Source: an uncultured Bacteroidales bacterium (lineage in GTDB: Bacteria; Bacteroidota; Bacteroidia; Bacteroidales; Bacteroidaceae). Taken from it: 64,000 nucleotides of DNA. The notes beneath the pieces are model-generated. The model did not search any database, was not told the DNA's origin, and worked only from the letters and a program-made list of their open reading frames with translations. Position 1 is the first letter of the stretch. Each line of letters begins with the position of its first letter. A program made the position numbers and the translations under genes. Location of the stretch: contig CACZAN010000014.1 of assembly GCA_902779165.1 (NCBI GenBank), positions 37,066 to 101,065 on the forward strand. Direction: 5' to 3'. Below are positions 1 through 64,000 of the stretch, piece by piece.

Positions 1-423
1 AGCCAGACCAAGCAGAGCGGCAACACCACCGACAGCGTCTGTGTCCACATCCTCAAGCGCGGCACAGGCGACGTAAGCCCCACCTTCTCCGACACCCTCC
101 GCATCAGCTTCCGCGGGTGGCTGATGCCCACCAAGAACGCAGGGGGCGAGACCGAGGAACGCTGCTTCACCCAAACCTACTACGGCGACTACTCTCCCGC
201 TACGGCAGCACCCCAGTTAGGCGCCGTCGCCTCCTTCGCCGAGGGATTCTCCACCGCCCTGCAATACATGGTGGTGGGAGACGACTGGATGGTCTACATC
301 CCCCAGGAACTCTTCTACGGCGCCGAGGCCAAGGATGTCATCCCCGCCTACAGCGCCGTCAAGTTCCGCATCCAGCTCGCCGCCATCTACCCCGCCGGCA
401 CATATATCCCCGATTGGCGGTAG
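1..423 (+). CDS. FKBP-type peptidyl-prolyl cis-trans isomerase, C-terminal part
   Basis: The reading frame is open from the first base, so the gene starts outside the window and only the last 140 codons are seen. The end of the protein has the usual FKBP pattern: a strand reading ISFRGWL, a partner strand reading WMVYIPQELFYG, and a final VIPAYSAVKFRIQLAAI that closes the half-barrel around the prolyl-isomerase active site. FKBPs catalyse cis-trans isomerisation of prolyl peptide bonds. Bacteroidales carry several secreted or lipid-anchored copies, but the N-terminus is missing, so location cannot be judged. The stop is followed directly by AATTGA-type repeat sequence. Family assignment is fairly sure; the substrate is unknown. 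Confidence 0.8.
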   Translation, partial: SQTKQSGNTTDSVCVHILKRGTGDVSPTFSDTLRISFRGWLMPTKNAGGETEERCFTQTYYGDYSPATAAPQLGAVASFAEGFSTALQYMVVGDDWMVYIPQELFYGAEAKDVIPAYSAVKFRIQLAAIYPAGTYIPDWR

Positions 424-1058
424 GGAAGGGATAATTGAGAATTGAAAATTGATAATTGATAATTGCGTGCCTTTAGGTACGCGACATCTTATAGCAGCTG
501 GTGTGCTTTTTTCTTCAACGCAGAGGCGCAGAGACGCGAAGATTTTTTGAGATTTATGAGATTTCGTTGCAGCTGTTCCTCACGCGCTTAACGTCGATTG
601 CTGCGACTAAGTAAACTTGTCTTGCACTCTCTGAGCGCTGTGAAGTCAACTTCGATAACAACACTCAACAGCGCCACGCAGGCTGTGATTGGGAGGTCGC
701 AGAGGCCTACGGGTTGAGTATTTATTTGTATTCCAGCTTGAAGGAAAAACTCTGCGTACTCGGCAGAGCACAAACCTTGGCGCTTGCGCCGTTTGTGCGC
801 CCCTGCGCACTCACGCGACAGCGTCAAAGGACATGCTTTGCGTACTCTTAAAAACCGAGTCTCTGCGCCTCTGCGTCTCTGCGTTGAAGAAAAAAAATAT
901 ACTATAAATTCGAGTTCCAGCAGTGGAATTCCCGAGTTCCAGTAGTGGAACTCGCGAATTCCATAGGTGGAACTCGCGGAGATGTATATACGTCGCGGAC
1001 GAGATGACCAGTCGTGCCGGCCGCGACGGCCCGTCGTCGCGGGCGAAGCGACGGGACG
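424..1058. repeat. Repeat-filled intergenic region
   Basis: No convincing gene lies here. The stretch is built from short repeats. Positions 436-463 hold copies of AATTGA/AATTGATA. Positions 464-486 hold a GCGTGCC...GGTACGCGACA motif that recurs near 63234. An inverted repeat has arms at 511-540 and about 859-891 (arm core TCTCTGCGCCTCTGCG). The open frames across it (for example 588-1121 minus) are made of this repeat sequence and show no family features. Confidence 0.6.
912..975. repeat. Three tandem 22-bp palindromes
   Basis: Three consecutive palindromes of the form GAGTTCCA-4 nt-TGGAACTC lie at 912-931, 934-953 and 956-975, spaced exactly 22 bp apart. The middle copy is perfect and the outer two each have one changed arm base. 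Each could form an 8-bp hairpin. They sit in a gene-free stretch downstream of the minus-strand surface-protein unit. Confidence 0.75.
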
Positions 1059-1094
1059 AAAAAGAGCAGCCCTGCCTTCATCGGGCAGGGCTGC
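1059..1094 (-). terminator. Rho-independent terminator
   Basis: A perfect 10-bp stem (1066-1075 with 1085-1094, GCAGCCCTGC) has a 9-nt loop. On the minus strand it is followed by a T-run (A-run on the plus strand at 1059-1063). It is placed to end transcription of the minus-strand pair at 1190-5006. Confidence 0.7.
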
Positions 1095-1189
1095 AATCTT
1101 ACTAATCCGCCACAGATTCATCAGATTGAACAGATTCTATAATTCCTCATCCGTGGAATCTGCGTAATCCGTGGTTCATTGAGAATACG

Positions 1190-1381
1190 TCATTCAGACC
1201 AGTCGTCGTCCCAGTCAACGGAGCCGGCGCGGCCGCTCTTTACCAGGTTGTTGAGGTTGTTAGAGCCATCAAACGTTGCGGCATCGTCATAGAGACTGGT
1301 GTGCTCTGATGCGGAAAGCAGGTGCTGTTCCATTTTAACTTCGCAACAAATCATTGCGGGTTCAATATATTGCTTTTTCAT
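1190..1381 (-). CDS. Small Prevotella-type MKKxYIxP peptide (63 aa)
   Basis: A 63-residue protein beginning MKKQYIEPAMICCEVKMEQH and then LLSAS, with an acidic, tryptophan-containing tail (SVDWDDDWSE). The opening MKK-x-Y-I-x-P followed about 15 residues later by LL-x-x-S matches many small unnamed proteins I know from Prevotella genomes. They look like leader-type peptides and no function is established. It starts 31 bp beyond the stop of the large T9SS surface protein on the same strand and precedes a good terminator, so the two are probably co-transcribed. There is no typical signal peptide or membrane helix. It is likely real because start, length and family pattern agree, but its role is unknown. 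Confidence 0.6.
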   Translation of the reverse strand: MKKQYIEPAMICCEVKMEQHLLSASEHTSLYDDAATFDGSNNLNNLVKSGRAGSVDWDDDWSE

Positions 1382-1412
1382 TGTTCTTGATTTTATTAAT
1401 GGTGAATACTAT

Positions 1413-4400
1413 TTATTTTACAAGCACTTTACGGACAGAGCCATCGGACATACGGATGATGTTCAGACCCTTCTGTGCACTTTGAATCTGCTGACCAGCA
1501 GCGTTGTAGCGAAGCGTTACGGTCGTCTGGCCTTCTGCCTCAGCTGCGCGGATAGCTGTTTCGATATCATCAAGGGTAAAGCCGAAGGACTTGACGTCGC
1601 CTGAAGGAACGGTCACATATACGCGATAAGCAGAAGAATACTGACCAGTTGCACTTACCCTATAGAAGCCGAGCTTATCATCTTTCTTCTGAAGCACATA
1701 ACTATTAACTGGAACTTCAGTACGCGTAAAGACACCTGTCAGATAGCCAGCAGGATATACGTTAGTCTTAGCTACGCCATAACCTTCAAGATTCGTTGAG
1801 AGGCATCCAGATTCGGAGTATAATATATAAGGAGTATTGGCCGCAGGAGTATCTTCCTTAACCAGAGTAAGATTTGTGCCGCTGACAGCTGAACATGAAT
1901 ATGCAACAACGCCACTGGGTAATGCCGGAGTGAAGGGGAATATGCGGGTTGCTATCTCACCAGCACCAATGCTGACCTCAACGCTTGCCTTAGTTGCCGC
2001 ATTGATGTTAAAGTTCTTATATGTTTGAGCAGTATAAACACCGGTATCACCATTAGAACCAATCAGAGCACCTGCTACGGTGTTCTTAAGATTATAGATA
2101 CCATTCGTTGTTGTCGCTATGACCTCAACAGCCAGGGCATTCTCTTCATTATCCGTCACACGGATCTGATTGTCATTGCCTCCATCATAGACAGCACCTG
2201 TGCAGAGGTAGTGCTTGGTGCCAGCGTCATCAATGATATACAACTTATATTGGTCCTTTATTCCAGTGCTCTTGAAATGGATAGCCTGGTTGTATAAGGA
2301 GCCAGCATCGTCGGTATATCCGATAGCATAGCCGCCAGAAGTTTCATTACCCGCCTTGAAAGTCACAGTCTTTTCTAAGCCATCATCAAGGTAGAGGTTG
2401 AAAGCATCACCTTCAGCGGGTACAGTCAATGCCACACCTTGGAACGTCTCTATTGCTTCTTTCAGATCATCGATTGCATCCTGAATATCATCTCCATATT
2501 TAGAGGCATCATTGTACACAGTTTGAGCATCACCAATTGCATCAGAAAGCGTTGAAGCAGCTGATGATGGAATTTGGAAGGCTTCGTCACCAACGTTTGT
2601 GGTTGTCAGAGCAGTAGCACTTGTTATCAGGTCGCTCAAGACGGGCTTCAAACCAATAAAGGACAAAGTGAAGTCATCCACTCTTAATAATGAGCCATCA
2701 TTTTTACGTCCAGCTCTGGCTCTAATTGTCAGCGATGAACCAGTTACATCTCCATTGACAGAAACGCGAATGCCATTGTTTTCACCTGTCATGTTTGTAT
2801 CAGTTGAACCGCTGCCTGCTTGTAAATTTGCTGATGTTCCATTATAACTTGCCAATACGGCTGTTACTTCATAACGTCCATTTGGTAAAGAAGATATTGT
2901 CTGCTCAACATTGCAATCCATCCACCATGACTGCCTATTATTAAAATAATAATTGCCTTCAACATTACTCATAGAACCTTTGGCCTTAGCACCATATTGA
3001 CTACCTTTGTTTGGAATTGTCCATCCTGCAGGATTACTAGTTTCGCTCTTATCATTCTCGAAACTCGGATTAACAATCTTGAATGTAACCTCGAATGAAT
3101 GGTCTGCATAGGGCTCTGCACCAGAGATCACATAAGTCTGGCGGGCAGTCTCCAAAGCATCATAAACATCATTCAAACCACTCACATTAGTACAATCTTC
3201 TTTGCCTGTTGTTGCTGTGGAAATTGCTGTTTCTATATCGCCCTTATCACCTGCAGAGTTATCTTTTACATCAGTAACATCATCAATGAAGCCATTCACC
3301 CTCGTATATGCAGCCAGAATGCCATCATAGCTGTCAATGAGAGCTTGAAGGGCGTCCTTGGCTGTATTTACATCATCGACAGATGAAGTTGGAACAGCCT
3401 TGGCTAACTCAGTTGAAATTGCTGCTTCTGCTGCATCTGGCAAGGCTGTTGCATCAAGAGCTGCAAGAGCATCGTGTACTTCCAGCCATTGCTGCTGCGC
3501 CAATTTCAATGGGTCAAAATATGTCAACTTGACATTATCCACAAATAGCACTGGAGAGTTCCCAGCACCTTCATTCGCAGTTTTCTTATAGCCAAAAGAG
3601 ATATTTACATCTGTCAGTTCTGCGAGTTCGAAATCAATGCTATTGGCTGTCCATGTATCTGTTGCGTCTGGCCATCTGTAAGCAGTCGTAGGAGTAGTTC
3701 CGTAAGAAATGCCACAACGTGACGATGCATTAGAAATACTTGTCGAGACATATGAATCAAATGTCAATCGATATGAGCCTGCAGGTAAGGGAATAGTTTG
3801 TGATAAAGTATTTTCAACATTATTACACCAACTTGTTTGAATCATTAGAAGCGAGTTGTTGCTTGTTGTTACAGAAGACCCATTTTCAGGTGATCCAATA
3901 GCTTGCCCACCATCAGCACCATTGCTCTTCACATATAGAGTTTTATCAAACGGCATTGTAAACAATCGTGCATAATCGCTAGTCTCCGTGGTACCCACAT
4001 CCCATCCCGAAATGTTATAGACATTTACAGCACCACTGACAAGTGTTGATCCTGATGTGGGCTCGGCATTAGATTTGGGGGCAGAACCGCTTCCAAGGCT
4101 TGTGCCATCAAATATTGGTGAGGTCTCAAATCCATTGTTTTGGATGAATGCAGAAATGTCATCTCCAGCGGGATCATATGAGTATTCAGCTACTTTTGTG
4201 TTGATAGCAGAACGTAATGAACTAATAGCACCATCTATGTCGTCTTGATAATCGGGAGAGTCATTTATTTCATCATAAACACTTTGTGCTGTTGCAATCT
4301 CAGTTGTCAGAGTTCCAATTATACTGTTAATACTAGTTGCCTGAGCGATAAGATAAGCCAAGGTTTCCTTATTTATATTTGTGTACTTAATGACGAAGTT

Positions 4401-5006
4401 GTCAAACAGCACAACCGTGTGTGAGGGTCTTGTTTCACAAGCAATATTAATTCTTACGTTGGTTGTATTCTCTAGAGTGAAATCAAATGTTCCTGTACTC
4501 CAGGGATTTTCAGCAAAATACGTTGAATTAGCTGATACCTTTGGAATTGCAACTTGTTTTTTACCAAAAGTAGTACTTGCATCACTACTAACCGCACTGA
4601 CTGAAAAGTTTCTTGTTACATCAACGGAACGAGCAGCCTTATAGTCAAAAAAAATGCTGTATTTTCCTTTTGGCAAAGCCATATCAGTGTTTTGGCGTAT
4701 CGTTTGGGTTTTTGATTCACTTGCGTTACTTCTAATCATCAAATAATAATACCCATCAGAGGGAGATGTAGAGCCATATGTATAGACTTCTGATTCAGCA
4801 TTAAATACAGCGACACGTGCATGGCTTATCGATATAATATTCCAGTCATTTGTAAAAACGCCAGTCGCACTAATATCCCCAGTTGTAGCATTGGCAGCCT
4901 CAAATGACGGATTCGTCATGTACGTACTCGTCACATCCGTCTGCGCACATAGATTCCCCACCCCACTCACAAGCAGGGCGATTGCCATAAGTAATTTTTT
5001 TCTCAT
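1413..5006 (-). CDS. Large T9SS-exported surface protein with FIVAR-like and carbohydrate-binding-like modules
   Basis: The 1,197-residue protein starts with a clear signal peptide (MRKKLLMAIALLVSGVGNLC, cleaved after CAQ). Beta-rich modules that resemble carbohydrate-binding jelly rolls (NPSFE-type starts near residues 32 and 640, ending in FDNFVIKY, VDNVKLTYF and VDDFTLSF) alternate with helical stretches of FIVAR type (for example an IQDAIDDLKEAIETF pattern). The last 80 residues form a T9SS-like tail ending in INIIRMSDG-type sequence and basic residues (RKVLVK), which directs passage through the outer membrane and cell-surface attachment. No catalytic domain is evident, so a glycan-binding or adhesive role is the best inference. 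The start is fixed by the signal peptide. A long structured leader lies upstream. Confidence 0.75.
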   Translation of the reverse strand: MRKKLLMAIALLVSGVGNLCAQTDVTSTYMTNPSFEAANATTGDISATGVFTNDWNIISISHARVAVFNAESEVYTYGSTSPSDGYYYLMIRSNASESKTQTIRQNTDMALPKGKYSIFFDYKAARSVDVTRNFSVSAVSSDASTTFGKKQVAIPKVSANSTYFAENPWSTGTFDFTLENTTNVRINIACETRPSHTVVLFDNFVIKYTNINKETLAYLIAQATSINSIIGTLTTEIATAQSVYDEINDSPDYQDDIDGAISSLRSAINTKVAEYSYDPAGDDISAFIQNNGFETSPIFDGTSLGSGSAPKSNAEPTSGSTLVSGAVNVYNISGWDVGTTETSDYARLFTMPFDKTLYVKSNGADGGQAIGSPENGSSVTTSNNSLLMIQTSWCNNVENTLSQTIPLPAGSYRLTFDSYVSTSISNASSRCGISYGTTPTTAYRWPDATDTWTANSIDFELAELTDVNISFGYKKTANEGAGNSPVLFVDNVKLTYFDPLKLAQQQWLEVHDALAALDATALPDAAEAAISTELAKAVPTSSVDDVNTAKDALQALIDSYDGILAAYTRVNGFIDDVTDVKDNSAGDKGDIETAISTATTGKEDCTNVSGLNDVYDALETARQTYVISGAEPYADHSFEVTFKIVNPSFENDKSETSNPAGWTIPNKGSQYGAKAKGSMSNVEGNYYFNNRQSWWMDCNVEQTISSLPNGRYEVTAVLASYNGTSANLQAGSGSTDTNMTGENNGIRVSVNGDVTGSSLTIRARAGRKNDGSLLRVDDFTLSFIGLKPVLSDLITSATALTTTNVGDEAFQIPSSAASTLSDAIGDAQTVYNDASKYGDDIQDAIDDLKEAIETFQGVALTVPAEGDAFNLYLDDGLEKTVTFKAGNETSGGYAIGYTDDAGSLYNQAIHFKSTGIKDQYKLYIIDDAGTKHYLCTGAVYDGGNDNQIRVTDNEENALAVEVIATTTNGIYNLKNTVAGALIGSNGDTGVYTAQTYKNFNINAATKASVEVSIGAGEIATRIFPFTPALPSGVVAYSCSAVSGTNLTLVKEDTPAANTPYILYSESGCLSTNLEGYGVAKTNVYPAGYLTGVFTRTEVPVNSYVLQKKDDKLGFYRVSATGQYSSAYRVYVTVPSGDVKSFGFTLDDIETAIRAAEAEGQTTVTLRYNAAGQQIQSAQKGLNIIRMSDGSVRKVLVK

Positions 5007-5306
5007 TTGTTGTTTAATTTAATAAGGTTTGTAAATAGAGTTAGTAATATATGCGTTGATGGGGAGGAAGCCATTACTAACCATGTGGGAACAAGAAAAG
5101 CGCAGGCTTCAACCATTGCTCCTAAGGTTCACCACAAACCTCACAATCTACGGTAAAGCCGGCGCTCGATGCGCAAGCTTAATAGATTGTGAGATGGGTG
5201 GCCTTTTAGGGAGCCTACCTGATAATGCTCGTTCTGCTTTTCGAGGTGGTGATTCTAGGAGCAATTGAGCAAAAAAAGGGGTGCAAACCCGCAATTTTCG
5301 GGCAAC
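5007..5306 (-). ncRNA. Long structured leader RNA of the T9SS surface protein
   Basis: The minus-strand -7 box at 5314-5321 predicts a leader of about 300 nt. It contains nested pairings. An outer stem joins about 5114-5135 with 5243-5265 (TTGCTCCTAAGG against CTAGGAGCAA). An inner 11-12 bp stem joins about 5138-5149 with 5182-5193 (CTCACAATCTA against TAGATTGTGAG). A hairpin GGTGGC...GCCTACC lies between 5196 and 5220, and a GAAGCC/GGCTTC pair spans 5070-5112. Together these give a multi-helix junction typical of a regulatory leader. I do not recognise a known riboswitch class. No coding sequence in it is convincing. Confidence 0.45.
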
Positions 5307-5313
5307 ACGGGGG

Positions 5314-5321
5314 CAAAGATA
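5314..5321 (-). promoter_or_regulatory. Promoter -7 box for surface protein unit
   Basis: CAAAGATA on the plus strand reads TATCTTTG on the minus strand, a perfect Bacteroidetes -7 element (TAnnTTTG). It is about 310 bp upstream of the surface-protein start. No clear -33 box was found. Confidence 0.5.
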
Positions 5322-5403
5322 GGAATTCTGTGTGATGTGGCAAAGGAATTTGTGGCGTTTTTCCTGATTTCGCCCGCCTTTCCTTACTTTTTGCCTTTTT
5401 TTC

Positions 5404-5434
5404 TTTGCCGTTTCGCAGAAACGAGGTATTTTTG
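5404..5434 (+). promoter_or_regulatory. Promoter of the secreted propeller glycosidase
   Basis: TTTG at 5404-5407, a 19-nt spacer and TATTTTTG at 5427-5434 match the -33/-7 consensus of Bacteroidetes. Transcription should begin near 5441. This rules out the longer reading-frame start at 5405 and supports the ATG at 5495. Confidence 0.65.
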
Positions 5435-5494
5435 TGCAGGAAAAAGCTGAATAGAAATATTTCGTACATCCGAAACTTAAATATTAATGTAGAT

Positions 5495-6826
5495 ATGAAG
5501 AGGATAGGTTTTAGCTGCAGCATGGTTGCAGCTGTGATCATGGGATGCTGTGCTCCCGCCCAGGCGCAGATTACAGAGCGACAGCGTCCGGCCGAGTGGT
5601 CGAACCTGGTGCCGGGTGCCCGCTTCATGGACCGTTTCCGTCCGATGGAGGGCAGCGAGCTGCGCAGCGACGTGTGGGGTGCGGACTACGTGCGTCCGCG
5701 ACTGGTGGACAACGGCATCGAGGATAAGTTCTGGAGCTACTGGGGCGGCAACATCGTGAGGGGCGAGGACGGCGCGTGGCACCTCTTCGTGGCGGCGTGG
5801 TTAGAGGCGTCGGAGAAGGGCCACATGGAATGGCACGACTCATGGGTGGTTCACGCCACAGCGCCCACGCACCACGGCCCGTTCCGCCCGAAGGAGATTG
5901 TGGGGCGCGGACATAATCCTGAGATCTACCGTACGGACGACGGCACGTGGGTGCTCTACGTCATCGACGGGCGCTATACCTCGCACCACATCAACGGCCC
6001 GTGGGAGAAGGGGACGTTCGACTTCGACCCGCAGGGGAAGCCCATCATCGAGGGGTTGTCGAACCTCTCGTTTGCGCGGCGACCCGAAGGGGGCTGGCTG
6101 ATGGTGTGTCGCGGCGGCGGCATCTGGACGAGCGACGACGGACTGACAACATGGCGTCAGGTGTCCGACGGCTCGGTATATCCGAAAGTGGACGGCCGCT
6201 TCGAGGATCCTGTGCTCTGGCGCGACTCGGTGCAGTATAACCTGATTGTCAACGACTGGCTGGGGCGCATCGCCTACTACCTGCGGTCGGCCGACGGCCT
6301 GCATTGGCAGGTGGACGACGGCGAGGCTTATATGCCGGGAATAGCGCGGCACAAGGACGGCTCGCGCGAGGAGTGGTTCAAATACGAACGCATGCGCATC
6401 CTGCAGGATGAGCAGGGACGGGCGATACAGGCGAACTTCGCCGTCATCGACACCATCAAGTGGGACGACAAACCGCTGGATCGCCACAGCTCGAAGAACA
6501 TCTGCATCCCGCTGGATCCGGGCCTGCTGCTGACGGCGCAGGCGAAGGGGAAGAAGATGGAGGTGCGCATCCGCGCCGAAGAGGGCTTCGAGCCGACGAG
6601 GGACCTGGAAGTGGGCAGCGTGCAATGTGGTTCGCCACGCGAAGTGGACTACGGGCGCGGGGCTGCACCCGTGGGGCAGCGCGCCGAGGGGGGCGACCTC
6701 ATCCTGCAATTCCGCATCAAGGACATGAAGCTGACGGCTGATGACTTCGCTATCAAGATGCTGGTTCGCCGCAAAGACGGCACAACGACGTTCGGATTCG
6801 CCAGACGAGGAGAGAATGACAATTGA
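5495..6826 (+). CDS. Secreted GH43-like beta-propeller glycosidase
   Basis: The 443-residue protein has a signal peptide (MKRIGFSCSMVAAVIMGCCA, cleavage near AQAQ). The body carries repeated propeller-blade motifs: WSYWGGNIVRGEDGAWHLF, a HNPEIYRTDDGTWVLY blade, WTSDDGLTTWRQV, and RFEDPVLWRDSVQYNLIVND. Acidic residues in the blade openings (GHNPEIY, FEDPVLW) are where catalytic acids sit in five-bladed GH43/GH32/GH117-type glycosidases. The C-terminal 90 residues are beta-rich. Family members hydrolyse plant or host glycans in the periplasm or at the surface. The start was chosen from the signal peptide and the promoter just upstream; the longer frame would begin inside the promoter. The exact GH family and substrate cannot be told by eye. 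Confidence 0.6.
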   Translation: MKRIGFSCSMVAAVIMGCCAPAQAQITERQRPAEWSNLVPGARFMDRFRPMEGSELRSDVWGADYVRPRLVDNGIEDKFWSYWGGNIVRGEDGAWHLFVAAWLEASEKGHMEWHDSWVVHATAPTHHGPFRPKEIVGRGHNPEIYRTDDGTWVLYVIDGRYTSHHINGPWEKGTFDFDPQGKPIIEGLSNLSFARRPEGGWLMVCRGGGIWTSDDGLTTWRQVSDGSVYPKVDGRFEDPVLWRDSVQYNLIVNDWLGRIAYYLRSADGLHWQVDDGEAYMPGIARHKDGSREEWFKYERMRILQDEQGRAIQANFAVIDTIKWDDKPLDRHSSKNICIPLDPGLLLTAQAKGKKMEVRIRAEEGFEPTRDLEVGSVQCGSPREVDYGRGAAPVGQRAEGGDLILQFRIKDMKLTADDFAIKMLVRRKDGTTTFGFARRGENDN

Positions 6827-6956
6827 CAATTAACAATTAACGCGAGGACGATTAACAGATTAACTCTTGACCCTTGGCCAATTGACAATTCGTCTTTTTC
6901 GTGTTTTTCGATGTTGTATCAAAATCAGCTGAATCTGTGCAATCTGTGGTGAATTT
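6823..6956. repeat. AATTGA-type and decayed intergenic repeats
   Basis: Directly after the glycosidase stop are copies of CAATTGACAATTAACAATTAA, then GATTAACAGATTAAC and a CTGAATCTGTGCAATCTGTGG stretch. Similar decayed sequence recurs near 430, 1100 and 60470. No gene is seen. Confidence 0.55.
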
Positions 6957-7012
6957 ATAATGACGAGGTGCATTTTTTTGCGTTTCGTGCGCGCGCATTC
7001 ATATTTTATTTG

Positions 7013-7020
7013 TACCTTTG
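7013..7020 (+). promoter_or_regulatory. Promoter -7 box for mazG
   Basis: TACCTTTG fits TAnnTTTG and predicts a transcript start near 7027, only about 13 nt before the mazG ATG at 7040. The longer open frame (from 6968) begins upstream of this box and is therefore not the real start. Confidence 0.55.
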
Positions 7021-7039
7021 CGCCCAAATTCGCACATAC

Positions 7040-7930
7040 ATGCATACAAGAGAAGAAAAACTGGAAGCGTTCGGGCGGTTGCTCGATGTGATGGACGACC
7101 TGCGGGAGAAGTGCCCGTGGGACCGCAAGCAGACGAACGAGAGCCTGCGGCCGAACACCATCGAGGAGACCTACGAACTGGCAGATGCCATCATCAAGAA
7201 CGACAAGACGGACATCTGCAAGGAGCTGGGCGACGTGCTGCTGCACATCGTCTTCTACGCCAAAATCGGGTCCGAGACGGGCGACTTCGACATCGCCGAC
7301 GTCTGCAACAAGCTCTGCGACAAGCTGATCTACAGACATCCGCATGTGTATCCCCCGGACTCTCCCCCCGCCCTCCCTGTTAAGGAGGGAGCAGAATCAT
7401 TTGATGGCTGTATTCCCTTATCCTCTAAGGTAACCGCTCCCTCCTTAACAGGGAGGGCGGGGGGAGAGTCCGCTCTGACCGCCGAAGAAGTCCTCAAGAA
7501 CTGGGAGCAGCTGAAGGTGAAGGAGAAGGACGGCAACAAGCGCGTGCTGAGCGGAGTTCCCGACGCTCTGCCCTCGCTCATCAAGGCCTACCGCATCCAG
7601 GACAAGGCACGCGGCGTAGGTTTCGACTGGGAGACGCCCGAACAGGTGTGGGACAAGGTACGCGAAGAGCTCGACGAGCTGGAAGTGGAGCTGAACCGCA
7701 ACGACAAGGAGAAGAGCACACAGGAACTGGGCGACTTCATCTTCGCCGTCATCAACGCCGCCCGCCTCTATAAGCTCAACCCCGACACGGCCCTGGAACT
7801 CACCAACCGCAAGTTCATCCGCCGCTTCACCTACCTCGAGGAACACAGCATCCGCATCGGAAAGCCCCTCACCGAGATGACGCTGGCAGAGATGGATGCC
7901 ATCTGGGAGGAGGCAAAGAAACAAGAATAA
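7040..7930 (+). CDS. mazG: Nucleoside triphosphate pyrophosphohydrolase MazG
   Basis: MazG hydrolyses (d)NTPs to NMP and pyrophosphate and cleans the nucleotide pool. The 296-residue protein has the two tandem MazG helical domains. The first has CPWDRKQTNESLRPNTIEE followed by KELGDVLLHIVFYAKI. The second has EELDELEVEL and QELGDFIFAVINAARL. In each, the E-x-x-E and E-x-x-D pairs are the Mg-binding acids. The start at 7040 (MHTREEKLEAF) matches family starts. About 35-40 extra residues (roughly 107-144, [11 protein letters not shown]...TGRAGGES) separate the domains and are encoded by a perfect inverted repeat, which is absent from the family as I know it. valS follows on the same strand 115 bp on, so the two may share a transcript. 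Confidence 0.9.
   Translation: MHTREEKLEAFGRLLDVMDDLREKCPWDRKQTNESLRPNTIEETYELADAIIKNDKTDICKELGDVLLHIVFYAKIGSETGDFDIADVCNKLCDKLIYRHPHVYPPDSPPALPVKEGAESFDGCIPLSSKVTAPSLTGRAGGESALTAEEVLKNWEQLKVKEKDGNKRVLSGVPDALPSLIKAYRIQDKARGVGFDWETPEQVWDKVREELDELEVELNRNDKEKSTQELGDFIFAVINAARLYKLNPDTALELTNRKFIRRFTYLEEHSIRIGKPLTEMTLAEMDAIWEEAKKQE
7358..7470. repeat. In-frame palindromic element inside mazG (perfect 35-bp arms)
   Basis: The left arm 7358-7392 and right arm 7436-7470 are exact reverse complements over 35 bases and are separated by 43 bp. Each arm holds its own small palindrome (CCCTCC...GGAGGG). The whole 113-bp unit is read through in the mazG frame. The same arm sequence recurs at 8076-8110 with a single change. 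Confidence 0.9.
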
Positions 7931-7933
7931 AAA

Positions 7934-8110
7934 GACTCTCCCCCCGAACCAGTCCAGCCGGAACACTTAATAGTTCCGTCTTCCCGGCACCCTGTTAGGG
8001 AGGGAGCAATTACCGGACAAGGATTAAAAACAAAAATATTTCAGAATGAGCGAAAACAAAACTTCAAAAGAAACCGCTCCCTCCCTAACAGGGAGGGCGG
8101 GGGGAGAGTC
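7934..8110. repeat. Palindromic element spanning the mazG-valS junction
   Basis: The right arm 8076-8110 matches the mazG right arm except for one base, and encodes the peptide [12 protein letters not shown] near the valS N-terminus. The left arm is split: GACTCTCCCCCCG at 7934-7946 and the rest at about 7991-8008. About 44 bp lie between, which themselves contain a CGGAAC...GTTCCG hairpin, as if a second palindrome had landed in the first. Confidence 0.8.
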
Positions 8111-11015
8111 CGGATGCGGACTTGCTTCTAAGTATTCTCCCGCCGAAGTGGAGGGGAAATGGTATCAGTACTGGTTAGACAATAAGCTGTTCAGCTCCAA
8201 GCCCGACGGCCGCGAGCCCTACACCATCGTGATTCCGCCACCCAACGTGACGGGGGTGCTGCACATGGGCCACGTGCTCAACGAGACCATACAGGACATC
8301 CTCGTGCGCCACGCCCGCATGGAGGGAAAGAACGCCTGCTGGGTGCCGGGCACAGACCACGCCAGCATTGCCACGGAGGCTAAGGTGGTGAACCGCCTGG
8401 CCGAACAAGGCATCAAAAAGGCCGACCTCACCCGCGAGGAGTTCCTGAAGCACGCCTGGGCATGGACCGAGGAGCACGGAGGCATCATCCTCAAACAGCT
8501 GCGCAAGCTCGGATGCTCCTGCGACTGGGACCGCACGGCATTCACCATGGACGGACCGCGCAGCGAGAGCGTCATCAAGGTCTTCGTGGACCTCTACCGC
8601 AAGGGACTCATCTACCGCGGAGTACGCATGGTGAACTGGGACCCCAAGGCCCTCACCGCCCTCTCCGACGAGGAAGTGGTCTATAAAGAAGAGCACACCA
8701 AGCTCTACTACATGAAATACTACCTGGCAGAGCGTGTGCCCAGCGATTTCGTCGCCGGGGAAGGAGCCGTCGTCCACAAGGACGAAAAAGGCTACTACGC
8801 CGTTGTCGCCACCACACGCCCGGAGACCATCATGGGCGACGTGGCCATGTGCATCAACCCCAACGACCCGAAGAACCAATGGCTGAAGGGCAAGAAGGTC
8901 ATCGTGCCCGTCGTGGGCCGCGTCATCCCCGTCATCGAGGACGAATACGTGGACATCGAGTTCGGTACGGGCTGCCTGAAGGTGACTCCCGCCCACGATG
9001 TCAACGACTACATGCTCGGCGAGAAGTACAACCTCGAAGCCATCGACATCTTCAACGACGACGCCACCCTCAGCGACCGCATCGTCGCCGCCCAGCAAGC
9101 GGCTCTCGCCGCTAATAGTGTGTCCGATGATTTCGTCATCGGATTGGAACGCTACGTAGGCACAGAGCGCTTCGCCTGCCGCAAGCAGATTGCCGAAGAC
9201 ATGGTTGCCGCAGGCCTCATGGAGAAGATTGAGGACTACGACAACAAGATTGGCTGCAGCGAGCGCACAGGCGTGCCCATCGAGCCGAAGCTGTCGATGC
9301 AATGGTTCCTGAAGATGCAGCACATGGCCGACATCTCCCTCTCGCCCGTGATGAACGACGACATCCAGTTCTACCCCGCCAAGTACAAGAACACCTACCG
9401 CCACTGGCTCGAGAACATCAAGGACTGGTGCATCAGCCGACAGCTCTGGTGGGGACATCGCATTCCCGCGTGGTATATCGACCAGCCCCTCTCCAACTCC
9501 CCCCGTGGGGGGGAGGGATTCCCCTGGGGCAAAGTCATCGTGGCCGAGAACGAGGAAGAAGCCTACAAGCTCGCCCTTGAAACATATCCTATTCTCAAAA
9601 CTCTCCCCCCCACGGGGGGAGCCGGAGAGGGGCTTGGTTTCACACTTAAGCAGGACGAAGACGCGCTGGACACCTGGTTCTCCAGCTGGCTGTGGCCCAT
9701 CAGTCTCTTCGACGGCATCCGCCATCCGGGCAACGAGGAAATGAAATACTACTACCCCACGGCCGACCTCGTGACAGGTCCCGACATCATCTTCTTCTGG
9801 GTGGCCCGCATGATCATGGCAGGCTACGAGTACGAAGGCAAGATGCCGTTCCGCCACGTCTATTTCACAGGTATCGTGCGCGACAAGCTCGGCCGCAAGA
9901 TGTCCAAGTCCTTAGGAAACAGCCCTGACCCCCTCGACCTCATCGAGCGCTTCGGAGCCGACGGCGTGCGCATGGGCATGATGCTCAGCGCCCCTGCCGG
10001 CAACGACATCCTCTTCGACGAGGCACTCTGCGAACAGGGCCGCAACTTCAACAACAAGATCTGGAACGCCTTCCGTTTGGTGAAGGGATGGGAGGTGACG
10101 GCCCCCCTGTCGTCCCCCGAGGGGGACACGGATGCCAAGTCCGCTGCCAACAACACTATAGAAGCCCCCTCGGGGGCCGTAGAGGGGGCCAGTGCCCTTG
10201 CCACCCAATGGTTTGCCGCCAAGCTGCGCCTCGCCGCCGAGGAACTGGCCGACGACTTCTCGAAGTACCGCCTGTCCGAAGCCCTGATGACGGTCTATAA
10301 ACTCTTCTGGGACGAGTTCTCCAGCTGGTATCTCGAGATGGTGAAGCCCGCCTACATCGACGGCAAGCCCCAACCCGTAGACCGCGCCACCTACGACGCC
10401 ACGCTCCAGTTCTTCGAAGTCCTGCTGAAGATGCTGCACCCCTTCATGCCCTTCATCACCGAGGAACTCTGGCAGGCCCTCTACGACCGCCAGCCCGGCG
10501 AGAGCATCATGCGCGCAGAACTCCACCTGCCCGCCGCCACCGATGCCGACCGCCAGCTCTGCGCCGACTTCGAGGCCGTGAAGGAAGTGGTCACCTCCAT
10601 CCGCGCCGTCCGCAGCCAAAAGAACATCGCTCCACGCGAACCATTGACCTTAGAAATCGTTGGCAAGAAAGAAGAACTGGCCATCTTCAATTTCGAATCT
10701 TCAATAAAGAAGATGGCCAACCTCTCTGCCATCAACGCCGTTACGGAGAAGAGCAACGGCAGCGCCAGCTTCCTCGTGGGCACCACGGAATATGCCGTAC
10801 CTCTGGGCGACCTCATCGACCTCGATGCCGAGCGCAAGAAGCTGGAAGGCGAACTGCAGCACCTCGAAGGCTTCCTCGCCAACGTGGAAAAGAAGCTGCA
10901 GAACGAACGCTTCGTGCAGAATGCGCCTGCCGCCGTCGTAGATATGGAACGCAAGAAACAGGCCGACGCCCAGCAGAAGATTGCCGCCTTGCGCGACACA
11001 CTCGCAAACCTGTAA
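8046..11015 (+). CDS. valS: Valyl-tRNA synthetase (with three repeat-derived inserts)
   Basis: Charges tRNA-Val with valine. The 989-residue class I enzyme shows the HIGH-type motif in [20 protein letters not shown] (near residue 70) and the KMSKS motif in [19 protein letters not shown]. It also has the [16 protein letters not shown] stretch, the editing domain ([19 protein letters not shown]), the anticodon-binding helices and a C-terminal coiled coil ([19 protein letters not shown]). Three segments are not part of the family and coincide with palindromic repeats: residues about 9-25 at the N-terminus, [11 protein letters not shown]...[10 protein letters not shown] around 480-530, and PLSSPEGD...APSGAVEGA around 685-715. 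All keep the frame and the catalytic motifs are intact, so the enzyme should work. The start at 8046 lies just ahead of the first insert. Confidence 0.95.
9484..9634. repeat. Split in-frame inverted repeat inside valS (copy 2)
   Basis: The left arm about 9484-9514 (AGCCCCTCTCCAACTCCCCC) pairs with the right arm about 9602-9634, with two mismatches in the first 30 bases. The bases between the arms encode ordinary ValRS-looking sequence ([15 protein letters not shown]), so here the arms flank native codons. Both arms are translated in frame. Confidence 0.8.
10100..10190. repeat. In-frame inverted repeat inside valS (copy 3)
   Basis: The left arm 10100-10126 and right arm 10164-10190 are imperfect reverse complements built around CCCCCGAGGGGG. 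The segment is read as PLSSPEGD...APSGAVEGA in the valS frame, between the conserved [16 protein letters not shown] and [17 protein letters not shown] segments. Confidence 0.8.
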
Positions 11016-11035
11016 ACAGCAAAGTCTTGAAATGT

Positions 11036-11069
11036 CGTGGCCGAGGTCGAGCAATTGACCCCGGCCACG
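11036..11069 (+). other. Strong hairpin after valS, possible terminator
   Basis: CGTGGCCGAGGTC pairs with GACCCCGGCCACG around a loop of about 8 nt, 20 bp past the valS stop. It lacks a clear T-run, so termination is only a guess. It may also be another repeat-type palindrome. Confidence 0.4.
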
Positions 11070-11163
11070 AACTTCTTTATCCACCATCTGCGAAGCGCTT
11101 TAAATTCTACGGCGAAGCGGCATAACTTCCGCCGCGAAACAACATAACTCCCCCCTTGTTCAA

Positions 11164-11200
11164 ATAAAAAACCCGCAGGGAATCACTTCCTGGCGGGCTT
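11164..11200 (-). terminator. Terminator of the 30-aa peptide gene
   Basis: A CCCGC...GCGGG stem (11172-11176 with 11193-11197) extended by AGG/CCT is followed on the minus strand by a T-run (plus-strand AAATAAAAAA at 11162-11171). It sits about 70 bp downstream of the small membrane peptide gene. Confidence 0.55.
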
Positions 11201-11268
11201 GGTTTATAAATAAGTTAATTAAATTCTTTTTGATAATCAGCCTCTTGAAGGCTGGTGAATGTTGTGAA

Positions 11269-11361
11269 TCAGTTCAGACGACTGCTAAAAACAGAAGCGT
11301 TACTGACGATTGCTGCAATTGCTACAATTGCGAAAGCAATAATTGATGTTACTGTACTCAT
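11269..11361 (-). CDS. 30-residue hydrophobic membrane peptide
   Basis: A short gene encoding MSTVTSIIAFAIVAIAAIVS plus NASVFSSRLN: one transmembrane helix with almost no soluble part. It has all the parts of a real gene. There is a -7 box at 11451-11458 with a CAAA (TTTG on the minus strand) near the -33 position, a purine-rich ribosome site just before the ATG (GAAAGGAAAGAAACT on the minus strand), and a terminator at 11164-11200. Size and character resemble type I toxin peptides or small membrane regulators, but no antisense RNA could be shown. I do not recognise the sequence. The longer frame from 11502 begins upstream of the promoter, so 11361 is preferred. Confidence 0.55.
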   Translation of the reverse strand: MSTVTSIIAFAIVAIAAIVSNASVFSSRLN

Positions 11362-11450
11362 AGTTTCTTTCCTTTCTTTAATTTTTGTGTTATCCTTTAT
11401 TAGTTTGATTAATGTTGGCCACGCTTGGCCTTTCTTTTTCTTTTGCGCTG

Positions 11451-11485
11451 CAAAGGTACGGACTTTCTCAGAAATACGTATCAAA
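11451..11485 (-). promoter_or_regulatory. Promoter of the small membrane peptide
   Basis: CAAAGGTA at 11451-11458 reads TACCTTTG on the minus strand, a perfect -7 box. CAAA at 11482-11485 (TTTG) lies 23 nt upstream as a -33 box. The predicted leader is about 80 nt and contains a GGCCA...TGGCC hairpin. Confidence 0.6.
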
Positions 11486-11641
11486 ACTATGTCGAAAAAC
11501 ATAAAAATCGGCCTTTTTGTTGATTGTCGTCAATAAATATATGTTATATAACATGATTTTTCTGCCATTATTACATCCCCCCTTCTGCCATTATATCATC
11601 AAAAAAGCCCCCTTTCCTGCCACTTTTGCACCCTTTTTCGG

Positions 11642-11710
11642 GGCATCCCGTGCCCTTTTCGAGGCATCCCACAACCTTTTACGCGGCATCCCGTGCCCTT
11701 TTCCCCGCCC
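11642..11710. repeat. Three tandem GGCATCCC repeats in a gene-free stretch
   Basis: Units of about 21-22 bp beginning GGCATCCC and ending in a CCTTTT-type run start at 11642, 11663 and 11685. The surrounding 11503-11848 is gene-free and pyrimidine-rich on the plus strand. I see nothing else in it. Confidence 0.55.
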
Positions 11711-11848
11711 TTTTACGCATGCCAACGAAGAATCCCACCCAGCCAAAGCCCTGACTGCGTGGGATTAACCGCGTCTCTCGCGCGCGTACGCGTACCTTAT
11801 TATATTTTATCATCACCTTCTTTCCTCCTACGCTACGCAATCCATTCT

Positions 11849-12781
11849 TTACATTTTGATTTTGCCTACTGCAAAGAGGGTGAGCAGCACGAGGAGGAGG
11901 AGGGTAATGAGGGTGAGATGGCAGGGGCTGTTAGGGGGCTTCGTGACTTCCTTCGCCTGGAGCTGCGAGCTATGGTTGGCTTGACGTCTGCTGTTGTGTG
12001 TGGTCACGGACTCCACATGACTGCTGTCGGCGATGTTGGAATGGAGGCTGATGCCGCTGATGACGACCTTGGTGGTTTGTGGGCGCTGCTGTCGGCAGGT
12101 TCGTAGAGGGGTGGCGGCCTGACCGTTGCCGATGCCTTCTGTCCGCGCGAGATGGGCGTACCCTTCGTCGGTTGCTGTCACCACTATCGGCTCTGGCAGT
12201 TGCGTGGCCACGATGCTGTCGATCTGTATGACGATGTTGTGCAGGAATTTGTCTGAAGCCGTAGTGGCGGTGTGCGATACGGACGTGAGTTCCTCGTTGC
12301 CGGTTTTTTCTTCTGATATGCTCTTCGAGGTGTGGCACGAGGCCAGTGCGAGTGCGACGAGTGCGGCTATTGCCAGATTCCTGTACTCGTTGAATGCATC
12401 GAAGCAGGGGCATGCCTTGGCAGCGAACTCGCGATGTCCGTGTATGGTAGCCTTCGGGAACCGTGCTTTCAGCTCTTTGATCAAAGCCCGTAGTGCCCGT
12501 TTCTGCTCGGGTGTTCGTGTGTCCTTGGGTGTCTTGCCGTCGGCGGCACATCCTCCGATATAGCAGATGCCGATGGAGGCGCTGTTGTGGCCTGCGCAAT
12601 GGGCTCCTACCGCTTCGAGCGGACGTCCCTCGTGGATGCTTCCGTCGCGATAGATGACATAGTGATAGCCTATCGTTCGATACTTCCTTGCCTGGTGCCA
12701 GCGGGTGATGTCCCGGGTGGTGAAGTCCTGCCCTTCAGGCGTGGCAGAGCAATGGACGATGATTTCAGAAATGCTTCGCAT
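11849..12781 (-). CDS. N-acetylmuramoyl-L-alanine amidase fused to a spanin-like tail
   Basis: Residues 1-135 are an amidase_2/PGRP domain related to T7 lysozyme: the zinc-site signatures IIVHCSAT and HGHREFAAKACPCFDAFNEY are present, with IGYHYVIYRDGSIHEGRP and GICYIGG between. Such enzymes cut the bond between muramic acid and the peptide stem. The remaining 175 residues are unusual. AIAALVALALASC looks like a lipoprotein signal now buried inside the protein, followed by a Thr/Ser/Gln-rich stretch and a C-terminal membrane helix (LTLITLLLLVLLTLFAV). In the Bacteroidales HU/amidase cassette these are, as far as I know, separate genes, so this may be an in-frame fusion of a lysin with a small lipoprotein. 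It is the last gene of the island's lysis-like end. Confidence 0.8.
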   Translation of the reverse strand: MRSISEIIVHCSATPEGQDFTTRDITRWHQARKYRTIGYHYVIYRDGSIHEGRPLEAVGAHCAGHNSASIGICYIGGCAADGKTPKDTRTPEQKRALRALIKELKARFPKATIHGHREFAAKACPCFDAFNEYRNLAIAALVALALASCHTSKSISEEKTGNEELTSVSHTATTASDKFLHNIVIQIDSIVATQLPEPIVVTATDEGYAHLARTEGIGNGQAATPLRTCRQQRPQTTKVVISGISLHSNIADSSHVESVTTHNSRRQANHSSQLQAKEVTKPPNSPCHLTLITLLLLVLLTLFAVGKIKM

Positions 12782-12795
12782 AAGGGGAGGGGAGT

Positions 12796-12855
12796 TTTGA
12801 GTTTAAAGTTTAGAGTTTAAAGTTTAAAGTTTGGAGTTTGGAGTTTAGAGTTTAA
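12796..12855. repeat. GTTTAAAGTTTA-type tandem repeat
   Basis: Seven to eight degenerate copies of GTTTAAAGTTTAGA/GTTTGGA lie back to back. They overlap the stop codon of the holin-like gene at 12852, so the last bases of that gene are repeat-derived. Confidence 0.7.
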
Positions 12856-13082
12856 GGGGGAGAAGGGGTTTGGGGTTCTACGGTCTTGTGGTGAGTGAAC
12901 ATGGCGCCCACCCCGAAGATTGATGCCGTAAGGAGGAGGAACTGCGCTATGAGGTACAACACGGAGTCATGGATCTCGCCCGATGGGGGCACCACGAATC
13001 CTGCTATTCCGAAGCCTATGGCGGCGAGGAAAGAGGTCACGGCCACAGCTGTCTGTATCTTCGTAATTGTTTTCACAGCCAA
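12852..13082 (-). CDS. Holin-like small membrane protein
   Basis: The 76-residue protein has two predicted membrane helices (about 12-31, AVAVTSFLAAIGFGIAGFVV, and 42-61, LYLIAQFLLLTASIFGVGAM), a short charged start (MAVKTITKIQ) and a proline-rich tail. Its size, topology and position directly upstream of an amidase on the same strand suggest a holin or holin-like partner that lets the amidase reach the wall. I do not recognise a named family. It lies where other Bacteroidales cassettes carry a tiny unnamed membrane peptide. The stop codon falls in a repeat. Confidence 0.5.
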   Translation of the reverse strand: MAVKTITKIQTAVAVTSFLAAIGFGIAGFVVPPSGEIHDSVLYLIAQFLLLTASIFGVGAMFTHHKTVEPQTPSPP

Positions 13083-13153
13083 TCGTTGATTGTTAATGTG
13101 TTAATCTGAATCCGAGTGAGGGCGCTTGCCCTCAACTCGGTTCAGATGAGGAA

Positions 13154-13645
13154 TTAGGGTTCGGGCTCTTCCTCTTCGCCTTCTCCGCCGTCCTTGGGCG
13201 TCCAGTCGGCGGTGGTGAGGCCTTCGAGCTGCGCTTCGAGTGCGGCAGCCTGTGCGGCGCGGCTGGGGACCTTGTGCATGGAGACATCGGAGCGGAGGTT
13301 CTCGAACTGCTTGGAGGGCACGAAGTTCACGTTGATCTCCTGGATGTTGTCCTCGGTGAAGGCCTTGAGACTGGCGGCTCCGGTGCTCTTGCAGGAGAGG
13401 TAGAGCTGTCCGAGGTCTCCGAGCGAGATGCGGTAGCTGTCCTCCATGAGTTCCTTGATGCATCCGACGAGCTTGGTGACGATGGCCACGATGTCGGCGC
13501 GGTCGTAGTTGCAGCCGTGCTTGACCATGTGGTCAGCAATCTCGCTGATGCTCAGCGTTCCTCGGCTCTGCAGGAAGGCGTATGCCTTCTTGGGGTCGCC
13601 CTCGTGGGCGGGGTTAGCAAGTAGTGCTACAGAATAATCCAGCAT
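13154..13645 (-). CDS. HU-like DNA-binding protein (Bacteroidales cassette type)
   Basis: The 163-residue protein has the HU/IHF-like fold seen next to amidase genes in Bacteroidales: helical N-terminus (GTLSISEIADHMVKHGCNYD), a strand region (SYRISLGDLGQLYLSCKSTG) and beta-arm sequence (IQEINVNFVPSKQFENLRSD). A low-complexity acidic tail (GGEGEEEEPEP) follows. It should bind and bend DNA; whether it organises the island, the chromosome or neither is unknown. It is preceded by a leader of about 325 nt with five tandem 23-nt repeats, and followed by the holin-like and amidase genes in the same direction, which supports one transcription unit. Confidence 0.7.
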   Translation of the reverse strand: MLDYSVALLANPAHEGDPKKAYAFLQSRGTLSISEIADHMVKHGCNYDRADIVAIVTKLVGCIKELMEDSYRISLGDLGQLYLSCKSTGAASLKAFTEDNIQEINVNFVPSKQFENLRSDVSMHKVPSRAAQAAALEAQLEGLTTADWTPKDGGEGEEEEPEP

Positions 13646-13777
13646 AGTTTTCTTAATGACCCGTCCTACCTTTGTTGTGGGTAGTGCGCTTGTGGCGCTA
13701 GCGGGATTTTTCTAAGGGTTAATAGTAGTGTTAATTAGTGGCTTCGGGGGAAACAGCTTCGAAAATCGGACTATCGC

Positions 13778-13891
13778 CTCTCGGGCGAGGAAGTAGTAGT
13801 CTCTCGGGCGAGGAAGTAGTAGTCTCTCGGGCGTGGAAGTAGTAGTTGGTCGTCGCAGGGACTACGGTTTGTCGTCGCAGGGACTACGGTT
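13778..13891. repeat. Five tandem 23-nt repeats in the HU gene leader
   Basis: Three copies of CTCTCGGGCGAGGAAGTAGT plus AGT (13778-13800, 13801-13823, 13824-13846) are followed without a break by two copies of a second 23-nt unit containing GTCGTCGCAGGGACTACGG (13847-13869 and 13870 to about 13891). GTAGTCTC in the first type can pair with GGGACTAC in the second, so the array can fold. It lies in the predicted 5' leader of the HU-like gene. There are no spacers, so it is not CRISPR. Confidence 0.8.
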
Positions 13892-13976
13892 GGTTGTTCG
13901 GTGGTGGCGGTGTCGGTTTTTCTCCGTTCCTTGGCAGCTGCGCGCTCGCGGCCTCGGTTTTTCCCTTTTGCCGATG

Positions 13977-13984
13977 CAAAGGTA
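13977..13984 (-). promoter_or_regulatory. Promoter -7 box for the HU/holin/amidase unit
   Basis: CAAAGGTA reads TACCTTTG on the minus strand. It is the only good box between DUF4248 and the HU-like gene, and implies a leader of about 325 nt that carries the 23-nt repeat array. Confidence 0.5.
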
Positions 13985-14042
13985 CGACATCGGGGGAGGG
14001 CGCTGGTGGTCTTTGGTGGACATCGTCGTGCTTGAAGAAAAA

Positions 14043-14237
14043 TTATTGCATTTCATCTGGTAAATCTATACAATAGTCTTCGACAACATATCTGACAGCT
14101 CTTGGCGGCAGCGTTTGCGAGCGTGGCGAAACGCCCATCGCGGCAAGTACTTCTCTGCGCGAGTTCAGATACCTGCGAAACGTGTTGGCGCTCACGCCAG
14201 CCAGCCGTGCCAGTTCGGATTTATACATTGCTTTCAT
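14043..14237 (-). CDS. DUF4248 protein (small helix-turn-helix)
   Basis: The 64-residue protein starts MKAMYKSELARLAGVSANTF and continues RRYLNSRREVLAAMGVSPRS. This is the DUF4248 pattern: a short helix-turn-helix resembling the N-terminus of MerR/excisionase-type regulators. It probably binds DNA. It overlaps the end of the primase gene by 4 bases (ATGA), so its translation is coupled to the primase. In Bacteroidales this family almost always sits by the HU/amidase cassette, as here. Target and role are unknown. Confidence 0.75.
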   Translation of the reverse strand: MKAMYKSELARLAGVSANTFRRYLNSRREVLAAMGVSPRSQTLPPRAVRYVVEDYCIDLPDEMQ

Positions 14238-15136
14238 TGTGCTATCTCCTTTAAGTAAAGTTCGCTAAAGTCCTTGCAGCCCGGTGGCAGATGATGATGC
14301 ACCAGCGAGGGCAGAACCTTTTGCAACTGGAGGAAGAGGCGTTCGCCGGGGGCATCGTTGTCGGGGTACATGGCGAATTTGGTTCCAAGTTTCAGGTTCA
14401 AGGTTTCAAGCAGTTCTGCATCCTTCCTTTTCAGTAGCGTTGCCGACGGGATGGCGATGGCCTTATGGCCTGCCGAGAGCATTGCCCAGCAATCCGAGCA
14501 GCCTTCGGTAATGAAGAGCGTCTCGCCGGGCTTCAGCAGGTTCAGTACGGGCAGGTTATAGACGCTGCACTCAGAGCCTTGCGGGAAGCGGAAACGGGGT
14601 TGCTCTGGGTCGTTCCCCATGTAGCGGCGCTGGATGCCAATGAGTTCTCCTTGCTGATTATAATAGGGTATCTGCAACCAATCACGGAAGGAGTTCAGTC
14701 GGCAATACCTGACTACGGCTGGGTGCAGCTGGCGCTTCTCGAAGAGGAACTTGCAGGCATCGGGCGACAGCCAGGGATGCTCGAAGTATCGGGCATAACG
14801 CTGGGCATCGAAGGGCTTTACCTCGTGCTTCTTTTCCTTTGGCTTATACTCGGTCAGAATCACGCAATTCTCATCAGCCAGCCAGCGACAAGCATCGAGG
14901 AAATCCTTATTCAGATACTTCATCACCAGGTCGATAGGCCCGCCGGATTCTCCGCACACAAAGCAGCGGAATGTATTCTTGCTCACCTTAAACGAAAGGC
15001 TCGCATGATGATCGTCGTGGAATGGACAGAGGCACTTGTGCCTGCTGACTTGGAGTCCAAGTCGCTCTGCGACCCCCTCAATGGGAAGGTCGCGGAGCCG
15101 TTGAAGTTCAAACTTATCCACCATTTGATTGGACAA
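14234..15136 (-). CDS. CHC2 zinc-finger/Toprim primase-like protein
   Basis: The 300-residue protein begins with a CHC2 zinc finger (CLCPFHDDHHASLSFKVSKN ending TFRCFVCGESGGPIDLV; C-x2-H and C-x2-C ligands). It continues with a small linker and a Toprim-like half (LFITEGCSDCWAMLSAGHKA containing the acidic E, and MYPDNDAPGERL with D-x-D). This is the plan of DnaG-type primases and of primases from plasmids and phages that make RNA primers. It lacks the helicase-binding C-terminus of chromosomal DnaG and is half its length. Upstream of it lies a P-loop protein on the same strand; together they could form the replication module of the island. Confidence 0.75.
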   Translation of the reverse strand: MSNQMVDKFELQRLRDLPIEGVAERLGLQVSRHKCLCPFHDDHHASLSFKVSKNTFRCFVCGESGGPIDLVMKYLNKDFLDACRWLADENCVILTEYKPKEKKHEVKPFDAQRYARYFEHPWLSPDACKFLFEKRQLHPAVVRYCRLNSFRDWLQIPYYNQQGELIGIQRRYMGNDPEQPRFRFPQGSECSVYNLPVLNLLKPGETLFITEGCSDCWAMLSAGHKAIAIPSATLLKRKDAELLETLNLKLGTKFAMYPDNDAPGERLFLQLQKVLPSLVHHHLPPGCKDFSELYLKEIAQ

Positions 15137-15228
15137 TTTTACGATTTTACAATTTTACGAACTTTGTGCCAGCCCCTCCCCTTCCTCACGGTAGCGAGAG
15201 AATCAGCGGATTGACTGAATGTCAATCT

Positions 15229-15291
15229 GCCCCGAGCGATCGAAGCAGAACTCCTCTGCTGAGGACGGGCCAGACCGGGGCTGGTTTTTTT
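15229..15291 (+). terminator. Hairpin with T-run, possible terminator of an unseen plus-strand RNA
   Basis: GCCCCG (15229-15234) pairs with CGGGGC (15276-15281), enclosing a perfect AGCAGA...TCTGCT hairpin (15244-15260), followed by seven T. The T-run is on the plus strand although neighbouring genes are all minus, so it may end a small antisense RNA or be only a repeat. Confidence 0.35.
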
Positions 15292-16594
15292 ATCCTTTAA
15301 GATACTTTTCCGTCTTGGTGTAGAGCGCGGTTTGCGGGTCGTAGGTGATGAATCCGCGATTCTTCCAGACATTGAGCTGATGGGCTGTACCTTCCTTGCT
15401 CTTGCCGATACTCAGCCGCAAAGCCTCGAGTTGTTGTTCGCTGAAAGTCTTTCCTTTCAGGCCGTCGAGCATATTCTTAGGGCCGCTCTTCTGCGCTTCA
15501 TCCGTCTGAATATCGCCGCCATGGAACATATCGCCAAAGACCTTGACTTTCGACCAGAGATCATAATAGCAGAACCATACGACGTAGTCACCAATACTGC
15601 GCGTCCACGTCTGGTCGTTCAGTATCCATAGTGTGGCACCCTTCTTCCATGCGGCGAAGATGCTGCGATGCGAGAGTTCAAAGAGCGTGTCGTCGTCTGC
15701 CAGGTCGGCCAGACGCGCCATCTCCTCGGCCAACTGGTCTGCAACCTTGTTCAGCGGTTTCACTACGAAGCGCCCCTTGCAGTTGTCTAAGCGCACGATG
15801 TATTCGTCGAGCTTGCTAAGGAACTCTTCATCGTAAGCACCCTGGCGCGGGATGCGTCCCTTGCGCTCGCCGCGTGCCTTATAGACAAACGGGATACGTC
15901 CGAAGAAACCATTCGTGAGGTCCTTCTTATAGAACGAGCGCGCGGCATCAGGCGTCGAACTGAACGTGATATTGACTCGGAGCAAGGGATTGCCCGTCAC
16001 ACCGTCGGCCGTGGCACGCAAGGCCCCCGCACGATGGCGGTCGTAGATGTTACGGACGGTTTGGCTCACCTGCTTGTGGCCGCCACACATCTTGTCGGCC
16101 ATCTCCACTTCGGGCAGGTTCAAGTACTGGGTGCGTCCGCCCTGTTTCTCCAGCGCCATCGCATTCTGAATGAACGCAGGGTTGGTCAGGTCGGCAGGCG
16201 GGAACCAGAAGCTGACCTCTGGACGTTCGGGCTTCTCCTTGTTCGCGCCCTTAGTCTTCATCTGACGTTGCCACTCGACGAGTTTATAATATTCCATCTC
16301 ATCGTGGTCTCGAAATGAACGCTGAATAGCCTCGATAAGATGAGTCAATTGGGCTTTTCCGATACCTGAAGCCCCAATTAAATGACCCATCTGACCGCAA
16401 AGTTCATAGTATTGATTGTCTGAATACATGAACTCCACACCCGTTAAGTGGGCTGCCAGGGCAGGAATTGCCATAGGAACAAGCGGTTCGCGCATATCTT
16501 TGGAGGCCTGAGAGAGAAGAAGTTTGCAAAATTCCGTACCTTTTGAAGGTCGGGGCATAGCCGGAGCTGTGTTGCTAAAAATGTTATAATTCAT
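15290..16594 (-). CDS. P-loop protein, DUF3987/helicase-like, of the mobile island
   Basis: A 434-residue protein with a P-loop-like segment GHLIGASGIGKAQLTHLI near residues 70-87. The Walker A lysine is present, but the usual Ser/Thr after it is Ala (GKA instead of GKS/T). Later stretches (FWFPPADLTNPAFIQNAM, LNLPEVEMADKM, NITFSSTPDAARSFYKKDL, GFFGRIPFVYKARGERKG) match the layout of DUF3987/primase-helicase proteins carried on Bacteroidales mobile elements. Its place upstream of a CHC2 primase suggests a role in replication of the element. The C-terminal 60 residues look like a winged helix (LNVWKNRGFITYDPQTALY). Family assignment is moderate; ATPase activity is doubtful given the changed residue. 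Confidence 0.55.
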   Translation of the reverse strand: MNYNIFSNTAPAMPRPSKGTEFCKLLLSQASKDMREPLVPMAIPALAAHLTGVEFMYSDNQYYELCGQMGHLIGASGIGKAQLTHLIEAIQRSFRDHDEMEYYKLVEWQRQMKTKGANKEKPERPEVSFWFPPADLTNPAFIQNAMALEKQGGRTQYLNLPEVEMADKMCGGHKQVSQTVRNIYDRHRAGALRATADGVTGNPLLRVNITFSSTPDAARSFYKKDLTNGFFGRIPFVYKARGERKGRIPRQGAYDEEFLSKLDEYIVRLDNCKGRFVVKPLNKVADQLAEEMARLADLADDDTLFELSHRSIFAAWKKGATLWILNDQTWTRSIGDYVVWFCYYDLWSKVKVFGDMFHGGDIQTDEAQKSGPKNMLDGLKGKTFSEQQLEALRLSIGKSKEGTAHQLNVWKNRGFITYDPQTALYTKTEKYLKG

Positions 16595-16646
16595 TGCTTC
16601 TTAGAAAATTAAATCATTAATGAATACATGCTTTTTGCTCTGTCGC

Positions 16647-16801
16647 AGTCTCAGTCTCAAATCTCAGTTAGTAAATAAGGCATCTCAGCACTCTCTTTTA
16701 TACATCTATATGTCTAATTATTAATAAGTTATATAGCATATAAAAGCAGATTCCAATGTGAATTGTGACATTTATCCTAACTGAGACTGAGATTTGAGAC
16801 T
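16647..16801. repeat. Inverted repeat flanking an AT-rich gap
   Basis: AGTCTCAGTCTCAAATCTCA at 16647-16666 (extending to 16671) is matched in reverse complement at 16777-16801, with one 6-nt duplication (CTGAGA). The 100 bp between is AT-rich. The motif GAGACTGG reappears near 17257, upstream of the next gene. Confidence 0.55.
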
Positions 16802-16812
16802 GGCATGAGCCC

Positions 16813-17190
16813 TTACTTCTCTATGAGGCCTGTGAGCGCCGCGCGCAGTTCGTTGCACACCCCGATGGCAAAGCTGTCGATGCTGAAATCCCTGCCAATC
16901 TCCAAATTCTTGAAGTTCGGGCGCAGCGAGCCGTCGTCCCTACGGGTAATGGTGATGAACTTGCCATCGAAGACCTGCGGATTACGCTTCCTGGTTGCTG
17001 GCAGCGCCTCGACGAACGTGTAGTGGTAGGCCTGATCGCGCGTGAGCACACCCTGGTAATCCTTTCCCATCTTCGCGATGCGGTCGTTGCGTAAAAAAGT
17101 TTTCACATCTACACAGAGATCTGTGTTACGGTTCCAACCCTGTTCCTTATTTATTATTGTAGGATTGGTCGTGTCGGTTATAGTTTTCAT
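16813..17190 (-). CDS. Hypothetical protein of the mobile island (125 aa)
   Basis: I do not recognise this protein. It is soluble, mixed charge, with no signal peptide or membrane helix. Clear segments are VDVKTFLRNDRIAKMGKDYQ in the N-terminal half and IGRDFSIDSFAIGVCNELRA near the end. The start at 17190 (MKTITDTTN) is preferred over the longer frame at 17226, whose first residues come from a region that looks like leader. It is preceded by a -7 box at 17309 and stands alone between the S24 repressor gene and the replication module, in the position of an early regulatory or accessory gene of the island. Confidence 0.5.
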   Translation of the reverse strand: MKTITDTTNPTIINKEQGWNRNTDLCVDVKTFLRNDRIAKMGKDYQGVLTRDQAYHYTFVEALPATRKRNPQVFDGKFITITRRDDGSLRPNFKNLEIGRDFSIDSFAIGVCNELRAALTGLIEK

Positions 17191-17308
17191 AACCAAAGTT
17201 CTTTCCGGGAATGCCCTCAGTCTCACATGAGGGTGCCCTCCGCACGACCAAGAAGTGAGACTGGCCTACGGTCCTTCGCTTGACCTTTTTCCTCGTCGTT
17301 TGGTGCTG

Positions 17309-17316
17309 CAAAGGTA
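17309..17316 (-). promoter_or_regulatory. Promoter -7 box directly behind a terminator
   Basis: CAAAGGTA reads TACCTTTG on the minus strand, about 120 bp upstream of the 125-residue gene. It begins only a few bases after the T-run of the S24 gene terminator, a very tight terminator-to-promoter layout. Confidence 0.55.
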
Positions 17317-17318
17317 CG

Positions 17319-17353
17319 GCAAAAAAAAGAGCAACGGAAACAATCCGTTGCTC
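17319..17353 (-). terminator. Terminator of the S24 repressor gene
   Basis: GAGCAACGGA pairs with TCCGTTGCTC around a short A-rich loop (about 17330-17353). On the minus strand it is followed by eight T (plus-strand A-run). It is a strong intrinsic terminator. Confidence 0.75.
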
Positions 17354-17472
17354 GGTGGGAGTTTGGTGGGAGTTTGGTGGGAGTTCTGCCCTTTTTTACC
17401 CCCTTGGTGGGAGTTTTTGGCGATTTTGGCCTATTTTGGGTAGAGTTTGGGAGAGTTTTGGGTAGAGTTTTT
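17354..17472. repeat. GGTGGGAGTTT tandem repeats
   Basis: Three perfect or near-perfect 11-bp copies of GGTGGGAGTTT at 17354-17386 and another at about 17406 are followed by related GGGTAGAGTTT copies to 17472. They fill the 3' untranslated region between the S24 gene stop and its terminator. Confidence 0.7.
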
Positions 17473-17478
17473 GTCGCA

Positions 17479-18348
17479 TCATACGCCTTCGCCAGAGAGC
17501 AGCCTGTCCATATTCAGAGCAATCTGCAGGTAGTCGAAGAAGCGGACACCCCTGACGGGAGCATTATTGATATCCCACATCGAGACAGGCTTAGAGAAAC
17601 TCTGAACCGCCATGCGCGACAGCTCCTTTGCCACGGGTTGGTGCTCGTGCTGGGGCAGCAGGCGGGCAACGCGGGCGCAAAACGAAACCAAGTCACCCTC
17701 TTCGGCCACCTTATGATCCACCATCTTGCGTTGTACGGCATACCACTGGCGGGCATGTTTCACCTGCGGCCCAATCTTGATGATACATTGGTCAACAGCC
17801 TCAGCGCTCAGTTTCTTCACGGCATTCATTTTGTTGCGAGTACGGCGAATCGACTGCAGTAGCTCACGCGACGAGGCTTTCGCCGAAGACTTCTCGACAC
17901 CCACCACACGTCCGATAATCCGGAAGTCCATCTGCTCATTCAGCAAAATAGCATCATACTTGCTGTTACGAGGCACTAGCCATTTCTGACCATATTCGTC
18001 CGTAAACAATGTTTTCACTGTACAAGTTCCGTCTATCATCGCCAGCACATCGTCGCCATCGCCGCCCACGTCGCCGAAACGAATCCTCAACAGGTCGCCG
18101 TCCTCATAGTTCGCCTCGATCATCGAGTCGCCAGACACCGGCACAAACATCTCCGGATGATGGCCGGCCAACGCCTTAGGTATCAGCAGATAGTCGTCAA
18201 TCGACTCATCGCCCAGATCCGAAGGTATACCACACTTCACACTACTCAGGCTCACGCCAACAGGCGTATTGCATACCATCGCGTTCACGCCTGATGCCCG
18301 TATCAGCGCCAGCGTCGCTTCAAAATCTTCTATCTCTTTATTATTCAT
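17479..18348 (-). CDS. S24-family (LexA/UmuD-like) peptidase-regulator
   Basis: The 289-residue protein contains an S24 peptidase domain. The catalytic Ser is in VSGDSMIEA (Ser75), the Lys in CTVKTLF (Lys112), and a Cys-Gly that could be the self-cleavage site lies at 39-40 (SVKCGIPSD), as in UmuD. LexA/CI-type proteins with this core cut themselves when RecA filaments form after DNA damage. No classical N-terminal helix-turn-helix is visible. Instead there is a C-terminal helical extension of about 130 residues (LLQSIRRTRNKMNAVKKLSA, MWDINNAPVRGVRFFDYLQI). It may act as the island's switch, linking it to DNA damage. A small palindrome upstream could be its operator. Confidence 0.8.
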   Translation of the reverse strand: MNNKEIEDFEATLALIRASGVNAMVCNTPVGVSLSSVKCGIPSDLGDESIDDYLLIPKALAGHHPEMFVPVSGDSMIEANYEDGDLLRIRFGDVGGDGDDVLAMIDGTCTVKTLFTDEYGQKWLVPRNSKYDAILLNEQMDFRIIGRVVGVEKSSAKASSRELLQSIRRTRNKMNAVKKLSAEAVDQCIIKIGPQVKHARQWYAVQRKMVDHKVAEEGDLVSFCARVARLLPQHEHQPVAKELSRMAVQSFSKPVSMWDINNAPVRGVRFFDYLQIALNMDRLLSGEGV

Positions 18349-18372
18349 CGGTATTCAAGATGATAATGATAA

Positions 18373-18389
18373 ACAGGTTCTGAGCCTGT
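18373..18389. promoter_or_regulatory. Palindrome upstream of the S24 gene, possible operator
   Basis: ACAGG-TTCTGAG-CCTGT is a 17-bp dyad 25 bp upstream of the S24 gene start. Its position and size suit a self-repression site, but no second copy is seen in the window. Confidence 0.35.
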
Positions 18390-18478
18390 ATTATTTGGTA
18401 CAAGTTCCTATTCCAGATGTTTCCACCTGATGATGGAAAATTTGCGGTCGCAGTAATGCAAATTGAGCCATGGATAAT

Positions 18479-19669
18479 CTATTTAATTCCCATAAAATCA
18501 CTCAAAGGCCTGATTTTCGCTCTAAATGTATTCTTATCCTCTTTGAGGTTGGGGATATGCTTCATAGGTATTGTTTTTGATGCGTCAAAATGAAGCACCA
18601 CATAATAAACTGCATTGCGCGGTTCAAAGCCATATTGTTGTAGTGTTTCGCGTGTCCATATTTGAAAATGGCCCTTATTTTTCAACTTAAAAAGCTGTGC
18701 ATCATCGCCACCCGTATGAAGGAGTACATATTGCAACCGTTCAAAGCCAGGAGTGACAAGCAAAGAACCCTTCGAATCGCCAGCACGCAGATAGCAGATG
18801 CCAGTCTCTATCATCTTCCGATAAAGCTCTGGGCGGGCATGGTTCACCATCACCATCACTTCTTCTGGATTCTCAGACATCTTCTTCAATATCTTTTCAG
18901 CCGCTACAGGATCACTAATTTCCTGTCGCCTGCGGACTCCATAGTCAAGATACTCTTTCGATTGGTCAATGCCTATGAATCGCCGTCCCAGTAAGTTTGC
19001 TGCAATACCAGTGGTACAACTACCGGCAAAAGGATCGAGGACAACATATCCGCGTTCCGTACAAGCTTGCAACACTCGGTATAACAACCTGAGAGGTTTC
19101 TGAGTTGGATGTTTCCCACATGTCCTTTCCCAAGCTCCAGAAGAAGGGAATCGCCAAACGTCTGGCATTTCTTTACCGCCGTTCATTTGTTTCAACTCTT
19201 CATAATGAAAGCAATGGATTGCTTTCGGTTCTTTTCTCGCCCATACAATATATTCAGCAGAGAAATTGAATCTACCACCATAGGGAGTAGGTGGAGGGTC
19301 TGATTTTTGCCAAACAACAATGTTCAAAACCTGGAATCCCAACTCTATCAAACATTGTTCTACAGAATAAATATTGTGATACGTCCCACACACCCATATT
19401 GTACCACTATCTTTGAGGATATCTCTACACTTTGATAACCAATTCCGATTAAACGTATTGATATTCTCTACTGATGCAACTCTATCCCACTCACCTTTAT
19501 CACAGACTTTTATTCGCCCATTTTGCAAAATCTGTTTTTGACTTGAGAGAAAATACGGAGGATCAGCAAAGATAACATCTACCTTATCCTTCATTTCAGC
19601 TAAGACACAATTTACATCGCCTTGATAAAGGATAAAATTTTCGTTATTGTTATAATAGGGTAAGATCAT
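18479..19669 (-). CDS. Beta-class N6-adenine (or N4-cytosine) DNA methyltransferase of the R-M operon
   Basis: The 396-residue enzyme has the catalytic motif IV first (VIFADPPYF, DPPY at 36-39) and the S-adenosylmethionine motif I late (LDPFAGSCTTG at 211-221, then RRFIGIDQSKEYL). That is the beta-class order, typical of N6-adenine methylases such as M.HinfI relatives. The target-recognition region lies between (about 120-180). A C-terminal domain of about 135 residues is extra and unassigned. It is the last gene of a four-gene unit; its ATG overlaps the stop of the second endonuclease by 4 bases (ATGA). It probably protects one strand of an asymmetric site. Confidence 0.85.
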   Translation of the reverse strand: MILPYYNNNENFILYQGDVNCVLAEMKDKVDVIFADPPYFLSSQKQILQNGRIKVCDKGEWDRVASVENINTFNRNWLSKCRDILKDSGTIWVCGTYHNIYSVEQCLIELGFQVLNIVVWQKSDPPPTPYGGRFNFSAEYIVWARKEPKAIHCFHYEELKQMNGGKEMPDVWRFPSSGAWERTCGKHPTQKPLRLLYRVLQACTERGYVVLDPFAGSCTTGIAANLLGRRFIGIDQSKEYLDYGVRRRQEISDPVAAEKILKKMSENPEEVMVMVNHARPELYRKMIETGICYLRAGDSKGSLLVTPGFERLQYVLLHTGGDDAQLFKLKNKGHFQIWTRETLQQYGFEPRNAVYYVVLHFDASKTIPMKHIPNLKEDKNTFRAKIRPLSDFMGIK

Positions 19670-20400
19670 TGCTTCCTCTTTCCGATTTCTATCACTTTGC
19701 TATAGATGTCGCGGACTTGAACACGATATTTCTCAAATTCAGTATAATTCCCATTGTTAATATGGATTTGTCCCTCCACGACCGCTCCAGACTCCGAGAG
19801 CTGTGAAGCCCGATGCTGATTACTGAGCAGCGGGTTATCCTGAACATCTTTGCTTGACATAACCCAATAATCAATCTTATCGCGCCAAACTGCTATCCAT
19901 ACGAAAACATCGCAACAACCGGGTTTGAGCTGCTGATAATTCATATCGAATTTAGATTTGCTGTTGCTGGCCAGTGCTTTATTTGCCAACGTGTCACCAC
20001 CTATCTTTTTAACAGCTCGCGAAGCTTTTACTTCAACATGAATGTCACCTAATAGCAAGTCGTATTCGCCAGAATAAGTGGGGTCTAATGACTTTGTCGG
20101 TATCTTGAACTCAGGAACGTGTTCCATTAAATGTTGTTGCCCCCATGTTTCACCAAATGTACGTGGTGCCAGTTCAAACAGATGTAAGTATTTGTTACGC
20201 TGTAAATACTCTGCCCGTATTTCCAAATACTCATCTAATGTAATGATTTCTTTTGCAATGAGATGAGAGATGGTGTACTCAAATTTATTAAATGGGTATA
20301 CAGTATACAGTTTGTCTAATACGGAATCACTTAACTGTACTCTTTCTTCGGTGGAAAGATTCTTTTTGTATGATTCAAGTTCTTTAATTAAAGTTTCCAT
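19666..20400 (-). CDS. Type II restriction endonuclease subunit B (PD-(D/E)xK)
   Basis: The 244-residue protein carries a PD-(D/E)xK nuclease core: D114 in GEYDLLLGDI followed by E123 and K125 in HVEVKAS. Other marks shared with the neighbouring gene are LFELAPRTFGETWG (75-87), the segment MNYQQLKPGCCDVFVWIAVW and the end VEGQIHINN. It is paralogous to the gene directly upstream, from which it is separated by 1 base, and overlaps the methyltransferase downstream. Two similar but non-identical endonuclease genes with two methylases is the arrangement of heterodimeric enzymes such as BbvCI, in which each subunit cuts one strand of an asymmetric site. The recognition sequence cannot be read from the protein. 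Confidence 0.75.
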   Translation of the reverse strand: METLIKELESYKKNLSTEERVQLSDSVLDKLYTVYPFNKFEYTISHLIAKEIITLDEYLEIRAEYLQRNKYLHLFELAPRTFGETWGQQHLMEHVPEFKIPTKSLDPTYSGEYDLLLGDIHVEVKASRAVKKIGGDTLANKALASNSKSKFDMNYQQLKPGCCDVFVWIAVWRDKIDYWVMSSKDVQDNPLLSNQHRASQLSESGAVVEGQIHINNGNYTEFEKYRVQVRDIYSKVIEIGKRKQ

Positions 20401-20401
20401 A

Positions 20402-21214
20402 TTATTTTGCTTCTTTTATTTTTTCAATCAATGTTTCTATTGAAGCTCTATATTGCTGTAGATCTTTATAATGATTGTTGGTTACAAAAATTTGACCTTC
20501 AGGAACTTTTCCACCTTTCCCTCCTTGATGTTGCGTACCCATATACAATTTCCCATCAGGTAAAACAATGCTATCTTTAGGTTTCCTACGAGGAGCATTT
20601 TTAGGTCTCATGACAATTTTTGAAGAAGGTATAACCCATATATCTATATCGTCAAGCCAAACTGCAATCCAGATAAACACATCACAGCATGAAGGTTTAA
20701 GCTGCTGAAAATTCATTTCAAAGCTTAGCTTTTTAATTGCGTTGGATATTTCTTCTTCTGTACCCTGCGGCTTTTTTAAGGCTTTTTCTATTAAAATGCG
20801 ATCTGGGTCTTTGTCTGCAACATGTGACGATTTTACCTCAATTTTAATACCTTCATTATTTTCTGTTGGCAGCCATAAATCAAACAGACTAGTGTATCCA
20901 TCTTTTTGGGGTGGATCTGTGAGTATTCCTTCTTTTTTTTTCTTCAACCAATCTTCTCCCCATGTCTGGCCAAAAGTTCGAGGTGCCATCTCAAATAAAT
21001 CCAGATTAGGATTTCTCTTAAAATACTCGTCTCTAATACTCACATATTCTTCATATGAAAGGTCACCTTTTTTCAGAAGAACGGAGAAAATGTTGGTATA
21101 ACGATTGAATGGGTATTTTGAGCACGAATCCAAATGTCTTTCTTCCACAAGTTGTTGTGCAGCTTGTGAAAGTTTCTTCTTTAATTCTTCTATTCTTTCT
21201 TTAAGTTTTTCCAT
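20402..21214 (-). CDS. Type II restriction endonuclease subunit A (PD-(D/E)xK)
   Basis: The 270-residue paralogue of subunit B. It shares LFEMAPRTFGQTWGEDWL (about 73-90), the nuclease core with D112 (SLFDLWL) and E126-x-K128 (IKIEVKSS), and MNFQQLKPSCCDVFIWIAVW. Differences from B are a coiled-coil start (MEKLKERIEELKKKLSQAAQ), an insert between D112 and E126, and a basic loop (MRPKNAPRRKPKDS) that could contact DNA. It lies 8 bases after the gamma-class methyltransferase and 1 base before subunit B. Both paralogues keep their catalytic residues, so neither looks like a dead copy; a division of labour between strands is the likely reason. Confidence 0.75.
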   Translation of the reverse strand: MEKLKERIEELKKKLSQAAQQLVEERHLDSCSKYPFNRYTNIFSVLLKKGDLSYEEYVSIRDEYFKRNPNLDLFEMAPRTFGQTWGEDWLKKKKEGILTDPPQKDGYTSLFDLWLPTENNEGIKIEVKSSHVADKDPDRILIEKALKKPQGTEEEISNAIKKLSFEMNFQQLKPSCCDVFIWIAVWLDDIDIWVIPSSKIVMRPKNAPRRKPKDSIVLPDGKLYMGTQHQGGKGGKVPEGQIFVTNNHYKDLQQYRASIETLIEKIKEAK

Positions 21215-21222
21215 AATCCGAA

Positions 21223-22947
21223 TTACAATTTAGAGTAAATGTAGATCTGCTCTGTTGGCGTGATACCAAAAATTGAATATACGGCACTATCAAGACGCCG
21301 TTGATGTTCTTCCGAATAATCTGCCGATTGGAAAGTTGTCACCAAATCACTAAGTTCTCGATCTTGTTCGGTAGTTAATTTAGGGAAAGGCAACGCCTGA
21401 AGATTACCCTTCAAAACCTTAATGTCGGGAAACTTCATGGAATAGTAATAATGATATAGTGTCGAGTTTAATAGTGCTGCAACACTTTTTACAGTGATGC
21501 CGTCTAAATCGGGAATAAGGATATTAGCACTATTTAGGCAAAGGCATTGTTTGTCATCGTATGCCACAATGGGGTATTTTGCAATAAACCTGTAAATCAA
21601 TTTCTCTGGAGCACGGAAATATTCAATCTTAGCACATTGTTGGAAAGTCTCTGGTGCAAATAGGATGTATGCAGATTCTTCTTCAAGGGAGAATGGCTTT
21701 ACATGCTTACCAGAATATACAGGTTCTAGTCCAGGTCCTATTTCTTTTTTTACTTTTTTCTTATTGTCCCCGGTAACGATTCCTAGTGCCCATAGACTAT
21801 GTGTTAAATCATCATGACGTGATAGCTCCATTTTTTTTATGATGGATTCATCCAACGTATTCATCGCCTCGATAACGATATTACCATAACGGCAATCTTC
21901 ATCAGATAATTGAATGTCTGTTTGGGTTTCGCCATTTGTTACACGATAAGTTTGGCTTTCGGTACGACCAGAAGTCAATTTAATGCTAAAGAAATCTGTG
22001 AAGACCCCATCAAATCGTTTATTGTACAGGTCTATTTGACGAATGGTTGCAGAAGATAAGATGTAACTTCGTATATCGCTATGAGCCTTTATTTTCAACA
22101 AAGATGTTGGAAGAAGGAAATAAAGAGTACCTGTCTCTTTCAGACGGCTCAAAGCTTCTATCAGAACCATTGAAGCTCTTTCTTTCGATTTTACCAAAGG
22201 ATAACTTGTCGTATATCTACCAGCCTTGTCACTACCCCATGGAGGATTTGTGTATATATTATCAAATCTGAGAGGAATATCTTGCAGGTCATTTTCGAAT
22301 AGGTCCTTCTTGAGAAAGTCTATACAATACACATGAGGAGTGAAAACAACATCCGAATACTTGGCAAGCAAGTTAGCCGAAGCTATCATCACAGCAATGG
22401 GATTGATATCAAAGCCATAGAGATTATTCGGATTATTTGTTGAAACGCCTAGCAGGAAAGCACCACTACCACAACATGGATCTAAAAATGTTTCATTCTC
22501 GGACAGCTCTTTGTAGTCAAGCATGTATTCCACCACTTTCTTGTTTGTGTAGTACTGTCCAGTAACATTTCGTTCACCTTCTGTTATCCACGATTGATAT
22601 ATGAATCCCAAGATATCCTCTTTTGAATCCCAAAGCCCATCAGGCACAGGAATCTCTATGTAATCTAGCCCCTGATACTTGTTCAGGAATTTCTTGACAT
22701 GAGGTTGGTGGATAAGCCGCCTATGAGTAAATAACGAAATAATAAGAGAGTACATGATACTCTCTATTGAACATGGCATCTTAGAGATAATATCAAGTAG
22801 CTCATTGGCTTTTTCATCATCTACATAATTGACAGCTTTTACATGCTTGAGGGATCTAGTTTTATTCGCCCTTTTCGTCAATTTTTCTTTGGCATCACTA
22901 CTTAGCTTCTTCCAATTATATGCGGTTGCTTTACTTATCGTTAACAT
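21223..22947 (-). CDS. Gamma-class N6-adenine DNA methyltransferase of the R-M operon
   Basis: The 574-residue protein has motif I (FLDPCCGSGAFLLG, near 155-168) before the catalytic motif IV (NIYTNPPWGSD, near 230-240), the gamma-class order seen in TaqI- and Eco57I-type enzymes. A target-recognition region follows (about 350-540), including LNSTLYHYYYSMKFPDIKVL and the LPFPKLT segment common at the end of such proteins. A helical N-terminal domain (1-120) begins with MLTISKATAYNWKKLS, which looks like a helix-turn-helix and might bind the promoter. The start at 22947 is chosen because the longer frame (22977) begins inside the -7 box. It is the first gene of the unit. Confidence 0.85.
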   Translation of the reverse strand: MLTISKATAYNWKKLSSDAKEKLTKRANKTRSLKHVKAVNYVDDEKANELLDIISKMPCSIESIMYSLIISLFTHRRLIHQPHVKKFLNKYQGLDYIEIPVPDGLWDSKEDILGFIYQSWITEGERNVTGQYYTNKKVVEYMLDYKELSENETFLDPCCGSGAFLLGVSTNNPNNLYGFDINPIAVMIASANLLAKYSDVVFTPHVYCIDFLKKDLFENDLQDIPLRFDNIYTNPPWGSDKAGRYTTSYPLVKSKERASMVLIEALSRLKETGTLYFLLPTSLLKIKAHSDIRSYILSSATIRQIDLYNKRFDGVFTDFFSIKLTSGRTESQTYRVTNGETQTDIQLSDEDCRYGNIVIEAMNTLDESIIKKMELSRHDDLTHSLWALGIVTGDNKKKVKKEIGPGLEPVYSGKHVKPFSLEEESAYILFAPETFQQCAKIEYFRAPEKLIYRFIAKYPIVAYDDKQCLCLNSANILIPDLDGITVKSVAALLNSTLYHYYYSMKFPDIKVLKGNLQALPFPKLTTEQDRELSDLVTTFQSADYSEEHQRRLDSAVYSIFGITPTEQIYIYSKL

Positions 22948-22976
22948 ATGATATATGATATGCACAATTTTGGCCA

Positions 22977-22984
22977 CAAAAGTA
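22977..22984 (-). promoter_or_regulatory. Promoter -7 box of the R-M operon
   Basis: CAAAAGTA reads TACTTTTG on the minus strand (TAnnTTTG). It gives a leader of about 20 nt before the methyltransferase ATG, so the methylase is transcribed ahead of the endonucleases, as needed for safe establishment. Confidence 0.55.
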
Positions 22985-23122
22985 CAAATAAAAAGCGAGA
23001 ATAATTCAGTTCTCCTGAAAAATCACATTATTATTCGCAAGAGGAAACCATTTTTAACAGATTGGCAAGGCAGAATGACGGTAAGCGAAGAGCCTTCTCG
23101 AACATGTTATCAGAGCAGAGAC

Positions 23123-23491
23123 TCATTTCACGATCTGATAGCCGGCGACGACGGCGACGAGGCCCAAAGCAAGGCTGGCAAGGGTGTAGAGGACGGCGGA
23201 GAGGGGTGAGCCATCGCGGCCCAGGAGGAGGTTCTCGTTCATAAAAGTGGAGAAGGTGGTGAAGCCGCCACAGAAGCCGGTGACCAAGAGGAGCTTGGCG
23301 GTCGGGGAAATCTGCCCGCCCAGCGACAGCCCCGAGAGCAGCCCTATGAGGAAACAGCCCAGGACATTGACGGCCATCGTCCCCCAGGGGAACGGGGTTC
23401 CCACCCACGACAGCAGGGCCTTGCCCACGAGGTAGCGGGCTCCGCCTCCGAAGAAGCTGCCGAGGCAGACAAGGAATAGTTCTTTCAACAT
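23123..23491 (-). CDS. crcB: Fluoride ion channel CrcB/FluC
   Basis: A 122-residue protein with four membrane helices and the Fluc signatures: GSFFGGGARYL near the start, VNVLGCFLIGLLSG with the pore Asn, and GFCGGFTTFSTFMNE with the Phe residues lining the fluoride path. As a dual-topology dimer it exports fluoride from the cytoplasm. The start at 23491 (MLKELFLVCLG) fits the family; the longer frame to 23545 adds residues absent from the family. It lies 82 bp after the nucleotidyltransferase on the same strand and could be read from the same transcript. No fluoride riboswitch was recognised upstream. Confidence 0.9.
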   Translation of the reverse strand: MLKELFLVCLGSFFGGGARYLVGKALLSWVGTPFPWGTMAVNVLGCFLIGLLSGLSLGGQISPTAKLLLVTGFCGGFTTFSTFMNENLLLGRDGSPLSAVLYTLASLALGLVAVVAGYQIVK

Positions 23492-23573
23492 CCGGACGGG
23501 TTGCTTTTGGTTCAGGGACTCACCGCCTCCTCCGGAACACACCATCAGGCTTTCGGCGGGGGCGGGACGGTGT

Positions 23574-24296
23574 CTACGGCAGGATGGTCTGATTCCTGAC
23601 GTGCTCGTAGTCCTCGGGGGTGTCGATTTCGTAGGAGTAGTAGTGGGTGGTATCCACCACGCGGAAGGTGTGGCCCTGGGGTATCAGACGCTCGAAGGCG
23701 CGCTCGTAGAAGACGTCGATGAGGTTCTCGCGGAGTATCATCTGGTCGAGTTCGCGGTAGAGGGCCTGGCTGTAGGCGGCACTCATCTTCTCGATGCCCA
23801 CAGACTCCCCGAGGGCATCCTCGGGCCGGCAGGTCTTGTTGATCTCGGTGATGTGGAGGTCGGCATCGACGATGACCTTGATTTCCTCCTCGCCGCACTT
23901 GTGGCAGTTGACGGCCAGGGCGGATTCAGGCTCCTGGGCGATGCGGGCAACGACGGCGGGATCGCAGAAGATGTCGCTGTCCATGAGCAGGAACTCCTTG
24001 CCTCGCACGACCTCGCCTGCCATCCAGAGGGAATAGATGTTGTTGTTGTGCTCGTAGTCGGCGTTATGAAGGAAATGGAAGTGGAGAGCGGAATAATGGG
24101 AGGTGAGGAAATCGCGGATCATGTCGGCGCGATAGCCGGTGACCACCACGAACTCGCTGATGCCTGCCTGACGCATGGCCTCGACGGTACGCTCCAACAG
24201 GGTGCGCCCTCCTACCGTGAGCAGGCACTTAGGCTGGGTATCTGTGAGCGGGCGCAGACGTTTTGCCATTCCCGCAGCCAAAATGACTCCAATCAT
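23574..24296 (-). CDS. CTP-type sugar/choline-phosphate nucleotidyltransferase
   Basis: The 240-residue protein is a GT-A-fold nucleotidyltransferase: MIGVILAAGMAKRLRPLTDT is the phosphate-binding loop, PKCLLTVGGRTLLERT binds substrate, and LLMDSDIFCDP has the metal-binding acids. It resembles LicC-type phosphocholine cytidylyltransferases and inositol-1-phosphate cytidylyltransferases. These join a phospho-alcohol to CMP. With an aminotransferase, a flippase-like protein and a CDP-alcohol phosphotransferase upstream in the same direction, it probably makes the CDP-activated head group which that enzyme uses. The identity of the phospho-alcohol is not visible from sequence. Confidence 0.75.
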   Translation of the reverse strand: MIGVILAAGMAKRLRPLTDTQPKCLLTVGGRTLLERTVEAMRQAGISEFVVVTGYRADMIRDFLTSHYSALHFHFLHNADYEHNNNIYSLWMAGEVVRGKEFLLMDSDIFCDPAVVARIAQEPESALAVNCHKCGEEEIKVIVDADLHITEINKTCRPEDALGESVGIEKMSAAYSQALYRELDQMILRENLIDVFYERAFERLIPQGHTFRVVDTTHYYSYEIDTPEDYEHVRNQTILP

Positions 24297-24313
24297 TGTA
24301 TTGCTTTTTGGGG

Positions 24314-24440
24314 GAAGTTATGCCGCTATGCGGCGGAAGTTAATGGAATTTATTGAAGTTTTGGAACTGTATTCTTCTGTGACCAGAGGTCACTTAACTT
24401 CTGTCGCGCAGCGACTTAACTCCTGCCGCGCAGCGGCTTA
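24314..24440. repeat. CGCGCAGCG-type hairpin repeats
   Basis: The gap between the nucleotidyltransferase and aminotransferase is filled with units of the form CTTAACTYCTGYCGCGCAGCG, plus GCCGCTATGCGGC and GGTCAC. They form small hairpins. Related sequence lies at 11104-11150. Confidence 0.6.
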
Positions 24441-24446
24441 ACTTCT

Positions 24447-25487
24447 TTAACTTCTATCTCTATACACTTTCAGTATTGTATCTACCACGGTCTGGGTCTG
24501 TTCCTTGCGCCCCAAGGTGATGCGGAGGCAGGATTCGAGGCCCTTGTCGGTCATGAACTTGATCTTGTAGTCCTGAACCTTCAGGGCAGCCATGAGGGCA
24601 TCCTTGATTTCTATGGGGTACTTGATGAGGATGAAGTTGGCGACGGACTTGTAGACCTTGAAGCCCGGCAGCTGGCCGAGTTCTTTCTTATAGAGCTGGC
24701 GCCCCCATTCCATATCGTCGGCCACCTGACGGTAGTGCTCGTCGCTGTCGAGAGCTGCCAGGGCCACAGCCTCGGAGAAGCGGTTGTAGCCGAGGTATTT
24801 GTTGACGTAGCTGAGGAACTGGTCGTGGCCCTTGCCGATGAATCCGAAGCCACAGCGCAGGCCGGGCAGCCCGTAGAACTTCGAGAGGGTGCGCGAGATG
24901 ATCAGGTTGCTGTATTTCTCCACCAGCGGAGCGATGTAGGCGGTATCGGTGGAGATGAAGCTGGCGTAGGCCTCGTCGATGAGCACCATCGTGTCCTCGG
25001 GGATATGCTCCATGATGCGTCCTATTTCGTCGGGCGTCAGGCCGTTGCCCGTGGGGTTGTTGGGCGACGCCAGCAGCAGCATGCGCGGATGCACGCGGTT
25101 GGTGTAGGCAATGACCTCGTCGATGTCGTAGGCGAAGGTGTCTGCCTGCTCGTGGAGGGGATACATCTCGAAGGTGCCTCCGCACTCGCTGGCCACGCGG
25201 TTGTAGTACCACCAGGAGAACTCGGGGATGAGGATCTTCTTGTTGTCGCCCAGCATCAGGAAGTAGTGGATGGCATTCTTCAGCATGTCCTCGCCGCCAT
25301 AGGTCAGCAGCACCTGTTCTTCGGGCACGCCGTAGATTTCGCTTACGCGGACGGAGATGACACTTTTCTTGCCCTCATCGTAGATACGGGTGTAGAAGCA
25401 GAGCGTTTTCGGGTCGAAGTTCTTTATGGCATCGACCACCTTCTGGCTCGGCTCGAAGTTGAATTCGTTTCTGTCGAGAAAATTCAT
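24447..25487 (-). CDS. HisC-like class I aminotransferase
   Basis: The 346-residue PLP enzyme shows fold-type I landmarks: LTYGGEDMLKNAIHYFL (cofactor phosphate region), LLASPNNPTGNGL, VLIDEAYASF with the PLP-ring Asp, SRTLSKFYGLPGLRCGF with the Schiff-base Lys in SKFYG, and SCLRITLGRKEQT with the carboxylate-binding Arg. It resembles histidinol-phosphate aminotransferase and the related CobD threonine-phosphate decarboxylase, but it is not in a his operon. It sits between a nucleotidyltransferase and membrane lipid genes, so it more likely makes an amino-alcohol or amino-phosphonate head-group precursor. Family is sure; the reaction is open. Confidence 0.8.
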   Translation of the reverse strand: MNFLDRNEFNFEPSQKVVDAIKNFDPKTLCFYTRIYDEGKKSVISVRVSEIYGVPEEQVLLTYGGEDMLKNAIHYFLMLGDNKKILIPEFSWWYYNRVASECGGTFEMYPLHEQADTFAYDIDEVIAYTNRVHPRMLLLASPNNPTGNGLTPDEIGRIMEHIPEDTMVLIDEAYASFISTDTAYIAPLVEKYSNLIISRTLSKFYGLPGLRCGFGFIGKGHDQFLSYVNKYLGYNRFSEAVALAALDSDEHYRQVADDMEWGRQLYKKELGQLPGFKVYKSVANFILIKYPIEIKDALMAALKVQDYKIKFMTDKGLESCLRITLGRKEQTQTVVDTILKVYRDRS

Positions 25488-25521
25488 AGTTCTATCTATT
25501 ATGTTGTTAATTCTTGCGTTG

Positions 25522-26562
25522 TTAATTCTTGTCTAATTTCATCAGCAGGAGTCCTATCAGGATCCAGAAAATCTCGCGCACACGGCAGATGATGCTCACG
25601 AAGATGCCGAAGGCTGCCGACAGGCCGAGAGCCGCGATGGAGAGCACGAAGCCGCCTTCCTGCACCCCCAACTGCATGGGCAGGAATCCGATGAGGTTGG
25701 CAAAGAGCGTCGTGAACGAGACGATGAGGAAACCGTGGAGGAACGTGAGCAACAGCCCCGAGAAGCCTCCGCCGCAGTCGATGCCGAAGAGCAGCAGCAT
25801 GAACATCACCTCGCTGCTCTGGATGACGCGCGAGAGGTATTCCAGCAGCAGGCTGTAGTAGAACGCCCGTTTGTCCTCGGCATGGAGGGCGGCAATCTGC
25901 TCGTCGATATTATGCAGGGCCTCGGCGTGTTTCTCCTGGAAGCGGCTGCTCCAGCCCTTCAGGCCGGGGATGTGGCCTATCCAGCGGATGACATTGGCGG
26001 CCAGCCCATTGCGGTAGCCTTTTGAGAAGAGGTAAAAGGCGACGAGGCAGAAGGCGATGACGATGCCCAGCAGGATGGCGATAGTGCGGTTGATGGGCAG
26101 GTCGCCGACAGCGGCCAGCGCCAGGTAGATGAAGATGCTGGAGAACCAGTACCAGAAATGGGCGAAGAAATGCATCATCGCATAGAGGATGACCGACGAG
26201 GTGGCACGCTGATTGCCGATGTCCTTCGACAGCTCCATGATGCGGTAGGGCTCGCCGCCCAGACCTCCCACGGGCGTAGCGTAGTTCAGGGCATAGCCGG
26301 TGATGGTCAGGCGGTAGATGCGCCAGAAGCTGATATGCCTGCCCTCTTCGCTCTTGCTGCAGATGATGGCGCGCCACGAGAGGGCGTTGATGGCATAGAT
26401 GATGATCCATACGCCCACGATGGGAATCAGCCAGTAGCCCGCATGGCAGATATACTGCCACAGCTCGACGAAGCTGACATCGAAGGTGAACAGCATCACC
26501 ACCACGGCAGCTAAGCCGAGGAAGAAGAACAGGTTATTCAGTTTTTGCTTCGTCCACTTCAT
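25522..26562 (-). CDS. LPG-synthase-TM-family flippase-like membrane protein (copy 1)
   Basis: A 346-residue polytopic membrane protein with 7-8 helices. It carries the family core YALNYATPVGGLGGEPYRIM and, near the end, LIGFLPMQLGVQEGGFVLS. This is the lysylphosphatidylglycerol synthase/AglD transmembrane family, whose members are thought to move or handle lipid-linked head groups; no aminoacyltransferase domain is attached. A paralogue sits at 38248-39246, with the same motif order and long identical runs (RATSSV, FWYW). It lies 12 bp after the CDP-alcohol phosphotransferase, so the two are surely co-translated. A role in translocating the product of that enzyme is an inference. Confidence 0.75.
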   Translation of the reverse strand: MKWTKQKLNNLFFFLGLAAVVVMLFTFDVSFVELWQYICHAGYWLIPIVGVWIIIYAINALSWRAIICSKSEEGRHISFWRIYRLTITGYALNYATPVGGLGGEPYRIMELSKDIGNQRATSSVILYAMMHFFAHFWYWFSSIFIYLALAAVGDLPINRTIAILLGIVIAFCLVAFYLFSKGYRNGLAANVIRWIGHIPGLKGWSSRFQEKHAEALHNIDEQIAALHAEDKRAFYYSLLLEYLSRVIQSSEVMFMLLLFGIDCGGGFSGLLLTFLHGFLIVSFTTLFANLIGFLPMQLGVQEGGFVLSIAALGLSAAFGIFVSIICRVREIFWILIGLLLMKLDKN

Positions 26563-26574
26563 GGGGTTACAGCA

Positions 26575-27555
26575 TTAAAGGGTGTCGGCAATCTGACGGG
26601 AGAAGTTCTCGTGGCGGCGCCGGACGTATTCCGTGAGCAGGCCCATGGCGACGATCTCGAACACGAAAGTCAGCACGGGCACATCGAGCAGACAGAACAC
26701 GAAGAACCAGAAGGAACGGAAGTTGAAGGTCAGCAGGCCATTCCACTTCATCAGCGCCAGGGAGTTGTCGTGGAACTGCCGGCGCGCCGCCTCCGGCATC
26801 TGATCCACGCCGCCATACTTCTCGCGCAAGGTGGCCATCAGCCGCTGGAACTGCGGCGTGGCCTTCTCCTGCTTCAAGGTATAGCCGATGTATGATTTCT
26901 GGAACGAACGCTCGTAGGCGGGCGTGTCTGCCGGCAACTGCTCGTAGATCTCGCGCTGGCGGGCGGAGTTGTCGAGCTCGCTGCCCTTCTCGCCCTTCAG
27001 GAAGAAGAGATGCACCTGGATATAATAGTCTGCAAGTCGCTGCTGGGCTCCCATGCCCTGGAAGCCGGAGACGATGGCTATGGCATACACCACCAAGGTG
27101 ACGATGAGGGCATTCTGCAGCGTGTCGGGGATGCCCAGCCAGGAGAATTCCAGCTCGTGGTGCAGATAGAAGCGCCACACCAGAGCATGGTAGATGGGGA
27201 TGAACCACGTGAAGCCTGCCAGCCCGTCGAGGATGCGACCTACATGGCTCTTCTTGCCCGTCAGACGGGCCAGCTGCCCGTCGGTGCAGTCGAAGAAATC
27301 GGCCCACATCAGCAGGAAGATGCCTATGAAGTTGTACAACAGCCCCAAGGCACCATCGTAGTAGAAACTGCCCTGGGCAAAGAACCACGCGCTACCCGCC
27401 CCAATGAACATCGAGGCAATGGTGACGGAGTTCGGATGTATATCGAAATGAGCGAAAAGACGAGCCAGCTGGAAGCAGAAGGGACGGATTACATGAAAGT
27501 CGAGCCAGTCCTCAGTCTCGGCGGATTTCAGCGTCTGATAATACTGTTCTGTCAT
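26575..27555 (-). CDS. CDP-alcohol phosphotransferase family protein (copy 1), altered signature
   Basis: The 326-residue membrane protein has the CDP-alcohol phosphotransferase signature DCTDGQLARLTGKKSHVG followed by RILDGLAGF. The first three Asp of D-x2-DG-x2-AR-x8-G-x3-D-x3-D are present, but the last position, normally the catalytic base Asp, is Gly. Such enzymes transfer a phospho-alcohol from CDP to a second alcohol to make phospholipids. The start at 27555 (MTEQYYQTLKS) is set by the -7 box at 27577-27584. It heads a unit with a flippase-like protein, an aminotransferase, a nucleotidyltransferase and probably crcB. The paralogue at 37324 has the same Gly. Activity with a shifted base, or a different chemistry, is possible. 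Confidence 0.75.
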   Translation of the reverse strand: MTEQYYQTLKSAETEDWLDFHVIRPFCFQLARLFAHFDIHPNSVTIASMFIGAGSAWFFAQGSFYYDGALGLLYNFIGIFLLMWADFFDCTDGQLARLTGKKSHVGRILDGLAGFTWFIPIYHALVWRFYLHHELEFSWLGIPDTLQNALIVTLVVYAIAIVSGFQGMGAQQRLADYYIQVHLFFLKGEKGSELDNSARQREIYEQLPADTPAYERSFQKSYIGYTLKQEKATPQFQRLMATLREKYGGVDQMPEAARRQFHDNSLALMKWNGLLTFNFRSFWFFVFCLLDVPVLTFVFEIVAMGLLTEYVRRRHENFSRQIADTL

Positions 27556-27576
27556 AGAATCGAAAACTTTGAACCG

Positions 27577-27607
27577 CAAAGATAAGGACAAAACTCTATA
27601 CGGCAAG
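27577..27607 (-). promoter_or_regulatory. Promoter of the copy-1 lipid head-group operon
   Basis: CAAAGATA (27577-27584) reads TATCTTTG on the minus strand. CAAG at 27604-27607 (CTTG) 19 nt upstream is a near-consensus -33 box. The leader is about 15 nt. The box lies within the longer open frame of the phosphotransferase, which fixes that gene's start at 27555. Confidence 0.55.
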
Positions 27608-27642
27608 CGATTTGTCCAAAACTTTAAACATGTTTAACAGTA

Positions 27643-30600
27643 TCAGCGGGAATAGAGAAGGTCTCCGCCGGAGGTCTGGCCGGCGGCATCGATGGCAATG
27701 GTGGTGCGCTGGCTGTTGTTGAAGAGACGCACGTGGGCGCGGCCGGAGGCATCGAGCTTCAGCTCGGGATTCCAGTAGAGGGTGCGACGGTAGTCCTTCT
27801 GTCCCTCGGCAGGGGGATTGCGCTGGTAGTCGGGATGATAGAAGTCTTCCTGATAGGCGAAGCCGTGGAGGATATAGCGGCGGTCGCGGTAGGTGACGCG
27901 CTGTCGCTGGTCGGGGAACCGGCGGATATCCAGGATGACCTCGGGCTGGTTGGACTGCTCATAGCGCTTGTCGCCCTCACGACGTGCGGAGTAGTCGGTA
28001 TAGATATAGATCTTGTCGATGTTCGTCAGCATGGTGAAGCGTATCTTGTCCAACGGTCCGTACCAATAGCTCTCGGGCTTGCCGTCGTAGTAGATGCGTG
28101 TGGGATAGTGGCGATGCATGCCCATATCGCTGATAAGGCTGCCGGTGACACCGACGAGGGAGGCATAGACACTCTGGCTGGGCATGATCAGGCCGGCATC
28201 CAGGCCGTTGTTCAGCGCGTCGTAGGCATCGATGACATAGGCAGGTTTGCTGAGGTCCACATGCCGCAGGCCTCCATGACGCATGCGAACGGTAATCTGC
28301 TCGAGGAGGTTGGTGCCGTCGGTGAGCAGGCGCGGCGAGAGGTAGGTAGTGTCGCGCAGGGGGGCATTGTGTACCTGGTAATAGGTGTAGGGCTTGATCC
28401 AACGGGGATAGGGGAAGTTCAGGCGGACGTAGTATTCTGGGGGCTCGGGGATGCGATGGGCCATGGCGTCGTATTCCGTAAAGTTGTCCACAGCCACCCA
28501 GACGTGCGGCTTGCGCCGACGGAGGCCGTCCCATTTGTTGTGCCATTTGGTGGTGTCGCTGGCACCTAAGAAGAACACACATTCCCCCTCGAAGCGCGGG
28601 AGGTCGATCTGGAAGCGACCCTGGCGGGTCTCGGCCTCGCCCACGAGGAAGTCGCGCTCGTCGTAGGGGTTGACGAACTCCGCATGCACGCGTACCTCTT
28701 TCTTCACGGTACCCATCTCGATAAACCTGCGGGCTGCCAGCTGGCGCTGACGACGCTGCTGCTCCTGATAACGGTTACTGGAGCTGAAACTGAGGACGTT
28801 ATAGTCCGTGTTCTCCCAGTCGTTGCCCTGAAGGGAATAGATGCCGTGCTGAGTATCGCTGATGGCTCCTATCTGACTACGGCGCTCGTAGATGGGGCTG
28901 AGGTTCCAGGCCATGTTGCGGCGGCTGAAGCCTGGCATGCCCAACGTGTAAGTGGTCGGATCCGTATTGGTGACTCCCGAGGGCCGACCGTCGGCATCGA
29001 AGAGGGGTGCAGATTGCTCGTCGGACAACGTAGGGGTGCGCTCGGTCATGAAGCGCTCATGGTCGGCAGCTACCTCATCGTGAATCTGGTCGCGCTCATA
29101 GTCCATGCTCCAATAGCGGTTCACGGTTCCGGATACCATCTGGGTGTGTTCGGCGGGATGGGTGATTTCCCACGAACCCTTGACGGCCATATCCTGCCAG
29201 TTGAAGCGTCGCCAGCCCTGGGTGAGCATCAGCAGGTCGAGGGCCCGGCGATGTTCCTCGTCGTCGCTCTCGAAGAAGTATTCGGGCTGGGGCACAAAGC
29301 CCTTGATCTCCGAGGCCAGCAGCATCTCGGTGAGGATGGTGCCGCTGTCGAAGGTGTTGTCGGCATGTACGGCATCGCGGACGGTAAGCGACACCGTCTG
29401 GTCGGGAACGAGGTGGGAGGAGGTGACATCGAAGTCGATAGGCTGGAACGGCTCATACTGTTCACGCGCACCCGTGACCATCAGCGTGGGCTGCGAGAGG
29501 TCGGGACGGGTGACAAAGAAGAGGCGGTCGGCATAGATATGGCCGATGGAGTCGAAGACGGTAACCTGATGGACGCCGACAGACCCACCTCCCTGCCCCT
29601 CTCTGTGATGGAGGGGAGTGAATTGAATTTGAGCGGCAGAGGTGCTACTTGCGTTAATCTCTTTAAAGAATTCGAGACGGCCCTCGCACATAACAGTAAC
29701 GCCAAGGGGCTGACGGGAGGCCTGGCCCTGGGCCGCGATGTCGAAGAGCCAGTCGCCGGTGGTGCTGTCGCGACGGACTTGGAGGGCTACTCCCTCGGCC
29801 TTCACGGGCTTGATGTCCTGCGCCACAGTCTCAGGTTCCTTGGCGTCGCGGGGCTGGTCGTAGGGTGTGAACACAGCTTTGTACTTCTCTCCTTCCTCGG
29901 GCGTGAAGACAAAGGTGCCGCGGCCTCGGTTCTCGGTGACAGCGGTGGCGAGGATCTGCTTCCCATGCAACAGCTGAAGGGTGCCCTCGCGCACCTCGCC
30001 TTCGCTGGTGGCTGCTTCGAAAGCCACACGGCAGGGGACTCCCGCCACGAGGTTTCCGCCCTCGGGGAAGAGCGAGAGGCGAAGCTCGGGGGCCTTCGGT
30101 TCATCCTTGAAATAACGGCGAAGGGGACGGAATGTCATATCGCGGTAGTAGTCGCCATCGACCTTGGGTTTGTCGTAAACGGGGAAGACTCGGGAGTAGA
30201 GCTTCTCGTAGTCGCGGAAGAAATCCTTGGCCATCGCCTTGTTGTAGAACCAGTATTCCGTACTCCAAACGTGGTAATGCTCGGTCTGACCCCAATTGAG
30301 CTGCCAGCGGGTGTAGGCGCGCAGCTCGAAGTAGCCGGAGTAAAGGGTGTCGGGCAAGGCGAAGAATCCGTGACCACGCCCGTCCTGCATCTCCACAAGC
30401 TTACGCTCGACGAGGTAGCCGTCGTGGTTCCAGAGCTCGCAGTAGAGCACGCGGCTGATGCGGCTGGGGCGGTCTTCGTTGGTGCGGCGGGTGTAGGCGG
30501 CAAACCAAATGGTGTCGCCGAGGAAATAGGAGGTGTTGTCCATGTGGATGAAGACCTTCTCCTGCGGTATCGACTGCCCGAAACGATCGAGGCGGTCGGC

Positions 30601-31908
30601 CAGACGTTCCAGGGGAGGAAGGGCTGCTTGTGCGGCAGCGATGCTGTCGAGGCGGGCCTGGGTGCGTTCTACGGTTCCCGAAGCTATCGCCGCTTCTTCC
30701 GCCGTACGCTTCACGACCTCGTTATTTGCCCAGAAAGTGCTGTCGTAACCGGCCTGAGAGATGCTGCTGAGCATATTCTCGCGGGCGCTGGTGATTCTCT
30801 TCTTCTGCTTGTGGGTCAGGTGTTTCTGCCCTTCAACATTAAAGAGAAGGGTGCGCGTCTGGAAATCACCGAACTGCGCCTTGGCAGAAAGGTCGGCCAC
30901 TTCAGGATATTTATGGTCGTAGCGGTAGTCGAGGTGGATATCAAAGGTCGCCGGAATGACGGTAGCGCTACGCAGCTCACCCTTGCCGAAGCGCAGCTTC
31001 AGGTTCTCTACCTGCCCGTCGAAGGCCAGGACGCTGAGCGTGAGGCGGTCGACATAGAGCACCCCCGTCATGATCGGCAGTTCGGTTACGGCATGTTCCT
31101 TCTGGCGGAACGTGAAGCGATAGAGGTGCTGGTCGTCGCCGTCCACCTGCTCCATGGTGATATCGTAGTAATGCTGGAGATAGCCTACGCCTGTGGACAG
31201 GGCACTCACCTCCTCCGATGACATCTCAAGGACATTTCCCCGAAGGTGGGGTCCATAACCGTCATAGACGCCATCGGGCAATGGCGTTATCAGGGAACGC
31301 CAGAACATGGCATCCTTCGTCAGAGGACCTATCTCCAGCAGGTGGTGGAGGTTCATGTCATCGATATTAGAACGGTTCCACGCAGCCTGATCCAATCGTC
31401 CATGACGTCCCGTGAGGAACTGCATGTTGCGCAGGTTGTTGGCCGAGAGGGCCGTGATGAACGCCTCCACGATATCCTGCTTCTGGGTGAATATCGAGGT
31501 CTGGCGATAGAAATACTGCGCCTGCTTGTAGCGTCGCTTGCCGTAGGACTTCTCCATCTTACGAGCCACCTGCACCAGGATGCCTTCCACCGCAGTTACG
31601 GTGACCTCAGAAAGCGTGGATGAGAGCAACTGCATCTTGATGACTGAGGGCAACTGTCCGGCTTGCAGCACGATGGACTGTCGGCCCACGCAGGTGATGC
31701 GTACCTCATCGGAAGAGTCGCAGCGGATGCTGAATTCCCCGTCGAAGTTCGTGAGGGTGTTGTTCTCCTCGGAAATATAGATGCCAACAAGCGGCAGCGT
31801 CTCCTCCGTATCTGCATCCACGATACGGGCGGTGAAGGTGGTGTCCTGGGCAAAACTGCCTGCCAAGCAGATGAGGGCCAAAAGAAGAAGAAGGGATAAG
31901 CGTTTCAT
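27643..31908 (-). CDS. Giant surface/periplasmic protein with CarboxypepD_reg-like and MG2-like domains
   Basis: A 1,421-residue protein with a signal peptide (MKRLSLLLLLALICLAGSFA). Residues about 25-105 form a carboxypeptidase-regulatory-like beta sandwich (ARIVDADTEETLPLVGIYIS, NFDGEFSIRC). A middle part begins with EKVFIHMDNTSYFLGDTIWF and continues with YSGYFELRAYTRW and LSLFPEGGNLVAGVPCRVAF, which is the MG2/alpha-2-macroglobulin-like pattern common in large Bacteroidetes envelope proteins. The end (LDASGRAHVRLFNNSQRTTI) is another beta sandwich. No protease or glycosidase site is evident. A small palindromic insert (PLHHREGQGGGSV, about 29588-29620) interrupts one domain in frame. The start was chosen from the signal peptide; the frame extends to 32004. 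Likely function: envelope scaffolding or export; uncertain. Confidence 0.65.
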   Translation of the reverse strand: MKRLSLLLLLALICLAGSFAQDTTFTARIVDADTEETLPLVGIYISEENNTLTNFDGEFSIRCDSSDEVRITCVGRQSIVLQAGQLPSVIKMQLLSSTLSEVTVTAVEGILVQVARKMEKSYGKRRYKQAQYFYRQTSIFTQKQDIVEAFITALSANNLRNMQFLTGRHGRLDQAAWNRSNIDDMNLHHLLEIGPLTKDAMFWRSLITPLPDGVYDGYGPHLRGNVLEMSSEEVSALSTGVGYLQHYYDITMEQVDGDDQHLYRFTFRQKEHAVTELPIMTGVLYVDRLTLSVLAFDGQVENLKLRFGKGELRSATVIPATFDIHLDYRYDHKYPEVADLSAKAQFGDFQTRTLLFNVEGQKHLTHKQKKRITSARENMLSSISQAGYDSTFWANNEVVKRTAEEAAIASGTVERTQARLDSIAAAQAALPPLERLADRLDRFGQSIPQEKVFIHMDNTSYFLGDTIWFAAYTRRTNEDRPSRISRVLYCELWNHDGYLVERKLVEMQDGRGHGFFALPDTLYSGYFELRAYTRWQLNWGQTEHYHVWSTEYWFYNKAMAKDFFRDYEKLYSRVFPVYDKPKVDGDYYRDMTFRPLRRYFKDEPKAPELRLSLFPEGGNLVAGVPCRVAFEAATSEGEVREGTLQLLHGKQILATAVTENRGRGTFVFTPEEGEKYKAVFTPYDQPRDAKEPETVAQDIKPVKAEGVALQVRRDSTTGDWLFDIAAQGQASRQPLGVTVMCEGRLEFFKEINASSTSAAQIQFTPLHHREGQGGGSVGVHQVTVFDSIGHIYADRLFFVTRPDLSQPTLMVTGAREQYEPFQPIDFDVTSSHLVPDQTVSLTVRDAVHADNTFDSGTILTEMLLASEIKGFVPQPEYFFESDDEEHRRALDLLMLTQGWRRFNWQDMAVKGSWEITHPAEHTQMVSGTVNRYWSMDYERDQIHDEVAADHERFMTERTPTLSDEQSAPLFDADGRPSGVTNTDPTTYTLGMPGFSRRNMAWNLSPIYERRSQIGAISDTQHGIYSLQGNDWENTDYNVLSFSSSNRYQEQQRRQRQLAARRFIEMGTVKKEVRVHAEFVNPYDERDFLVGEAETRQGRFQIDLPRFEGECVFFLGASDTTKWHNKWDGLRRRKPHVWVAVDNFTEYDAMAHRIPEPPEYYVRLNFPYPRWIKPYTYYQVHNAPLRDTTYLSPRLLTDGTNLLEQITVRMRHGGLRHVDLSKPAYVIDAYDALNNGLDAGLIMPSQSVYASLVGVTGSLISDMGMHRHYPTRIYYDGKPESYWYGPLDKIRFTMLTNIDKIYIYTDYSARREGDKRYEQSNQPEVILDIRRFPDQRQRVTYRDRRYILHGFAYQEDFYHPDYQRNPPAEGQKDYRRTLYWNPELKLDASGRAHVRLFNNSQRTTIAIDAAGQTSGGDLLYSR

Positions 31909-32000
31909 AGGGCGAAGTATTATCGGTTGGGAGGAATGGGAAGTTATGGAATTATTGATGGTATCTTGGGAAGAATGAGAGATGATGGGAAAGACGGGAA

Positions 32001-32798
32001 TCATGGAGAGAGGCGTTCTTGCAACATCTTCTGCTCTATCTTTGAGAAGCGCCGGAGCTCCTTGCGAGTGGGCTTGGGAGCGCGAGGAAGGGTGCGAAGG
32101 GAAGAAGAAGACCCATCTCCGACTCCTCTCTTTAGGGAGGGGAGAGGCTGCGCGCCGCCCTCTTTCAAGCCGGAGGACGCCCCTCCCTGACGGAAGGGGT
32201 CGGGGGAGGGCCTTTTTTGTCCTTTCCTCAACAGGAACGCCTGATGGGCGTTAAGTTTCCATTTCCACACCACATAATCGCGAAAGGCGGGCAACTGGCG
32301 GCTGATGGCAGCATACACGGAGTCTGAGGAGAGGAGGTCGGTGAGAGCGTTGACACGAAGGAGCTCCTCCATGTCGGCAGAGACGACGGCAGACTCATCG
32401 AAGCGCGGATTCAGCGTAGGAAGTTGCAAGGCACGCGCGCCACTATGGATACCCATCCAACGTCTGGAAGTTCCCTCGAAGACGATGTCCAGCAGGCGGG
32501 TGGTCTGCGGCAACGCCTCGAAGACGAGCACCAGCTCCTCACCCTGCTGTTCTATACGAAGGAGCGCGTGATGGCCGTCGGCTTCGTCTGAAGCATATGT
32601 CGCCGCAGGAATCTCCCACTCTAAAGGGTGGATCACGACACGCGTCTCCACTACCCCAAACTCCACGGCCACGAGTTTTTCTGCATCGTAGGCCGACAGC
32701 AGGGCTCGCGGCTGGAACATCTGCACATCGGGTCTCTTCTGGGCCCCAAGCTCAGATGTACACAGGAGTAGTGTTGCTATGATCAACGTGAGTCTCAT
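32001..32798 (-). CDS. Secreted hypothetical protein with repeat-derived insert
   Basis: The 265-residue protein has a signal peptide (MRLTLIIATLLLCTSELGAQ). I do not recognise the rest: a beta-rich part (VVIHPLEWEIPAATYASDEA, ELVLVFEALPQTTRLLDIVF), a helical part ending in YVVWKWKLNAHQAFLL, and a very basic C-terminus (APKPTRKELRRFSKIEQKML). Residues about 195-230 (RPSPDPFRQGG...RGVGDGSSS) are encoded by GC-rich palindromic repeat DNA and look like an in-frame insertion. It lies directly upstream of the giant MG2-like gene on the same strand, with about 90 bp between, and may work with it. Confidence 0.5.
   Translation of the reverse strand: MRLTLIIATLLLCTSELGAQKRPDVQMFQPRALLSAYDAEKLVAVEFGVVETRVVIHPLEWEIPAATYASDEADGHHALLRIEQQGEELVLVFEALPQTTRLLDIVFEGTSRRWMGIHSGARALQLPTLNPRFDESAVVSADMEELLRVNALTDLLSSDSVYAAISRQLPAFRDYVVWKWKLNAHQAFLLRKGQKRPSPDPFRQGGASSGLKEGGAQPLPSLKRGVGDGSSSSLRTLPRAPKPTRKELRRFSKIEQKMLQERLSP
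32111..32212. repeat. In-frame palindromic repeats in the secreted hypothetical gene
   Basis: CCTCTC...GGGGAGAGG (about 32124-32146) and GCCCCTCCC...GGGGGAGGGCC (about 32179-32212) are GC-rich hairpins of the same style as those in valS. The gene is open across both. Confidence 0.65.
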
Positions 32799-32825
32799 AT
32801 TCTTTTCAGGGGAGGGAGAATATCC

Positions 32826-34211
32826 TTAAATGGTGGCTATGACCTCATCCAGCGGCTGCTCTGGATTGAGAATGCCAAAGCCGTCTTTCTTCAGTTTCAG
32901 CTTACGATGTTTCACGGCCGAGACCGTGATGAGGTAGATCTGCGCTATCGCCTGATTGGTAAGGTGCATACGGGTCATCATGCAGAGTTGGATGTCTTCT
33001 TCCCGGAAATCGGGATGCTGCTGTCGCAGCCGGCTGACGAAACCGCCCGTGATGCTGTCCAGCGTCTCCTCCATCTCGCGCCAGTCGCTCTCGCTCAACA
33101 CAATCTTCTTATCGCTTTCGGAATGCAGACGTTGGAGAATCTCGCTCTTCTCGATGATGAAATTCTGTAGGACTCCCACCATCTTCTCCTGCTGTCCCAG
33201 ACGCTCCTCAGCCTGTTCGCGCTCACGCTTTTCAGCCAATAGGTGTTGCTGCTGGATGGCTTGGCGATGACGATGGATACTGACGAGGAAAGCGATGACC
33301 AGCAAGGCGATGATGACGACTGCAGCCAACAGCCATTGCGCCAGACGCTGGCGGTAGACCATGCGTTCTGCCTGTCGCTCCTGCTCGAGGTTGGCGCGGT
33401 GGTACTCGTCTTTCTGTTGCATCGCTTCGAAGAAGACATCCTCAGCGGCAGCAAAGGCGGAGTCCACATAAACAGGAGCGGTCTCGATGTCGCCTTCCAA
33501 CAGAGCGATCTCTGTGAGGTGGCGCAGGGCTACATAGCGTGCCTTGGTGTTACTGTGGGTGTCTATCTGTCGATAGATTGCGCGTGCCTGCTTCAGCGAG
33601 TCGCATTGCAAATAGCAACGGGCCAGCACGAAACGGGCCTCACTATCTGAATCACCACTACTGAAAGTCATTTGGCGCGCCATATCCAGCGCCTCCGCCT
33701 CGCGCCCCTCTGCCAAGAGTAGATTGGCAAGTCCTGCAAGAGCGGAGCGTTCTTCGTCAGCAGACTGCATTTCACGAGCCTTATCTAAACAATAGTAATA
33801 TAAGGATTGCGCCTGCGCGAGGCTGTCGGTCTGTTCCAAAAGGCCAGCTATCGTCAGCTGAATCTGCAGGCGTTCGGCAACGGAACCTTCAGCGATATCA
33901 AGGTATTGCAGGGCCTGTCGGGCTGTCTGCAAAGCAGTCACCTCATCCGTCCATTGAATCTGACGGGCAAGGAGTAAACAGGCGCGCGAAGCCGTAGCGG
34001 CATCGCCTTCGAGTTCTGCCTTACGGACGGCTGTGCGAAGCAGATCGGCATAGGCCTTGGTACTATCGGGATACTCACAGGCCACGCGTTCAGCCTGTGA
34101 CAATGACTCACTGGCGGTGGGTTGCTGACGACACGACATCAGCAAGAGTGCTGCGGCCAGAAAAGTCATCAGCGACAGAGAGAAAAAGGATGTACCCGAC
34201 GTATTGTGCAT
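32826..34211 (-). CDS. TPR-containing membrane-tethered regulator with LuxR-like HTH
   Basis: The 461-residue protein begins with a lipoprotein-like signal (LMTFLAAALLLMSC). TPR-type helices follow to about residue 275 (for example SLAQAQSLYYYCLDKAREMQ, LKQARAIYRQIDTHSNTKAR). Then come a membrane helix (WLLAAVVIIALLVIAFLVSI), a coiled coil (QQQHLLAEKREREQAEERLG) and a C-terminal LuxR-like helix-turn-helix (MTRMHLTNQAIAQIYLITVS). This plan, periplasmic TPR sensor plus cytoplasmic HTH, is common in Bacteroidetes and lets an envelope signal act on transcription. A -7 box lies about 20 bp upstream. The two downstream genes on the same strand are possible co-transcripts or targets. Confidence 0.75.
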   Translation of the reverse strand: MHNTSGTSFFSLSLMTFLAAALLLMSCRQQPTASESLSQAERVACEYPDSTKAYADLLRTAVRKAELEGDAATASRACLLLARQIQWTDEVTALQTARQALQYLDIAEGSVAERLQIQLTIAGLLEQTDSLAQAQSLYYYCLDKAREMQSADEERSALAGLANLLLAEGREAEALDMARQMTFSSGDSDSEARFVLARCYLQCDSLKQARAIYRQIDTHSNTKARYVALRHLTEIALLEGDIETAPVYVDSAFAAAEDVFFEAMQQKDEYHRANLEQERQAERMVYRQRLAQWLLAAVVIIALLVIAFLVSIHRHRQAIQQQHLLAEKREREQAEERLGQQEKMVGVLQNFIIEKSEILQRLHSESDKKIVLSESDWREMEETLDSITGGFVSRLRQQHPDFREEDIQLCMMTRMHLTNQAIAQIYLITVSAVKHRKLKLKKDGFGILNPEQPLDEVIATI

Positions 34212-34231
34212 AATAGTGCTGAAATCTGCGG

Positions 34232-34239
34232 CAAAGATA
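34232..34239 (-). promoter_or_regulatory. Promoter -7 box of the TPR regulator
   Basis: CAAAGATA reads TATCTTTG on the minus strand, giving a leader of roughly 14 nt. No clear -33 match was found. Confidence 0.5.
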
Positions 34240-34391
34240 CGGCCTTTTTTTGAGCTGACAATGAAAAAGGTGTGGAAAAATGCAGATTCTCAAAAAACTA
34301 TTTAACACAATGAACGTTAGAGGCTTAAGAGGCAACGTGCAGAAAAGAGGTGTGGAAAAGTGTGTCGAGTCAACGTAGGGAAAGGTCCTTT

Positions 34392-34865
34392 TTAGAACCT
34401 CCGCAGGCGAAGAAGGGTATCGGCGCGCTGAAGGATAAGGTCGCTGTGGTTGAGGGTATTTATATGGAAACCAGGGTTGAGAGTATGGATTCCCCAGACG
34501 TCGAAGAGCCCTTTCGACATTTCTTCATTCGTAATCCATGCGTCGGTATTATTATCCACCGAATGCCTGGAGCTGTGGGTCATATCGAAGAAAAGGAGGG
34601 AGTCGCCACGATGAGCAAAATGCGAGAAGTAATGCTTCTGATGCAGACGGTCGCTCCATTGTACCAACTGAAGCTGGATAGAGATATAGATGAGGCTGTC
34701 CTTGACATCGCGCTGTTCAAAGGGCGTCTCGATGCGGGTGAGGTGCCACATGCCGTCGAGCAGGCCATTCATCGGAGTCTTGTCGCAGGAGACAAAGAGG
34801 AGAGATAACAGGAAAGAGGCTGCCAAAAGAAGGCAATGGGTCTTATTTCTTAATGCACAGTTCAT
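34392..34865 (-). CDS. Lipocalin-like lipoprotein
   Basis: The 157-residue protein has a lipoprotein signal peptide (LLLAASFLLSLLFVSC, lipid-attached Cys near residue 27). The following beta-rich domain opens with GLLDGMWHLTRIETPF, the W-x-L start typical of lipocalin-like lipoproteins of Bacteroidales. There is no catalytic motif. It should sit on the periplasmic face of a membrane. Its first codons (MNCALRN) fall in repeat sequence of the CATAATGCACAGTTCATAATT type, which continues upstream, so the present start may have been created by a repeat. It lies downstream of the Wzi gene on the same strand. Confidence 0.55.
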   Translation of the reverse strand: MNCALRNKTHCLLLAASFLLSLLFVSCDKTPMNGLLDGMWHLTRIETPFEQRDVKDSLIYISIQLQLVQWSDRLHQKHYFSHFAHRGDSLLFFDMTHSSRHSVDNNTDAWITNEEMSKGLFDVWGIHTLNPGFHINTLNHSDLILQRADTLLRLRRF

Positions 34866-34990
34866 AATTCACAATTCATTATATATAAGGCATCATTCAT
34901 AATGCACAGTTATCACTATTTTCAACTTTTCCGCTCGGCGCCTTGCGACGCTTCATGTCTGAAGAACTTTTCAACATTTCAATGTACCAT
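34866..34990. repeat. Repeat-rich spacer
   Basis: TTCATAATTCACAATTCATT and CATAATGCACAGTT copies are followed by TTTTCAACTTTTCCGCTCGG and TTCAACATTTCAATG. The second kind is the same repeat that occurs in frame in the 57211 and 59662 genes. Confidence 0.6.
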
Positions 34991-36538
34991 TCACTTTAAC
35001 CTCAAAGCCCTACTGATGGTGAGCTGTCCACCCACGCTGTTTCCGATGAGATCCCCGTGATCGAGTGCGATTCCGAGGATGCCAGTCCAGCCTTGTGCCC
35101 AACGGGGACGATAGGTCACCTCAGCAAGGGCATAAGCCTGCTTTTTGATGTCTGTAAAGGGCCAGGAATAGGTACCCCAGTTGCGCGTCAGCGACAACAA
35201 CGCCCTCCAATGCCATTCAGCAGAGGGGTCTCCTGCGAGTCCGAAGTGTAGGGCGCGAACACGATTATTGAAGAAGCGGAGTTGATTGGGTTGACCTAAA
35301 GCGGTATTGTACAACGGCGAGGTCAGCAGGGGATTGCCCAACGTGAGACCGTAGTTCTGCCAACCGGCATAATTCATATTGTTGTAATAATCATCATTTC
35401 CGGCAATTTTCTCGGGCAAGTTGGGAGCGGGGTCATGGAGGATTGGACCTGTCTGGTCTGTAGAACCCAGGTATTCAACAACGACACTACTGATGGCCGG
35501 GTTGCGAGGCAGGGTGACTTCGGCACCTATGAGCATATCACGAATGCCATACTGTACCGTTAGCATCGAATGGTCCTCGAAGAAACGTTCCCAGTAAGCG
35601 CGGGCCTGCCATTTGCTGCCATGATATTTCAGCTGCATAATCCAGCTGCCGAGGTGGTTGCCTTCCACATTGGGGTCGCTGCCATCCGTGGCATCGCTGC
35701 CTCGACAGACGAGGGCATTCCAATAAGCGCGCAGGTTCGAACTGTGGTGAAAAGTAGATCCTTCGACACGACCAGACACCACGCCATAACTGGTGCCGCC
35801 GAATTCTGCAGCCATATTCAGCCCGATTTCATAGGTCAGCGGGAAGATATCCGGACGCCCGAACTGCCAATGGAGGGCCTTCTCGTGGTAGAGTGTATGA
35901 CGCGTGTAGCGTGCTTTGGGCGCCACCCACTCCTCCTGCCAGGAGCCGTCGGTCTTCCATCCATAGCTCCCATGCAGTTTCCACATCCACCAGCCTTTGG
36001 TTCCAGGGAAAGAGAACCAGTCGATGTCCAACCGTATCTGAGGTATGGGGCGCGCGTTGATACCATAGGTCATCGCACCCGAGCTGAGTTCCGAGTTCTG
36101 GGTCTCAAGCGGTAATTGTTTGGCGCCCAGGGTCAGCCGGATTTTCTTCCATGCGCCTTCGACATAAGCCTGTTCGAGCACAAAATGGCGGGTGTGGTGG
36201 AACGCAATGGCAACATCCAGCCCATAGCCGATACGCCATTTACGGTTGGCATCCAGCTGGATGTCACGCTCTATGCGCGCGCGTTCATAAATAGATGTGG
36301 GCTCTGTACTTCCCAAACCATAGCGGTTGGAAGTCAGCCAGAGTGGTGCGTAGTCACCTGACGAGGCGGTTCCCGAGAGTTCAAAGGTCACCTCGGTCTG
36401 GTGCAATAAGTCACGCTCCGTAGAGTCAGGGAGAGCATCATCCATATTCGCGGAGGGGGCAGCGACAAGCGTGGATACCGTCGGCAACAGAATGCTCAAG
36501 AGGAGGTAGCGGAATGAATAACGCATAGTTCTTTTCAT
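34991..36538 (-). CDS. Capsule assembly Wzi-family outer-membrane protein
   Basis: The 515-residue protein has a signal peptide (YLLLSILLPTVSTLVAAPSA). Many amphipathic beta strands follow, ending in an aromatic/hydrophobic strand (GNSVGGQLTISRALRL), as in an outer-membrane barrel. SGDYAPLWLTSNRYGLGS near residues 58-75 and IRLTLGAKQLP are typical of the Bacteroidetes Wzi-like family. E. coli Wzi is a lectin that anchors capsule to the cell surface. It starts 2 bp after the IspD/TarI-like gene, inside a unit with a CDP-alcohol phosphotransferase, which hints that the unit builds or anchors a surface polymer or glycolipid. Confidence 0.75.
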   Translation of the reverse strand: MKRTMRYSFRYLLLSILLPTVSTLVAAPSANMDDALPDSTERDLLHQTEVTFELSGTASSGDYAPLWLTSNRYGLGSTEPTSIYERARIERDIQLDANRKWRIGYGLDVAIAFHHTRHFVLEQAYVEGAWKKIRLTLGAKQLPLETQNSELSSGAMTYGINARPIPQIRLDIDWFSFPGTKGWWMWKLHGSYGWKTDGSWQEEWVAPKARYTRHTLYHEKALHWQFGRPDIFPLTYEIGLNMAAEFGGTSYGVVSGRVEGSTFHHSSNLRAYWNALVCRGSDATDGSDPNVEGNHLGSWIMQLKYHGSKWQARAYWERFFEDHSMLTVQYGIRDMLIGAEVTLPRNPAISSVVVEYLGSTDQTGPILHDPAPNLPEKIAGNDDYYNNMNYAGWQNYGLTLGNPLLTSPLYNTALGQPNQLRFFNNRVRALHFGLAGDPSAEWHWRALLSLTRNWGTYSWPFTDIKKQAYALAEVTYRPRWAQGWTGILGIALDHGDLIGNSVGGQLTISRALRLK

Positions 36539-36540
36539 TA

Positions 36541-37296
36541 TTATAGTACGCTGACAAGCCGACTGAAGAGCCAGATGTCTTCTGGATGAGTAATCTTTAG
36601 GTTCACCCGCTCGCCCCTGGATTTATACAACGGCCAATGGTTGAGCTCAGCCATGAGGGTGTAGAGCGACTGAGAGTCCTTGATGCCTTTGCGCTGGGCC
36701 TCGTCGAAGACCTCCACAAGGGCGGATAGGTGGAAGGTGTGGGGCGTCTGTGCTCCCCAAAGCTCCTCGCGAGGGATCATGCTCATGGACTTGATGGCAT
36801 CACCCGTCATGAATGCTTCCTCACCCTGTAGGGCTGCTATCGCATTCCCGTGGCGCTGGCAGACGGTGATTGCATCGGCAATAATCGCTGAGGACACAAG
36901 CGGACGCACCCCGTCGTGGACAAGCACGATGGGATCAAAGGATTCTGAGAGCGGAGTGGAGGGAACATCCTCGGAACTCGGAGGAAGCGGACGCAGGTAT
37001 TGTGCTGCCAGTTCTTCAACGCCATTTCGGATGGAACCGAAACAACTCTCGCCAGCTGAGATGGTGCCACAAAACTTACCGAAAGCCAGTTCTGTAGCGG
37101 TACGACGAACGAGGTCGGCCCAGTCATCACGACAGACAACATAGAAGGCATCTATCAATGGGTGACGGTCGAAGGCACGCATGGTGTAGGCGATGATAGG
37201 AATACCTTCGATCTGCACATACTGCTTGGGTACGCTCTGTGCGGCGCGCATTCCATCGCCGCCTGCCAATAGGAGAGCTATATTCTTTCTTTGCAT
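36541..37296 (-). CDS. IspD/TarI-family cytidylyltransferase
   Basis: The 251-residue GT-A-fold enzyme uses CTP: IALLLAGGDGMR is the nucleotide loop, SVPKQYVQIEGIPIIAYTM the substrate side, VLVHDGVRPLV the metal-binding Asp, and ELWGAQTPHTFHLSALVEVF plus RVNLKITHPEDIWLF the family end. IspD makes CDP-methylerythritol for isoprenoids; TarI makes CDP-ribitol for teichoic-acid-like polymers. The GGDG loop and its position between a Wzi gene and a CDP-alcohol phosphotransferase favour a TarI-like role here, but this is inference. About 20 residues (RPLPPSSEDVPSTPLSESF) before the VLVHD strand are extra and Ser/Pro-rich, possibly another repeat insert. Confidence 0.75.
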   Translation of the reverse strand: MQRKNIALLLAGGDGMRAAQSVPKQYVQIEGIPIIAYTMRAFDRHPLIDAFYVVCRDDWADLVRRTATELAFGKFCGTISAGESCFGSIRNGVEELAAQYLRPLPPSSEDVPSTPLSESFDPIVLVHDGVRPLVSSAIIADAITVCQRHGNAIAALQGEEAFMTGDAIKSMSMIPREELWGAQTPHTFHLSALVEVFDEAQRKGIKDSQSLYTLMAELNHWPLYKSRGERVNLKITHPEDIWLFSRLVSVL

Positions 37297-37323
37297 ATCT
37301 TTATGTGGCCAATTATCAATATT

Positions 37324-38244
37324 TCAATGTTTCAACCTTTCAATCACATCTTCGCACAAGCGCTCATGGCGGCGACGCAGGCGGAAGAAGACGATCTGCA
37401 AAACGATACCCTCAAAGAGGAAGTACGCCCAGACGCAGTTCAGCAGCGCCGTGAGGTAAAGCACCCCGATCCGAAGGTCAAAAGTCAGCATCTGACAGGC
37501 TGGCATCATCGGACGGCTGCGGTTCACAAACATTTGGCGGATGTCCTCAGGAATGTCCTGCCCGTAGTGCTCCTGCAGCAAATCCAGCATCTGCTGGCAA
37601 CGGGGTGTCATATTCTCCTGTCGGATGGTATAGCGGATATAGAAGAAGAGGTATAGTTTCTCGAACCAATCTTTGCTGCGCCAGCGTAAGCTTGCATAGC
37701 GCTGTTTGAGCTGACGGCTGCGATCCAGTTCGCTGCGCTGGGCACCCAGTTGGAAATAGAGGTGTTGATTTCGGTAGTAGTCTGCCAGATTCGCCTGATG
37801 CACGTGGCACCAATAACCTGCATACGCTCCCAACAGCCAACCCCAGATGCCCCAGGTGGGCGTCAGGCGGATGGCCAGAGCCGTGTAGATGAACTGGAAC
37901 CATACATCACCGGCAAAGCCATCGAGGATGCGACCTATCAGCGTCTTCTTACCCGTCATACGGGCCAGTTGTCCGTCGGCACAATCCAACCAGTTGGCCA
38001 CCACGAGCAAGCTGATAGCGACGATGTTACTCTTCAGATCTGTATGAACGAAGAAGAACGCCGAGGCAACGCCAAGAACGATACTTAGAAGCGTCACGGC
38101 TATGGGGTGAACATGTAGGACACGGAAGAACTGGGCCCACAGGTAGCCAGGAGTGCGTGTGAACAACAGTTCGAAACGCCCTTCCGTATCCTCCGACTTC
38201 ATCGTCGCGCGGACATTATCCCAGAAAGTATGTTTATTTTTCAA
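37324..38244 (-). CDS. CDP-alcohol phosphotransferase family protein (copy 2), altered signature
   Basis: The 306-residue membrane protein is a paralogue of 26575-27555. The signature reads DCADGQLARMTGKKTLIG then RILDGFAGDVW. As in copy 1 the final Asp position is Gly, but here an Asp follows directly (GD). Several membrane helices surround it. It should transfer a phospho-alcohol from a CDP-activated donor, here plausibly supplied by the IspD/TarI-like enzyme encoded 27 bp downstream. The flippase-like gene lies 3 bp upstream, the same pair as in copy 1 but in reverse order. Substrates are unknown. Confidence 0.75.
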   Translation of the reverse strand: MKNKHTFWDNVRATMKSEDTEGRFELLFTRTPGYLWAQFFRVLHVHPIAVTLLSIVLGVASAFFFVHTDLKSNIVAISLLVVANWLDCADGQLARMTGKKTLIGRILDGFAGDVWFQFIYTALAIRLTPTWGIWGWLLGAYAGYWCHVHQANLADYYRNQHLYFQLGAQRSELDRSRQLKQRYASLRWRSKDWFEKLYLFFYIRYTIRQENMTPRCQQMLDLLQEHYGQDIPEDIRQMFVNRSRPMMPACQMLTFDLRIGVLYLTALLNCVWAYFLFEGIVLQIVFFRLRRRHERLCEDVIERLKH

Positions 38245-38247
38245 CTT

Positions 38248-39246
38248 TTATATCTTTTCATTCTTCACTTTAATCATCATCACGCCCAATCCTGTGAAAA
38301 ACAGTTCACGGACACGAATGATGATACTTATGAATAGCCCTGTGCCACCCGACAATCCCAGCACACCCGTGGACAGCGCGAAGCCACCTTCGCGACCGCC
38401 CAGCTGCAGGGGAATGAAGAACACCAGATTCGCCAACAGACTGGTGAAAGCCAGGATAAGCACGCTATCTGCGTAGGTCGACCAGCTCAGCAAGGAGCCC
38501 ATGAGTACCAGCAGGAACATGACTTCCAACGACTGCAGCATGCGACCCACATACTCCAGTAGCAGACTGACGTAGAAGGTCACACGGCTCTGGCTGTGAA
38601 GCTGCGCTATCTGGTCGTCAATGCGATGCAGGTCTTCGTCGTGACGTTCGGAAAAACGCGTGGACCAACCGCGCAGCCCCGGCACCTTCGTCATCCAACG
38701 TATCAGGCGTACCATGAGGCCGTAGCGGTAGCCGCGCAGGAACAGGTAGATGGCCGCTAAGCAAAACAGCGTTGTCACCACCAACACCAATGCCATTCCT
38801 CCTCCCAGCGGTTTCAGAACCAGCCACAGCACAACAGCCGTCAACCAATACCAGAAATGCGAGAAGATATGCATCATAGCGAACAACACCACCGACGAGG
38901 TCGCCCGTTGGACACCCACATAAGGTGTCAACTCCATGATTTTATAGGGTTCACCACCCAGCAATCCCACCGGCGTGGCATAATTCAGGGCAAAGCCCGA
39001 GACCGTAATCTTCATCAGCCGCAAGAAGCCGATGGGCACCTCGCCGCTCTCGCCGAGGATGATGCGCCAGGTGACTGTATTCATAGCATACAGCACCACC
39101 CACAACACCACAATAGCTACCAACCAGTAGCCTGCCCGCAGAATGTCGGCCCACAAAGCAGACCAACTCACATCGAAGGTCAACAGCATCACTATGACAG
39201 CCGTCAAACCGACGCAAAAAAGGATATTTCTAACCCTATTTCTCAT
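38248..39246 (-). CDS. LPG-synthase-TM-family flippase-like membrane protein (copy 2)
   Basis: A 332-residue polytopic membrane protein, paralogue of 25522-26562. Core motifs are FALNYATPVGLLGGEPYKIM, RATSSVVLFAMMHIFSHFWY and LVFFIPLQLGGREGGFALST. The start at 39246 (MRNRVRNILFCVGL) is preferred, because the longer frame would begin upstream of the -7 box at 39257-39264. That leaves a leader of only a few bases, so the message may be nearly leaderless. It heads the unit with the CDP-alcohol phosphotransferase, cytidylyltransferase and Wzi genes. A lipid-linked head-group flippase is the likeliest role by family; unproven. Confidence 0.75.
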   Translation of the reverse strand: MRNRVRNILFCVGLTAVIVMLLTFDVSWSALWADILRAGYWLVAIVVLWVVLYAMNTVTWRIILGESGEVPIGFLRLMKITVSGFALNYATPVGLLGGEPYKIMELTPYVGVQRATSSVVLFAMMHIFSHFWYWLTAVVLWLVLKPLGGGMALVLVVTTLFCLAAIYLFLRGYRYGLMVRLIRWMTKVPGLRGWSTRFSERHDEDLHRIDDQIAQLHSQSRVTFYVSLLLEYVGRMLQSLEVMFLLVLMGSLLSWSTYADSVLILAFTSLLANLVFFIPLQLGGREGGFALSTGVLGLSGGTGLFISIIIRVRELFFTGLGVMMIKVKNEKI

Positions 39247-39256
39247 AAAAACGGCA

Positions 39257-39264
39257 CAAAGATA
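39257..39264 (-). promoter_or_regulatory. Promoter -7 box of the copy-2 head-group/Wzi operon
   Basis: CAAAGATA reads TATCTTTG on the minus strand. It lies only 10 bp from the flippase ATG. Confidence 0.5.
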
Positions 39265-39302
39265 GTGCAAAATAAGAGAACTTCACACATTTTAGCATAA
39301 TT

Positions 39303-39336
39303 CTTGCTCTGCTTTCGCACTTTTAAGCTACATTTG
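39303..39336 (+). promoter_or_regulatory. Promoter of the lipoprotein-DUF3467-recA unit
   Basis: CTTG at 39303-39306, 22 nt, then TACATTTG at 39329-39336 (TAnnTTTG). The predicted leader is about 80 nt before the ATG at 39419. Confidence 0.5.
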
Positions 39337-39418
39337 TCGCGGATTTGGCCATTTCAGGCCATTTACCTCTCCAGAAAAGTTCACTTTATTTATAAACCTT
39401 ATTAAAAAGAAAAGCAAA

Positions 39419-40057
39419 ATGAGAAAGATTCTGACCCTCATCGTTGCTGCTGCAACCATCAGCTTCGCTTCCTGTGGAAGCAAGACCACAAGTGCCACCT
39501 CTGAAATCGACAGCATCGCTGCCGAAGCCGCTGTAGAACAAAGCGCTCCCGCCGCAGAACAGGCACAAGCCGTTATCGCCCTACTTCAGGAACAAATCCA
39601 AAACGCAGACCAAGATCAAATCAAGGCTATTAGTGACCAGATTGCCCAGAAGGTAGCAGAGTTCATCGCCCAGGGCGACGAGGCTGCTGCTCAGACCTAC
39701 ATCGAGACCATCAGCAACTTCATCAACACGAATGCCGAGAAACTGAAAGCCATCGGAGCCTCCACCACAATCACCGAAACCATAAGTGCTGTGGAAGGCG
39801 TTCCCGCTGGAATTATCGAGTCCGTGACCAACGCCGCTAATGGCGTAGCTGCCACCGCTACCGAGCAGGCCGCTGCCGCTCAGGCTGCCGTTGAAGCTGC
39901 TCCCGAAGCCGCTAAAGCTGCTGCCGAGCAGGCTGCTGCCGCTGCACAGCAAAAGGCACAAGAGGCCGCTGCTGCCGCTCAACAGCAGGCTAAGGACAAG
40001 GCCAACGAGGCTATTGATAACGCTGCTGCAGCTGCCAAGCAGAAACTCGGACTCTAA
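39419..40057 (+). CDS. Alanine/glutamine-rich coiled-coil lipoprotein
   Basis: The 212-residue protein has a lipoprotein signal (MRKILTLIVAAATISFASCG, lipid-attached Cys19). The mature part is helical. The last 80 residues are almost only Ala, Gln, Glu and Lys with heptad-like spacing (AAPEAAKAAAEQAAAAAQQK), a long coiled coil or extended helix reminiscent of Lpp-like or TolA-type spacers. It probably lies under the outer membrane as a structural element. It starts about 80 nt after a promoter and is 8 bp from the DUF3467 gene, so it opens the unit. No enzymatic role is visible. Confidence 0.65.
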   Translation: MRKILTLIVAAATISFASCGSKTTSATSEIDSIAAEAAVEQSAPAAEQAQAVIALLQEQIQNADQDQIKAISDQIAQKVAEFIAQGDEAAAQTYIETISNFINTNAEKLKAIGASTTITETISAVEGVPAGIIESVTNAANGVAATATEQAAAAQAAVEAAPEAAKAAAEQAAAAAQQKAQEAAAAAQQQAKDKANEAIDNAAAAAKQKLGL

Positions 40058-40065
40058 AACCGCTT

Positions 40066-40383
40066 ATGGCAAATAACAACGAGCAGAAGCCGGGGCAGGT
40101 TCAAGTGAACATGACCCCGGAAGTCGAGAAAGGACTCTATTCTAATCTCGCAATCATGGGATTCACTCCCACGGAATTCATTATGGACTTCGTGTTTCAT
40201 CACCCTGGGATGCCGCGCGCGAACGTACAGAGCCGGGTCATCATGTCGCCGGTTCAAGCCAAGCGCCTGATGCGTCTGCTGGAGCAGAACGTGGCCAATT
40301 TCGAGAAGAACTTCGGTCCCATAAAATTGGCCGAGGACGCTTCTGCATCCAATGCTCCCATCTCTCCCTTCAAGGTGAACTAA
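40066..40383 (+). CDS. DUF3467 protein
   Basis: The 105-residue protein matches DUF3467: it starts MANNNEQKPGQVQVNMTPEV and contains GLYSNLAIMGFTPTEFIMDF and VIMSPVQAKRLMRLLEQNV. The family is conserved across Bacteroidetes and found in other phyla, with a small alpha/beta fold and no proven function; a role in protein turnover or DNA-associated processes has not been shown. It is soluble, with no signal peptide. It lies 8 bp after the lipoprotein gene and 24 bp before the dehydrogenase gene, clearly in one transcription unit. Confidence 0.8.
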   Translation: MANNNEQKPGQVQVNMTPEVEKGLYSNLAIMGFTPTEFIMDFVFHHPGMPRANVQSRVIMSPVQAKRLMRLLEQNVANFEKNFGPIKLAEDASASNAPISPFKVN

Positions 40384-40407
40384 CCGGTCCCTAATTGACT
40401 TTATAAT

Positions 40408-41646
40408 ATGGGAAAAGTATTGATTATTGGCGCCGGAGGAGTTGCTACGGTAGCCGCACATAAGGTGGCTCAAAACCCCAACGTGTTTACTGAAATCATG
40501 ATTGCCTCGCGCACCAAGGCGAAGTGCGACAAGCTGGCTGCCGACGTGGAAGCCGCCACGGGCTATAAAGGAATAAGGACCGCGCGCGTGGATGCCGACA
40601 ATGTGCCCGAGCTGGTGGAACTGCTTAACAGCTACAAGCCGGACATCGTCGTGAACCTCGCCCTACCCTATCAGGACCTCACCATCATGGAAGCGTGCCT
40701 GCAGACGGGGTGCAACTACCTCGACACAGCCAACTACGAGCCGAAGGACGAGGCACACTTTGAATACTCCTGGCAATGGGCCTACCGCGAACGCTTCGAG
40801 AAGGCTGGACTCACGGCGATACTCGGCTGCGGCTTCGACCCGGGCGTGACCTCTATCTATACCGCCTACGCCGCCAAGCACCACTTCCAGGAAATACAGT
40901 ATCTGGACATCGTCGACTGCAACGCCGGCGACCACCACAAGGCCTTCGCCACCAACTTCAACCCCGAAATCAACATCCGCGAGATTACGCAGAAGGGACT
41001 GTATTGGGAAGACGGCAAATGGGTGGAGACAGAACCGCTGGAGATTCACAAAGACCTGACTTATCCAGAGATTGGGCCACGCGACAGCTACCTGCTACAC
41101 CACGAGGAAATCGAGTCGCTGGTCATCAACTACCCAACGATTAAGCGAGCACGCTTCTGGATGACCTTTGGTCAGCAGTACCTGAAGCACCTCGAAGTGA
41201 TTCAGAATATCGGCATGAGCCGTATCGACGAAATCGAATACGAGGCACCCTTGGCCGACGGCACTGGAACAGCGAAGGTGAAAATCGTGCCCCTCCAGTT
41301 CCTCAAGGCAGTACTTCCCAATCCGCAAGACCTGGGCGAGAACTACGAAGGCCAGACTTCCATCGGCTGCCGCATCAGAGGTATTGGCAAGGACGGCAAG
41401 GAACACACCTACTACGTTTACAACAACTGCTCTCACCGAGCCGCATATGAGGAAACAGGAATGCAGGGTGTCAGCTATACGACCGGCGTGCCCGCCATGA
41501 TTGGTGCCATGATGTTCCTCACGGGCCAATGGGTGAAACCTGGAGTTCATAACGTAGAAGAGTTCGACCCAGATCCCTTCATGGAACAACTGAACAAGCA
41601 GGGACTGCCCTGGCACGAGCTGCACGATGTGGACCTGGAATTATAA
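40408..41646 (+). CDS. Carboxynorspermidine dehydrogenase (saccharopine dehydrogenase family)
   Basis: The 412-residue protein has an NADP-binding start (KVLIIGAGGVATVAAHKVA, Rossmann G-x-G-x-x-A/G type). Family motifs NLALPYQDLTIMEACLQTGC, YLDTANYEP, ILGCGFDPGVTSIY and GVPAMIGAMMFL follow. This subgroup of the saccharopine dehydrogenase family makes carboxynorspermidine/carboxyspermidine from an aldehyde and a diamine, the polyamine route used by Bacteroidetes in place of S-adenosylmethionine decarboxylase. The partner decarboxylase is not in the window. It is between DUF3467 and recA on the same strand. Family is sure; choice within the family rests on overall resemblance. Confidence 0.8.
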   Translation: MGKVLIIGAGGVATVAAHKVAQNPNVFTEIMIASRTKAKCDKLAADVEAATGYKGIRTARVDADNVPELVELLNSYKPDIVVNLALPYQDLTIMEACLQTGCNYLDTANYEPKDEAHFEYSWQWAYRERFEKAGLTAILGCGFDPGVTSIYTAYAAKHHFQEIQYLDIVDCNAGDHHKAFATNFNPEINIREITQKGLYWEDGKWVETEPLEIHKDLTYPEIGPRDSYLLHHEEIESLVINYPTIKRARFWMTFGQQYLKHLEVIQNIGMSRIDEIEYEAPLADGTGTAKVKIVPLQFLKAVLPNPQDLGENYEGQTSIGCRIRGIGKDGKEHTYYVYNNCSHRAAYEETGMQGVSYTTGVPAMIGAMMFLTGQWVKPGVHNVEEFDPDPFMEQLNKQGLPWHELHDVDLEL

Positions 41647-41694
41647 TTCCTCAAGTCCCACAAAGGAATAAACCCTAAACAAACGATAACATTA

Positions 41695-42726
41695 ATGGCA
41701 AAAACAGAAGAAAAAACCAAGGACGAAAGAGCTGCGCGGTTGGAGGCCTTATTAATGGCCACAAAGAAGATTGAGAAAGATTTCGGAAAGGGAAGCATCA
41801 TGCGTCTGGGCGCCGAGCCCGCCGACAAAATCGATGTCATCCCCACGGGGAGTATCGGACTGAACCACGCGCTGGGCGTGGGCGGTTATCCCCGTGGACG
41901 CATCATCGAGATCTATGGTCCCGAATCGTCTGGTAAGACCACGCTGACCATTCACGCCATCGCAGAAACGCAGAAAGCTGGTGGCATCGCCGCCTTCATT
42001 GATGCGGAGCACGCCTTCGACCCCACCTATGCCAAGAAACTGGGTGTGAACCTCGAAGAGTTGTGGATATCGCAGCCCGACAACGGAGAGCAGGCACTGG
42101 CCATCGTAGACCAGCTCATTAGCTCCAGCGCCGTGGATCTCGTCGTCATAGACTCCGTAGCAGCTCTCACACCTAAAGCCGAAATCGACGGCGACATGGG
42201 TGATAACAAGGTCGGTCTGCAAGCCCGTCTGATGAGTCAGGCCCTGCGCAAACTGACGGCCACCATCTCCAAGACCAAGACCTGCTGCATCTTCATCAAC
42301 CAGTTGCGCGAGAAAATCGGTGTGATGTTTGGCAATCCCGAGACCACAACTGGCGGCAACGCCCTGAAGTTCTATTCCAGCGTACGCCTGGACATCCGCA
42401 AGATTCAGACCCTCAAGGATGGCGACGAGGCTATTGGCAACCAAGTACGTGTTAAGGTCGTCAAGAACAAGGTCGCTCCTCCTTTCCGCAAGGCCGAATT
42501 CGAAATCAGCTTCGGCGAAGGCATTTCCAAGGTCGGAGAGATTGTGGATCTTGGCGTGGAATACGATATCATCAAGAAGTCCGGCTCATGGTTCAGCTAC
42601 AACGACTCTAAGATTGGTCAAGGCCGTGATGTCGTGAAGAAGCTGCTGCGCGACAATCCCGAACTGTGTGAGGAGATTGAGGCAAAAATCGCAGAGGCGC
42701 TGGAAGCCAAGAAGGACGAAGCATAA
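41695..42726 (+). CDS. recA: Recombinase RecA
   Basis: The 343-residue protein is a full-length RecA: Walker [18 protein letters not shown], the MAW-type region ([20 protein letters not shown]), the ATP-sensing [20 protein letters not shown] stretch and the loop [20 protein letters not shown]. RecA forms filaments on single-stranded DNA for recombination and triggers self-cleavage of LexA/S24 proteins; the S24 regulator at 17479 is a possible client. It is 48 bp after the dehydrogenase gene and is followed by a strong terminator at 42778-42803. The short acidic tail is typical. Confidence 0.98.
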
Positions 42727-42777
42727 GTTCACACAAATGAATGATTGGGGTCTTCTGAGCCCTCCTCTATAAACACT

Positions 42778-42810
42778 TAGCCCAGGGTCATTGCCCTGGG
42801 CTAAATGTTT
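42778..42810. terminator. Bidirectional terminator between recA and the C10 peptidase gene
   Basis: TAGCCCAGGG (42778-42787) pairs perfectly with CCCTGGGCTA (42794-42803) over a 6-nt loop, followed by a T-rich run. It stands between two genes that converge, so it may stop both. Confidence 0.75.
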
Positions 42811-42840
42811 TCTGTTGTTGCAAGGCTGTCGCCACGCAAA

Positions 42841-45800
42841 CTATCGGACTACGCGGTGGCCGTTGATGATGTAGATGGATTTCTTCTTTCCCGTTCTGCC
42901 ATTCACGACTTCACGTCCGCTGAGATCATAGATCTTACCATTAGCCACCTTGCCTCCCGCGATGTCCCTCACTCCGACGGGCGGGTTGATGGTGAGCGTT
43001 CCGTTGACGTATTCGAAGGCGTAGTTCTGCGCCTGTCCACCACTCACACGGATCTCGTATTCACCCCAGGGACTGTCGGGGGTGGCATCGCATTCAATGA
43101 CAGGCAGCTGGATCAGCACCTCTGCAGTCTCCTTATTGCGGAAGCCCTTGATTTCGTACTCGAACTGCGGATTCACCTCTCCTATTTCACGGGTGTAGGA
43201 TTTCGCGGTTACCGTCAGCGGCGCAGGCTTAACAGTATAAGTCCCAGCCACCAGCTGCACATTCGACGTCGTAATGGTTCCTGCCTCGATCGCAATAGGA
43301 TATTCGCCCACCGGCGAGGCCGACTCGACCTCACATCTGAGGACAGGTTCTCCGTTAATCGGTGCTCCCGTTACGGAGTAGGTCAGTTTGGTATTGGAGT
43401 AACCATAGTTGCGTTCACCAGGGTTGGGAGTCACGGTCGGCACACCAGTGTACTCGGTCTGGGCATAAGCGCTCCATACCTCATGGGTCTCGTAGGCACT
43501 AAGCATCGTCTTCGGCACAAAGAGGGTTGCCGACTTTGCCAAGCCGGGAGCGCTGGCGCTGACAGGAGCGTCTTCCGCCAGGAGAGCGATGTACTTCACC
43601 TTGCAGCTGGTAAAGGCGCCGTCAGCAATCGTCTTCACATTCTTCGGGAGGTAAATCGAGACCAAGGTCGTTGCGCGGAAGGCTCCCGCAGGAATCTCCG
43701 TGAGACCCGTGAAATACTGCAGTTCATCAAAGCTGCTCATCGAGCTGTTGCCCTTGAAGACAGTCGCGATATCCGTTACTGCAGCAGCCTCTTCATAGCT
43801 CAGTTCACCGTCATCATCGGTGTCCCAGTTAACCACACACAGACGCTTCGCTTCCTTATCTTCAAAGTTGATGAGATGCAGTTTGTCACGCAAGCCGCGC
43901 ACGGTTGCTTCCACCTGTTCGGCAGTAGCGGTGATGTTGTCGTAGACGGCCTGCTCAGCCTGGGTGTCTATCGACTGGGCATTAGCCAGCTTAATGAGCC
44001 GCTTCAGGTCGGCAATCTCCTCGTCGAGTTGTTCTGCGGCCTTCACGTCGCTGAGGGCAATGAAAGCCCACTGGCAGTTACGCTCGTTGCCTTCATAGGG
44101 GATATCCCAATAGGTGCCCCAAGTGATGTCGTCTTCGGCGTCGGTTGCATGATCATTCTGAATACCAAGAACTTCGCCTTCCACGTAATCCGCCATGATG
44201 GTTGCCGGAGTGGAGAACGTATAGACATTCTCCAATCCTTCTACGGCCGTGAGCTGCCACCAAGAGCTCTTATCGCTCAAACGGCTGGTGGGACCGTCGA
44301 CGAAGCAGGCCTTGACGCCCGACCCTACTTTGCCATCCGTTGTAGTGCGGAAGAGGATATGGTTGGTATTCGGGGTATCATCGCTGTAGAGATAGTACAC
44401 ACCCTCGCCCATCGAATTCTGTCTGCGGAACTGATAGACATAAGGCTGACTGCCCACAACGGCCTGCGTGCCGTATGCTTCGCCGCCGCAGAGGTACTTG
44501 CGCGTACCTATATTATATATATAGCCGTCGGTATTTAGTTGGATGGGCGAGTACTTCGGATAAGTGCGGGTACGAGCTTCAACAATCGTGCCGAACCTCT
44601 TCCATACGTTCATGATCTCATAGCGTTCCAAGGTGCCGATAGGCACTTGCAGGGTTAAGGCGCTGAACCGAAGGCCTGTGAAGGCCTTGTTGTCTACGTA
44701 CACACTCTCCGGTTCAGGATTAGTCATCGTGACTGTACGCAATGACGAACAAGTCTCAAAGGCGTTGGCATTGATGGTGACGACATATTCCGGCAGGGTT
44801 ATCTCAGTCAGCTTTTTGCAGCCCGAGAAGGCTTGCTTGTCAATCGTTGTCAGAGAAGTAGGCAACTCGATGGTTTCCATTGCCGAGCATCCCATGAAAG
44901 CGGTGCTGGGAATGGTCGTCAGATTGACGAAGTACTTGATGATACTGAAGTCCTTCACCTTCGTCAGGCCCTTGAACTTTTCACCTATATTGGTGACCAT
45001 CTCGGCCTCAGCCATACTGAATTCTCCGTCGCCGTCGATATCCCAGTTCTCAAGACAGATCTCCATCAGCGTCTCCTCGCTGCAGGTGATGATACCCAGT
45101 TTCTTGCGCAGGGTACTTTGGGCACGGATGAGGTCATCATACGTGGAATTCAGGTCATCGTAAATCTTTTGCTCGAGGGAGGCATCAATCTTCTGTGCCT
45201 TTGCCTTCGCCAACAGTTCTTCCAGTTTCTCTGCGGCGGGGACTACACCATAGGTCTCCAGATAGTCCACAAACATCCACTGGCAGTCTGCCTCATGACC
45301 CTCGTAGGGTACATCAAAATAGGTCGCCATCGTGCTGCTGCCCTCTTCCAGATAGTGGTTCTCGTGGTCGAACTGTATGCCCCAGTAGGCGTTGGCATCA
45401 TAGTCACTGTAGCCCTCGGGCACCTGGAAGGTATAAACACCTTCAGCCACCTTCTTCACCGTCCAGTAGGCGTTTTCGTTGAGGTTGGCGTTGACCACGG
45501 TGTACTTCACATTTTCACCGAGCTTCGAGTTGTTCGTCTTGCGGCCTGTATATTTGTAAGTGGAGGTAACGTCGGGGCTGTAGATGTAGTAGAGTCCCTG
45601 ACGCTCGCCCTCACCCTCGTAGATGATGAATCGCATGGGCTCCTCGCTCAGGACATTCTGTATATCGTTGTATTCGCCCTTCGAGAGGTAGCTCTTCTTG
45701 CCCACGTTCCATAGATACACCTCCCGGCCGGGAGTCAGCGCGATGTATTTGTCATCGCCTATGGTGCGGGCGAGATGGATGTTTCCGAACTCCTTCCACT

Positions 45801-47577
45801 GGTCGGCATTCTCGTAGAACTCACGTGTTCCCTGCAGCGCATTCAAGGTGGCAGAGGCCAGCTTCATGCCGCTGAAGACATTCTGACCGAGCTGGATATT
45901 CTGGGGAGTCGTACTCTCCACGGTGAAGTTCAGCAGCTTCGTGCAGTCCGCAAAGGCTTCATCACCCAGACTCTGAACGCCAGCATGGAGGGTGATAGCA
46001 GCGAGTGCGGAGCAACCTTTGAACGTGCGGGCCTGGATGGCGGTGATCTTTTCGTTGATGCCGAAGGCCTTCATAGCGCGGCACCCCATGAAAGCTTCTT
46101 CGCCCAGCGCCGCCACACCTTCAGGCAGTTCCACGGAGGTCAGCGCGCGACAACTGCTAAAGGCGCGCGCTCCCACCTCCTTGATATTCTCCGGCAGCAT
46201 CAGGCTGGTGAGCGTAGTGCAGCCCGAGAAGGCGTCGTCGGGAATCTTTGTCAGTCCCGTGAAGTTACACAGCTCATTGAACGTCTTGATACTCTGGCCC
46301 TGGAAGACCGTGCCAATATCCTTCACGGCAGCAGCCTCATCGAAGCTCAACTCCTCATCGCCGTTCTTATCCCAGTTCGCCACACAGAGTTTCTTGACCG
46401 CAGCATTCGCAAAGAGCACCGCTTTGTCGCCGAACTCCGCAGGTTCCATATTAATGACGGCTCCCAGACCGGAGCTGTAGCCGAAGCCACCGTTGCCGCC
46501 AATACCTTCCTCGCCGGGAGTCAGCTTCGCCAGCAAGTAGTAGCCGTCGGGGCCTCCACCACCCCAACCCCAGTTGATGTGGTAGTAGCGGTTACCGTCG
46601 TAGCCGTCGCAGACATAAGCGTGGCCGCCGCCAGACATATAAACCGGCAGACGGTGGGCCACCTGGTCATAGATGATGGCATCGAATTCCGTAGCCGAAT
46701 AGCTGCTGCGCCAGATTGCCCGGCAGTCGTTGCGGTAGCCGAAATACTGGATGCAACCTGTCGGCACGTCGCTGGAGTAAGCTCCCGAACCGCTGTTCGA
46801 ATAGTCCATCTTCACAGCCGAGCCGCACAAATGCATCAGCCAGGCCACAGCCTGCTTCTGCTTCGTAGTCCCCTTGCCGTCGTTATAGTTGTCGATCATA
46901 TTCGCCCAGTCGATTTCGGCACCAGCCGGCACACCTTCGTTCTGCAGCTGTTCGCCCGTATCAGGATCTTTCTTGCGACCTGTCCAGCCAGGCATGTCAG
47001 CCAGTGTGACATTAGTGGACTTAGCGCGGTTGTAGTAGAGCACTTGCGCCATAGCCGTAGCCACACAGCCGGTGACCGAACGGCCATGTCCGAAGAAGTC
47101 CGGACAATAGAGGTTGAAGGGGTCACCCTGATTCCATACCGTCGTCATCAGGGTAGCCACAGCCGGATGAGTGGGAAGTGCTGCGGCAGCCATCGCCTGA
47201 GGTGTCTGCTGCAGATACTGCAGCTCCTCGGCATAGCCTTCCAGCCACTCCTTCATGGCCTCTGGCAGCGCCTCGTAGTCGAAGTGCCCCTGATCGCAGT
47301 AGCCCAGCACGGGTTCCGTGCGATCGTCGCCAGAAGCGATAATGAATCCCTCGTCCTCCCCGCGGTCAAAGACATAATAGAGTTCGGTGGCATTAGCCGG
47401 AGTCCCATGGCGGGGAGACAACCGCCTACGGTTATTAACGGGCGACAGCCGTTTGGCACCCTTACGGCTTTGCAGAAACTGCTCTGCACGTTGCTGGGCC
47501 TGTTCACGAGTAATGGGTTCGGCGTTGATGCCCACAGTCAGGGCAAGCATTAGAAGTAGTAATACCGTTCTTTTCAT
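42841..47577 (-). CDS. C10-family (streptopain-like) peptidase with BspA-type LRRs and T9SS tail
   Basis: The 1,578-residue secreted protein begins with a signal peptide (MKRTVLLLLMLALTVGINA) and a Spi/C10 prodomain (ITREQAQQRAEQFLQ, YVFDRGEDEGFIIASGDDRT). The cysteine peptidase domain has Cys171 in VTGCVATAMAQVLYY and His319 in SGGGHAYVCDGYDG, with YYHINWGWGG after it, all as in streptopain. Two or three blocks of BspA-type leucine-rich repeats (LTKIPDDAFSGCTTLTSLML) alternate with other modules. MBG-like repeats (PLTVTAKSYTREIGE) and a T9SS C-terminal tail (YDLSGREVVN...IYIINGHRVV) follow. It probably degrades host or dietary proteins at the cell surface. It is unusually long for the family because of the repeats. 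Confidence 0.9.
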   Translation of the reverse strand: MKRTVLLLLMLALTVGINAEPITREQAQQRAEQFLQSRKGAKRLSPVNNRRRLSPRHGTPANATELYYVFDRGEDEGFIIASGDDRTEPVLGYCDQGHFDYEALPEAMKEWLEGYAEELQYLQQTPQAMAAAALPTHPAVATLMTTVWNQGDPFNLYCPDFFGHGRSVTGCVATAMAQVLYYNRAKSTNVTLADMPGWTGRKKDPDTGEQLQNEGVPAGAEIDWANMIDNYNDGKGTTKQKQAVAWLMHLCGSAVKMDYSNSGSGAYSSDVPTGCIQYFGYRNDCRAIWRSSYSATEFDAIIYDQVAHRLPVYMSGGGHAYVCDGYDGNRYYHINWGWGGGGPDGYYLLAKLTPGEEGIGGNGGFGYSSGLGAVINMEPAEFGDKAVLFANAAVKKLCVANWDKNGDEELSFDEAAAVKDIGTVFQGQSIKTFNELCNFTGLTKIPDDAFSGCTTLTSLMLPENIKEVGARAFSSCRALTSVELPEGVAALGEEAFMGCRAMKAFGINEKITAIQARTFKGCSALAAITLHAGVQSLGDEAFADCTKLLNFTVESTTPQNIQLGQNVFSGMKLASATLNALQGTREFYENADQWKEFGNIHLARTIGDDKYIALTPGREVYLWNVGKKSYLSKGEYNDIQNVLSEEPMRFIIYEGEGERQGLYYIYSPDVTSTYKYTGRKTNNSKLGENVKYTVVNANLNENAYWTVKKVAEGVYTFQVPEGYSDYDANAYWGIQFDHENHYLEEGSSTMATYFDVPYEGHEADCQWMFVDYLETYGVVPAAEKLEELLAKAKAQKIDASLEQKIYDDLNSTYDDLIRAQSTLRKKLGIITCSEETLMEICLENWDIDGDGEFSMAEAEMVTNIGEKFKGLTKVKDFSIIKYFVNLTTIPSTAFMGCSAMETIELPTSLTTIDKQAFSGCKKLTEITLPEYVVTINANAFETCSSLRTVTMTNPEPESVYVDNKAFTGLRFSALTLQVPIGTLERYEIMNVWKRFGTIVEARTRTYPKYSPIQLNTDGYIYNIGTRKYLCGGEAYGTQAVVGSQPYVYQFRRQNSMGEGVYYLYSDDTPNTNHILFRTTTDGKVGSGVKACFVDGPTSRLSDKSSWWQLTAVEGLENVYTFSTPATIMADYVEGEVLGIQNDHATDAEDDITWGTYWDIPYEGNERNCQWAFIALSDVKAAEQLDEEIADLKRLIKLANAQSIDTQAEQAVYDNITATAEQVEATVRGLRDKLHLINFEDKEAKRLCVVNWDTDDDGELSYEEAAAVTDIATVFKGNSSMSSFDELQYFTGLTEIPAGAFRATTLVSIYLPKNVKTIADGAFTSCKVKYIALLAEDAPVSASAPGLAKSATLFVPKTMLSAYETHEVWSAYAQTEYTGVPTVTPNPGERNYGYSNTKLTYSVTGAPINGEPVLRCEVESASPVGEYPIAIEAGTITTSNVQLVAGTYTVKPAPLTVTAKSYTREIGEVNPQFEYEIKGFRNKETAEVLIQLPVIECDATPDSPWGEYEIRVSGGQAQNYAFEYVNGTLTINPPVGVRDIAGGKVANGKIYDLSGREVVNGRTGKKKSIYIINGHRVVR

Positions 47578-47637
47578 AGATATCTATTGGTTTAGTTTTT
47601 TGGATGCTTTGGGTTCTTATTATCGCATTTTCGCCCG

Positions 47638-47645
47638 CAAAGATA
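47638..47645 (-). promoter_or_regulatory. Promoter -7 box of the C10 peptidase gene
   Basis: CAAAGATA reads TATCTTTG on the minus strand, about 60 bp upstream of the peptidase start. Confidence 0.5.
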
Positions 47646-47773
47646 CAGCTTTTTCACCAATCCCCACCTGTTTGTGCAAGGAAATCTGCATATCACGCCC
47701 CCTTTTTCAAGTTTTTTCAAACTTAGTGCCTATTATCATTCCTGATGACACGACGCCCGTCCATAATAACCGC

Positions 47774-48023
47774 AGAAAAAAGCGTCGCCTAACTGCCTCA
47801 CGGTCTCGGCGACGCAACATTATAAAAAATAAGTCCATCAGTTTGTTGGGCGGTACTGCCACGATTCTGTAGCAGTTCGAAGCCGTGAGGGGTCTTGTTC
47901 CCCATGTCACTCATCGCAGCGAAAGCACGGCTAACCAATTTTTCCTTTCTAACAATATTCTACGGGCTGGCGCCTGACGGCGATAAAAAAGCCCTACCAA
48001 AACTAATGCATTCATTACGATAT
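47774..48023 (-). ncRNA. Candidate structured small RNA (about 250 nt)
   Basis: A minus-strand -7 box at 48031-48038 and an intrinsic terminator at 47774-47815 (8-bp stem GCGTCGCC with GGCGACGC, then a T-run) bound a stretch with several stems. These are AGCCGTG/CACGGCT (47881-47887 with 47926-47932) capped by GGGG/CCCC, ACTGC/GCAGT (47855-47859 with 47872-47876), and GGGCT/AGCCC (47964-47968 with 47990-47994) with an inner CGCC/GGCG. No convincing gene is inside; the 67-codon frame at 47707-47910 runs through the terminator. It may be a Bacteroidales regulatory RNA, perhaps 6S-like in size, but I do not recognise the class. Confidence 0.5.
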
Positions 48024-48030
48024 TGCGTTG

Positions 48031-48038
48031 CAAAGTTA
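48031..48038 (-). promoter_or_regulatory. -7 box of the candidate small RNA
   Basis: CAAAGTTA reads TAACTTTG on the minus strand (TAnnTTTG). The nearest gene in that direction is beyond a terminator, which is why a stand-alone RNA is proposed. Confidence 0.45.
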
Positions 48039-48100
48039 CATATTTATTATAAAATAAATGTCTGTGCCGAAACAGCACAGACAAAATTTAAAGGGTTTTA

Positions 48101-48158
48101 AGATAAGATTTAAAGGGAAAAGACAAAATCTATAGCCTTCTCAGATAAGATTTATAGC
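48101..48158. repeat. GATAAGATTTATAGCC-type tandem repeats
   Basis: Three degenerate copies (GATAAGATTTAAAGGG, GACAAAATCTATAGCC, GATAAGATTTATAGCC) lie about 20 bp apart downstream of the TPR-AraC regulator gene. Confidence 0.5.
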
Positions 48159-48199
48159 CTAAAAGAACTGAGTTGTCGTTCTTTGGGGCTTTTGTCTCA

Positions 48200-49777
48200 T
48201 TACCTTTCCGATGCTTCCCGGCGGAAATCGGAAGGAGACATGCCAAAGTGCTGACGGAAGCGGTCGCTGAAGTAAGTGTGACTGCCGAAACCGCATTCAT
48301 CGGCAATCTCGACAATACTCTTTTCCGGCTGCTCGATAAGCCGGCGGGCGGCACAATCCAGACGCAGCTGAAGGATGTAGCTGGTCAGTTTCACATATTT
48401 GCTGCCCTTGGAGAATGCGGCACCGACACGTTCCTTCGACAACTGGAAGCGGTCCATGATAGTCTGACGCTCGAACTTGGGATCAAGGAACAACCGCTCG
48501 CTGATAATGACATCGTTGAGATACTGGAACAGCTGCTCGTCGGTGAGGGAGTTGAGATCGGGCTCGGCCTCCGAGGTCTTTGGTGCATGCGTCCGTCTTT
48601 CCTCCCAATACTGTTTCTTATAGTTCATCGTCTCTGTAATCTGCTGGGCCAGCAGGCGGTTCTTATGTCTGATAGCCCTGTTCTGGTAGATGACCAGAAC
48701 GGCAAAAACGATGACCAGCAGGGCGAAGATGCCGATGCCGACGGCTATCATGTTGGCACGGGCGGCATTCACCTGCTGCTGCTCGGCCTCCAGACGCAAC
48801 TGCAAGGCATGATAACGGGCGATGTGCTCGCGGGCCGTGGCGTCGTGCACGCTGCGCTCGATCTGGGCATAAGCCGAAATCATGTTGCCGTGCTCGCCCA
48901 ATGCGGTGTAGGCTGCTGTGGTGAAGTTCTGCGCCTGACTGCGGTAGAAGCGGATGTAATCGCCCCTACTGATGGAGTCACGCGGCTCACGGTGGCTACC
49001 ATCGTGGTAGGCCGCAGGATGCTGTTCATAGTCGTTAAGATGTTCGATGATACTGCGGGCCAGGGGCAACGTCTCGGCATCACGGTCAAGCATGCTGAGA
49101 ATCATTATCTTCCGCTTCAAAGCGATAATCAGGGCATCGAGCTCATTGAAACGGAAGCCTGGCGAGAGGCCAGGGGTGAAACTGCGGAGTACATCTATGA
49201 CACTGTCGAGTTTTGCCAGTCCCTGCTCATAGTCTCCCATACAACAGAGTGCTGCTCCGATTTCCGCTTCCGAACGCAGGGCATCGGCCTTTGCTTCAGG
49301 ACTCAGTTGGCGACACACATCCACAAGCTTACGCGACAGTTCTATCCATCCTAACGTATCCTGCTGCAACCGGGCTGTACGGGCCAGCACCTCCAGTACG
49401 TCCTGCTGCTTATTCAGGTCGGCTGCGACGGAATCGTGCCTGAGCAGGCGCTCGCCGATGGCGCGCGCCGTATCCAAACAGACATCCTCCGGGCCGCCGA
49501 GCAGCGAGTCGAGCTCTTGCCTCATCAAAGTCGAGCTATAGATTCTTGCCCTGAGCATATCAGCGCGCAACTCACTGAGATTTCCAACGATAACTGCCGA
49601 ATCGAGAATCCGCAACGCCCTCGCCGGTTGATAGCCATAAATGGACATTGCAGCCTTCTGGGTATAAAGCGTGTCTTTCGACCGCGGCACATGGTTGCCG
49701 CCCGCACCTTTGCCCCTGCAGCCTATCATCAGAACCACACCTACTATAATATATAATATGTGTAAAGCCTGTCGCAT
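48200..49777 (-). CDS. TPR-containing membrane-tethered AraC-type regulator
   Basis: The 525-residue protein begins with a lipoprotein-like signal (LYIIVGVVLMIGC). Helical TPR-type repeats fill residues about 40-310 (for example ARALRILDSAVIVGNLSELR). A membrane helix follows (MIAVGIGIFALLVIVFAVLV) and then a C-terminal AraC-type DNA-binding domain with the second-helix signature IVEIADECGFGSHTYFSDRF followed by RQHFGMSPSDFRR. It should sense something in the periplasm and act on promoters next to it. The divergent fasciclin operon, with three phased repeats over its promoter, is the obvious target. The start at 49777 is used because the longer frame (49816) begins upstream of the -7 box. Confidence 0.8.
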   Translation of the reverse strand: MRQALHILYIIVGVVLMIGCRGKGAGGNHVPRSKDTLYTQKAAMSIYGYQPARALRILDSAVIVGNLSELRADMLRARIYSSTLMRQELDSLLGGPEDVCLDTARAIGERLLRHDSVAADLNKQQDVLEVLARTARLQQDTLGWIELSRKLVDVCRQLSPEAKADALRSEAEIGAALCCMGDYEQGLAKLDSVIDVLRSFTPGLSPGFRFNELDALIIALKRKIMILSMLDRDAETLPLARSIIEHLNDYEQHPAAYHDGSHREPRDSISRGDYIRFYRSQAQNFTTAAYTALGEHGNMISAYAQIERSVHDATAREHIARYHALQLRLEAEQQQVNAARANMIAVGIGIFALLVIVFAVLVIYQNRAIRHKNRLLAQQITETMNYKKQYWEERRTHAPKTSEAEPDLNSLTDEQLFQYLNDVIISERLFLDPKFERQTIMDRFQLSKERVGAAFSKGSKYVKLTSYILQLRLDCAARRLIEQPEKSIVEIADECGFGSHTYFSDRFRQHFGMSPSDFRREASER

Positions 49778-49804
49778 GTCTTTCCAATCCTTTCTTTTAC
49801 GCTG

Positions 49805-49836
49805 CAAAAGTAGCAATAAGTAGCGAATTGACCAAG
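49805..49836 (-). promoter_or_regulatory. Promoter of the TPR-AraC regulator
   Basis: CAAAAGTA (49805-49812) reads TACTTTTG on the minus strand. CAAG at 49833-49836 (CTTG) lies 20 nt upstream. The leader is about 20 nt. Confidence 0.5.
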
Positions 49837-49978
49837 GAAAAATAGCAAAAAGAAATAAAAGAAGAGAAAAAAAGAATAAAAAGCAGCAATATGACTGCCG
49901 TTCGCTGATTCTGGAATCAAATAGACACAGGAAATGAATAGTAATATCGAAAAGCTCACATAAGTCTGTTTAAATATG

Positions 49979-50004
49979 ATACGGCATTAGATTATATGCC
50001 GTAT
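49979..50004. promoter_or_regulatory. Perfect 9-bp-arm palindrome between divergent regulator and fasciclin operon
   Basis: ATACGGCAT-8 nt-ATGCCGTAT. It lies midway between the two divergent promoters and could be a regulator-binding dyad. AAGTCTG copies flank it at 49962 and 50013. Confidence 0.5.
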
Positions 50005-50047
50005 ACTTAGACAAGTCTGGCTAAATAAAGTGAGGGAATTGATACTT

Positions 50048-50128
50048 TTGCCTATGTTTTAGAATAATTTTGCCAATTGTTGCCTATGTTTTTGAATTTT
50101 TTTTACTATTTTTTGCCTATGTTTTAGA
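50048..50128 (+). promoter_or_regulatory. Three phased copies of TTGCCTATGTTTTAGA upstream of the fasciclin promoter
   Basis: Near-identical 16-bp copies lie at 50048-50063, 50080-50095 (one base different) and 50113-50128. The spacing is 32 and 33 bp, about three DNA turns, so all face the same side of the helix. The last copy overlaps the -33 box. This is the layout expected for an AraC-type activator. Confidence 0.75.
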
Positions 50129-50145
50129 TAATATCTGTAAATTTG
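50112..50145 (+). promoter_or_regulatory. Promoter of the fasciclin/BspA operon
   Basis: TTTG at 50112-50115, 22 nt, then TAAATTTG at 50138-50145 (TAnnTTTG). Transcription would start near 50152, about 33 nt before the ATG at 50185. Confidence 0.6.
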
Positions 50146-50184
50146 CATAGGAAATCCAAATGAAACAACCAAAATCTATTGCGT

Positions 50185-52071
50185 ATGAAGTATTTTATGC
50201 ATGTTTTCTTCAAAAGATGCCTCGCCGCAGCAGCGGCCTTCCTGATGGTCGGTACGGCGATGGCGCAAAGTGACGTCACGATGGAAGTGACGGACATTTA
50301 CGGCGATACGTTCAACGTGCCCCTGAGCGGCGACATGACCATCTATGCGCCGCAAAACAATTACAACGAGACGTTCCTGGTGATGTGCGACGCAGCTGGA
50401 ACTCCCGTGTGGAGCATCCCGATGTCGCAGTTGTCGTCCATCCGCTACCTCGGTGCTCCCGTTTCCACAGCGACGCCCGAACTGCCTGAGGAGTACGAAG
50501 ACTACCCCTACCTCACGTGGCAGATCCAGGGCAAAGACTACCGCGTGGTGCGCCCCGGCGAGTGGCACCTGAGTGCCGACCTTTCGACGCTGACTTTGCG
50601 GATGGCCGACGGCAAGAGCTACCGCATCCCTCTCAGCGCCATGGATGCCATTCGGTTCAACGAGCAAGTGGGGCTGGCACACTATATGCAGAAGTGGGCC
50701 GAGGAAGCACAGATTTACAACTGGGCCTTCTGGAACGGGTCGATAGAGGCTCAAGACAGGATGCACATGAACTTCTATGCCTACGTGCCCGAACACCGCC
50801 AGTTGAACTGCTCGCTGCTGGTGCCCGACGATGAGGCGCTGGCGCAGTGGGTGGATGTTGTCAGTCTGGCGAGCCTGAAACCGAGGATGCTCAACTTGAC
50901 TTACAAGAGAACTGGTAGTTTTCCTATAGGCTATACACTTTACAGATACGACCCCTTCACCGGCACACTCAACACATCATACGCGCGTATGGAGCAGGTC
51001 TCAGAGGATGATATTACCAACCGCCTGAGCACTATGCTGCAATCTCACCTTATTATCCATCGCCCTGAGGACGGCACGTTAGGTCTGCTCAGTGGCAACG
51101 AATACTTCCAGGCGATGGACGGAAGCATCGTCCGGGCGGTGGTCGAAGGCGGACAGCTGAAAGCCGTGCAGGGCACTTTCCAGCTCTGGAACCAAGCACG
51201 AGGTATCACCAAGATGCAGCTGGACGAGTCCGTGGAATTCCCCGAAGGATTCAAGCCTCTTCCCTTGGACCGCTGCAACATCAAGGACCAACGCGCAGTG
51301 GATGGAGGATGGATCTACCGCATCGACTCCCCGATGGAGGCCACACCGATGTCGGCCTACGCCGTCCTCTCTGCCGACGAGACGGAGGCCAACCCCTTCC
51401 GCCGATTCCTCGAACTTTGTACGCCAGATTTTAATTTCATCGATTTCATGTTCCCCAACCTCAGGAGTTCCGATCGACAGATTATGCAAAATCACCTTAG
51501 GCCATTCATCCAACAAGGCGGCAACGACTTTAACCTAAGCTACGTCAGCGGAATGCCCTTCACCCTCTACGTGCCCACGAACGAGGCCATTGAACAGGAG
51601 ATTGCGGCTGGACGACTCTTCACCTGGGAAGATATAGAAGCCGACATCTCGGCCTGCACGCCTGAAGGGGGTGAGGTAGCCGAGAATGACCGGCTGCGCA
51701 TCAGCCAGAAGGTGGAAACGGTGCTGAACTTCATCCGCGCCCACGTACAGTTCGGAGTGGAGATTGCCGACCAACTGCCTTTTGAGCGTACTCACAACAC
51801 CGCCTTGGTGCTGCCCAAGACCCTGCGCACCCCCACGCTGACGGTCAAAAGTTCCGGTAAGGGACAGCTCAGCGTGACCGACGAGCTCGGACACACCCGC
51901 AACGTCCTCGACGCCCACAAGAACATCTTCGTCCGCGACATGCACTGTGTCAGAAACTATAAGGATGCGAGCCCTACAGGGATGACGACCATGAACGGTA
52001 TAACCCTCAACGAATATGCTACGGGCGTCATCCATCAGATCGACGGCGTGCTCAGCTACAAAGCAGAATAA
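50185..52071 (+). CDS. Secreted fasciclin-domain protein (first gene of operon)
   Basis: The 628-residue protein has a signal peptide (MKYFMHVFFKRCLAAAAAFL, cleavage after AMA). After a beta-rich N-terminal part with YGDTFNVPLSGDMTIY, the region from about 180 on holds FAS1-type sequence: MPFTLYVPTNEAIEQEIAAG and, at the end, the closing GVIHQIDGVL typical of FAS1 domains. Fasciclin domains mediate adhesion and protein-protein contact at cell surfaces. ATG 50185 was chosen over the TTG at 50179. It is the first gene behind the phased-repeat promoter, followed 30 bp later by a second fasciclin-type gene. Confidence 0.7.
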   Translation: MKYFMHVFFKRCLAAAAAFLMVGTAMAQSDVTMEVTDIYGDTFNVPLSGDMTIYAPQNNYNETFLVMCDAAGTPVWSIPMSQLSSIRYLGAPVSTATPELPEEYEDYPYLTWQIQGKDYRVVRPGEWHLSADLSTLTLRMADGKSYRIPLSAMDAIRFNEQVGLAHYMQKWAEEAQIYNWAFWNGSIEAQDRMHMNFYAYVPEHRQLNCSLLVPDDEALAQWVDVVSLASLKPRMLNLTYKRTGSFPIGYTLYRYDPFTGTLNTSYARMEQVSEDDITNRLSTMLQSHLIIHRPEDGTLGLLSGNEYFQAMDGSIVRAVVEGGQLKAVQGTFQLWNQARGITKMQLDESVEFPEGFKPLPLDRCNIKDQRAVDGGWIYRIDSPMEATPMSAYAVLSADETEANPFRRFLELCTPDFNFIDFMFPNLRSSDRQIMQNHLRPFIQQGGNDFNLSYVSGMPFTLYVPTNEAIEQEIAAGRLFTWEDIEADISACTPEGGEVAENDRLRISQKVETVLNFIRAHVQFGVEIADQLPFERTHNTALVLPKTLRTPTLTVKSSGKGQLSVTDELGHTRNVLDAHKNIFVRDMHCVRNYKDASPTGMTTMNGITLNEYATGVIHQIDGVLSYKAE

Positions 52072-52101
52072 CCTATATCTTCATCAAATAGATACACAGA
52101 T

Positions 52102-53721
52102 ATGACTATGAAAACAAGAATCCTACATATCGCCATCTGGCTGCTGGTCCTCGCCCCGGCCGCCAAGGCACAGACCGACGACTCATCTGTCGTCAACGCC
52201 CTGCGCACCGAGGGGAACTACAGCGTCTTCGCACGCTTGGTGGAGGCCTGCGGACTCACCGAACGACTCAGTCTGATTCGCGATGAGGCATACGAAGAGG
52301 CATACCTGTCAGGCAGAGTTCGTGATATCAGCAACATTGAGACGGAAGGCCCCCAAACGGGCACCATCCCCGAGCACCGCTACTACGGCTTCACCATCTT
52401 TGCTGAGACCGACGCCCTCTGGAGCCAGCTATTGGGCAAGGCTGCCAGTGCCATCACCCCCGCCGACGTACAGAGCTACCTCGTACAGCAGGGCATCAGC
52501 GAGGGCAACACCAACGACCAGTACTCCAGCGAAGACAACGCCCTCTACCAATTCGTCACCTACCACATCCTGCCTCAGAAGCTGGCCAAGGACAAGCTGG
52601 TCATCCACTACAATGAGCTGGGCTATAACTGGATGACTTCCAAACATTTTACCATAGCTGTGGAGGAAATCTACACCACACTGGGACGCCCCCGCTTGCT
52701 GAAAGCTTTCGAGAGCGCTGAGAGCGAAGGCATCTGCCTCAACCGTTTCCCCGTGCTGCGCAACGGCCGCGGGCAATTTGGCCCTGATGGTGAAAATATC
52801 AACGATTACCACGAAAGCGGTGTCTTCCAGCCCCTACGGGGCAAGAGTCTTACAGCGGACGAGAACGAGGGTATCCGGGTGGGAGAACCCGTAGTTGCAC
52901 ACAACGGATACGTCTATCCCCTACCACAGGTGCTCGCCTGCACGGAGAACGTCTGCCGCCAGCTGCAGAACCAACGCATGCGCTTCGACGTCGGAGTGCT
53001 GCTGCCTGAAATGGCCAATAACGATATGCGCCGTCCCATGACCTCATTCTATTACGGCCACCCTCGAGACAAAGGCTTCCCCACGAGCGGAGAATACCCC
53101 TACTTCGATAACCTGTATATTGGTGAGGGATCCCGCTTCTACTACCTCAGCGGACTGAACAACAACTGGATGAACTACGAAGGCGATGAGTTCATGGGCA
53201 TAGGGCGGTTTGACATCACACTGAAGCTGCCACCCGTGCCTGCCGACGGCACCTACGAACTACGCATCGCCATGCAGAGCGCTTCCAATTCCCGCACCAT
53301 CGTGCAGATGTCGTTAGGCGCAGACCCGGAAAACCTGCCATTTGTCCGCACCGTGGATATGCGGCAGTCGGGCACTACGCTAAACACCTCCTATGGAAAC
53401 TATCAGAAAAGCATCGGGTGGGAAGCCGATACGGACGACCCCGTGTATAATCGCTCCGTCGATGTGCGCCTGCATGAACGAGGATATATGAAGGGCTCCA
53501 ACAGCTACTCTGCCCAACCTGGTAGTAGTGAAGCCTTGCGGCGCGATGAAAGGAGTCTGCGCGGTGTCCTCTGGGAGGGCAAGGTGGAAGCTGGGAAACA
53601 GCTCTACTTGCGTTTCGAGAATGCACTAGATAATGATAACAAACAATTCTTCTTCGACTACATTGAGTGGTGTCCCAAGGAAGTTTACGACAATCCCGAA
53701 ACTCCAGAAGATATTTGGTAA
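52102..53721 (+). CDS. Secreted fasciclin-type protein (second gene of operon)
   Basis: The 539-residue protein has a signal peptide (ILHIAIWLLVLAPAAKAQ). Residues about 35-180 are FAS1-like (NYSVFARLVEACGLTERLSL, YYGFTIFAETDALWSQLLGK, NALYQFVTYHILPQKLAKDK). A C-terminal beta-rich domain follows (about 350-530, YELRIAMQSASNSRTIVQMS, LYLRFENALDNDNKQFFFDY) of the kind that follows FAS1 in Bacteroidetes surface proteins. It is likely exported and surface-associated as partner of the preceding protein; 15 bp separate it from the BspA-like gene. Binding target unknown. Confidence 0.65.
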   Translation: MTMKTRILHIAIWLLVLAPAAKAQTDDSSVVNALRTEGNYSVFARLVEACGLTERLSLIRDEAYEEAYLSGRVRDISNIETEGPQTGTIPEHRYYGFTIFAETDALWSQLLGKAASAITPADVQSYLVQQGISEGNTNDQYSSEDNALYQFVTYHILPQKLAKDKLVIHYNELGYNWMTSKHFTIAVEEIYTTLGRPRLLKAFESAESEGICLNRFPVLRNGRGQFGPDGENINDYHESGVFQPLRGKSLTADENEGIRVGEPVVAHNGYVYPLPQVLACTENVCRQLQNQRMRFDVGVLLPEMANNDMRRPMTSFYYGHPRDKGFPTSGEYPYFDNLYIGEGSRFYYLSGLNNNWMNYEGDEFMGIGRFDITLKLPPVPADGTYELRIAMQSASNSRTIVQMSLGADPENLPFVRTVDMRQSGTTLNTSYGNYQKSIGWEADTDDPVYNRSVDVRLHERGYMKGSNSYSAQPGSSEALRRDERSLRGVLWEGKVEAGKQLYLRFENALDNDNKQFFFDYIEWCPKEVYDNPETPEDIW

Positions 53722-53736
53722 TTACTAAGCACATCT

Positions 53737-55833
53737 ATGATTATGAAAAAGCATATTATCATCGCTTGTATAGCGCTCGCGGCTACGACCGCCGCCGAGG
53801 CGCAGACGACCTTCACCGAGGGCGACTTCACATATCAGGTGCTCGACGGCAATCGTCTGGCTGTAGCCGGATGCTCTCTTGACGGCGTTATTGCCAATGT
53901 GCCGGAAACCGTGAGTCACGAGGGCACTACTTACACCGTCACCGCTGTGGCCGATAGTGCCTTCATCGGAAAAAGACTACCAGCCATCGGGCTGCCGAAG
54001 ACCATCACTGCCATTGGCAGCGGAGCATTCGACAGCTGTTCTATGACCACCTATATTCAGATTCCTGCGGGCGTCACGTCTATTGGCCAGAGGGCTTTCG
54101 CAAACTGCTCGTCGCTGGGGCATCTGGACTTGCCTGCCGGACTGACGCAACTCGCCGATGGTTGCTATAGCTATTGCAGCGGCCTCTATACATTAGGAGA
54201 CAATAAATTGCAGGGTATCACCGCCGTAAGCTCCCAGACCTTCTCTGGATGCCAGAGCCTACTCGAACTGCCGTTGGAAACGCCGCTCACCTCCATCGGC
54301 GACGAGGCTTTCTATGGTTGCAAGCGCCTGCGCGAGATTCCCCTCTCGAGCGAAGCAACCAATATCGGAGCATCCGCTTTTACCAACTGCTCCCAGCTCA
54401 CCGGCATCAACCTCTCGCAGTATAGCGGTTCCATCGGCATCAGGGCTTTCAACGGCTGCAACAGCCTGCAGAGCCTGACATTGCCAGCCAACAACCCCTA
54501 CTGCCACGTCTCAGGAGGAGGCAAGGCTATCGTGGGCGCCGACGAGGAAGTCATCACCGTACTTCCCTCGCTGACGGAACTCACCATCAACTACCCTGCC
54601 ACGGGCGAGAACGGGGTGATGAACGAATCCTTCAGCGAGTTGCAGAAGCTGGAAGTGCCATGCACCTGGACGGGTTCGCTTGAGTATCTGGGTGGAATGA
54701 ACCTGCGTGAACTCACCATCCGTGCGCCATTAGTCTTGCCTCTGAACGGTAGCTTTGCTGAAGACGGGCTTCAACTCAACGTCTTCGACTACATGATGGA
54801 AGAGTATGAGTCGTTTTTCAAGAGGAACTACTGGATGGCAGAACACATGACACTCCATGCCATCGACCTGCCGACGAGCAAGCTCTATGTGCAGGAAGTG
54901 ATGCCGAGATACCCTGAAGCCCAAAGCTATCGGGTGGGCAACGAGGCTGTCGTCTGGACACAAGACTTCAACACGGTTCTGGAAGAAGCCATGCCACAGT
55001 ATTTCAAGAACGAAGGCACAGCTGAAGACCTCTCGGTCTATCGTGCTCACTTCATCGACCGCTATATCAACGAGGCCAACCGCTTTGACGTTTATAACAA
55101 ATGGCAGGGCGAAGTACTGCGCTGCATCGATGGCACCGTGCGCCTGACCGACCGCTTCGATGTCAACGATTACTACAACTGGTATGCCCACAGCGATACG
55201 ACCCTCGCTGGCACGTACTATCTGCTTGACAGGAGGGGCACCATCACCGCCGCCGCCCCCGACTCTTCGGGCAATCCCGTGTGGCTGATTGATAATGGTG
55301 AAACAACTTCCTCAATAGACTATGCCCTCAACTTGCTGGCAGGAATACCTTACAACATCTACATCCTATTCCCCAGCCGTCATCCCCTGGCCACCGAGGA
55401 AAACCCCTGCAACAACAAGATTAACTACCAGATGACCTATAACGACGGTTCCACGAATTCTGCCGGAAAGACTTCTTTGGCACGTACGAAGAGGGGGGAT
55501 GCGACCATCGAATACAATGGCGAGCCACAGAAAGTACTCGCTGCAGAAAACTTCACGGTGGCCGGAGACTACGGCAACACGCTCAACATCACTTCTGCCG
55601 CAAGAAGATCAGAACTCCGCAATGGCTTCACGAACACCATTGCGCTCATCGGCATATTAGTCGAGCCACTAACAAATCTGGAATGGCTGACTACGGGAGT
55701 TCAGGAGCCTGATGTTAAGGCTATTGTCGTCGAGCGCTACGACCTCAGCGGACGCCGCATCACTCAACCACAGCGAGGCATCAATTTGCTGCGTATGAGT
55801 GATGGCACCACCCGCAAGGTACTCATTCCATGA
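53737..55833 (+). CDS. BspA-type leucine-rich-repeat surface protein with T9SS tail
   Basis: The 698-residue protein has a signal peptide (HIIIACIALAATTAAEAQ). Residues about 55-270 carry BspA/LRR_5 repeats, recognisable by repeated IGSGAFDSCS-, IGQRAFANCS- and IGDEAFYGCK-type units. A non-repeat domain follows. The end is a T9SS tail (RYDLSGRRITQPQRG, then LRMSDGTTRKVLI), close to that of the 1413 protein. BspA proteins bind host proteins such as fibronectin and promote adhesion and co-aggregation. The stop overlaps the start of the hemolysin III gene by 4 bases (ATGA), so translation is coupled. Confidence 0.8.
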   Translation: MIMKKHIIIACIALAATTAAEAQTTFTEGDFTYQVLDGNRLAVAGCSLDGVIANVPETVSHEGTTYTVTAVADSAFIGKRLPAIGLPKTITAIGSGAFDSCSMTTYIQIPAGVTSIGQRAFANCSSLGHLDLPAGLTQLADGCYSYCSGLYTLGDNKLQGITAVSSQTFSGCQSLLELPLETPLTSIGDEAFYGCKRLREIPLSSEATNIGASAFTNCSQLTGINLSQYSGSIGIRAFNGCNSLQSLTLPANNPYCHVSGGGKAIVGADEEVITVLPSLTELTINYPATGENGVMNESFSELQKLEVPCTWTGSLEYLGGMNLRELTIRAPLVLPLNGSFAEDGLQLNVFDYMMEEYESFFKRNYWMAEHMTLHAIDLPTSKLYVQEVMPRYPEAQSYRVGNEAVVWTQDFNTVLEEAMPQYFKNEGTAEDLSVYRAHFIDRYINEANRFDVYNKWQGEVLRCIDGTVRLTDRFDVNDYYNWYAHSDTTLAGTYYLLDRRGTITAAAPDSSGNPVWLIDNGETTSSIDYALNLLAGIPYNIYILFPSRHPLATEENPCNNKINYQMTYNDGSTNSAGKTSLARTKRGDATIEYNGEPQKVLAAENFTVAGDYGNTLNITSAARRSELRNGFTNTIALIGILVEPLTNLEWLTTGVQEPDVKAIVVERYDLSGRRITQPQRGINLLRMSDGTTRKVLIP

Positions 55834-56480
55834 TTCGCTATACCAAGAAAGAAGAACGATGGAACGTCGGCAGCCACGCCGCAGGAATTATCTTGGGCGT
55901 GGTTGTCGGCGTACTGTTTCTGGTGTGGTGCGCCAGGGCCCGCGACGGCTGGGCCACGGCAGCTGTCATCCTCTATCTGATAGGGATGCTCGGCAGCTAC
56001 ATCACCAGCACACTCTACCATGCCCTGCCGCAGCGGTGGCACGCCCGCGAGGTGCTGCGCCGCTGGGACCACGCCGCCATCTACTGGCACATCGCCGGTT
56101 CTTACTCACCCGTAACCCTGATCGCCATGCGCGATACCGGCTGGTGGGGCTGGGGCCTGTTCATCTTTGTGTGGGCTGCCGCACTCACGGGCTCCATCAT
56201 CAGTTTCCGCGGGCTGAAGGAGCACAGCTATGTGGAAACGGCCTGCTTCGTCATCATGGGCCTCTCTGTGCTCGTCGCCTTCAAGCCCCTGCTGGAGTGC
56301 GTGGACCTCATCGCCGTCAACTGGCTCATCGCCGAGGGAGTGTTCTATGTCACTGGAGCCGTAGTCTATGCCTTCTCGCATAATCGCCCCTACATCCACA
56401 CCCTCTTCCACTTCTTCGTCCTCGCCGGCAGTATCTGCCACATCATCTGCGTCTGGCGCGTCCTCGCGCAGTTCCTGTGA
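55830..56480 (+). CDS. Hemolysin III (PAQR/TrhA-family) membrane protein
   Basis: The 216-residue membrane protein has about seven helices. It has the PAQR zinc-type residues: Ser-x3-His in LGSYITSTLYHALP, the Asp in RRWDHAAIYWHIAGSYSPV, and the late HxxxH in RPYIHTLFHFFVLAGSICHI. Members are hydrolases or regulators in membrane lipid homeostasis; the E. coli member is TrhA. The start overlaps the BspA-like gene by 4 bases. This coupling with a surface adhesin gene is unusual and may just reflect operon read-through. It closes the operon. Confidence 0.85.
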   Translation: MIRYTKKEERWNVGSHAAGIILGVVVGVLFLVWCARARDGWATAAVILYLIGMLGSYITSTLYHALPQRWHAREVLRRWDHAAIYWHIAGSYSPVTLIAMRDTGWWGWGLFIFVWAAALTGSIISFRGLKEHSYVETACFVIMGLSVLVAFKPLLECVDLIAVNWLIAEGVFYVTGAVVYAFSHNRPYIHTLFHFFVLAGSICHIICVWRVLAQFL

Positions 56481-56540
56481 CTTCGTAAGACTTTTGGAGT
56501 CATACACAAAAACACACCGGCCATGAGATTGGTCGGTGCG

Positions 56541-56580
56541 CAAAAAAAGAAGGGTGTACCCAACGGGCACACCCTTTTTT
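56541..56580. terminator. Terminator between hemolysin III gene and rplS
   Basis: AGGGTGT (56551-56557) pairs with ACACCCT (56569-56575), with an inner CCC/GGG. A-run before and T-run after make it work in both directions, for converging genes. Confidence 0.75.
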
Positions 56581-56593
56581 GCAGTTTGCTTTC

Positions 56594-56959
56594 TTACTCT
56601 GCGGGAGCAGCGGCACGCTTCTCGGCGATGCGAGCTTTCTTGCCCGTGAGGCCACGCAGATAATAGAGCTTTGCACGACGCACCTTACCGACTTTGTTGA
56701 CGGTGATGCTGTCAATGTTCGGACTCGAGATGGGGAAGATACGCTCCACGCCCACGGTGCCGCTCATCTTGCGAACCGTGAAGCGCTTCTGATCCTGATG
56801 GCCGCTGATCTTGATGACCACGCCGCGGTACAGCTGGATACGCTCCTTGTTTCCCTCGACAATCTTGTAAGCTACGGTCACCGTGTCACCAGCCTTGAAC
56901 TTGGGGAACGACTTGCCAGTAGCAAATGCTTCTTCAGCAATTTTAATTAAATCTGCCAT
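56594..56959 (-). CDS. rplS: 50S ribosomal protein L19
   Basis: A 121-residue L19: [60 protein letters not shown] and [19 protein letters not shown] are the family blocks. L19 sits at the interface of the 30S and 50S subunits. The gene stands alone here, not with trmD, rpsP and rimM as in many other bacteria. A -7 box at 57053-57060 and a terminator at 56541-56580 bracket it. Confidence 0.97.
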
Positions 56960-57052
56960 TGTTCTTGAAATGGGTTAAATTGTTGTTGTCGTCGAGCGCG
57001 GGCTTAACAGGGAACTCTGCATCCTGCCAGCGACCCACGCCGAAAGCGGGCG

Positions 57053-57060
57053 CAAAGGTA
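57053..57060 (-). promoter_or_regulatory. Promoter -7 box of rplS
   Basis: CAAAGGTA reads TACCTTTG on the minus strand. The leader of about 85 nt could carry L19-type autoregulation, but no structure was identified. Confidence 0.5.
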
Positions 57061-57167
57061 CGGAAAAGTTGAAAGCGAGAAGTGGAAAAGTGGAAAGTAT
57101 TTTGCGCAATCGGCCCCGATTTAAGATTTATTTGCACTTCGCCTGCCGCTATCTCATCCTTTTTTCC

Positions 57168-57175
57168 TACTTTTG
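57168..57175 (+). promoter_or_regulatory. Promoter -7 box of the 5'-nucleotidase-like gene
   Basis: TACTTTTG (TAnnTTTG), with a predicted transcript start near 57182, about 30 nt before the ATG at 57211. Confidence 0.5.
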
Positions 57176-57210
57176 CACCCGAATAATGTACATTACCACC
57201 ATATAATAAT

Positions 57211-58932
57211 ATGAAACGCCACCCACTTTTCCCTTTTCAATCTTTCCGCCCGACCTCTGATCGCTTCGACACTTCGAAGAATAGTTCAATTTTTCAATCT
57301 TTCAACTTTTCAACATTTCTTCTCCTCCTGCTGCTACTCAGCAGCTGCCGCAGTTCGCACTACGTGCTGCAGAGCATCACTCCCCACCGCATAGAGGTCA
57401 CAGCGGCACTCGACACCCACCCAGTGGCCGCTGCACAGCAGTTCATCGCCCCCTACCTGTCTGGAGTTGACAGCCTGAGGATGCCATTGGTAGGACACAG
57501 CGCACAGTTCATGCCCGGCCACAGACCCGAGAGCCTGCTCAGCAACTGGGTGGCCGACGCCCTCGTCGACGGCGCCCGCCGCCTCGGATACACGGTGGAC
57601 TTCGGACTATGCAACATGGGAGGCCTGCGGGCTTCCATGCCCCAAGGCATTGTCCGCAGGGGCGACATCCTCGCCATTTCGCCCTTCGACAACAAACTTA
57701 CCGTCCTGCAAATGCGAGGGACCGATGTGCAGGAACTGATGCAGAACATCGCCGCCGTCCGCGGCGAGGGACTCAGCACCGCAGTACGACTGGTCATCAC
57801 GCCCGACGGGCAGCTGCGCAGCGCCACCATCGGCGGACACCCCATAGCACCCGACAGTATCTATTCCATCGCCACCCTCGATTACTTGGCCGACGGCAAC
57901 GATCGCCTCTATGCCCTCCGTAATTCCATCGAACGAAGCGTCACCACAGAACTCATCAGTGAGACCCTGATGACCCAGCTACGAATGCTCGAAGCCCAAG
58001 GCCGGCAGGCTACTTCCGCCATCGAGGGACGCATCATCGTGGAAGGAGGTGCCGGTCAGCAGCCTGCAGCCAAGGCCACCAGCATCATACCGGCCACCGC
58101 TGACACAGAAATCACCCTCTTCGATGCCGCTGCCACCAGCGCCAAGTCCACCTCCCTCCTCATCGTACACACCAACGACACCCACTCCTGTATCGAGCCT
58201 CTCAGCAATCTCATCCCCGACACCGCCCACGCCAACAAGGGTGGAGCCCTGCGGCGCACCGCCCTGATGCAACAGCTGCGGCAGCAGGATCCCGACCTGT
58301 TGCTGCTGGACTGCGGCGACTTCTCGCAGGGATCCGCCTTCTACAGCCTCTACCACGGCGACGTGGAAGTGGGACTCATGAACCTCATGCACTACGATGC
58401 CGCCACCATCGGCAACCACGAGTTTGACTTCGGCCTCGAGAACATGGCACGCATCTTCCGCCTCGCACAGTTCCCCATCGTCTGCTGTAACTACGATTTC
58501 AGCGGCACACCCGTCGAGGGCCTCGTGCGCCCGTACATTATTATAAAACGCGCAGGCGCGAAGATCGGCATCCTCGGCGTGTCGCCTCAACTCGAGGGAC
58601 TCGTCAGCGCCAAGACATGCACGGGCGTACGGTACACCGACCCCATCGCAGCCGCGCAACCCGTGGCCGACTACCTGCGCAACGTGGAACGCTGCGACCT
58701 GGTCATCTGCCTCTCGCACCTCGGATGGAACATCAGCGGCGTCAGCGACGAAGAGTTCATCGCCGCCACACACAACATCGACCTCGTGCTGGGCGGCCAC
58801 AGCCACACCTATTTCACCGCCCCCGAAGTCCTGAAGAACAGCAACGGACAACTGGTGCCTGACAACCAGATGGGAAAGAACGGACGCTACGTAGGAACGC
58901 TACGCCTGAACCTCCGCAAGAAAGCAAAATAA
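57211..58932 (+). CDS. 5'-nucleotidase with reversed domain order (C-domain first, metallophosphatase second)
   Basis: The 573-residue lipoprotein has the nucleotide-binding 5'-nucleotidase C-terminal domain at the front (residues about 75-270: LSNWVADALVDGARRLGYTV, NMGGLRASMPQGIVRRGDIL, ISPFDNKLTVLQMRG, ATLDYLADGNDRL). The metallophosphatase domain is at the back (about 310-570: IVHTNDTHSCIEP, LDCGDFSQG, TIGNHEFDFGL, CLSHLGW, VLGGHSHTYF). In UshA-type enzymes the order is the opposite. In other Bacteroidales I know the two as neighbouring genes, so this looks like a fusion. The N-terminus is also odd: 30 codons before the lipobox (LLLLLLLSSC) are CAATTTTTCAATC-type repeat DNA. It should hydrolyse nucleotides in the periplasm. 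Confidence 0.85.
   Translation: MKRHPLFPFQSFRPTSDRFDTSKNSSIFQSFNFSTFLLLLLLLSSCRSSHYVLQSITPHRIEVTAALDTHPVAAAQQFIAPYLSGVDSLRMPLVGHSAQFMPGHRPESLLSNWVADALVDGARRLGYTVDFGLCNMGGLRASMPQGIVRRGDILAISPFDNKLTVLQMRGTDVQELMQNIAAVRGEGLSTAVRLVITPDGQLRSATIGGHPIAPDSIYSIATLDYLADGNDRLYALRNSIERSVTTELISETLMTQLRMLEAQGRQATSAIEGRIIVEGGAGQQPAAKATSIIPATADTEITLFDAAATSAKSTSLLIVHTNDTHSCIEPLSNLIPDTAHANKGGALRRTALMQQLRQQDPDLLLLDCGDFSQGSAFYSLYHGDVEVGLMNLMHYDAATIGNHEFDFGLENMARIFRLAQFPIVCCNYDFSGTPVEGLVRPYIIIKRAGAKIGILGVSPQLEGLVSAKTCTGVRYTDPIAAAQPVADYLRNVERCDLVICLSHLGWNISGVSDEEFIAATHNIDLVLGGHSHTYFTAPEVLKNSNGQLVPDNQMGKNGRYVGTLRLNLRKKAK
57229..57318. repeat. TTTCAATC/CGCTTCGAC repeat inside the signal-peptide region
   Basis: CTTTTCAATCTTTCCGCCCG, then GATCGCTTCGACACTTCGAA, then TTTTTCAATCTTTCAACTTT. 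Closely related sequence lies at 34917-34985, 60090-60200 and 63400-63440. It is read in frame here as about 28 residues between the first codons and the hydrophobic core. Confidence 0.7.
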
Positions 58933-58994
58933 CCACCCAGCAACACTTTCTACCTAAAATTAGGTACTGCACCTGCAAAAAAATCAAAAAAAAT

Positions 58995-59025
58995 TTTGAG
59001 GAATCACCAAAAGTAAGTACCTTCG
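58995..59025 (+). promoter_or_regulatory. Promoter of the ferredoxin gene
   Basis: TTTG at 58995-58998, 19 nt, then TACCTTCG at 59018-59025 (one base off TAnnTTTG). The leader is about 60 nt. Confidence 0.6.
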
Positions 59026-59092
59026 CGGCGTTGAAACGCTGAAATATACAGTTATCACACATTCATTAATAACTCTAAACTCTAAACAAACT

Positions 59093-59260
59093 ATGGCTTA
59101 CGTAATTGGCGAAGATTGTGTAGCTTGCGGAACCTGCATCGACGAATGCCCCGTTGGCGCTATCTCTGAAGGCGACATCTACAGCATCAACCCCGACGAG
59201 TGCACCGAGTGCGGCACCTGCGCAGACGCTTGCCCCTCCGGCGCTATCAGCCTGCCCTAA
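59093..59260 (+). CDS. 2[4Fe-4S] ferredoxin (55 aa)
   Basis: A 55-residue protein: MAYVIGEDCVACGTCIDECP and, after VGAISEGDIYSINPDE, CTECGTCADACPSGAISLP. Two C-x2-C-x2-C-x3-C-P clusters bind two [4Fe-4S] centres, and the internal symmetry is the classical clostridial ferredoxin fold. It carries electrons for anaerobic steps such as pyruvate:ferredoxin oxidoreductase. It has its own promoter (58995-59025) and a terminator (59284-59314), so it is monocistronic, as expected for a strongly expressed ferredoxin. It is too short for many gene finders but is certain. Confidence 0.97.
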   Translation: MAYVIGEDCVACGTCIDECPVGAISEGDIYSINPDECTECGTCADACPSGAISLP

Positions 59261-59283
59261 GGCTCACAATCCCTCAGAAAATC

Positions 59284-59314
59284 ATCCCCGCACCCATTGT
59301 GCGGGGATTTTTTG
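59284..59314 (+). terminator. Terminator of the ferredoxin gene
   Basis: ATCCCCGCAC (59284-59293) pairs perfectly with GTGCGGGGAT (59299-59308) and is followed by a T-run. Confidence 0.85.
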
Positions 59315-59410
59315 TGGTAAAAAGGCATGAGAAATGCAAATAAATCTTAAAACAGGGTTGTTTTGGTAAAAAACTTCCAACTTTTCAGCTCCCATCTTTC
59401 AACTTTTGCG

Positions 59411-59418
59411 TACCTTTG
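59411..59418 (+). promoter_or_regulatory. Promoter -7 box of tRNA-Met
   Basis: TACCTTTG (TAnnTTTG), 30 bp before the tRNA 5' end. Confidence 0.55.
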
Positions 59419-59447
59419 CACCCGCATTCGCAAAAACGATGCCCGAT

Positions 59448-59521
59448 GGCGGGATAGCTCAGATGGTTAGAGCGCATGATTCATAATCATGAGGTCCTCG
59501 GTTCAATCCCGAGTCCCGCTA
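59448..59521 (+). tRNA. tRNA-Met (anticodon CAT), probably elongator
   Basis: 74 bases fold as a complete cloverleaf: acceptor GGCGGGA with TCCCGCT (end pair G-U), D-arm GCTC...GAGC, anticodon stem CATGA/TCATG around loop TTCATAA, T-arm CTCGG/CCGAG with GTTCAATC loop. The acceptor CCA (59522-59524) is encoded in the DNA. The anticodon CAT means Met or, if modified to lysidine, Ile2. The overall sequence resembles the Bacteroidales elongator Met tRNA and not the initiator, which has a mismatch at the first acceptor pair. Confidence 0.95.
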
Positions 59522-59537
59522 CCACCCACTACCCTTT

Positions 59538-59564
59538 TAGCCACCCTTATGGGTGGCTATTTTT
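59538..59564 (+). terminator. Terminator after tRNA-Met
   Basis: TAGCCACCC (59538-59546) pairs with GGGTGGCTA (59551-59559), followed by TTTT. Confidence 0.8.
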
Positions 59565-59625
59565 CTTTGGCAACCGAGAAAACAGGAGAAAAGAGAGGTC
59601 CGCCGGACAGGTTTTGCATGTTTTT

Positions 59626-59657
59626 CTTGGCTACTCGGCAGAGAAAGGTTATCTTTG
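59626..59657 (+). promoter_or_regulatory. Promoter of the phosphopantetheinyl transferase gene (near leaderless)
   Basis: CTTG at 59626-59629, 20 nt, then TATCTTTG at 59650-59657. The ATG at 59662 lies only 4 bp after the box, so transcription would begin at or by the start codon. Confidence 0.55.
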
Positions 59658-59661
59658 CGCC

Positions 59662-60474
59662 ATGAAAGACGGATATCACATCGTTTTAGACAGAATTCTG
59701 CCCGCCGGCGAGGCTGCAGAGGAAGGTAAGGCGGCATGCCGCGTGCATCTGCTGGTGGCCGACGTGTCAGAACTGATGGCCGACGAGGAACTGCTGGCCC
59801 AGCAGACAGCCACCTTGTCGCCCCAGCGACAGGCTAAGGCCACAGCCATCGGCAACCTCCGCAACCGCGCCCTCTCCGTAGGTGTCGCCCTGCTATTCGA
59901 CCGCTTGCTGCAGGAAGTGGGACTGAGGGAAAAGGACATGGAATATGTGGAAGGGGAACACGGGAAGCCAGAAACGGTGGTTAATTTCAACCTCTCGCAC
60001 TCCGGCCGCATGGTCGCAGCTGCCATGATGCAGCCATTCCGCGGCTCTACGGACACACCTCCAAGCCCTATTCATCAGACACCTCAATCTTTCCGCTCGG
60101 CGCCCTGCGAGTTTCTTGAAGTACCAAGCGACAAGGTCGAGCGCACGCTTGAAGAATCTCTCAATTTTTCAAGATTTCAAGAATTCAAGATTTCAATTCA
60201 ACTCGGTCTCGACATCCAGCACATCACGCGCTACCGCCCGGAGCTGGTGCGCCGGATGTTCAATGATGACGACCGTGCGCGACTGGCAGCCTGCACCGAC
60301 GAGACAACGAGGCAGCGACTATTCGCACAACTCTGGTGTCGCGCAGAAGCCTTCGCCAAGGCCACCGGCGAGGGCTTGCGCTGGCCCTTCCCCACGCCAC
60401 CCACCAACGCCCATTTCACCGACTTCGAAGTCGGCGAGGAGTACTGCGGAAGCGTATGCGTAATTGAGAACTGA
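59662..60474 (+). CDS. 4'-phosphopantetheinyl transferase with repeat insert
   Basis: This 270-residue member of the Sfp/AcpT family attaches phosphopantetheine from CoA to carrier proteins. Motifs are NFNLSHSGRMVAAAMM, GLDIQHITRY (normally G-V-D-I-E) and LWCRAEAFAKATGEGLRWPF. In the last, the usual Lys of W-x-x-K-E-A is replaced (RAEA), which may weaken catalysis. Residues about 135-185 (SPIHQTPQSFRSAPCEF...SRFQEFKISI) split the family fold between the SHS strand and GLDI, and are encoded by the TTTTTCAAGATTTCAAG repeat. The true start is at 59662 (MKDGYH), immediately behind a -7 box; the longer frame from 59476 runs back through the tRNA. An active enzyme is likely but not certain. Confidence 0.75.
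   Translation: MKDGYHIVLDRILPAGEAAEEGKAACRVHLLVADVSELMADEELLAQQTATLSPQRQAKATAIGNLRNRALSVGVALLFDRLLQEVGLREKDMEYVEGEHGKPETVVNFNLSHSGRMVAAAMMQPFRGSTDTPPSPIHQTPQSFRSAPCEFLEVPSDKVERTLEESLNFSRFQEFKISIQLGLDIQHITRYRPELVRRMFNDDDRARLAACTDETTRQRLFAQLWCRAEAFAKATGEGLRWPFPTPPTNAHFTDFEVGEEYCGSVCVIEN
60090..60200. repeat. In-frame TTTCAAG/CGCTCGGCG repeat in the transferase gene
   Basis: TTTCCGCTCGGCGCCCTGCG, GTTTCTTGAAGTACCAAGCG, then TCTCAATTTTTCAAGATTTC and AAGAATTCAAGATTTCAATT. The family is the same as at 34917-34985 and 57229-57318. All bases are read in the transferase frame without a stop. Confidence 0.7.
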
Positions 60475-60483
60475 AAATTGAGA

Positions 60484-60600
60484 ATTGACGGCTGCGCTTT
60501 GCCCATCAGCCCCATTAGCCCCATTGCCCCATTGCCCCCATTAGCCCCATTGGCCCCAAGTCGACCCCTTAAACCCTTAAACCCTTAAATTCTTAACCCC
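60484..60600. repeat. CCCATTAGCC and CCCTTAAA tandem repeats upstream of the AlbA_2 gene
   Basis: Six to seven copies of CCCCATTAG/CCCCATTG (about 60502-60560) and four of CCCTTAAA (about 60565-60595) directly precede the TTG start at 60602. The start itself lies in a TTGAAAATTGAGG stretch that resembles the AATTGA repeat. Confidence 0.65.
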
Positions 60601-60601
60601 C

Positions 60602-61297
60602 TTGAAAATTGAGGACCTTATCGCACAGGGCGAGCACCAGCAGCAGGACTTCAAATACAAAGTCACCGACGCCGTGAAGCTGGCACGCTCAGTCTCCGCC
60701 TTCGCCAACACCGACGGCGGCCGGCTTCTCATTGGCGTGCGCGACGATGGCACCATACACGGGGTACGTTCAGAGGAAGAAATCTTCATGATGCACGCCG
60801 CCGCCTGCAAATACTGCACCCCCGAACCCACCATCCAGTTCGAGACCCTGCACGTACCCACAGAACCCCACGGCGGACGCCTCCGCACCGTCGTCGTCTG
60901 CACCATATCCCCCTCCGCCCAACGTCCCGTTTTCGCCCTCGAAGACGGACGGAAAACCGCCTATATCCGTGTGGCCGACGAGAACATCGTTGCCTCACCC
61001 GTGCACCTCGCCATCTGGCGACAGGAAGCCCGTCTGCAGGGCGAAGCCTATGCCGACAGCCCCGCCGAGCACCTGCTCCTCACCGCCCTCGCCCAGCACC
61101 CCAAAGGACTGCCCCTCAATCCCCTGCTGAAAGCTGCCCTTAGCCCTCACCCTTCAGCCCTCAGCCTTCAGCCCTCAACTTCATCCCTCCCCCGTCCACT
61201 CGCCATCACCCTCCTCGCCCGCTTCATCCGCTTCGGCCTCGCCCGCATACAGCGCCGCGACCAATCCTGGATCTTTCTGCCGCAAGAGACGGAATAA
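60602..61297 (+). CDS. AlbA_2-domain (Schlafen-like) ATP-binding protein
   Basis: The 231-residue protein shows AlbA_2 features: QDFKYKVTDAVKLARSVSAF, then ANTDGGRLLIGVRDDGTIHG and AYIRVADENIVASP. AlbA_2 is found in transcriptional regulators and Schlafen-related proteins and binds nucleic acid or nucleotides. The C-terminal part holds a Ser/Leu/Pro-rich insert (LSPHPSALSLQPSTSSLP) made of CAGCCCTCAGCCTTCAGCC repeat DNA in frame, followed by a short winged-helix-like end. The start codon is TTG at 60602, set in repeat sequence; the domain itself starts right at the N-terminus, so little room exists for another start. Exact function unknown. Confidence 0.65.
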   Translation: MKIEDLIAQGEHQQQDFKYKVTDAVKLARSVSAFANTDGGRLLIGVRDDGTIHGVRSEEEIFMMHAAACKYCTPEPTIQFETLHVPTEPHGGRLRTVVVCTISPSAQRPVFALEDGRKTAYIRVADENIVASPVHLAIWRQEARLQGEAYADSPAEHLLLTALAQHPKGLPLNPLLKAALSPHPSALSLQPSTSSLPRPLAITLLARFIRFGLARIQRRDQSWIFLPQETE

Positions 61298-61494
61298 TCC
61301 TTTTCTCATCCGGCAATTATATGCTCGAAAGTTTTTTGATTCACGCTTAAAGAAGTGATGTAAGGAGCGTTATTGAGGCATTTAGATACTGTTCTAATGC
61401 GTTTCGGCAGGTACTCTATGGCAAAAATCATCTTTTTTGCCCCGATTTAGTGATTTTTCACGCGCACGAACCTTATTTATAAATAAAAAATGAA

Positions 61495-61502
61495 TATTTT
61501 TG
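61495..61502 (+). promoter_or_regulatory. Promoter -7 box of the ADP-ribose pair; gap 61298-61579 otherwise empty
   Basis: TATTTTTG (TAnnTTTG) lies 78 bp before the ATG at 61580. In the rest of the 280-bp AT-rich gap I see no gene or clear repeat. Confidence 0.45.
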
Positions 61503-61579
61503 TACTCCGTTAAGGCGGAAAAGGCCTGTATGAAGGTGCAGTTTGAAGATTATTTCAATCGTAACAAACAAGGAATAAA

Positions 61580-62344
61580 ATGTTAGGAGCAATTATAGGC
61601 GACATTGCTGGAAGTCGGTTCGAATTTAATCCAATGAACAGATATCATTTTGAGCTGTTCACGAAGGAGTGTGACTTCACGGATGACACCATCTGCACTG
61701 TGGCTGTGGCAGATGCTATAATGAATGAAAAAGATTTCAGCGAGTGCGTACATGAATGGTGCCGCCGCTATCCTTATCCAATGGGAGGCTATGGTGGCTC
61801 CTTCGCCCGATGGGTACATAGCGATGAGCCGACGCCATACAAAAGCTATGGCAATGGTGCTGCAATGAGAGTCAGCCCCGCTGCTTGGTTAGCAGACAGC
61901 CGGGAGATGGCGCTGGAGTTTGCGGCAAAGACGGCAGCCATCACTCACAACCATCCAGAAGGCATCAAGGGAGCACAGACAGTGGCGCTGGCCATCTATA
62001 ATGCACGTCAGGGAATGGATGTCAAGGCTGTTTTGGACAATTGTGTGAAGTTCTCAGGCTACAACATAGATTTGGAATTGGATGACGTTCAGAACAAGTT
62101 CGACGAAACCTGTCAGGGAACGGTGCCTGTTGCTCTTTGGATCATCGGACAAAGTACTGACTTTGAGGATGCCATACGCAGAGCTGTTAGCCTCGGAGCA
62201 GATGCTGATACACTTGGAGCAATTGTTGGCAGCATAGCAGAAGCTATCTGGGGAATACCAGAGGATATCAAGCAAGCCGTTGTGCCGTACCTCACAGATG
62301 AAATGAAAGAGGTCGTTGAACTATTCTATAAACGTATAAGCTGA
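61580..62344 (+). CDS. ADP-ribosylglycohydrolase (DraG family)
   Basis: The 254-residue protein removes ADP-ribose from proteins or other targets. It has the metal-binding motifs of the family: MLGAIIGDIAGSRFEF at the start, FTDDTICTVAVADAIM with the Thr-Asp-Asp, and ADADTLGAIVGSIAEAIWG near the end with the Asp-x-Asp-Thr. THNHPEGIKGAQTVALAI is also typical. It is soluble and about the usual length. A Nudix gene starts 7 bp downstream, so the two should be one unit: free ADP-ribose released here could be split by the Nudix enzyme. No ADP-ribosyltransferase or toxin is seen in the window. Confidence 0.9.
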   Translation: MLGAIIGDIAGSRFEFNPMNRYHFELFTKECDFTDDTICTVAVADAIMNEKDFSECVHEWCRRYPYPMGGYGGSFARWVHSDEPTPYKSYGNGAAMRVSPAAWLADSREMALEFAAKTAAITHNHPEGIKGAQTVALAIYNARQGMDVKAVLDNCVKFSGYNIDLELDDVQNKFDETCQGTVPVALWIIGQSTDFEDAIRRAVSLGADADTLGAIVGSIAEAIWGIPEDIKQAVVPYLTDEMKEVVELFYKRIS

Positions 62345-62350
62345 TTATCT

Positions 62351-62782
62351 ATGTCATTCACCTACAAATATCCAAGACCGGCAATAACTGCAGACTGTGT
62401 GGTGATAACGAGGGAGGCAGAGCCGAAGGTGCTGCTCATTCAGAGAGGCGATGAGCCTTTCAAGGGATGTTGGGCTTTCCCTGGCGGTTTCATGAACATG
62501 GATGAGACGACCGAGCAATGCGCCATACGTGAGTTAGAAGAGGAAACGGGATTGGTGGTATCCACCCTCCAGCAAATAGGAGCATACTCTAAAGTAGACC
62601 GTGATCCACGAGGGCGAACGGTCACCGTTGCATACCTGGTTCGTATAGATGCGCCCCTTGCTGTCATGGGCCAGGATGATGCAGACAAAGCGGAATGGTT
62701 CCCCCTGTCAGCTTTACCACCTCTGGCATTCGACCATGAGGATATCATGCGGGATGCAGTTAAGGTGGGTTCTATAAATTAG
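62351..62782 (+). CDS. Nudix hydrolase (probably ADP-ribose pyrophosphatase type)
   Basis: The 143-residue protein has a complete Nudix box, GFMNMDETTEQCAIRELEEE followed by TGL (G-x5-E-x7-R-E-x-x-E-E-x-G). This binds Mg and splits nucleoside diphosphates linked to another group. The N-terminal TADCVVITREAEPKVLLIQR and the SKVDRDPRGRTVTVAYLV strand are as in ADP-ribose pyrophosphatases. Linkage to DraG fits that substrate. Full-length for the family. Substrate preference is inferred from context. Confidence 0.85.
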   Translation: MSFTYKYPRPAITADCVVITREAEPKVLLIQRGDEPFKGCWAFPGGFMNMDETTEQCAIRELEEETGLVVSTLQQIGAYSKVDRDPRGRTVTVAYLVRIDAPLAVMGQDDADKAEWFPLSALPPLAFDHEDIMRDAVKVGSIN

Positions 62783-62854
62783 CTTTGGATAGCTTTGAGA
62801 CAATTTTCGAGCAGATTTACTTTCAAGGCCGAATGGGCGAAGAGGGCCTTTAGA

Positions 62855-62874
62855 GGATTGCCCTTGGGCAATCC
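62855..62874. repeat. Palindrome at the break point of the MFS remnant
   Basis: GGATTGCCC-TT-GGGCAATCC is a perfect hairpin just before the surviving transporter sequence, within a short stretch of unrelated DNA. Confidence 0.6.
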
Positions 62875-62884
62875 GTGCTCCTCG

Positions 62885-63112
62885 GCCATGCCAGCTATTC
62901 TGGTCTATGGAACGGAACTATTGCCAGGCAATGTTGGTATGATTGCCGGCGCTTTCTTCGGACTTTCTTTTGGGTTAGGAGGTATTGGCTCTGCCATCTT
63001 TGGTTGGTTGGCTGATATTACAAGCATTGAATACGTATTCCAGCTGACGGCTTTTCTGCCTTTGTTGGGTATTGTGACCTATCTGCTGCCAAACATTAAA
63101 GAAGAAAATTGA
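62885..63112 (+). pseudogene. MFS transporter C-terminal remnant (fosmidomycin-resistance-type)
   Basis: About 75 residues remain from the end of a major facilitator transporter: AILVYGTELLPGNVGMIAGA, FFGLSFGLGGIGSAIFGWLA and LLGIVTYLLPN. They resemble the last three membrane helices of Fsr-type exporters. About 300 residues are missing upstream, where palindromic repeat DNA begins. The frame is open up to 62795, but the N-terminal part (FTFKAEWAKRAFRGLPLGN) is repeat-derived. A non-functional fragment is the best reading. Confidence 0.65.
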
Positions 63113-63181
63113 CATAAAGGATCATCAGAGAAGCCATTTTATGTTCATTATCGAAGTTTCGGAAGTGATGCCATAGGCATC

Positions 63182-63295
63182 TGACAATGGTAGCCAGCCA
63201 TTTCAATGGCTGGTAATGAGGATGTTAACGGATAGCGTGCCGTAGGTACGCGACAGGGATTTGATGTCGCGTGAAACGGCTGGCTACCATTGTCA
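63182..63295. repeat. Compound palindromic repeat
   Basis: TGACAATGGTAGCCAGCC (63182-63199) is perfectly matched in reverse by 63278-63295. Between are two perfect hairpins: AGCCATT-TC-AATGGCT (63196-63211) and ACGCGACA...TGTCGCGT (63248-63272). The GCGTGCC...GGTACGCGACA part recurs at 464-486. No gene lies here. Confidence 0.75.
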
Positions 63296-63469
63296 CGCCC
63301 CGCTGGGGCTTTGTATTACAGCAGTTTAGCATATTTGCGAAACTTGAGTTCATTATCGTTTCTCTAAGTAAGTAGATGATCAAACTCAAGTTTCGCTCGC
63401 CCTTTGTTCGCTTCGACTCTTCGAAGAACCATTGTCATGCCTCGCTGGTGCTATTTGTTCATACACTTT

Positions 63470-63950
63470 CATATGCGAAAGTATTTCTAATACACTTTAT
63501 CACTTTAATTTTGTGAAACTATTGAATATCAATAGATAACCTGTTTTGCTAAAGTGAATATCCGAAATTTAACGTGTAGAAATCCATATATGTTTTTCCA
63601 TATTTCGCTCCTTAAAGTGAATATTTCGTGCATTTTTCCTTAAAAATGATGGGGGTTTTATTAACATGATGGGGATTTTATTATATTTCCGATCTCTTCT
63701 CGGGATATGAGATTCGGATGGGAGATAGTTCTTCATGCTATTTTCGCCCTATTTTATACACTTTAGCACCTAAAATTTCACTTTATTGCACCTAAATATT
63801 CACTTTATCACATCAATTTCATAGTTACCTACCCCTATTTATTCACTTTAATTTGTCTATCTACACGTTAATAAATGACTTATTATTCTGATAATAAAGG
63901 TTATAGCATTTTTAAAGTGATAACGTGTATCAGAAATACTTTCGCGTATG
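63470..63950. repeat. 481-bp AT-rich element with 39-bp terminal inverted repeats
   Basis: 63470-63508 and 63912-63950 are reverse complements at 36 of 39 positions (core CGAAAGTATTTCT). The 403 bp inside have no gene but many CACTTTA/TAAAGTG motifs and two GATGGGGxTTTTATTA copies (about 63648 and 63669). A second inverted pair, TAACGTGTAG/CTACACGTTA, lies inside. It resembles a non-coding mobile element (MITE) or a regulatory array. The rest up to 64000 is gene-free. Confidence 0.6.
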
Positions 63951-64000
63951 TATTTCTCCAAGATGTCAGGCCGTCCTTCCCCCTTCGTCCTGTCATCGAC

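Follow-up and report, generated by a model that had tools for sequence, protein, structure and literature searches.

The inserts carried by the mazG and valS genes of a rumen-type bacterium quite probably belong, as short forms devoid of the nuclease, to a family of mobile elements built on arm-flanked copies of DUF559. Palindromic repeats of the REP type inside open reading frames are not new in kind. What is new, as judged from sequence, is the partner: the arms bound genes for the small Vsr-like nuclease DUF559 (PF04480). The two genes lie in a window of 64,000 nucleotides (the whole stretch of DNA analyzed) from a genome designated G000 here. The material consists mostly of MAG sequence, and all window features given below are on the + strand.

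The mazG gene (nucleotide pyrophosphohydrolase, 7040-7930, defined by its ORF and by a PF03819 match, E 7.8e-37) had been described in an initial annotation as containing a perfect inverted repeat of 35 bp. The repeat is in fact 37 nt long with 100% complementarity. Its left arm (7356-7392), identified by inverted-repeat search and genome-wide copies, and its right arm (7436-7472), identified by inverted-repeat search and frame analyses, both belong to arm family I, and each has an in-frame reading of 12 residues. Between them lies a 43-nt spacer (7393-7435; sequence and inverted-repeat search), also in frame, the whole forming a nuclease-less short element. An alignment of MazG proteins, suggested at the outset as a check, showed that the residues of the insert are absent from distant Bacteroidales, Bacteroides having a loop of 25 amino acids. 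A close empty site was not found among relatives. In different species, the same MazG loop is occupied by unrelated arm families.

The adjacent valS gene (valyl-tRNA synthetase, 8046-11015; PF00133, E 7.2e-125), whose ORF is the top ValRS match in the genome among the matches listed (six further matches exist), carries three elements. The first of these straddles the gene's start. As originally reported, the mazG right arm recurs with one change in the segment encoding the ValRS N-terminus (8076-8110, family I, in frame; found in the sequence and by repeat and core searches), and the mazG and valS right arms translate to the same 12-residue peptide. The left arm is interrupted: its outer piece (7933-7945) was recognized in the sequence just after the mazG stop codon (7928-7930) and its inner piece (7990-8007) by inverted-repeat search. 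It is uninterrupted in relatives G015, G094 and G121. Contrary to the initial annotation, this left arm is untranslated, occupying the gap that separates the mazG stop from the start of valS. Comparison of occupied and empty junctions in relatives indicates that the element brought with it the valS start codon and a leader of ten residues (8046-8075); in this genome the native start has a different frame, and in G015 it is lost. Relatives including G016, G041 and G043 have an empty junction; in G000, G015, G094 and G121 it is occupied.

The two additional inverted repeats noted within valS were both recovered by inverted-repeat search, one at site 2 (left arm 9484-9520, right arm 9598-9634; 89%; family II) and one at site 3 (10100-10125 and 10165-10190; 81%; family III). 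All four hairpins are real. They are not, however, four of a kind: they fall into three arm families, and the 77 nt between the site 2 arms are host-like ValRS sequence and not an element-specific spacer. Many lineages carry an insert at site 2. Site 3 is absent in many relatives, with different inserts found nearby in G055, L123, L124 and G090. On a tree read irrespective of branch support values, the ValRS inserts are patchy between sister lineages. Comparison of eight armed versus unarmed sequences had suggested a mobile host-coding cassette at site 2, comprising the arms and a variant segment; this candidate was weakened by left-armed and differently armed genomes, which have intermediate segments, and was set aside.

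A 20-mer representing the family I arm core matches the window three times (mean of 0.00 over 100 shuffles) and the genome 45 times at up to two mismatches, compared to none for the reversed pattern. The arms are found in many genes beyond mazG and valS, and the list of host genes is diverse; this spread and the MazG alignment both run counter to the outcomes named initially as refuting. Among 58 arm copies in the stretches fetched from this genome, 29 run into coding sequence in the frame of the 12-residue peptide (the count is for this frame, frame 0; other frames were tested in separate analyses), and the remainder are mostly partner arms of frame-0 copies. Some arms in other genomes are read in other frames. 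Eleven clear arm pairs lie within ORFs at a spacing of 92 or 95 nt, while one element, at C16:65941, appears extragenic. A MutS2 insertion is common to three species and degenerate in one. Palindromic, multi-copy insertions lying in frame in unrelated ORFs, housekeeping genes included, bear out the proposed resemblance to the behavior of Rickettsia palindromic elements (RPEs).

In this genome, PF04480 matches on contigs C2 (113.4 bits) and C30 (110.2 bits) exceed the cut-off of 20.6. Family II arms bound the DUF559 gene on C30, arms resembling family III by eye bound one in G077 (L372), and arms of family I or close to it surround DUF559 genes in G000, G094 (two), G099, G077, G043, G019 and G088 (two). 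A first scan found arms at 23 of 26 DUF559 loci and at none of 103 controls, seven of the 33 loci having been left out because the motif was not found. At genus level, arms scoring at least 16 accompany 44 of the 52 loci examined (the 32 best DUF559 matches plus 20 selected among the places listed, most of them in genomes rich in repeats, and omitting L329, a 20.7-bit match in a helicase-like ORF) versus 4 of 160 control windows. The eight loci below threshold are L343, L344, L345, L347, L348, L353, L374 and L377; two of these, L345 and L348, had been misplaced at contig edges. In a phylum-wide sample, 11 of 30 loci have arms versus 2 of 110 controls, the other 19 lying below threshold.

Nuclease identity correlates with arm similarity (Mantel r 0.443, n=42; 0 of 2000 permutations). 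The set tested excluded L345, L347, L348 and L353 (no arm) and L362 and L369 (broken ORF), which left 46 loci, 42 of them above the arm threshold. These sequence comparisons show linkage and covariation of arms and nuclease genes. A DUF559 gene with family I arms was seen in 7 of 11 family-I-rich genomes, in only part of whose DUF559 loci the arms were examined; the other four are G015, G016, G003 and G075. Of nine full elements with family I arms, seven have a new start that overlaps the stop codon of the nuclease in the motif ATGA. At one orthologous site, at a uxaB-like gene, G094 has a full element and G000 a short one from which the nuclease ORF is missing but which keeps leader and arm.

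Elements lying astride gene starts have a leader ATG next to the right arm that can supplant the native start, and in many genes the start codon is framed by arms. Twelve of 3364 same-genome arm pairs have extended upstream sequence in common (0 in a misregistered control consisting of one shift), and in six of the twelve the similarity includes the start leader. At C17:79945 and at Pth (C4:64837) in this genome, the native ATG is still present after the arm, making translation of the arm doubtful in these two cases. The initial view of the element as a portable exon captures the in-frame portable insertions but is incomplete, since many copies straddle starts and bring a start codon, and since the same arms bound DUF559 genes, of which the short copies look like derivatives.

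In-frame insertions or fusions of DUF559 also occur in LeuRS, MetH, an epimerase, IspG, a phosphoglycerate mutase and guanylate kinase. A nuclease gene within conserved host genes (LeuRS, MetH, IspG and guanylate kinase) is a hallmark of homing endonucleases; no intein family was matched at E 1e-5 or better among the 14 sequences examined in this connection. Compared with known structures, the DUF559 protein matches the endonuclease-like protein 3hrl (E 6.4e-16) and, weakly, the mobile intron protein 3r3p (E 0.15), which we take to be I-Bth0305I. EDxHD homing endonucleases such as the latter (a family described in PMC3943268) are likewise solitary nucleases with a restriction-enzyme-like active site and ties to mobility, but hairpin arms and numerous nuclease-less copies set the present elements apart. 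A solitary Caulobacter DUF559 protein, VsrA, is assigned in PMC12907096 to the PD-(D/E)XK group as Vsr-like, and the SOS response of cells without a methyltransferase is attributed to it. In contrast to VsrA, whose gene is tied to DNA methylation, the DUF559 genes described here lie between inverted arms and in many cases form fusions with genes of the host.

A full element would then consist of a gene for DUF559, a Vsr-like PD-(D/E)XK endonuclease, between inverted, hairpin-forming, GC-rich arms. Family I arms have one open frame, and it encodes a Pro/Gly/Ser-rich linker, so that the host protein stays continuous after in-frame insertion. At gene junctions, the left arm comes after the stop of the preceding gene, or that gene reads into it; in the seven family I elements with the ATGA overlap, the new start opens a leader that crosses the right arm and continues into the gene downstream. 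Short forms astride starts appear to arise by loss of the nuclease ORF, as seen at the uxaB-like gene; as they retain leader and arm, the host gene remains tied to the element's start. Elements within ORFs, such as that of mazG, have no nuclease remnant, and their descent from a full element is suggested by shared arms and inner ends. We infer that DUF559 cuts DNA and confers mobility, driving the copying of the element and possibly recognizing the hairpin arms. Copying could proceed by break repair or through a hairpin intermediate, and mobilization of the short forms might occur in trans or through recombination among copies.

Could the elements be REPINs, moved by a RAYT (Y1/HUH) transposase and merely tolerated in ORFs? 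The arms have a REPIN-like shape (a palindrome with a G-rich tail, in inverted doublets), the genome contains eight RAYT-like genes (15 matches), and GTAG adjoins the hairpin in family III arms. REPs inside ORFs are on record in many species (PMC3733652) and even within tnpAREP genes (PMC6006769); the REPIN-RAYT (tnpAREP) system of the latter also combines inverted palindrome doublets with a dedicated nuclease gene having its own palindrome family. However, the family III GTAG lies beside the hairpin in a non-canonical order, family I arms by eye have neither GTAG nor CGTC at their foot, and the genome's GTAG REP is a separate repeat. Moreover, no Y1 gene with the same palindromes emerged from 47 RAYT/Y1 loci, several of them overlapping: family I arm pairs were found at none, and 11 pattern matches included just one that was hairpin-like by eye, at a distance from the gene exceeding 1 kb. 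At the clear Y1 gene, L070, the flanking repeat is another one, a GTAG double-foot REP. A RAYT mover is thus unsupported by searches with PF01797 in this genome, with a RAYT-like protein genus-wide and in this genome, and by the scan of the 47 loci. Finally, REPINs are mostly extragenic, whereas the present elements are mostly intragenic or start-straddling, and family I-type arms do bound DUF559 genes, which encode a PD-(D/E)XK/Vsr-like enzyme and not an HUH Y1 enzyme. A REPIN origin therefore seems improbable. Slightly less so, though still unlikely, is that the arms belong to an older REP-like or MITE-like element with a mover of its own and that DUF559 is a passenger in some copies, profiting from their mobility. 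Nuclease-less copies do dominate in this genome (45 arm matches versus two armed DUF559 genes), and no family-I-armed DUF559 turned up among the loci examined in four of the eleven family-I-rich genomes. A co-evolved unit is nonetheless preferred because it better fits the covariation, because arms surround most of the examined DUF559 genes of many families, and because the ATGA junction recurs in family I.

Retention of the inserts for a function, as flexible protein linkers or as mRNA hairpins regulating translation at starts, with mobility secondary, could account for old common insertions such as that in MutS2, for the arms framing start codons and for the wide occupancy of ValRS site 2. 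It is hard to reconcile with the patchiness between sister ValRS lineages, the unrelated arm families in one MazG loop and the diversity of hosts, and we regard it as very unlikely. Least likely of all, the short elements would be MITEs of an unseen DDE transposon; their terminal inverted repeats, small size and multiple copies fit, but the gene that such arms enclose at the loci read is DUF559, which is presumably too small to conceal a DDE enzyme. Short inverted-repeat elements described as MITEs do occur in another of the Bacteroidales, Porphyromonas gingivalis (PMC4596501); the accessible part of that report mentions neither in-frame insertion nor a nuclease link, the comparison being one of descriptions and not of sequences.

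The proposed mobile family built on arm-flanked DUF559 has a close behavioral parallel in RPEs. We know of no nuclease-bearing partner for RPEs and, to our knowledge, how protein-coding palindromic elements move has been an open question since RPEs were described. It can now be put to the test using one small enzyme and its arms, because the arms bound the nuclease gene and covary with it, and full and short forms occupy one orthologous site. RPEs, too, are short palindromic elements of several families that sit in frame within housekeeping genes unrelated to one another and encode a conserved peptide (PMC10969869). They occur in another phylum, the likeness is of behavior and not of sequence, and start-codon replacement and a nuclease-bearing partner distinguish the present elements.

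The odds seem even that these elements represent a class of mobile element new to science and found in Bacteroidota, in which a Vsr-like nuclease between hairpin arms spreads in coding DNA by staying translatable and captures junctions within operons by replacing the native start with its own, the downstream and often essential gene then relying on ATGA-coupled translation with the nuclease; protein-coding palindromes in other organisms, such as RPEs, may be what is left of similar elements. A tolerated linker and an element-supplied start codon would suggest a route for selfish DNA into essential genes without introns or inteins. In practice, where LeuRS, MetH, IspG or guanylate kinase of Bacteroidota are annotated with unusual N-termini or with endonuclease domains, these would represent insertions and not host domains. 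A literature search, mostly outside subscription papers, returned nothing on DUF559 with palindromic arms in titles or abstract openings. A viral-contig search confirmed no DUF559; matches in plasmids comprised 39 records, all below 60% identity.

The window's mazG gene (7040-7930) and the adjoining, co-directional valS gene (8046-11015), both delimited by Pfam matches and open reading frames, contain no in-frame stop when their ORFs are read. An inverted-repeat scan of the window found a repeat inside mazG that is perfect and in frame, as the initial annotation had stated, and 37 nt long rather than the claimed 35 bp. The two further inverted repeats announced for valS are also present, both imperfect and both leaving the frame intact, and an 18-nt inverted repeat links the mazG-valS gap with the valS N-terminus. 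We refer to these GC-rich, hairpin-forming repeats as arms of family I (mazG, valS N-terminus), family II (valS site 2) and family III (valS site 3). A 20-mer from the family I core matches the window three times, and shuffled sequences 0.00 times on average. In the N-terminal valS element, the left arm is broken by about 44 nt at 7946-7989 that closely resemble part of another left arm, in an element from a relative (G016, C6:68077; locus L278) and are possibly a nested element. At 9484-9634, the arms enclose a host-like ValRS segment unlike that of most unarmed relatives.

A search of the entire assembly, suggested by the initial annotation, showed that arms are not confined to mazG and valS. 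The 19-mer family I core occurs at 45 places in 3.59 Mb (25 forward, 20 reverse; reversed-pattern control, 0 and 0). Patterns covering the two valS elements outside family I matched eight places (family II; reversed control, 0 and 1) and one place (family III). A 16-mer with at most one mismatch was present in 57 of 101 sampled genus genomes, the top counts being 80, 78 and 67. By MazG comparison, the closest named relatives found are uncultured Prevotellaceae or Bacteroidaceae, several of rumen origin.

The stretches fetched from the source genome hold 58 arm copies. Considering frame 0 only, 31 arm rows had a coding ORF, or 29 without two weak ones (C2:19499, C17:579). Two of the 29 (C17:79945 and the Pth gene at C4:64837) retain the native ATG downstream of the arm, which may therefore be untranslated. 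With all frames tested, a single own-genome arm, at C16:65941, sat in another frame; from its surroundings, this element looks extragenic. A codon-model classification comprised 34 element rows. Fourteen pairs had both flanks coding, in frame 0 and on one strand: 11 were spaced by 92 nt (eight) or 95 nt (three), one codon apart, and the remaining three (116, 157 and 168 nt) straddle starts, with stops between the arms. Pairs outside these 14 were 116-172 nt apart and obeyed no rule of three. Among 160 arms from four genomes (only part of the G016 and G088 places being included), 70 are followed by coding sequence in frame 0, compared with 4 and 5 for the remaining two frames; a further 56 have a gene on the opposite strand or are otherwise placed, the rest being unclassed. 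Since one arm frame contains TAA or TAG, we read the bias towards frame-compatible arms as survival of open frames, not targeting. At locus L074 (C4:84000-93775 of the source genome) two similar neighbouring genes bear arms, one of them three; one encodes a FecR C-terminal domain and the other lacks a Pfam match.

Family I arms at C2:19037 and 19499, 462 nt apart, enclose a 123-codon ORF for a DUF559 protein (PF04480, a Vsr-like nuclease; 113.4 bits), an arrangement that we call the full element. The second own-genome DUF559 gene (C30:36517-36834) lies between family II arms, and DUF559 was found in 100 of 139 genus genomes. A first-pass scan detected arms around DUF559 in 23 of 26 cases, versus 0 of 103 controls. 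In a set of 52 genus loci (32 best matches plus 20 chosen from listed places, mainly in repeat-rich genomes), 44 had a surrounding inverted repeat scoring at least 16, versus 4 of 160 control windows displaced within these loci; in a phylum-wide sample the figures were 11 of 30 loci versus 2 of 110 controls. Across 42 armed loci, DUF559 identity correlated with arm similarity (r = 0.443; highest of 2000 permutations, 0.249), mean arm similarity being 0.71 in pairs with at least 60% DUF559 identity and 0.41 in pairs below 45%. Shared ancestry contributes to this correlation, as for any co-inherited pair. These comparisons show linkage and covariation of arms and nuclease.

A 121-residue DUF559 protein matched the endonuclease-like protein 3hrl (E = 6.4e-16). 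Its match to 3r3p, the mobile intron protein I-Bth0305I, was weak (E = 0.15). The element's protein matched DUF559 below the cut-off in NCBIfam and gave weak matches in PADLOC, including a homing endonuclease (E = 0.0024). In Caulobacter, a DUF559 protein has been assigned to the PD-(D/E)XK, Vsr-like nucleases and held responsible for an SOS response in methyltransferase-less cells (PMC12907096); in Legionella, segments with transposase and DUF559 are reported to be recombination hotspots (PMC12308824). At locus L362 (G094, C42:25200-27700), DUF559 contains a stop and the inverted repeats are about 134 nt, far longer than usual.

Of the nine DUF559 elements read that have family I or near-family-I arms, one (L302) has eroded arms and a stop in the ORF. 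In seven of the nine, the nuclease's TGA stop overlaps an ATG (ATGA), from which a leader continues across the right arm and into the gene that follows: an MFS transporter (source genome G000, and G094), mannitol dehydrogenase (G094), an amino-acid kinase (G099), a formyltransferase (G077, G043) or an unnamed gene (G019). Full and short forms occupy one site at this mannitol dehydrogenase (uxaB-like) gene. Here G094 carries the full element; G000 shares its left arm, leader and right arm, with a short gap in place of the nuclease. In both, the element follows the same upstream gene end.

Short elements adopt two architectures. In class B the element sits astride a gene start, with the left arm after the upstream stop, the start codon between the arms and the right arm a few codons behind it. 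Hosts include NadC, Pth, a DNA polymerase III delta-type subunit, UPF0029, a sulfatase, mannitol dehydrogenase and MacB/FtsX-type proteins. Class B elements are probably full elements that have lost the nuclease, and the uxaB-like site is the most direct evidence for this. In class A the entire short element lies within an ORF; own-genome hosts, by Pfam, include HisRS, PurL (FGAR-AT domains), MutS2, an AcrB-type pump, altronate dehydratase, a DHH protein, an MFS transporter and a HATPase protein. Class A is linked to the full element only through the arms and inner ends that they have in common. An in-frame ATG was found in 35 of 38 N-terminal cases from four genomes, the furthest lying 13-18 codons before the core in 24 of the 35. 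In several exported proteins the arm follows an apparent signal peptide, as judged by eye.

In element-free relatives (e.g. G016, G041, G043 and G136) the mazG stop nearly touches the valS start. In G000, G015, G094 and G121 the junction reads arm, leader ATG, arm, and the native ATG is out of frame or gone, the start having been replaced; in G094 and G121 the mazG frame extends into the left arm. Diverged versions occur in G099, G138, G048, G074, G114, G119, G060 and G011, and G019 and G077 have the right arm and no clear left arm. The comparison of relatives' ValRS proposed in the initial annotation finds the junction occupied in some and empty in others. On a ValRS tree (47 sequences, 790 columns, insert regions excluded, support values not considered), presence at both the N-terminus and site 2 is patchy among sisters. 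Extended upstream sequence is common to 12 of 3364 same-genome arm pairs (misregistered control, 0) and includes the start leader in six, the other pairs sharing spacer or cluster sequence. Among the shared-leader cases, a single leader recurs in three G003 genes, and two G000 genes have identical leaders; the leader travels together with the arm.

A single loop can host several arm families. The comparison of MazG with relatives, proposed in the initial annotation, places family I arms in the source genome and a plain 31-residue loop in 22 of 30 loci; in G138, G106, G105 and G115 the loop contains different palindromes, each of them in frame. Loop length is 25 residues in Bacteroides and 46 to 50 in many Prevotella. 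A longer loop (HPSQVG..PKPLPYGE; L136-L198), common to many Prevotella MazG proteins, may be the remnant of an ancient insertion of similar type. Several arm types occupy ValRS site 2, and inserts near site 3 vary by species.

A REP-associated transposase (RAYT, or Y1) was considered as the source of the elements. The source genome has eight RAYT-like genes (15 matches, grouped by hand; three PF01797 matches), and their proteins are diverse (L203, L233-L236, L238, L243). The absence of paired family I arms from all 47 RAYT or Y1 loci examined, several of them overlapping, rules against such a source; of 11 family I pattern matches at these loci, one is hairpin-like (L237), more than 1 kb away from the gene. 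On either side of the clear Y1 transposase gene (160 aa; L070) lies a GTAG double-foot REP (GGTAGCCAGCC...) that recurs in the window at 63182-63295, and the own-genome REP-Y1 pair therefore involves a different repeat from family I. With the DUF559 nuclease as mover, cutting of DNA by the nuclease would initiate copying of the element, short forms could be copied in trans or via recombination between copies, and loss would be hindered once an element supplies the start codon.

In-frame palindromes are not new in kind, because intragenic REPs (PMC3733652), in-frame REPs within tnpAREP (PMC6006769) and Rickettsia palindromic elements (RPEs; PMC10969869) are on record. Searches of the open-access literature yielded no element in which hairpin arms enclose, and covary with, a solitary Vsr-like nuclease, and which has nuclease-less derivatives and captures gene starts. 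The DUF559 element differs from REPIN-RAYT systems, RPEs, MITEs and intron- or intein-borne homing elements in enzyme class and mode of residence in genes.

The nuclease itself can be joined to host proteins. The DUF559 frame extends at least 100 residues past the domain in 11 of 46 genus loci. Pfam-confirmed cases include IspG-DUF559, followed by a CysRS starting from leader and arm; phosphoglycerate mutase-DUF559; DUF559-guanylate kinase (two cases); and an epimerase-cupin protein split by DUF559. Beyond the genus, LeuRS and MetH each contain DUF559 between their domains, with a second case of each recognized by eye. At these LeuRS (L382, L385) and MetH (L402, L408) loci, the in-frame DUF559 is accompanied by peptides that resemble eroded arms, for example SLGEGQGER and LPFGEGRGG.
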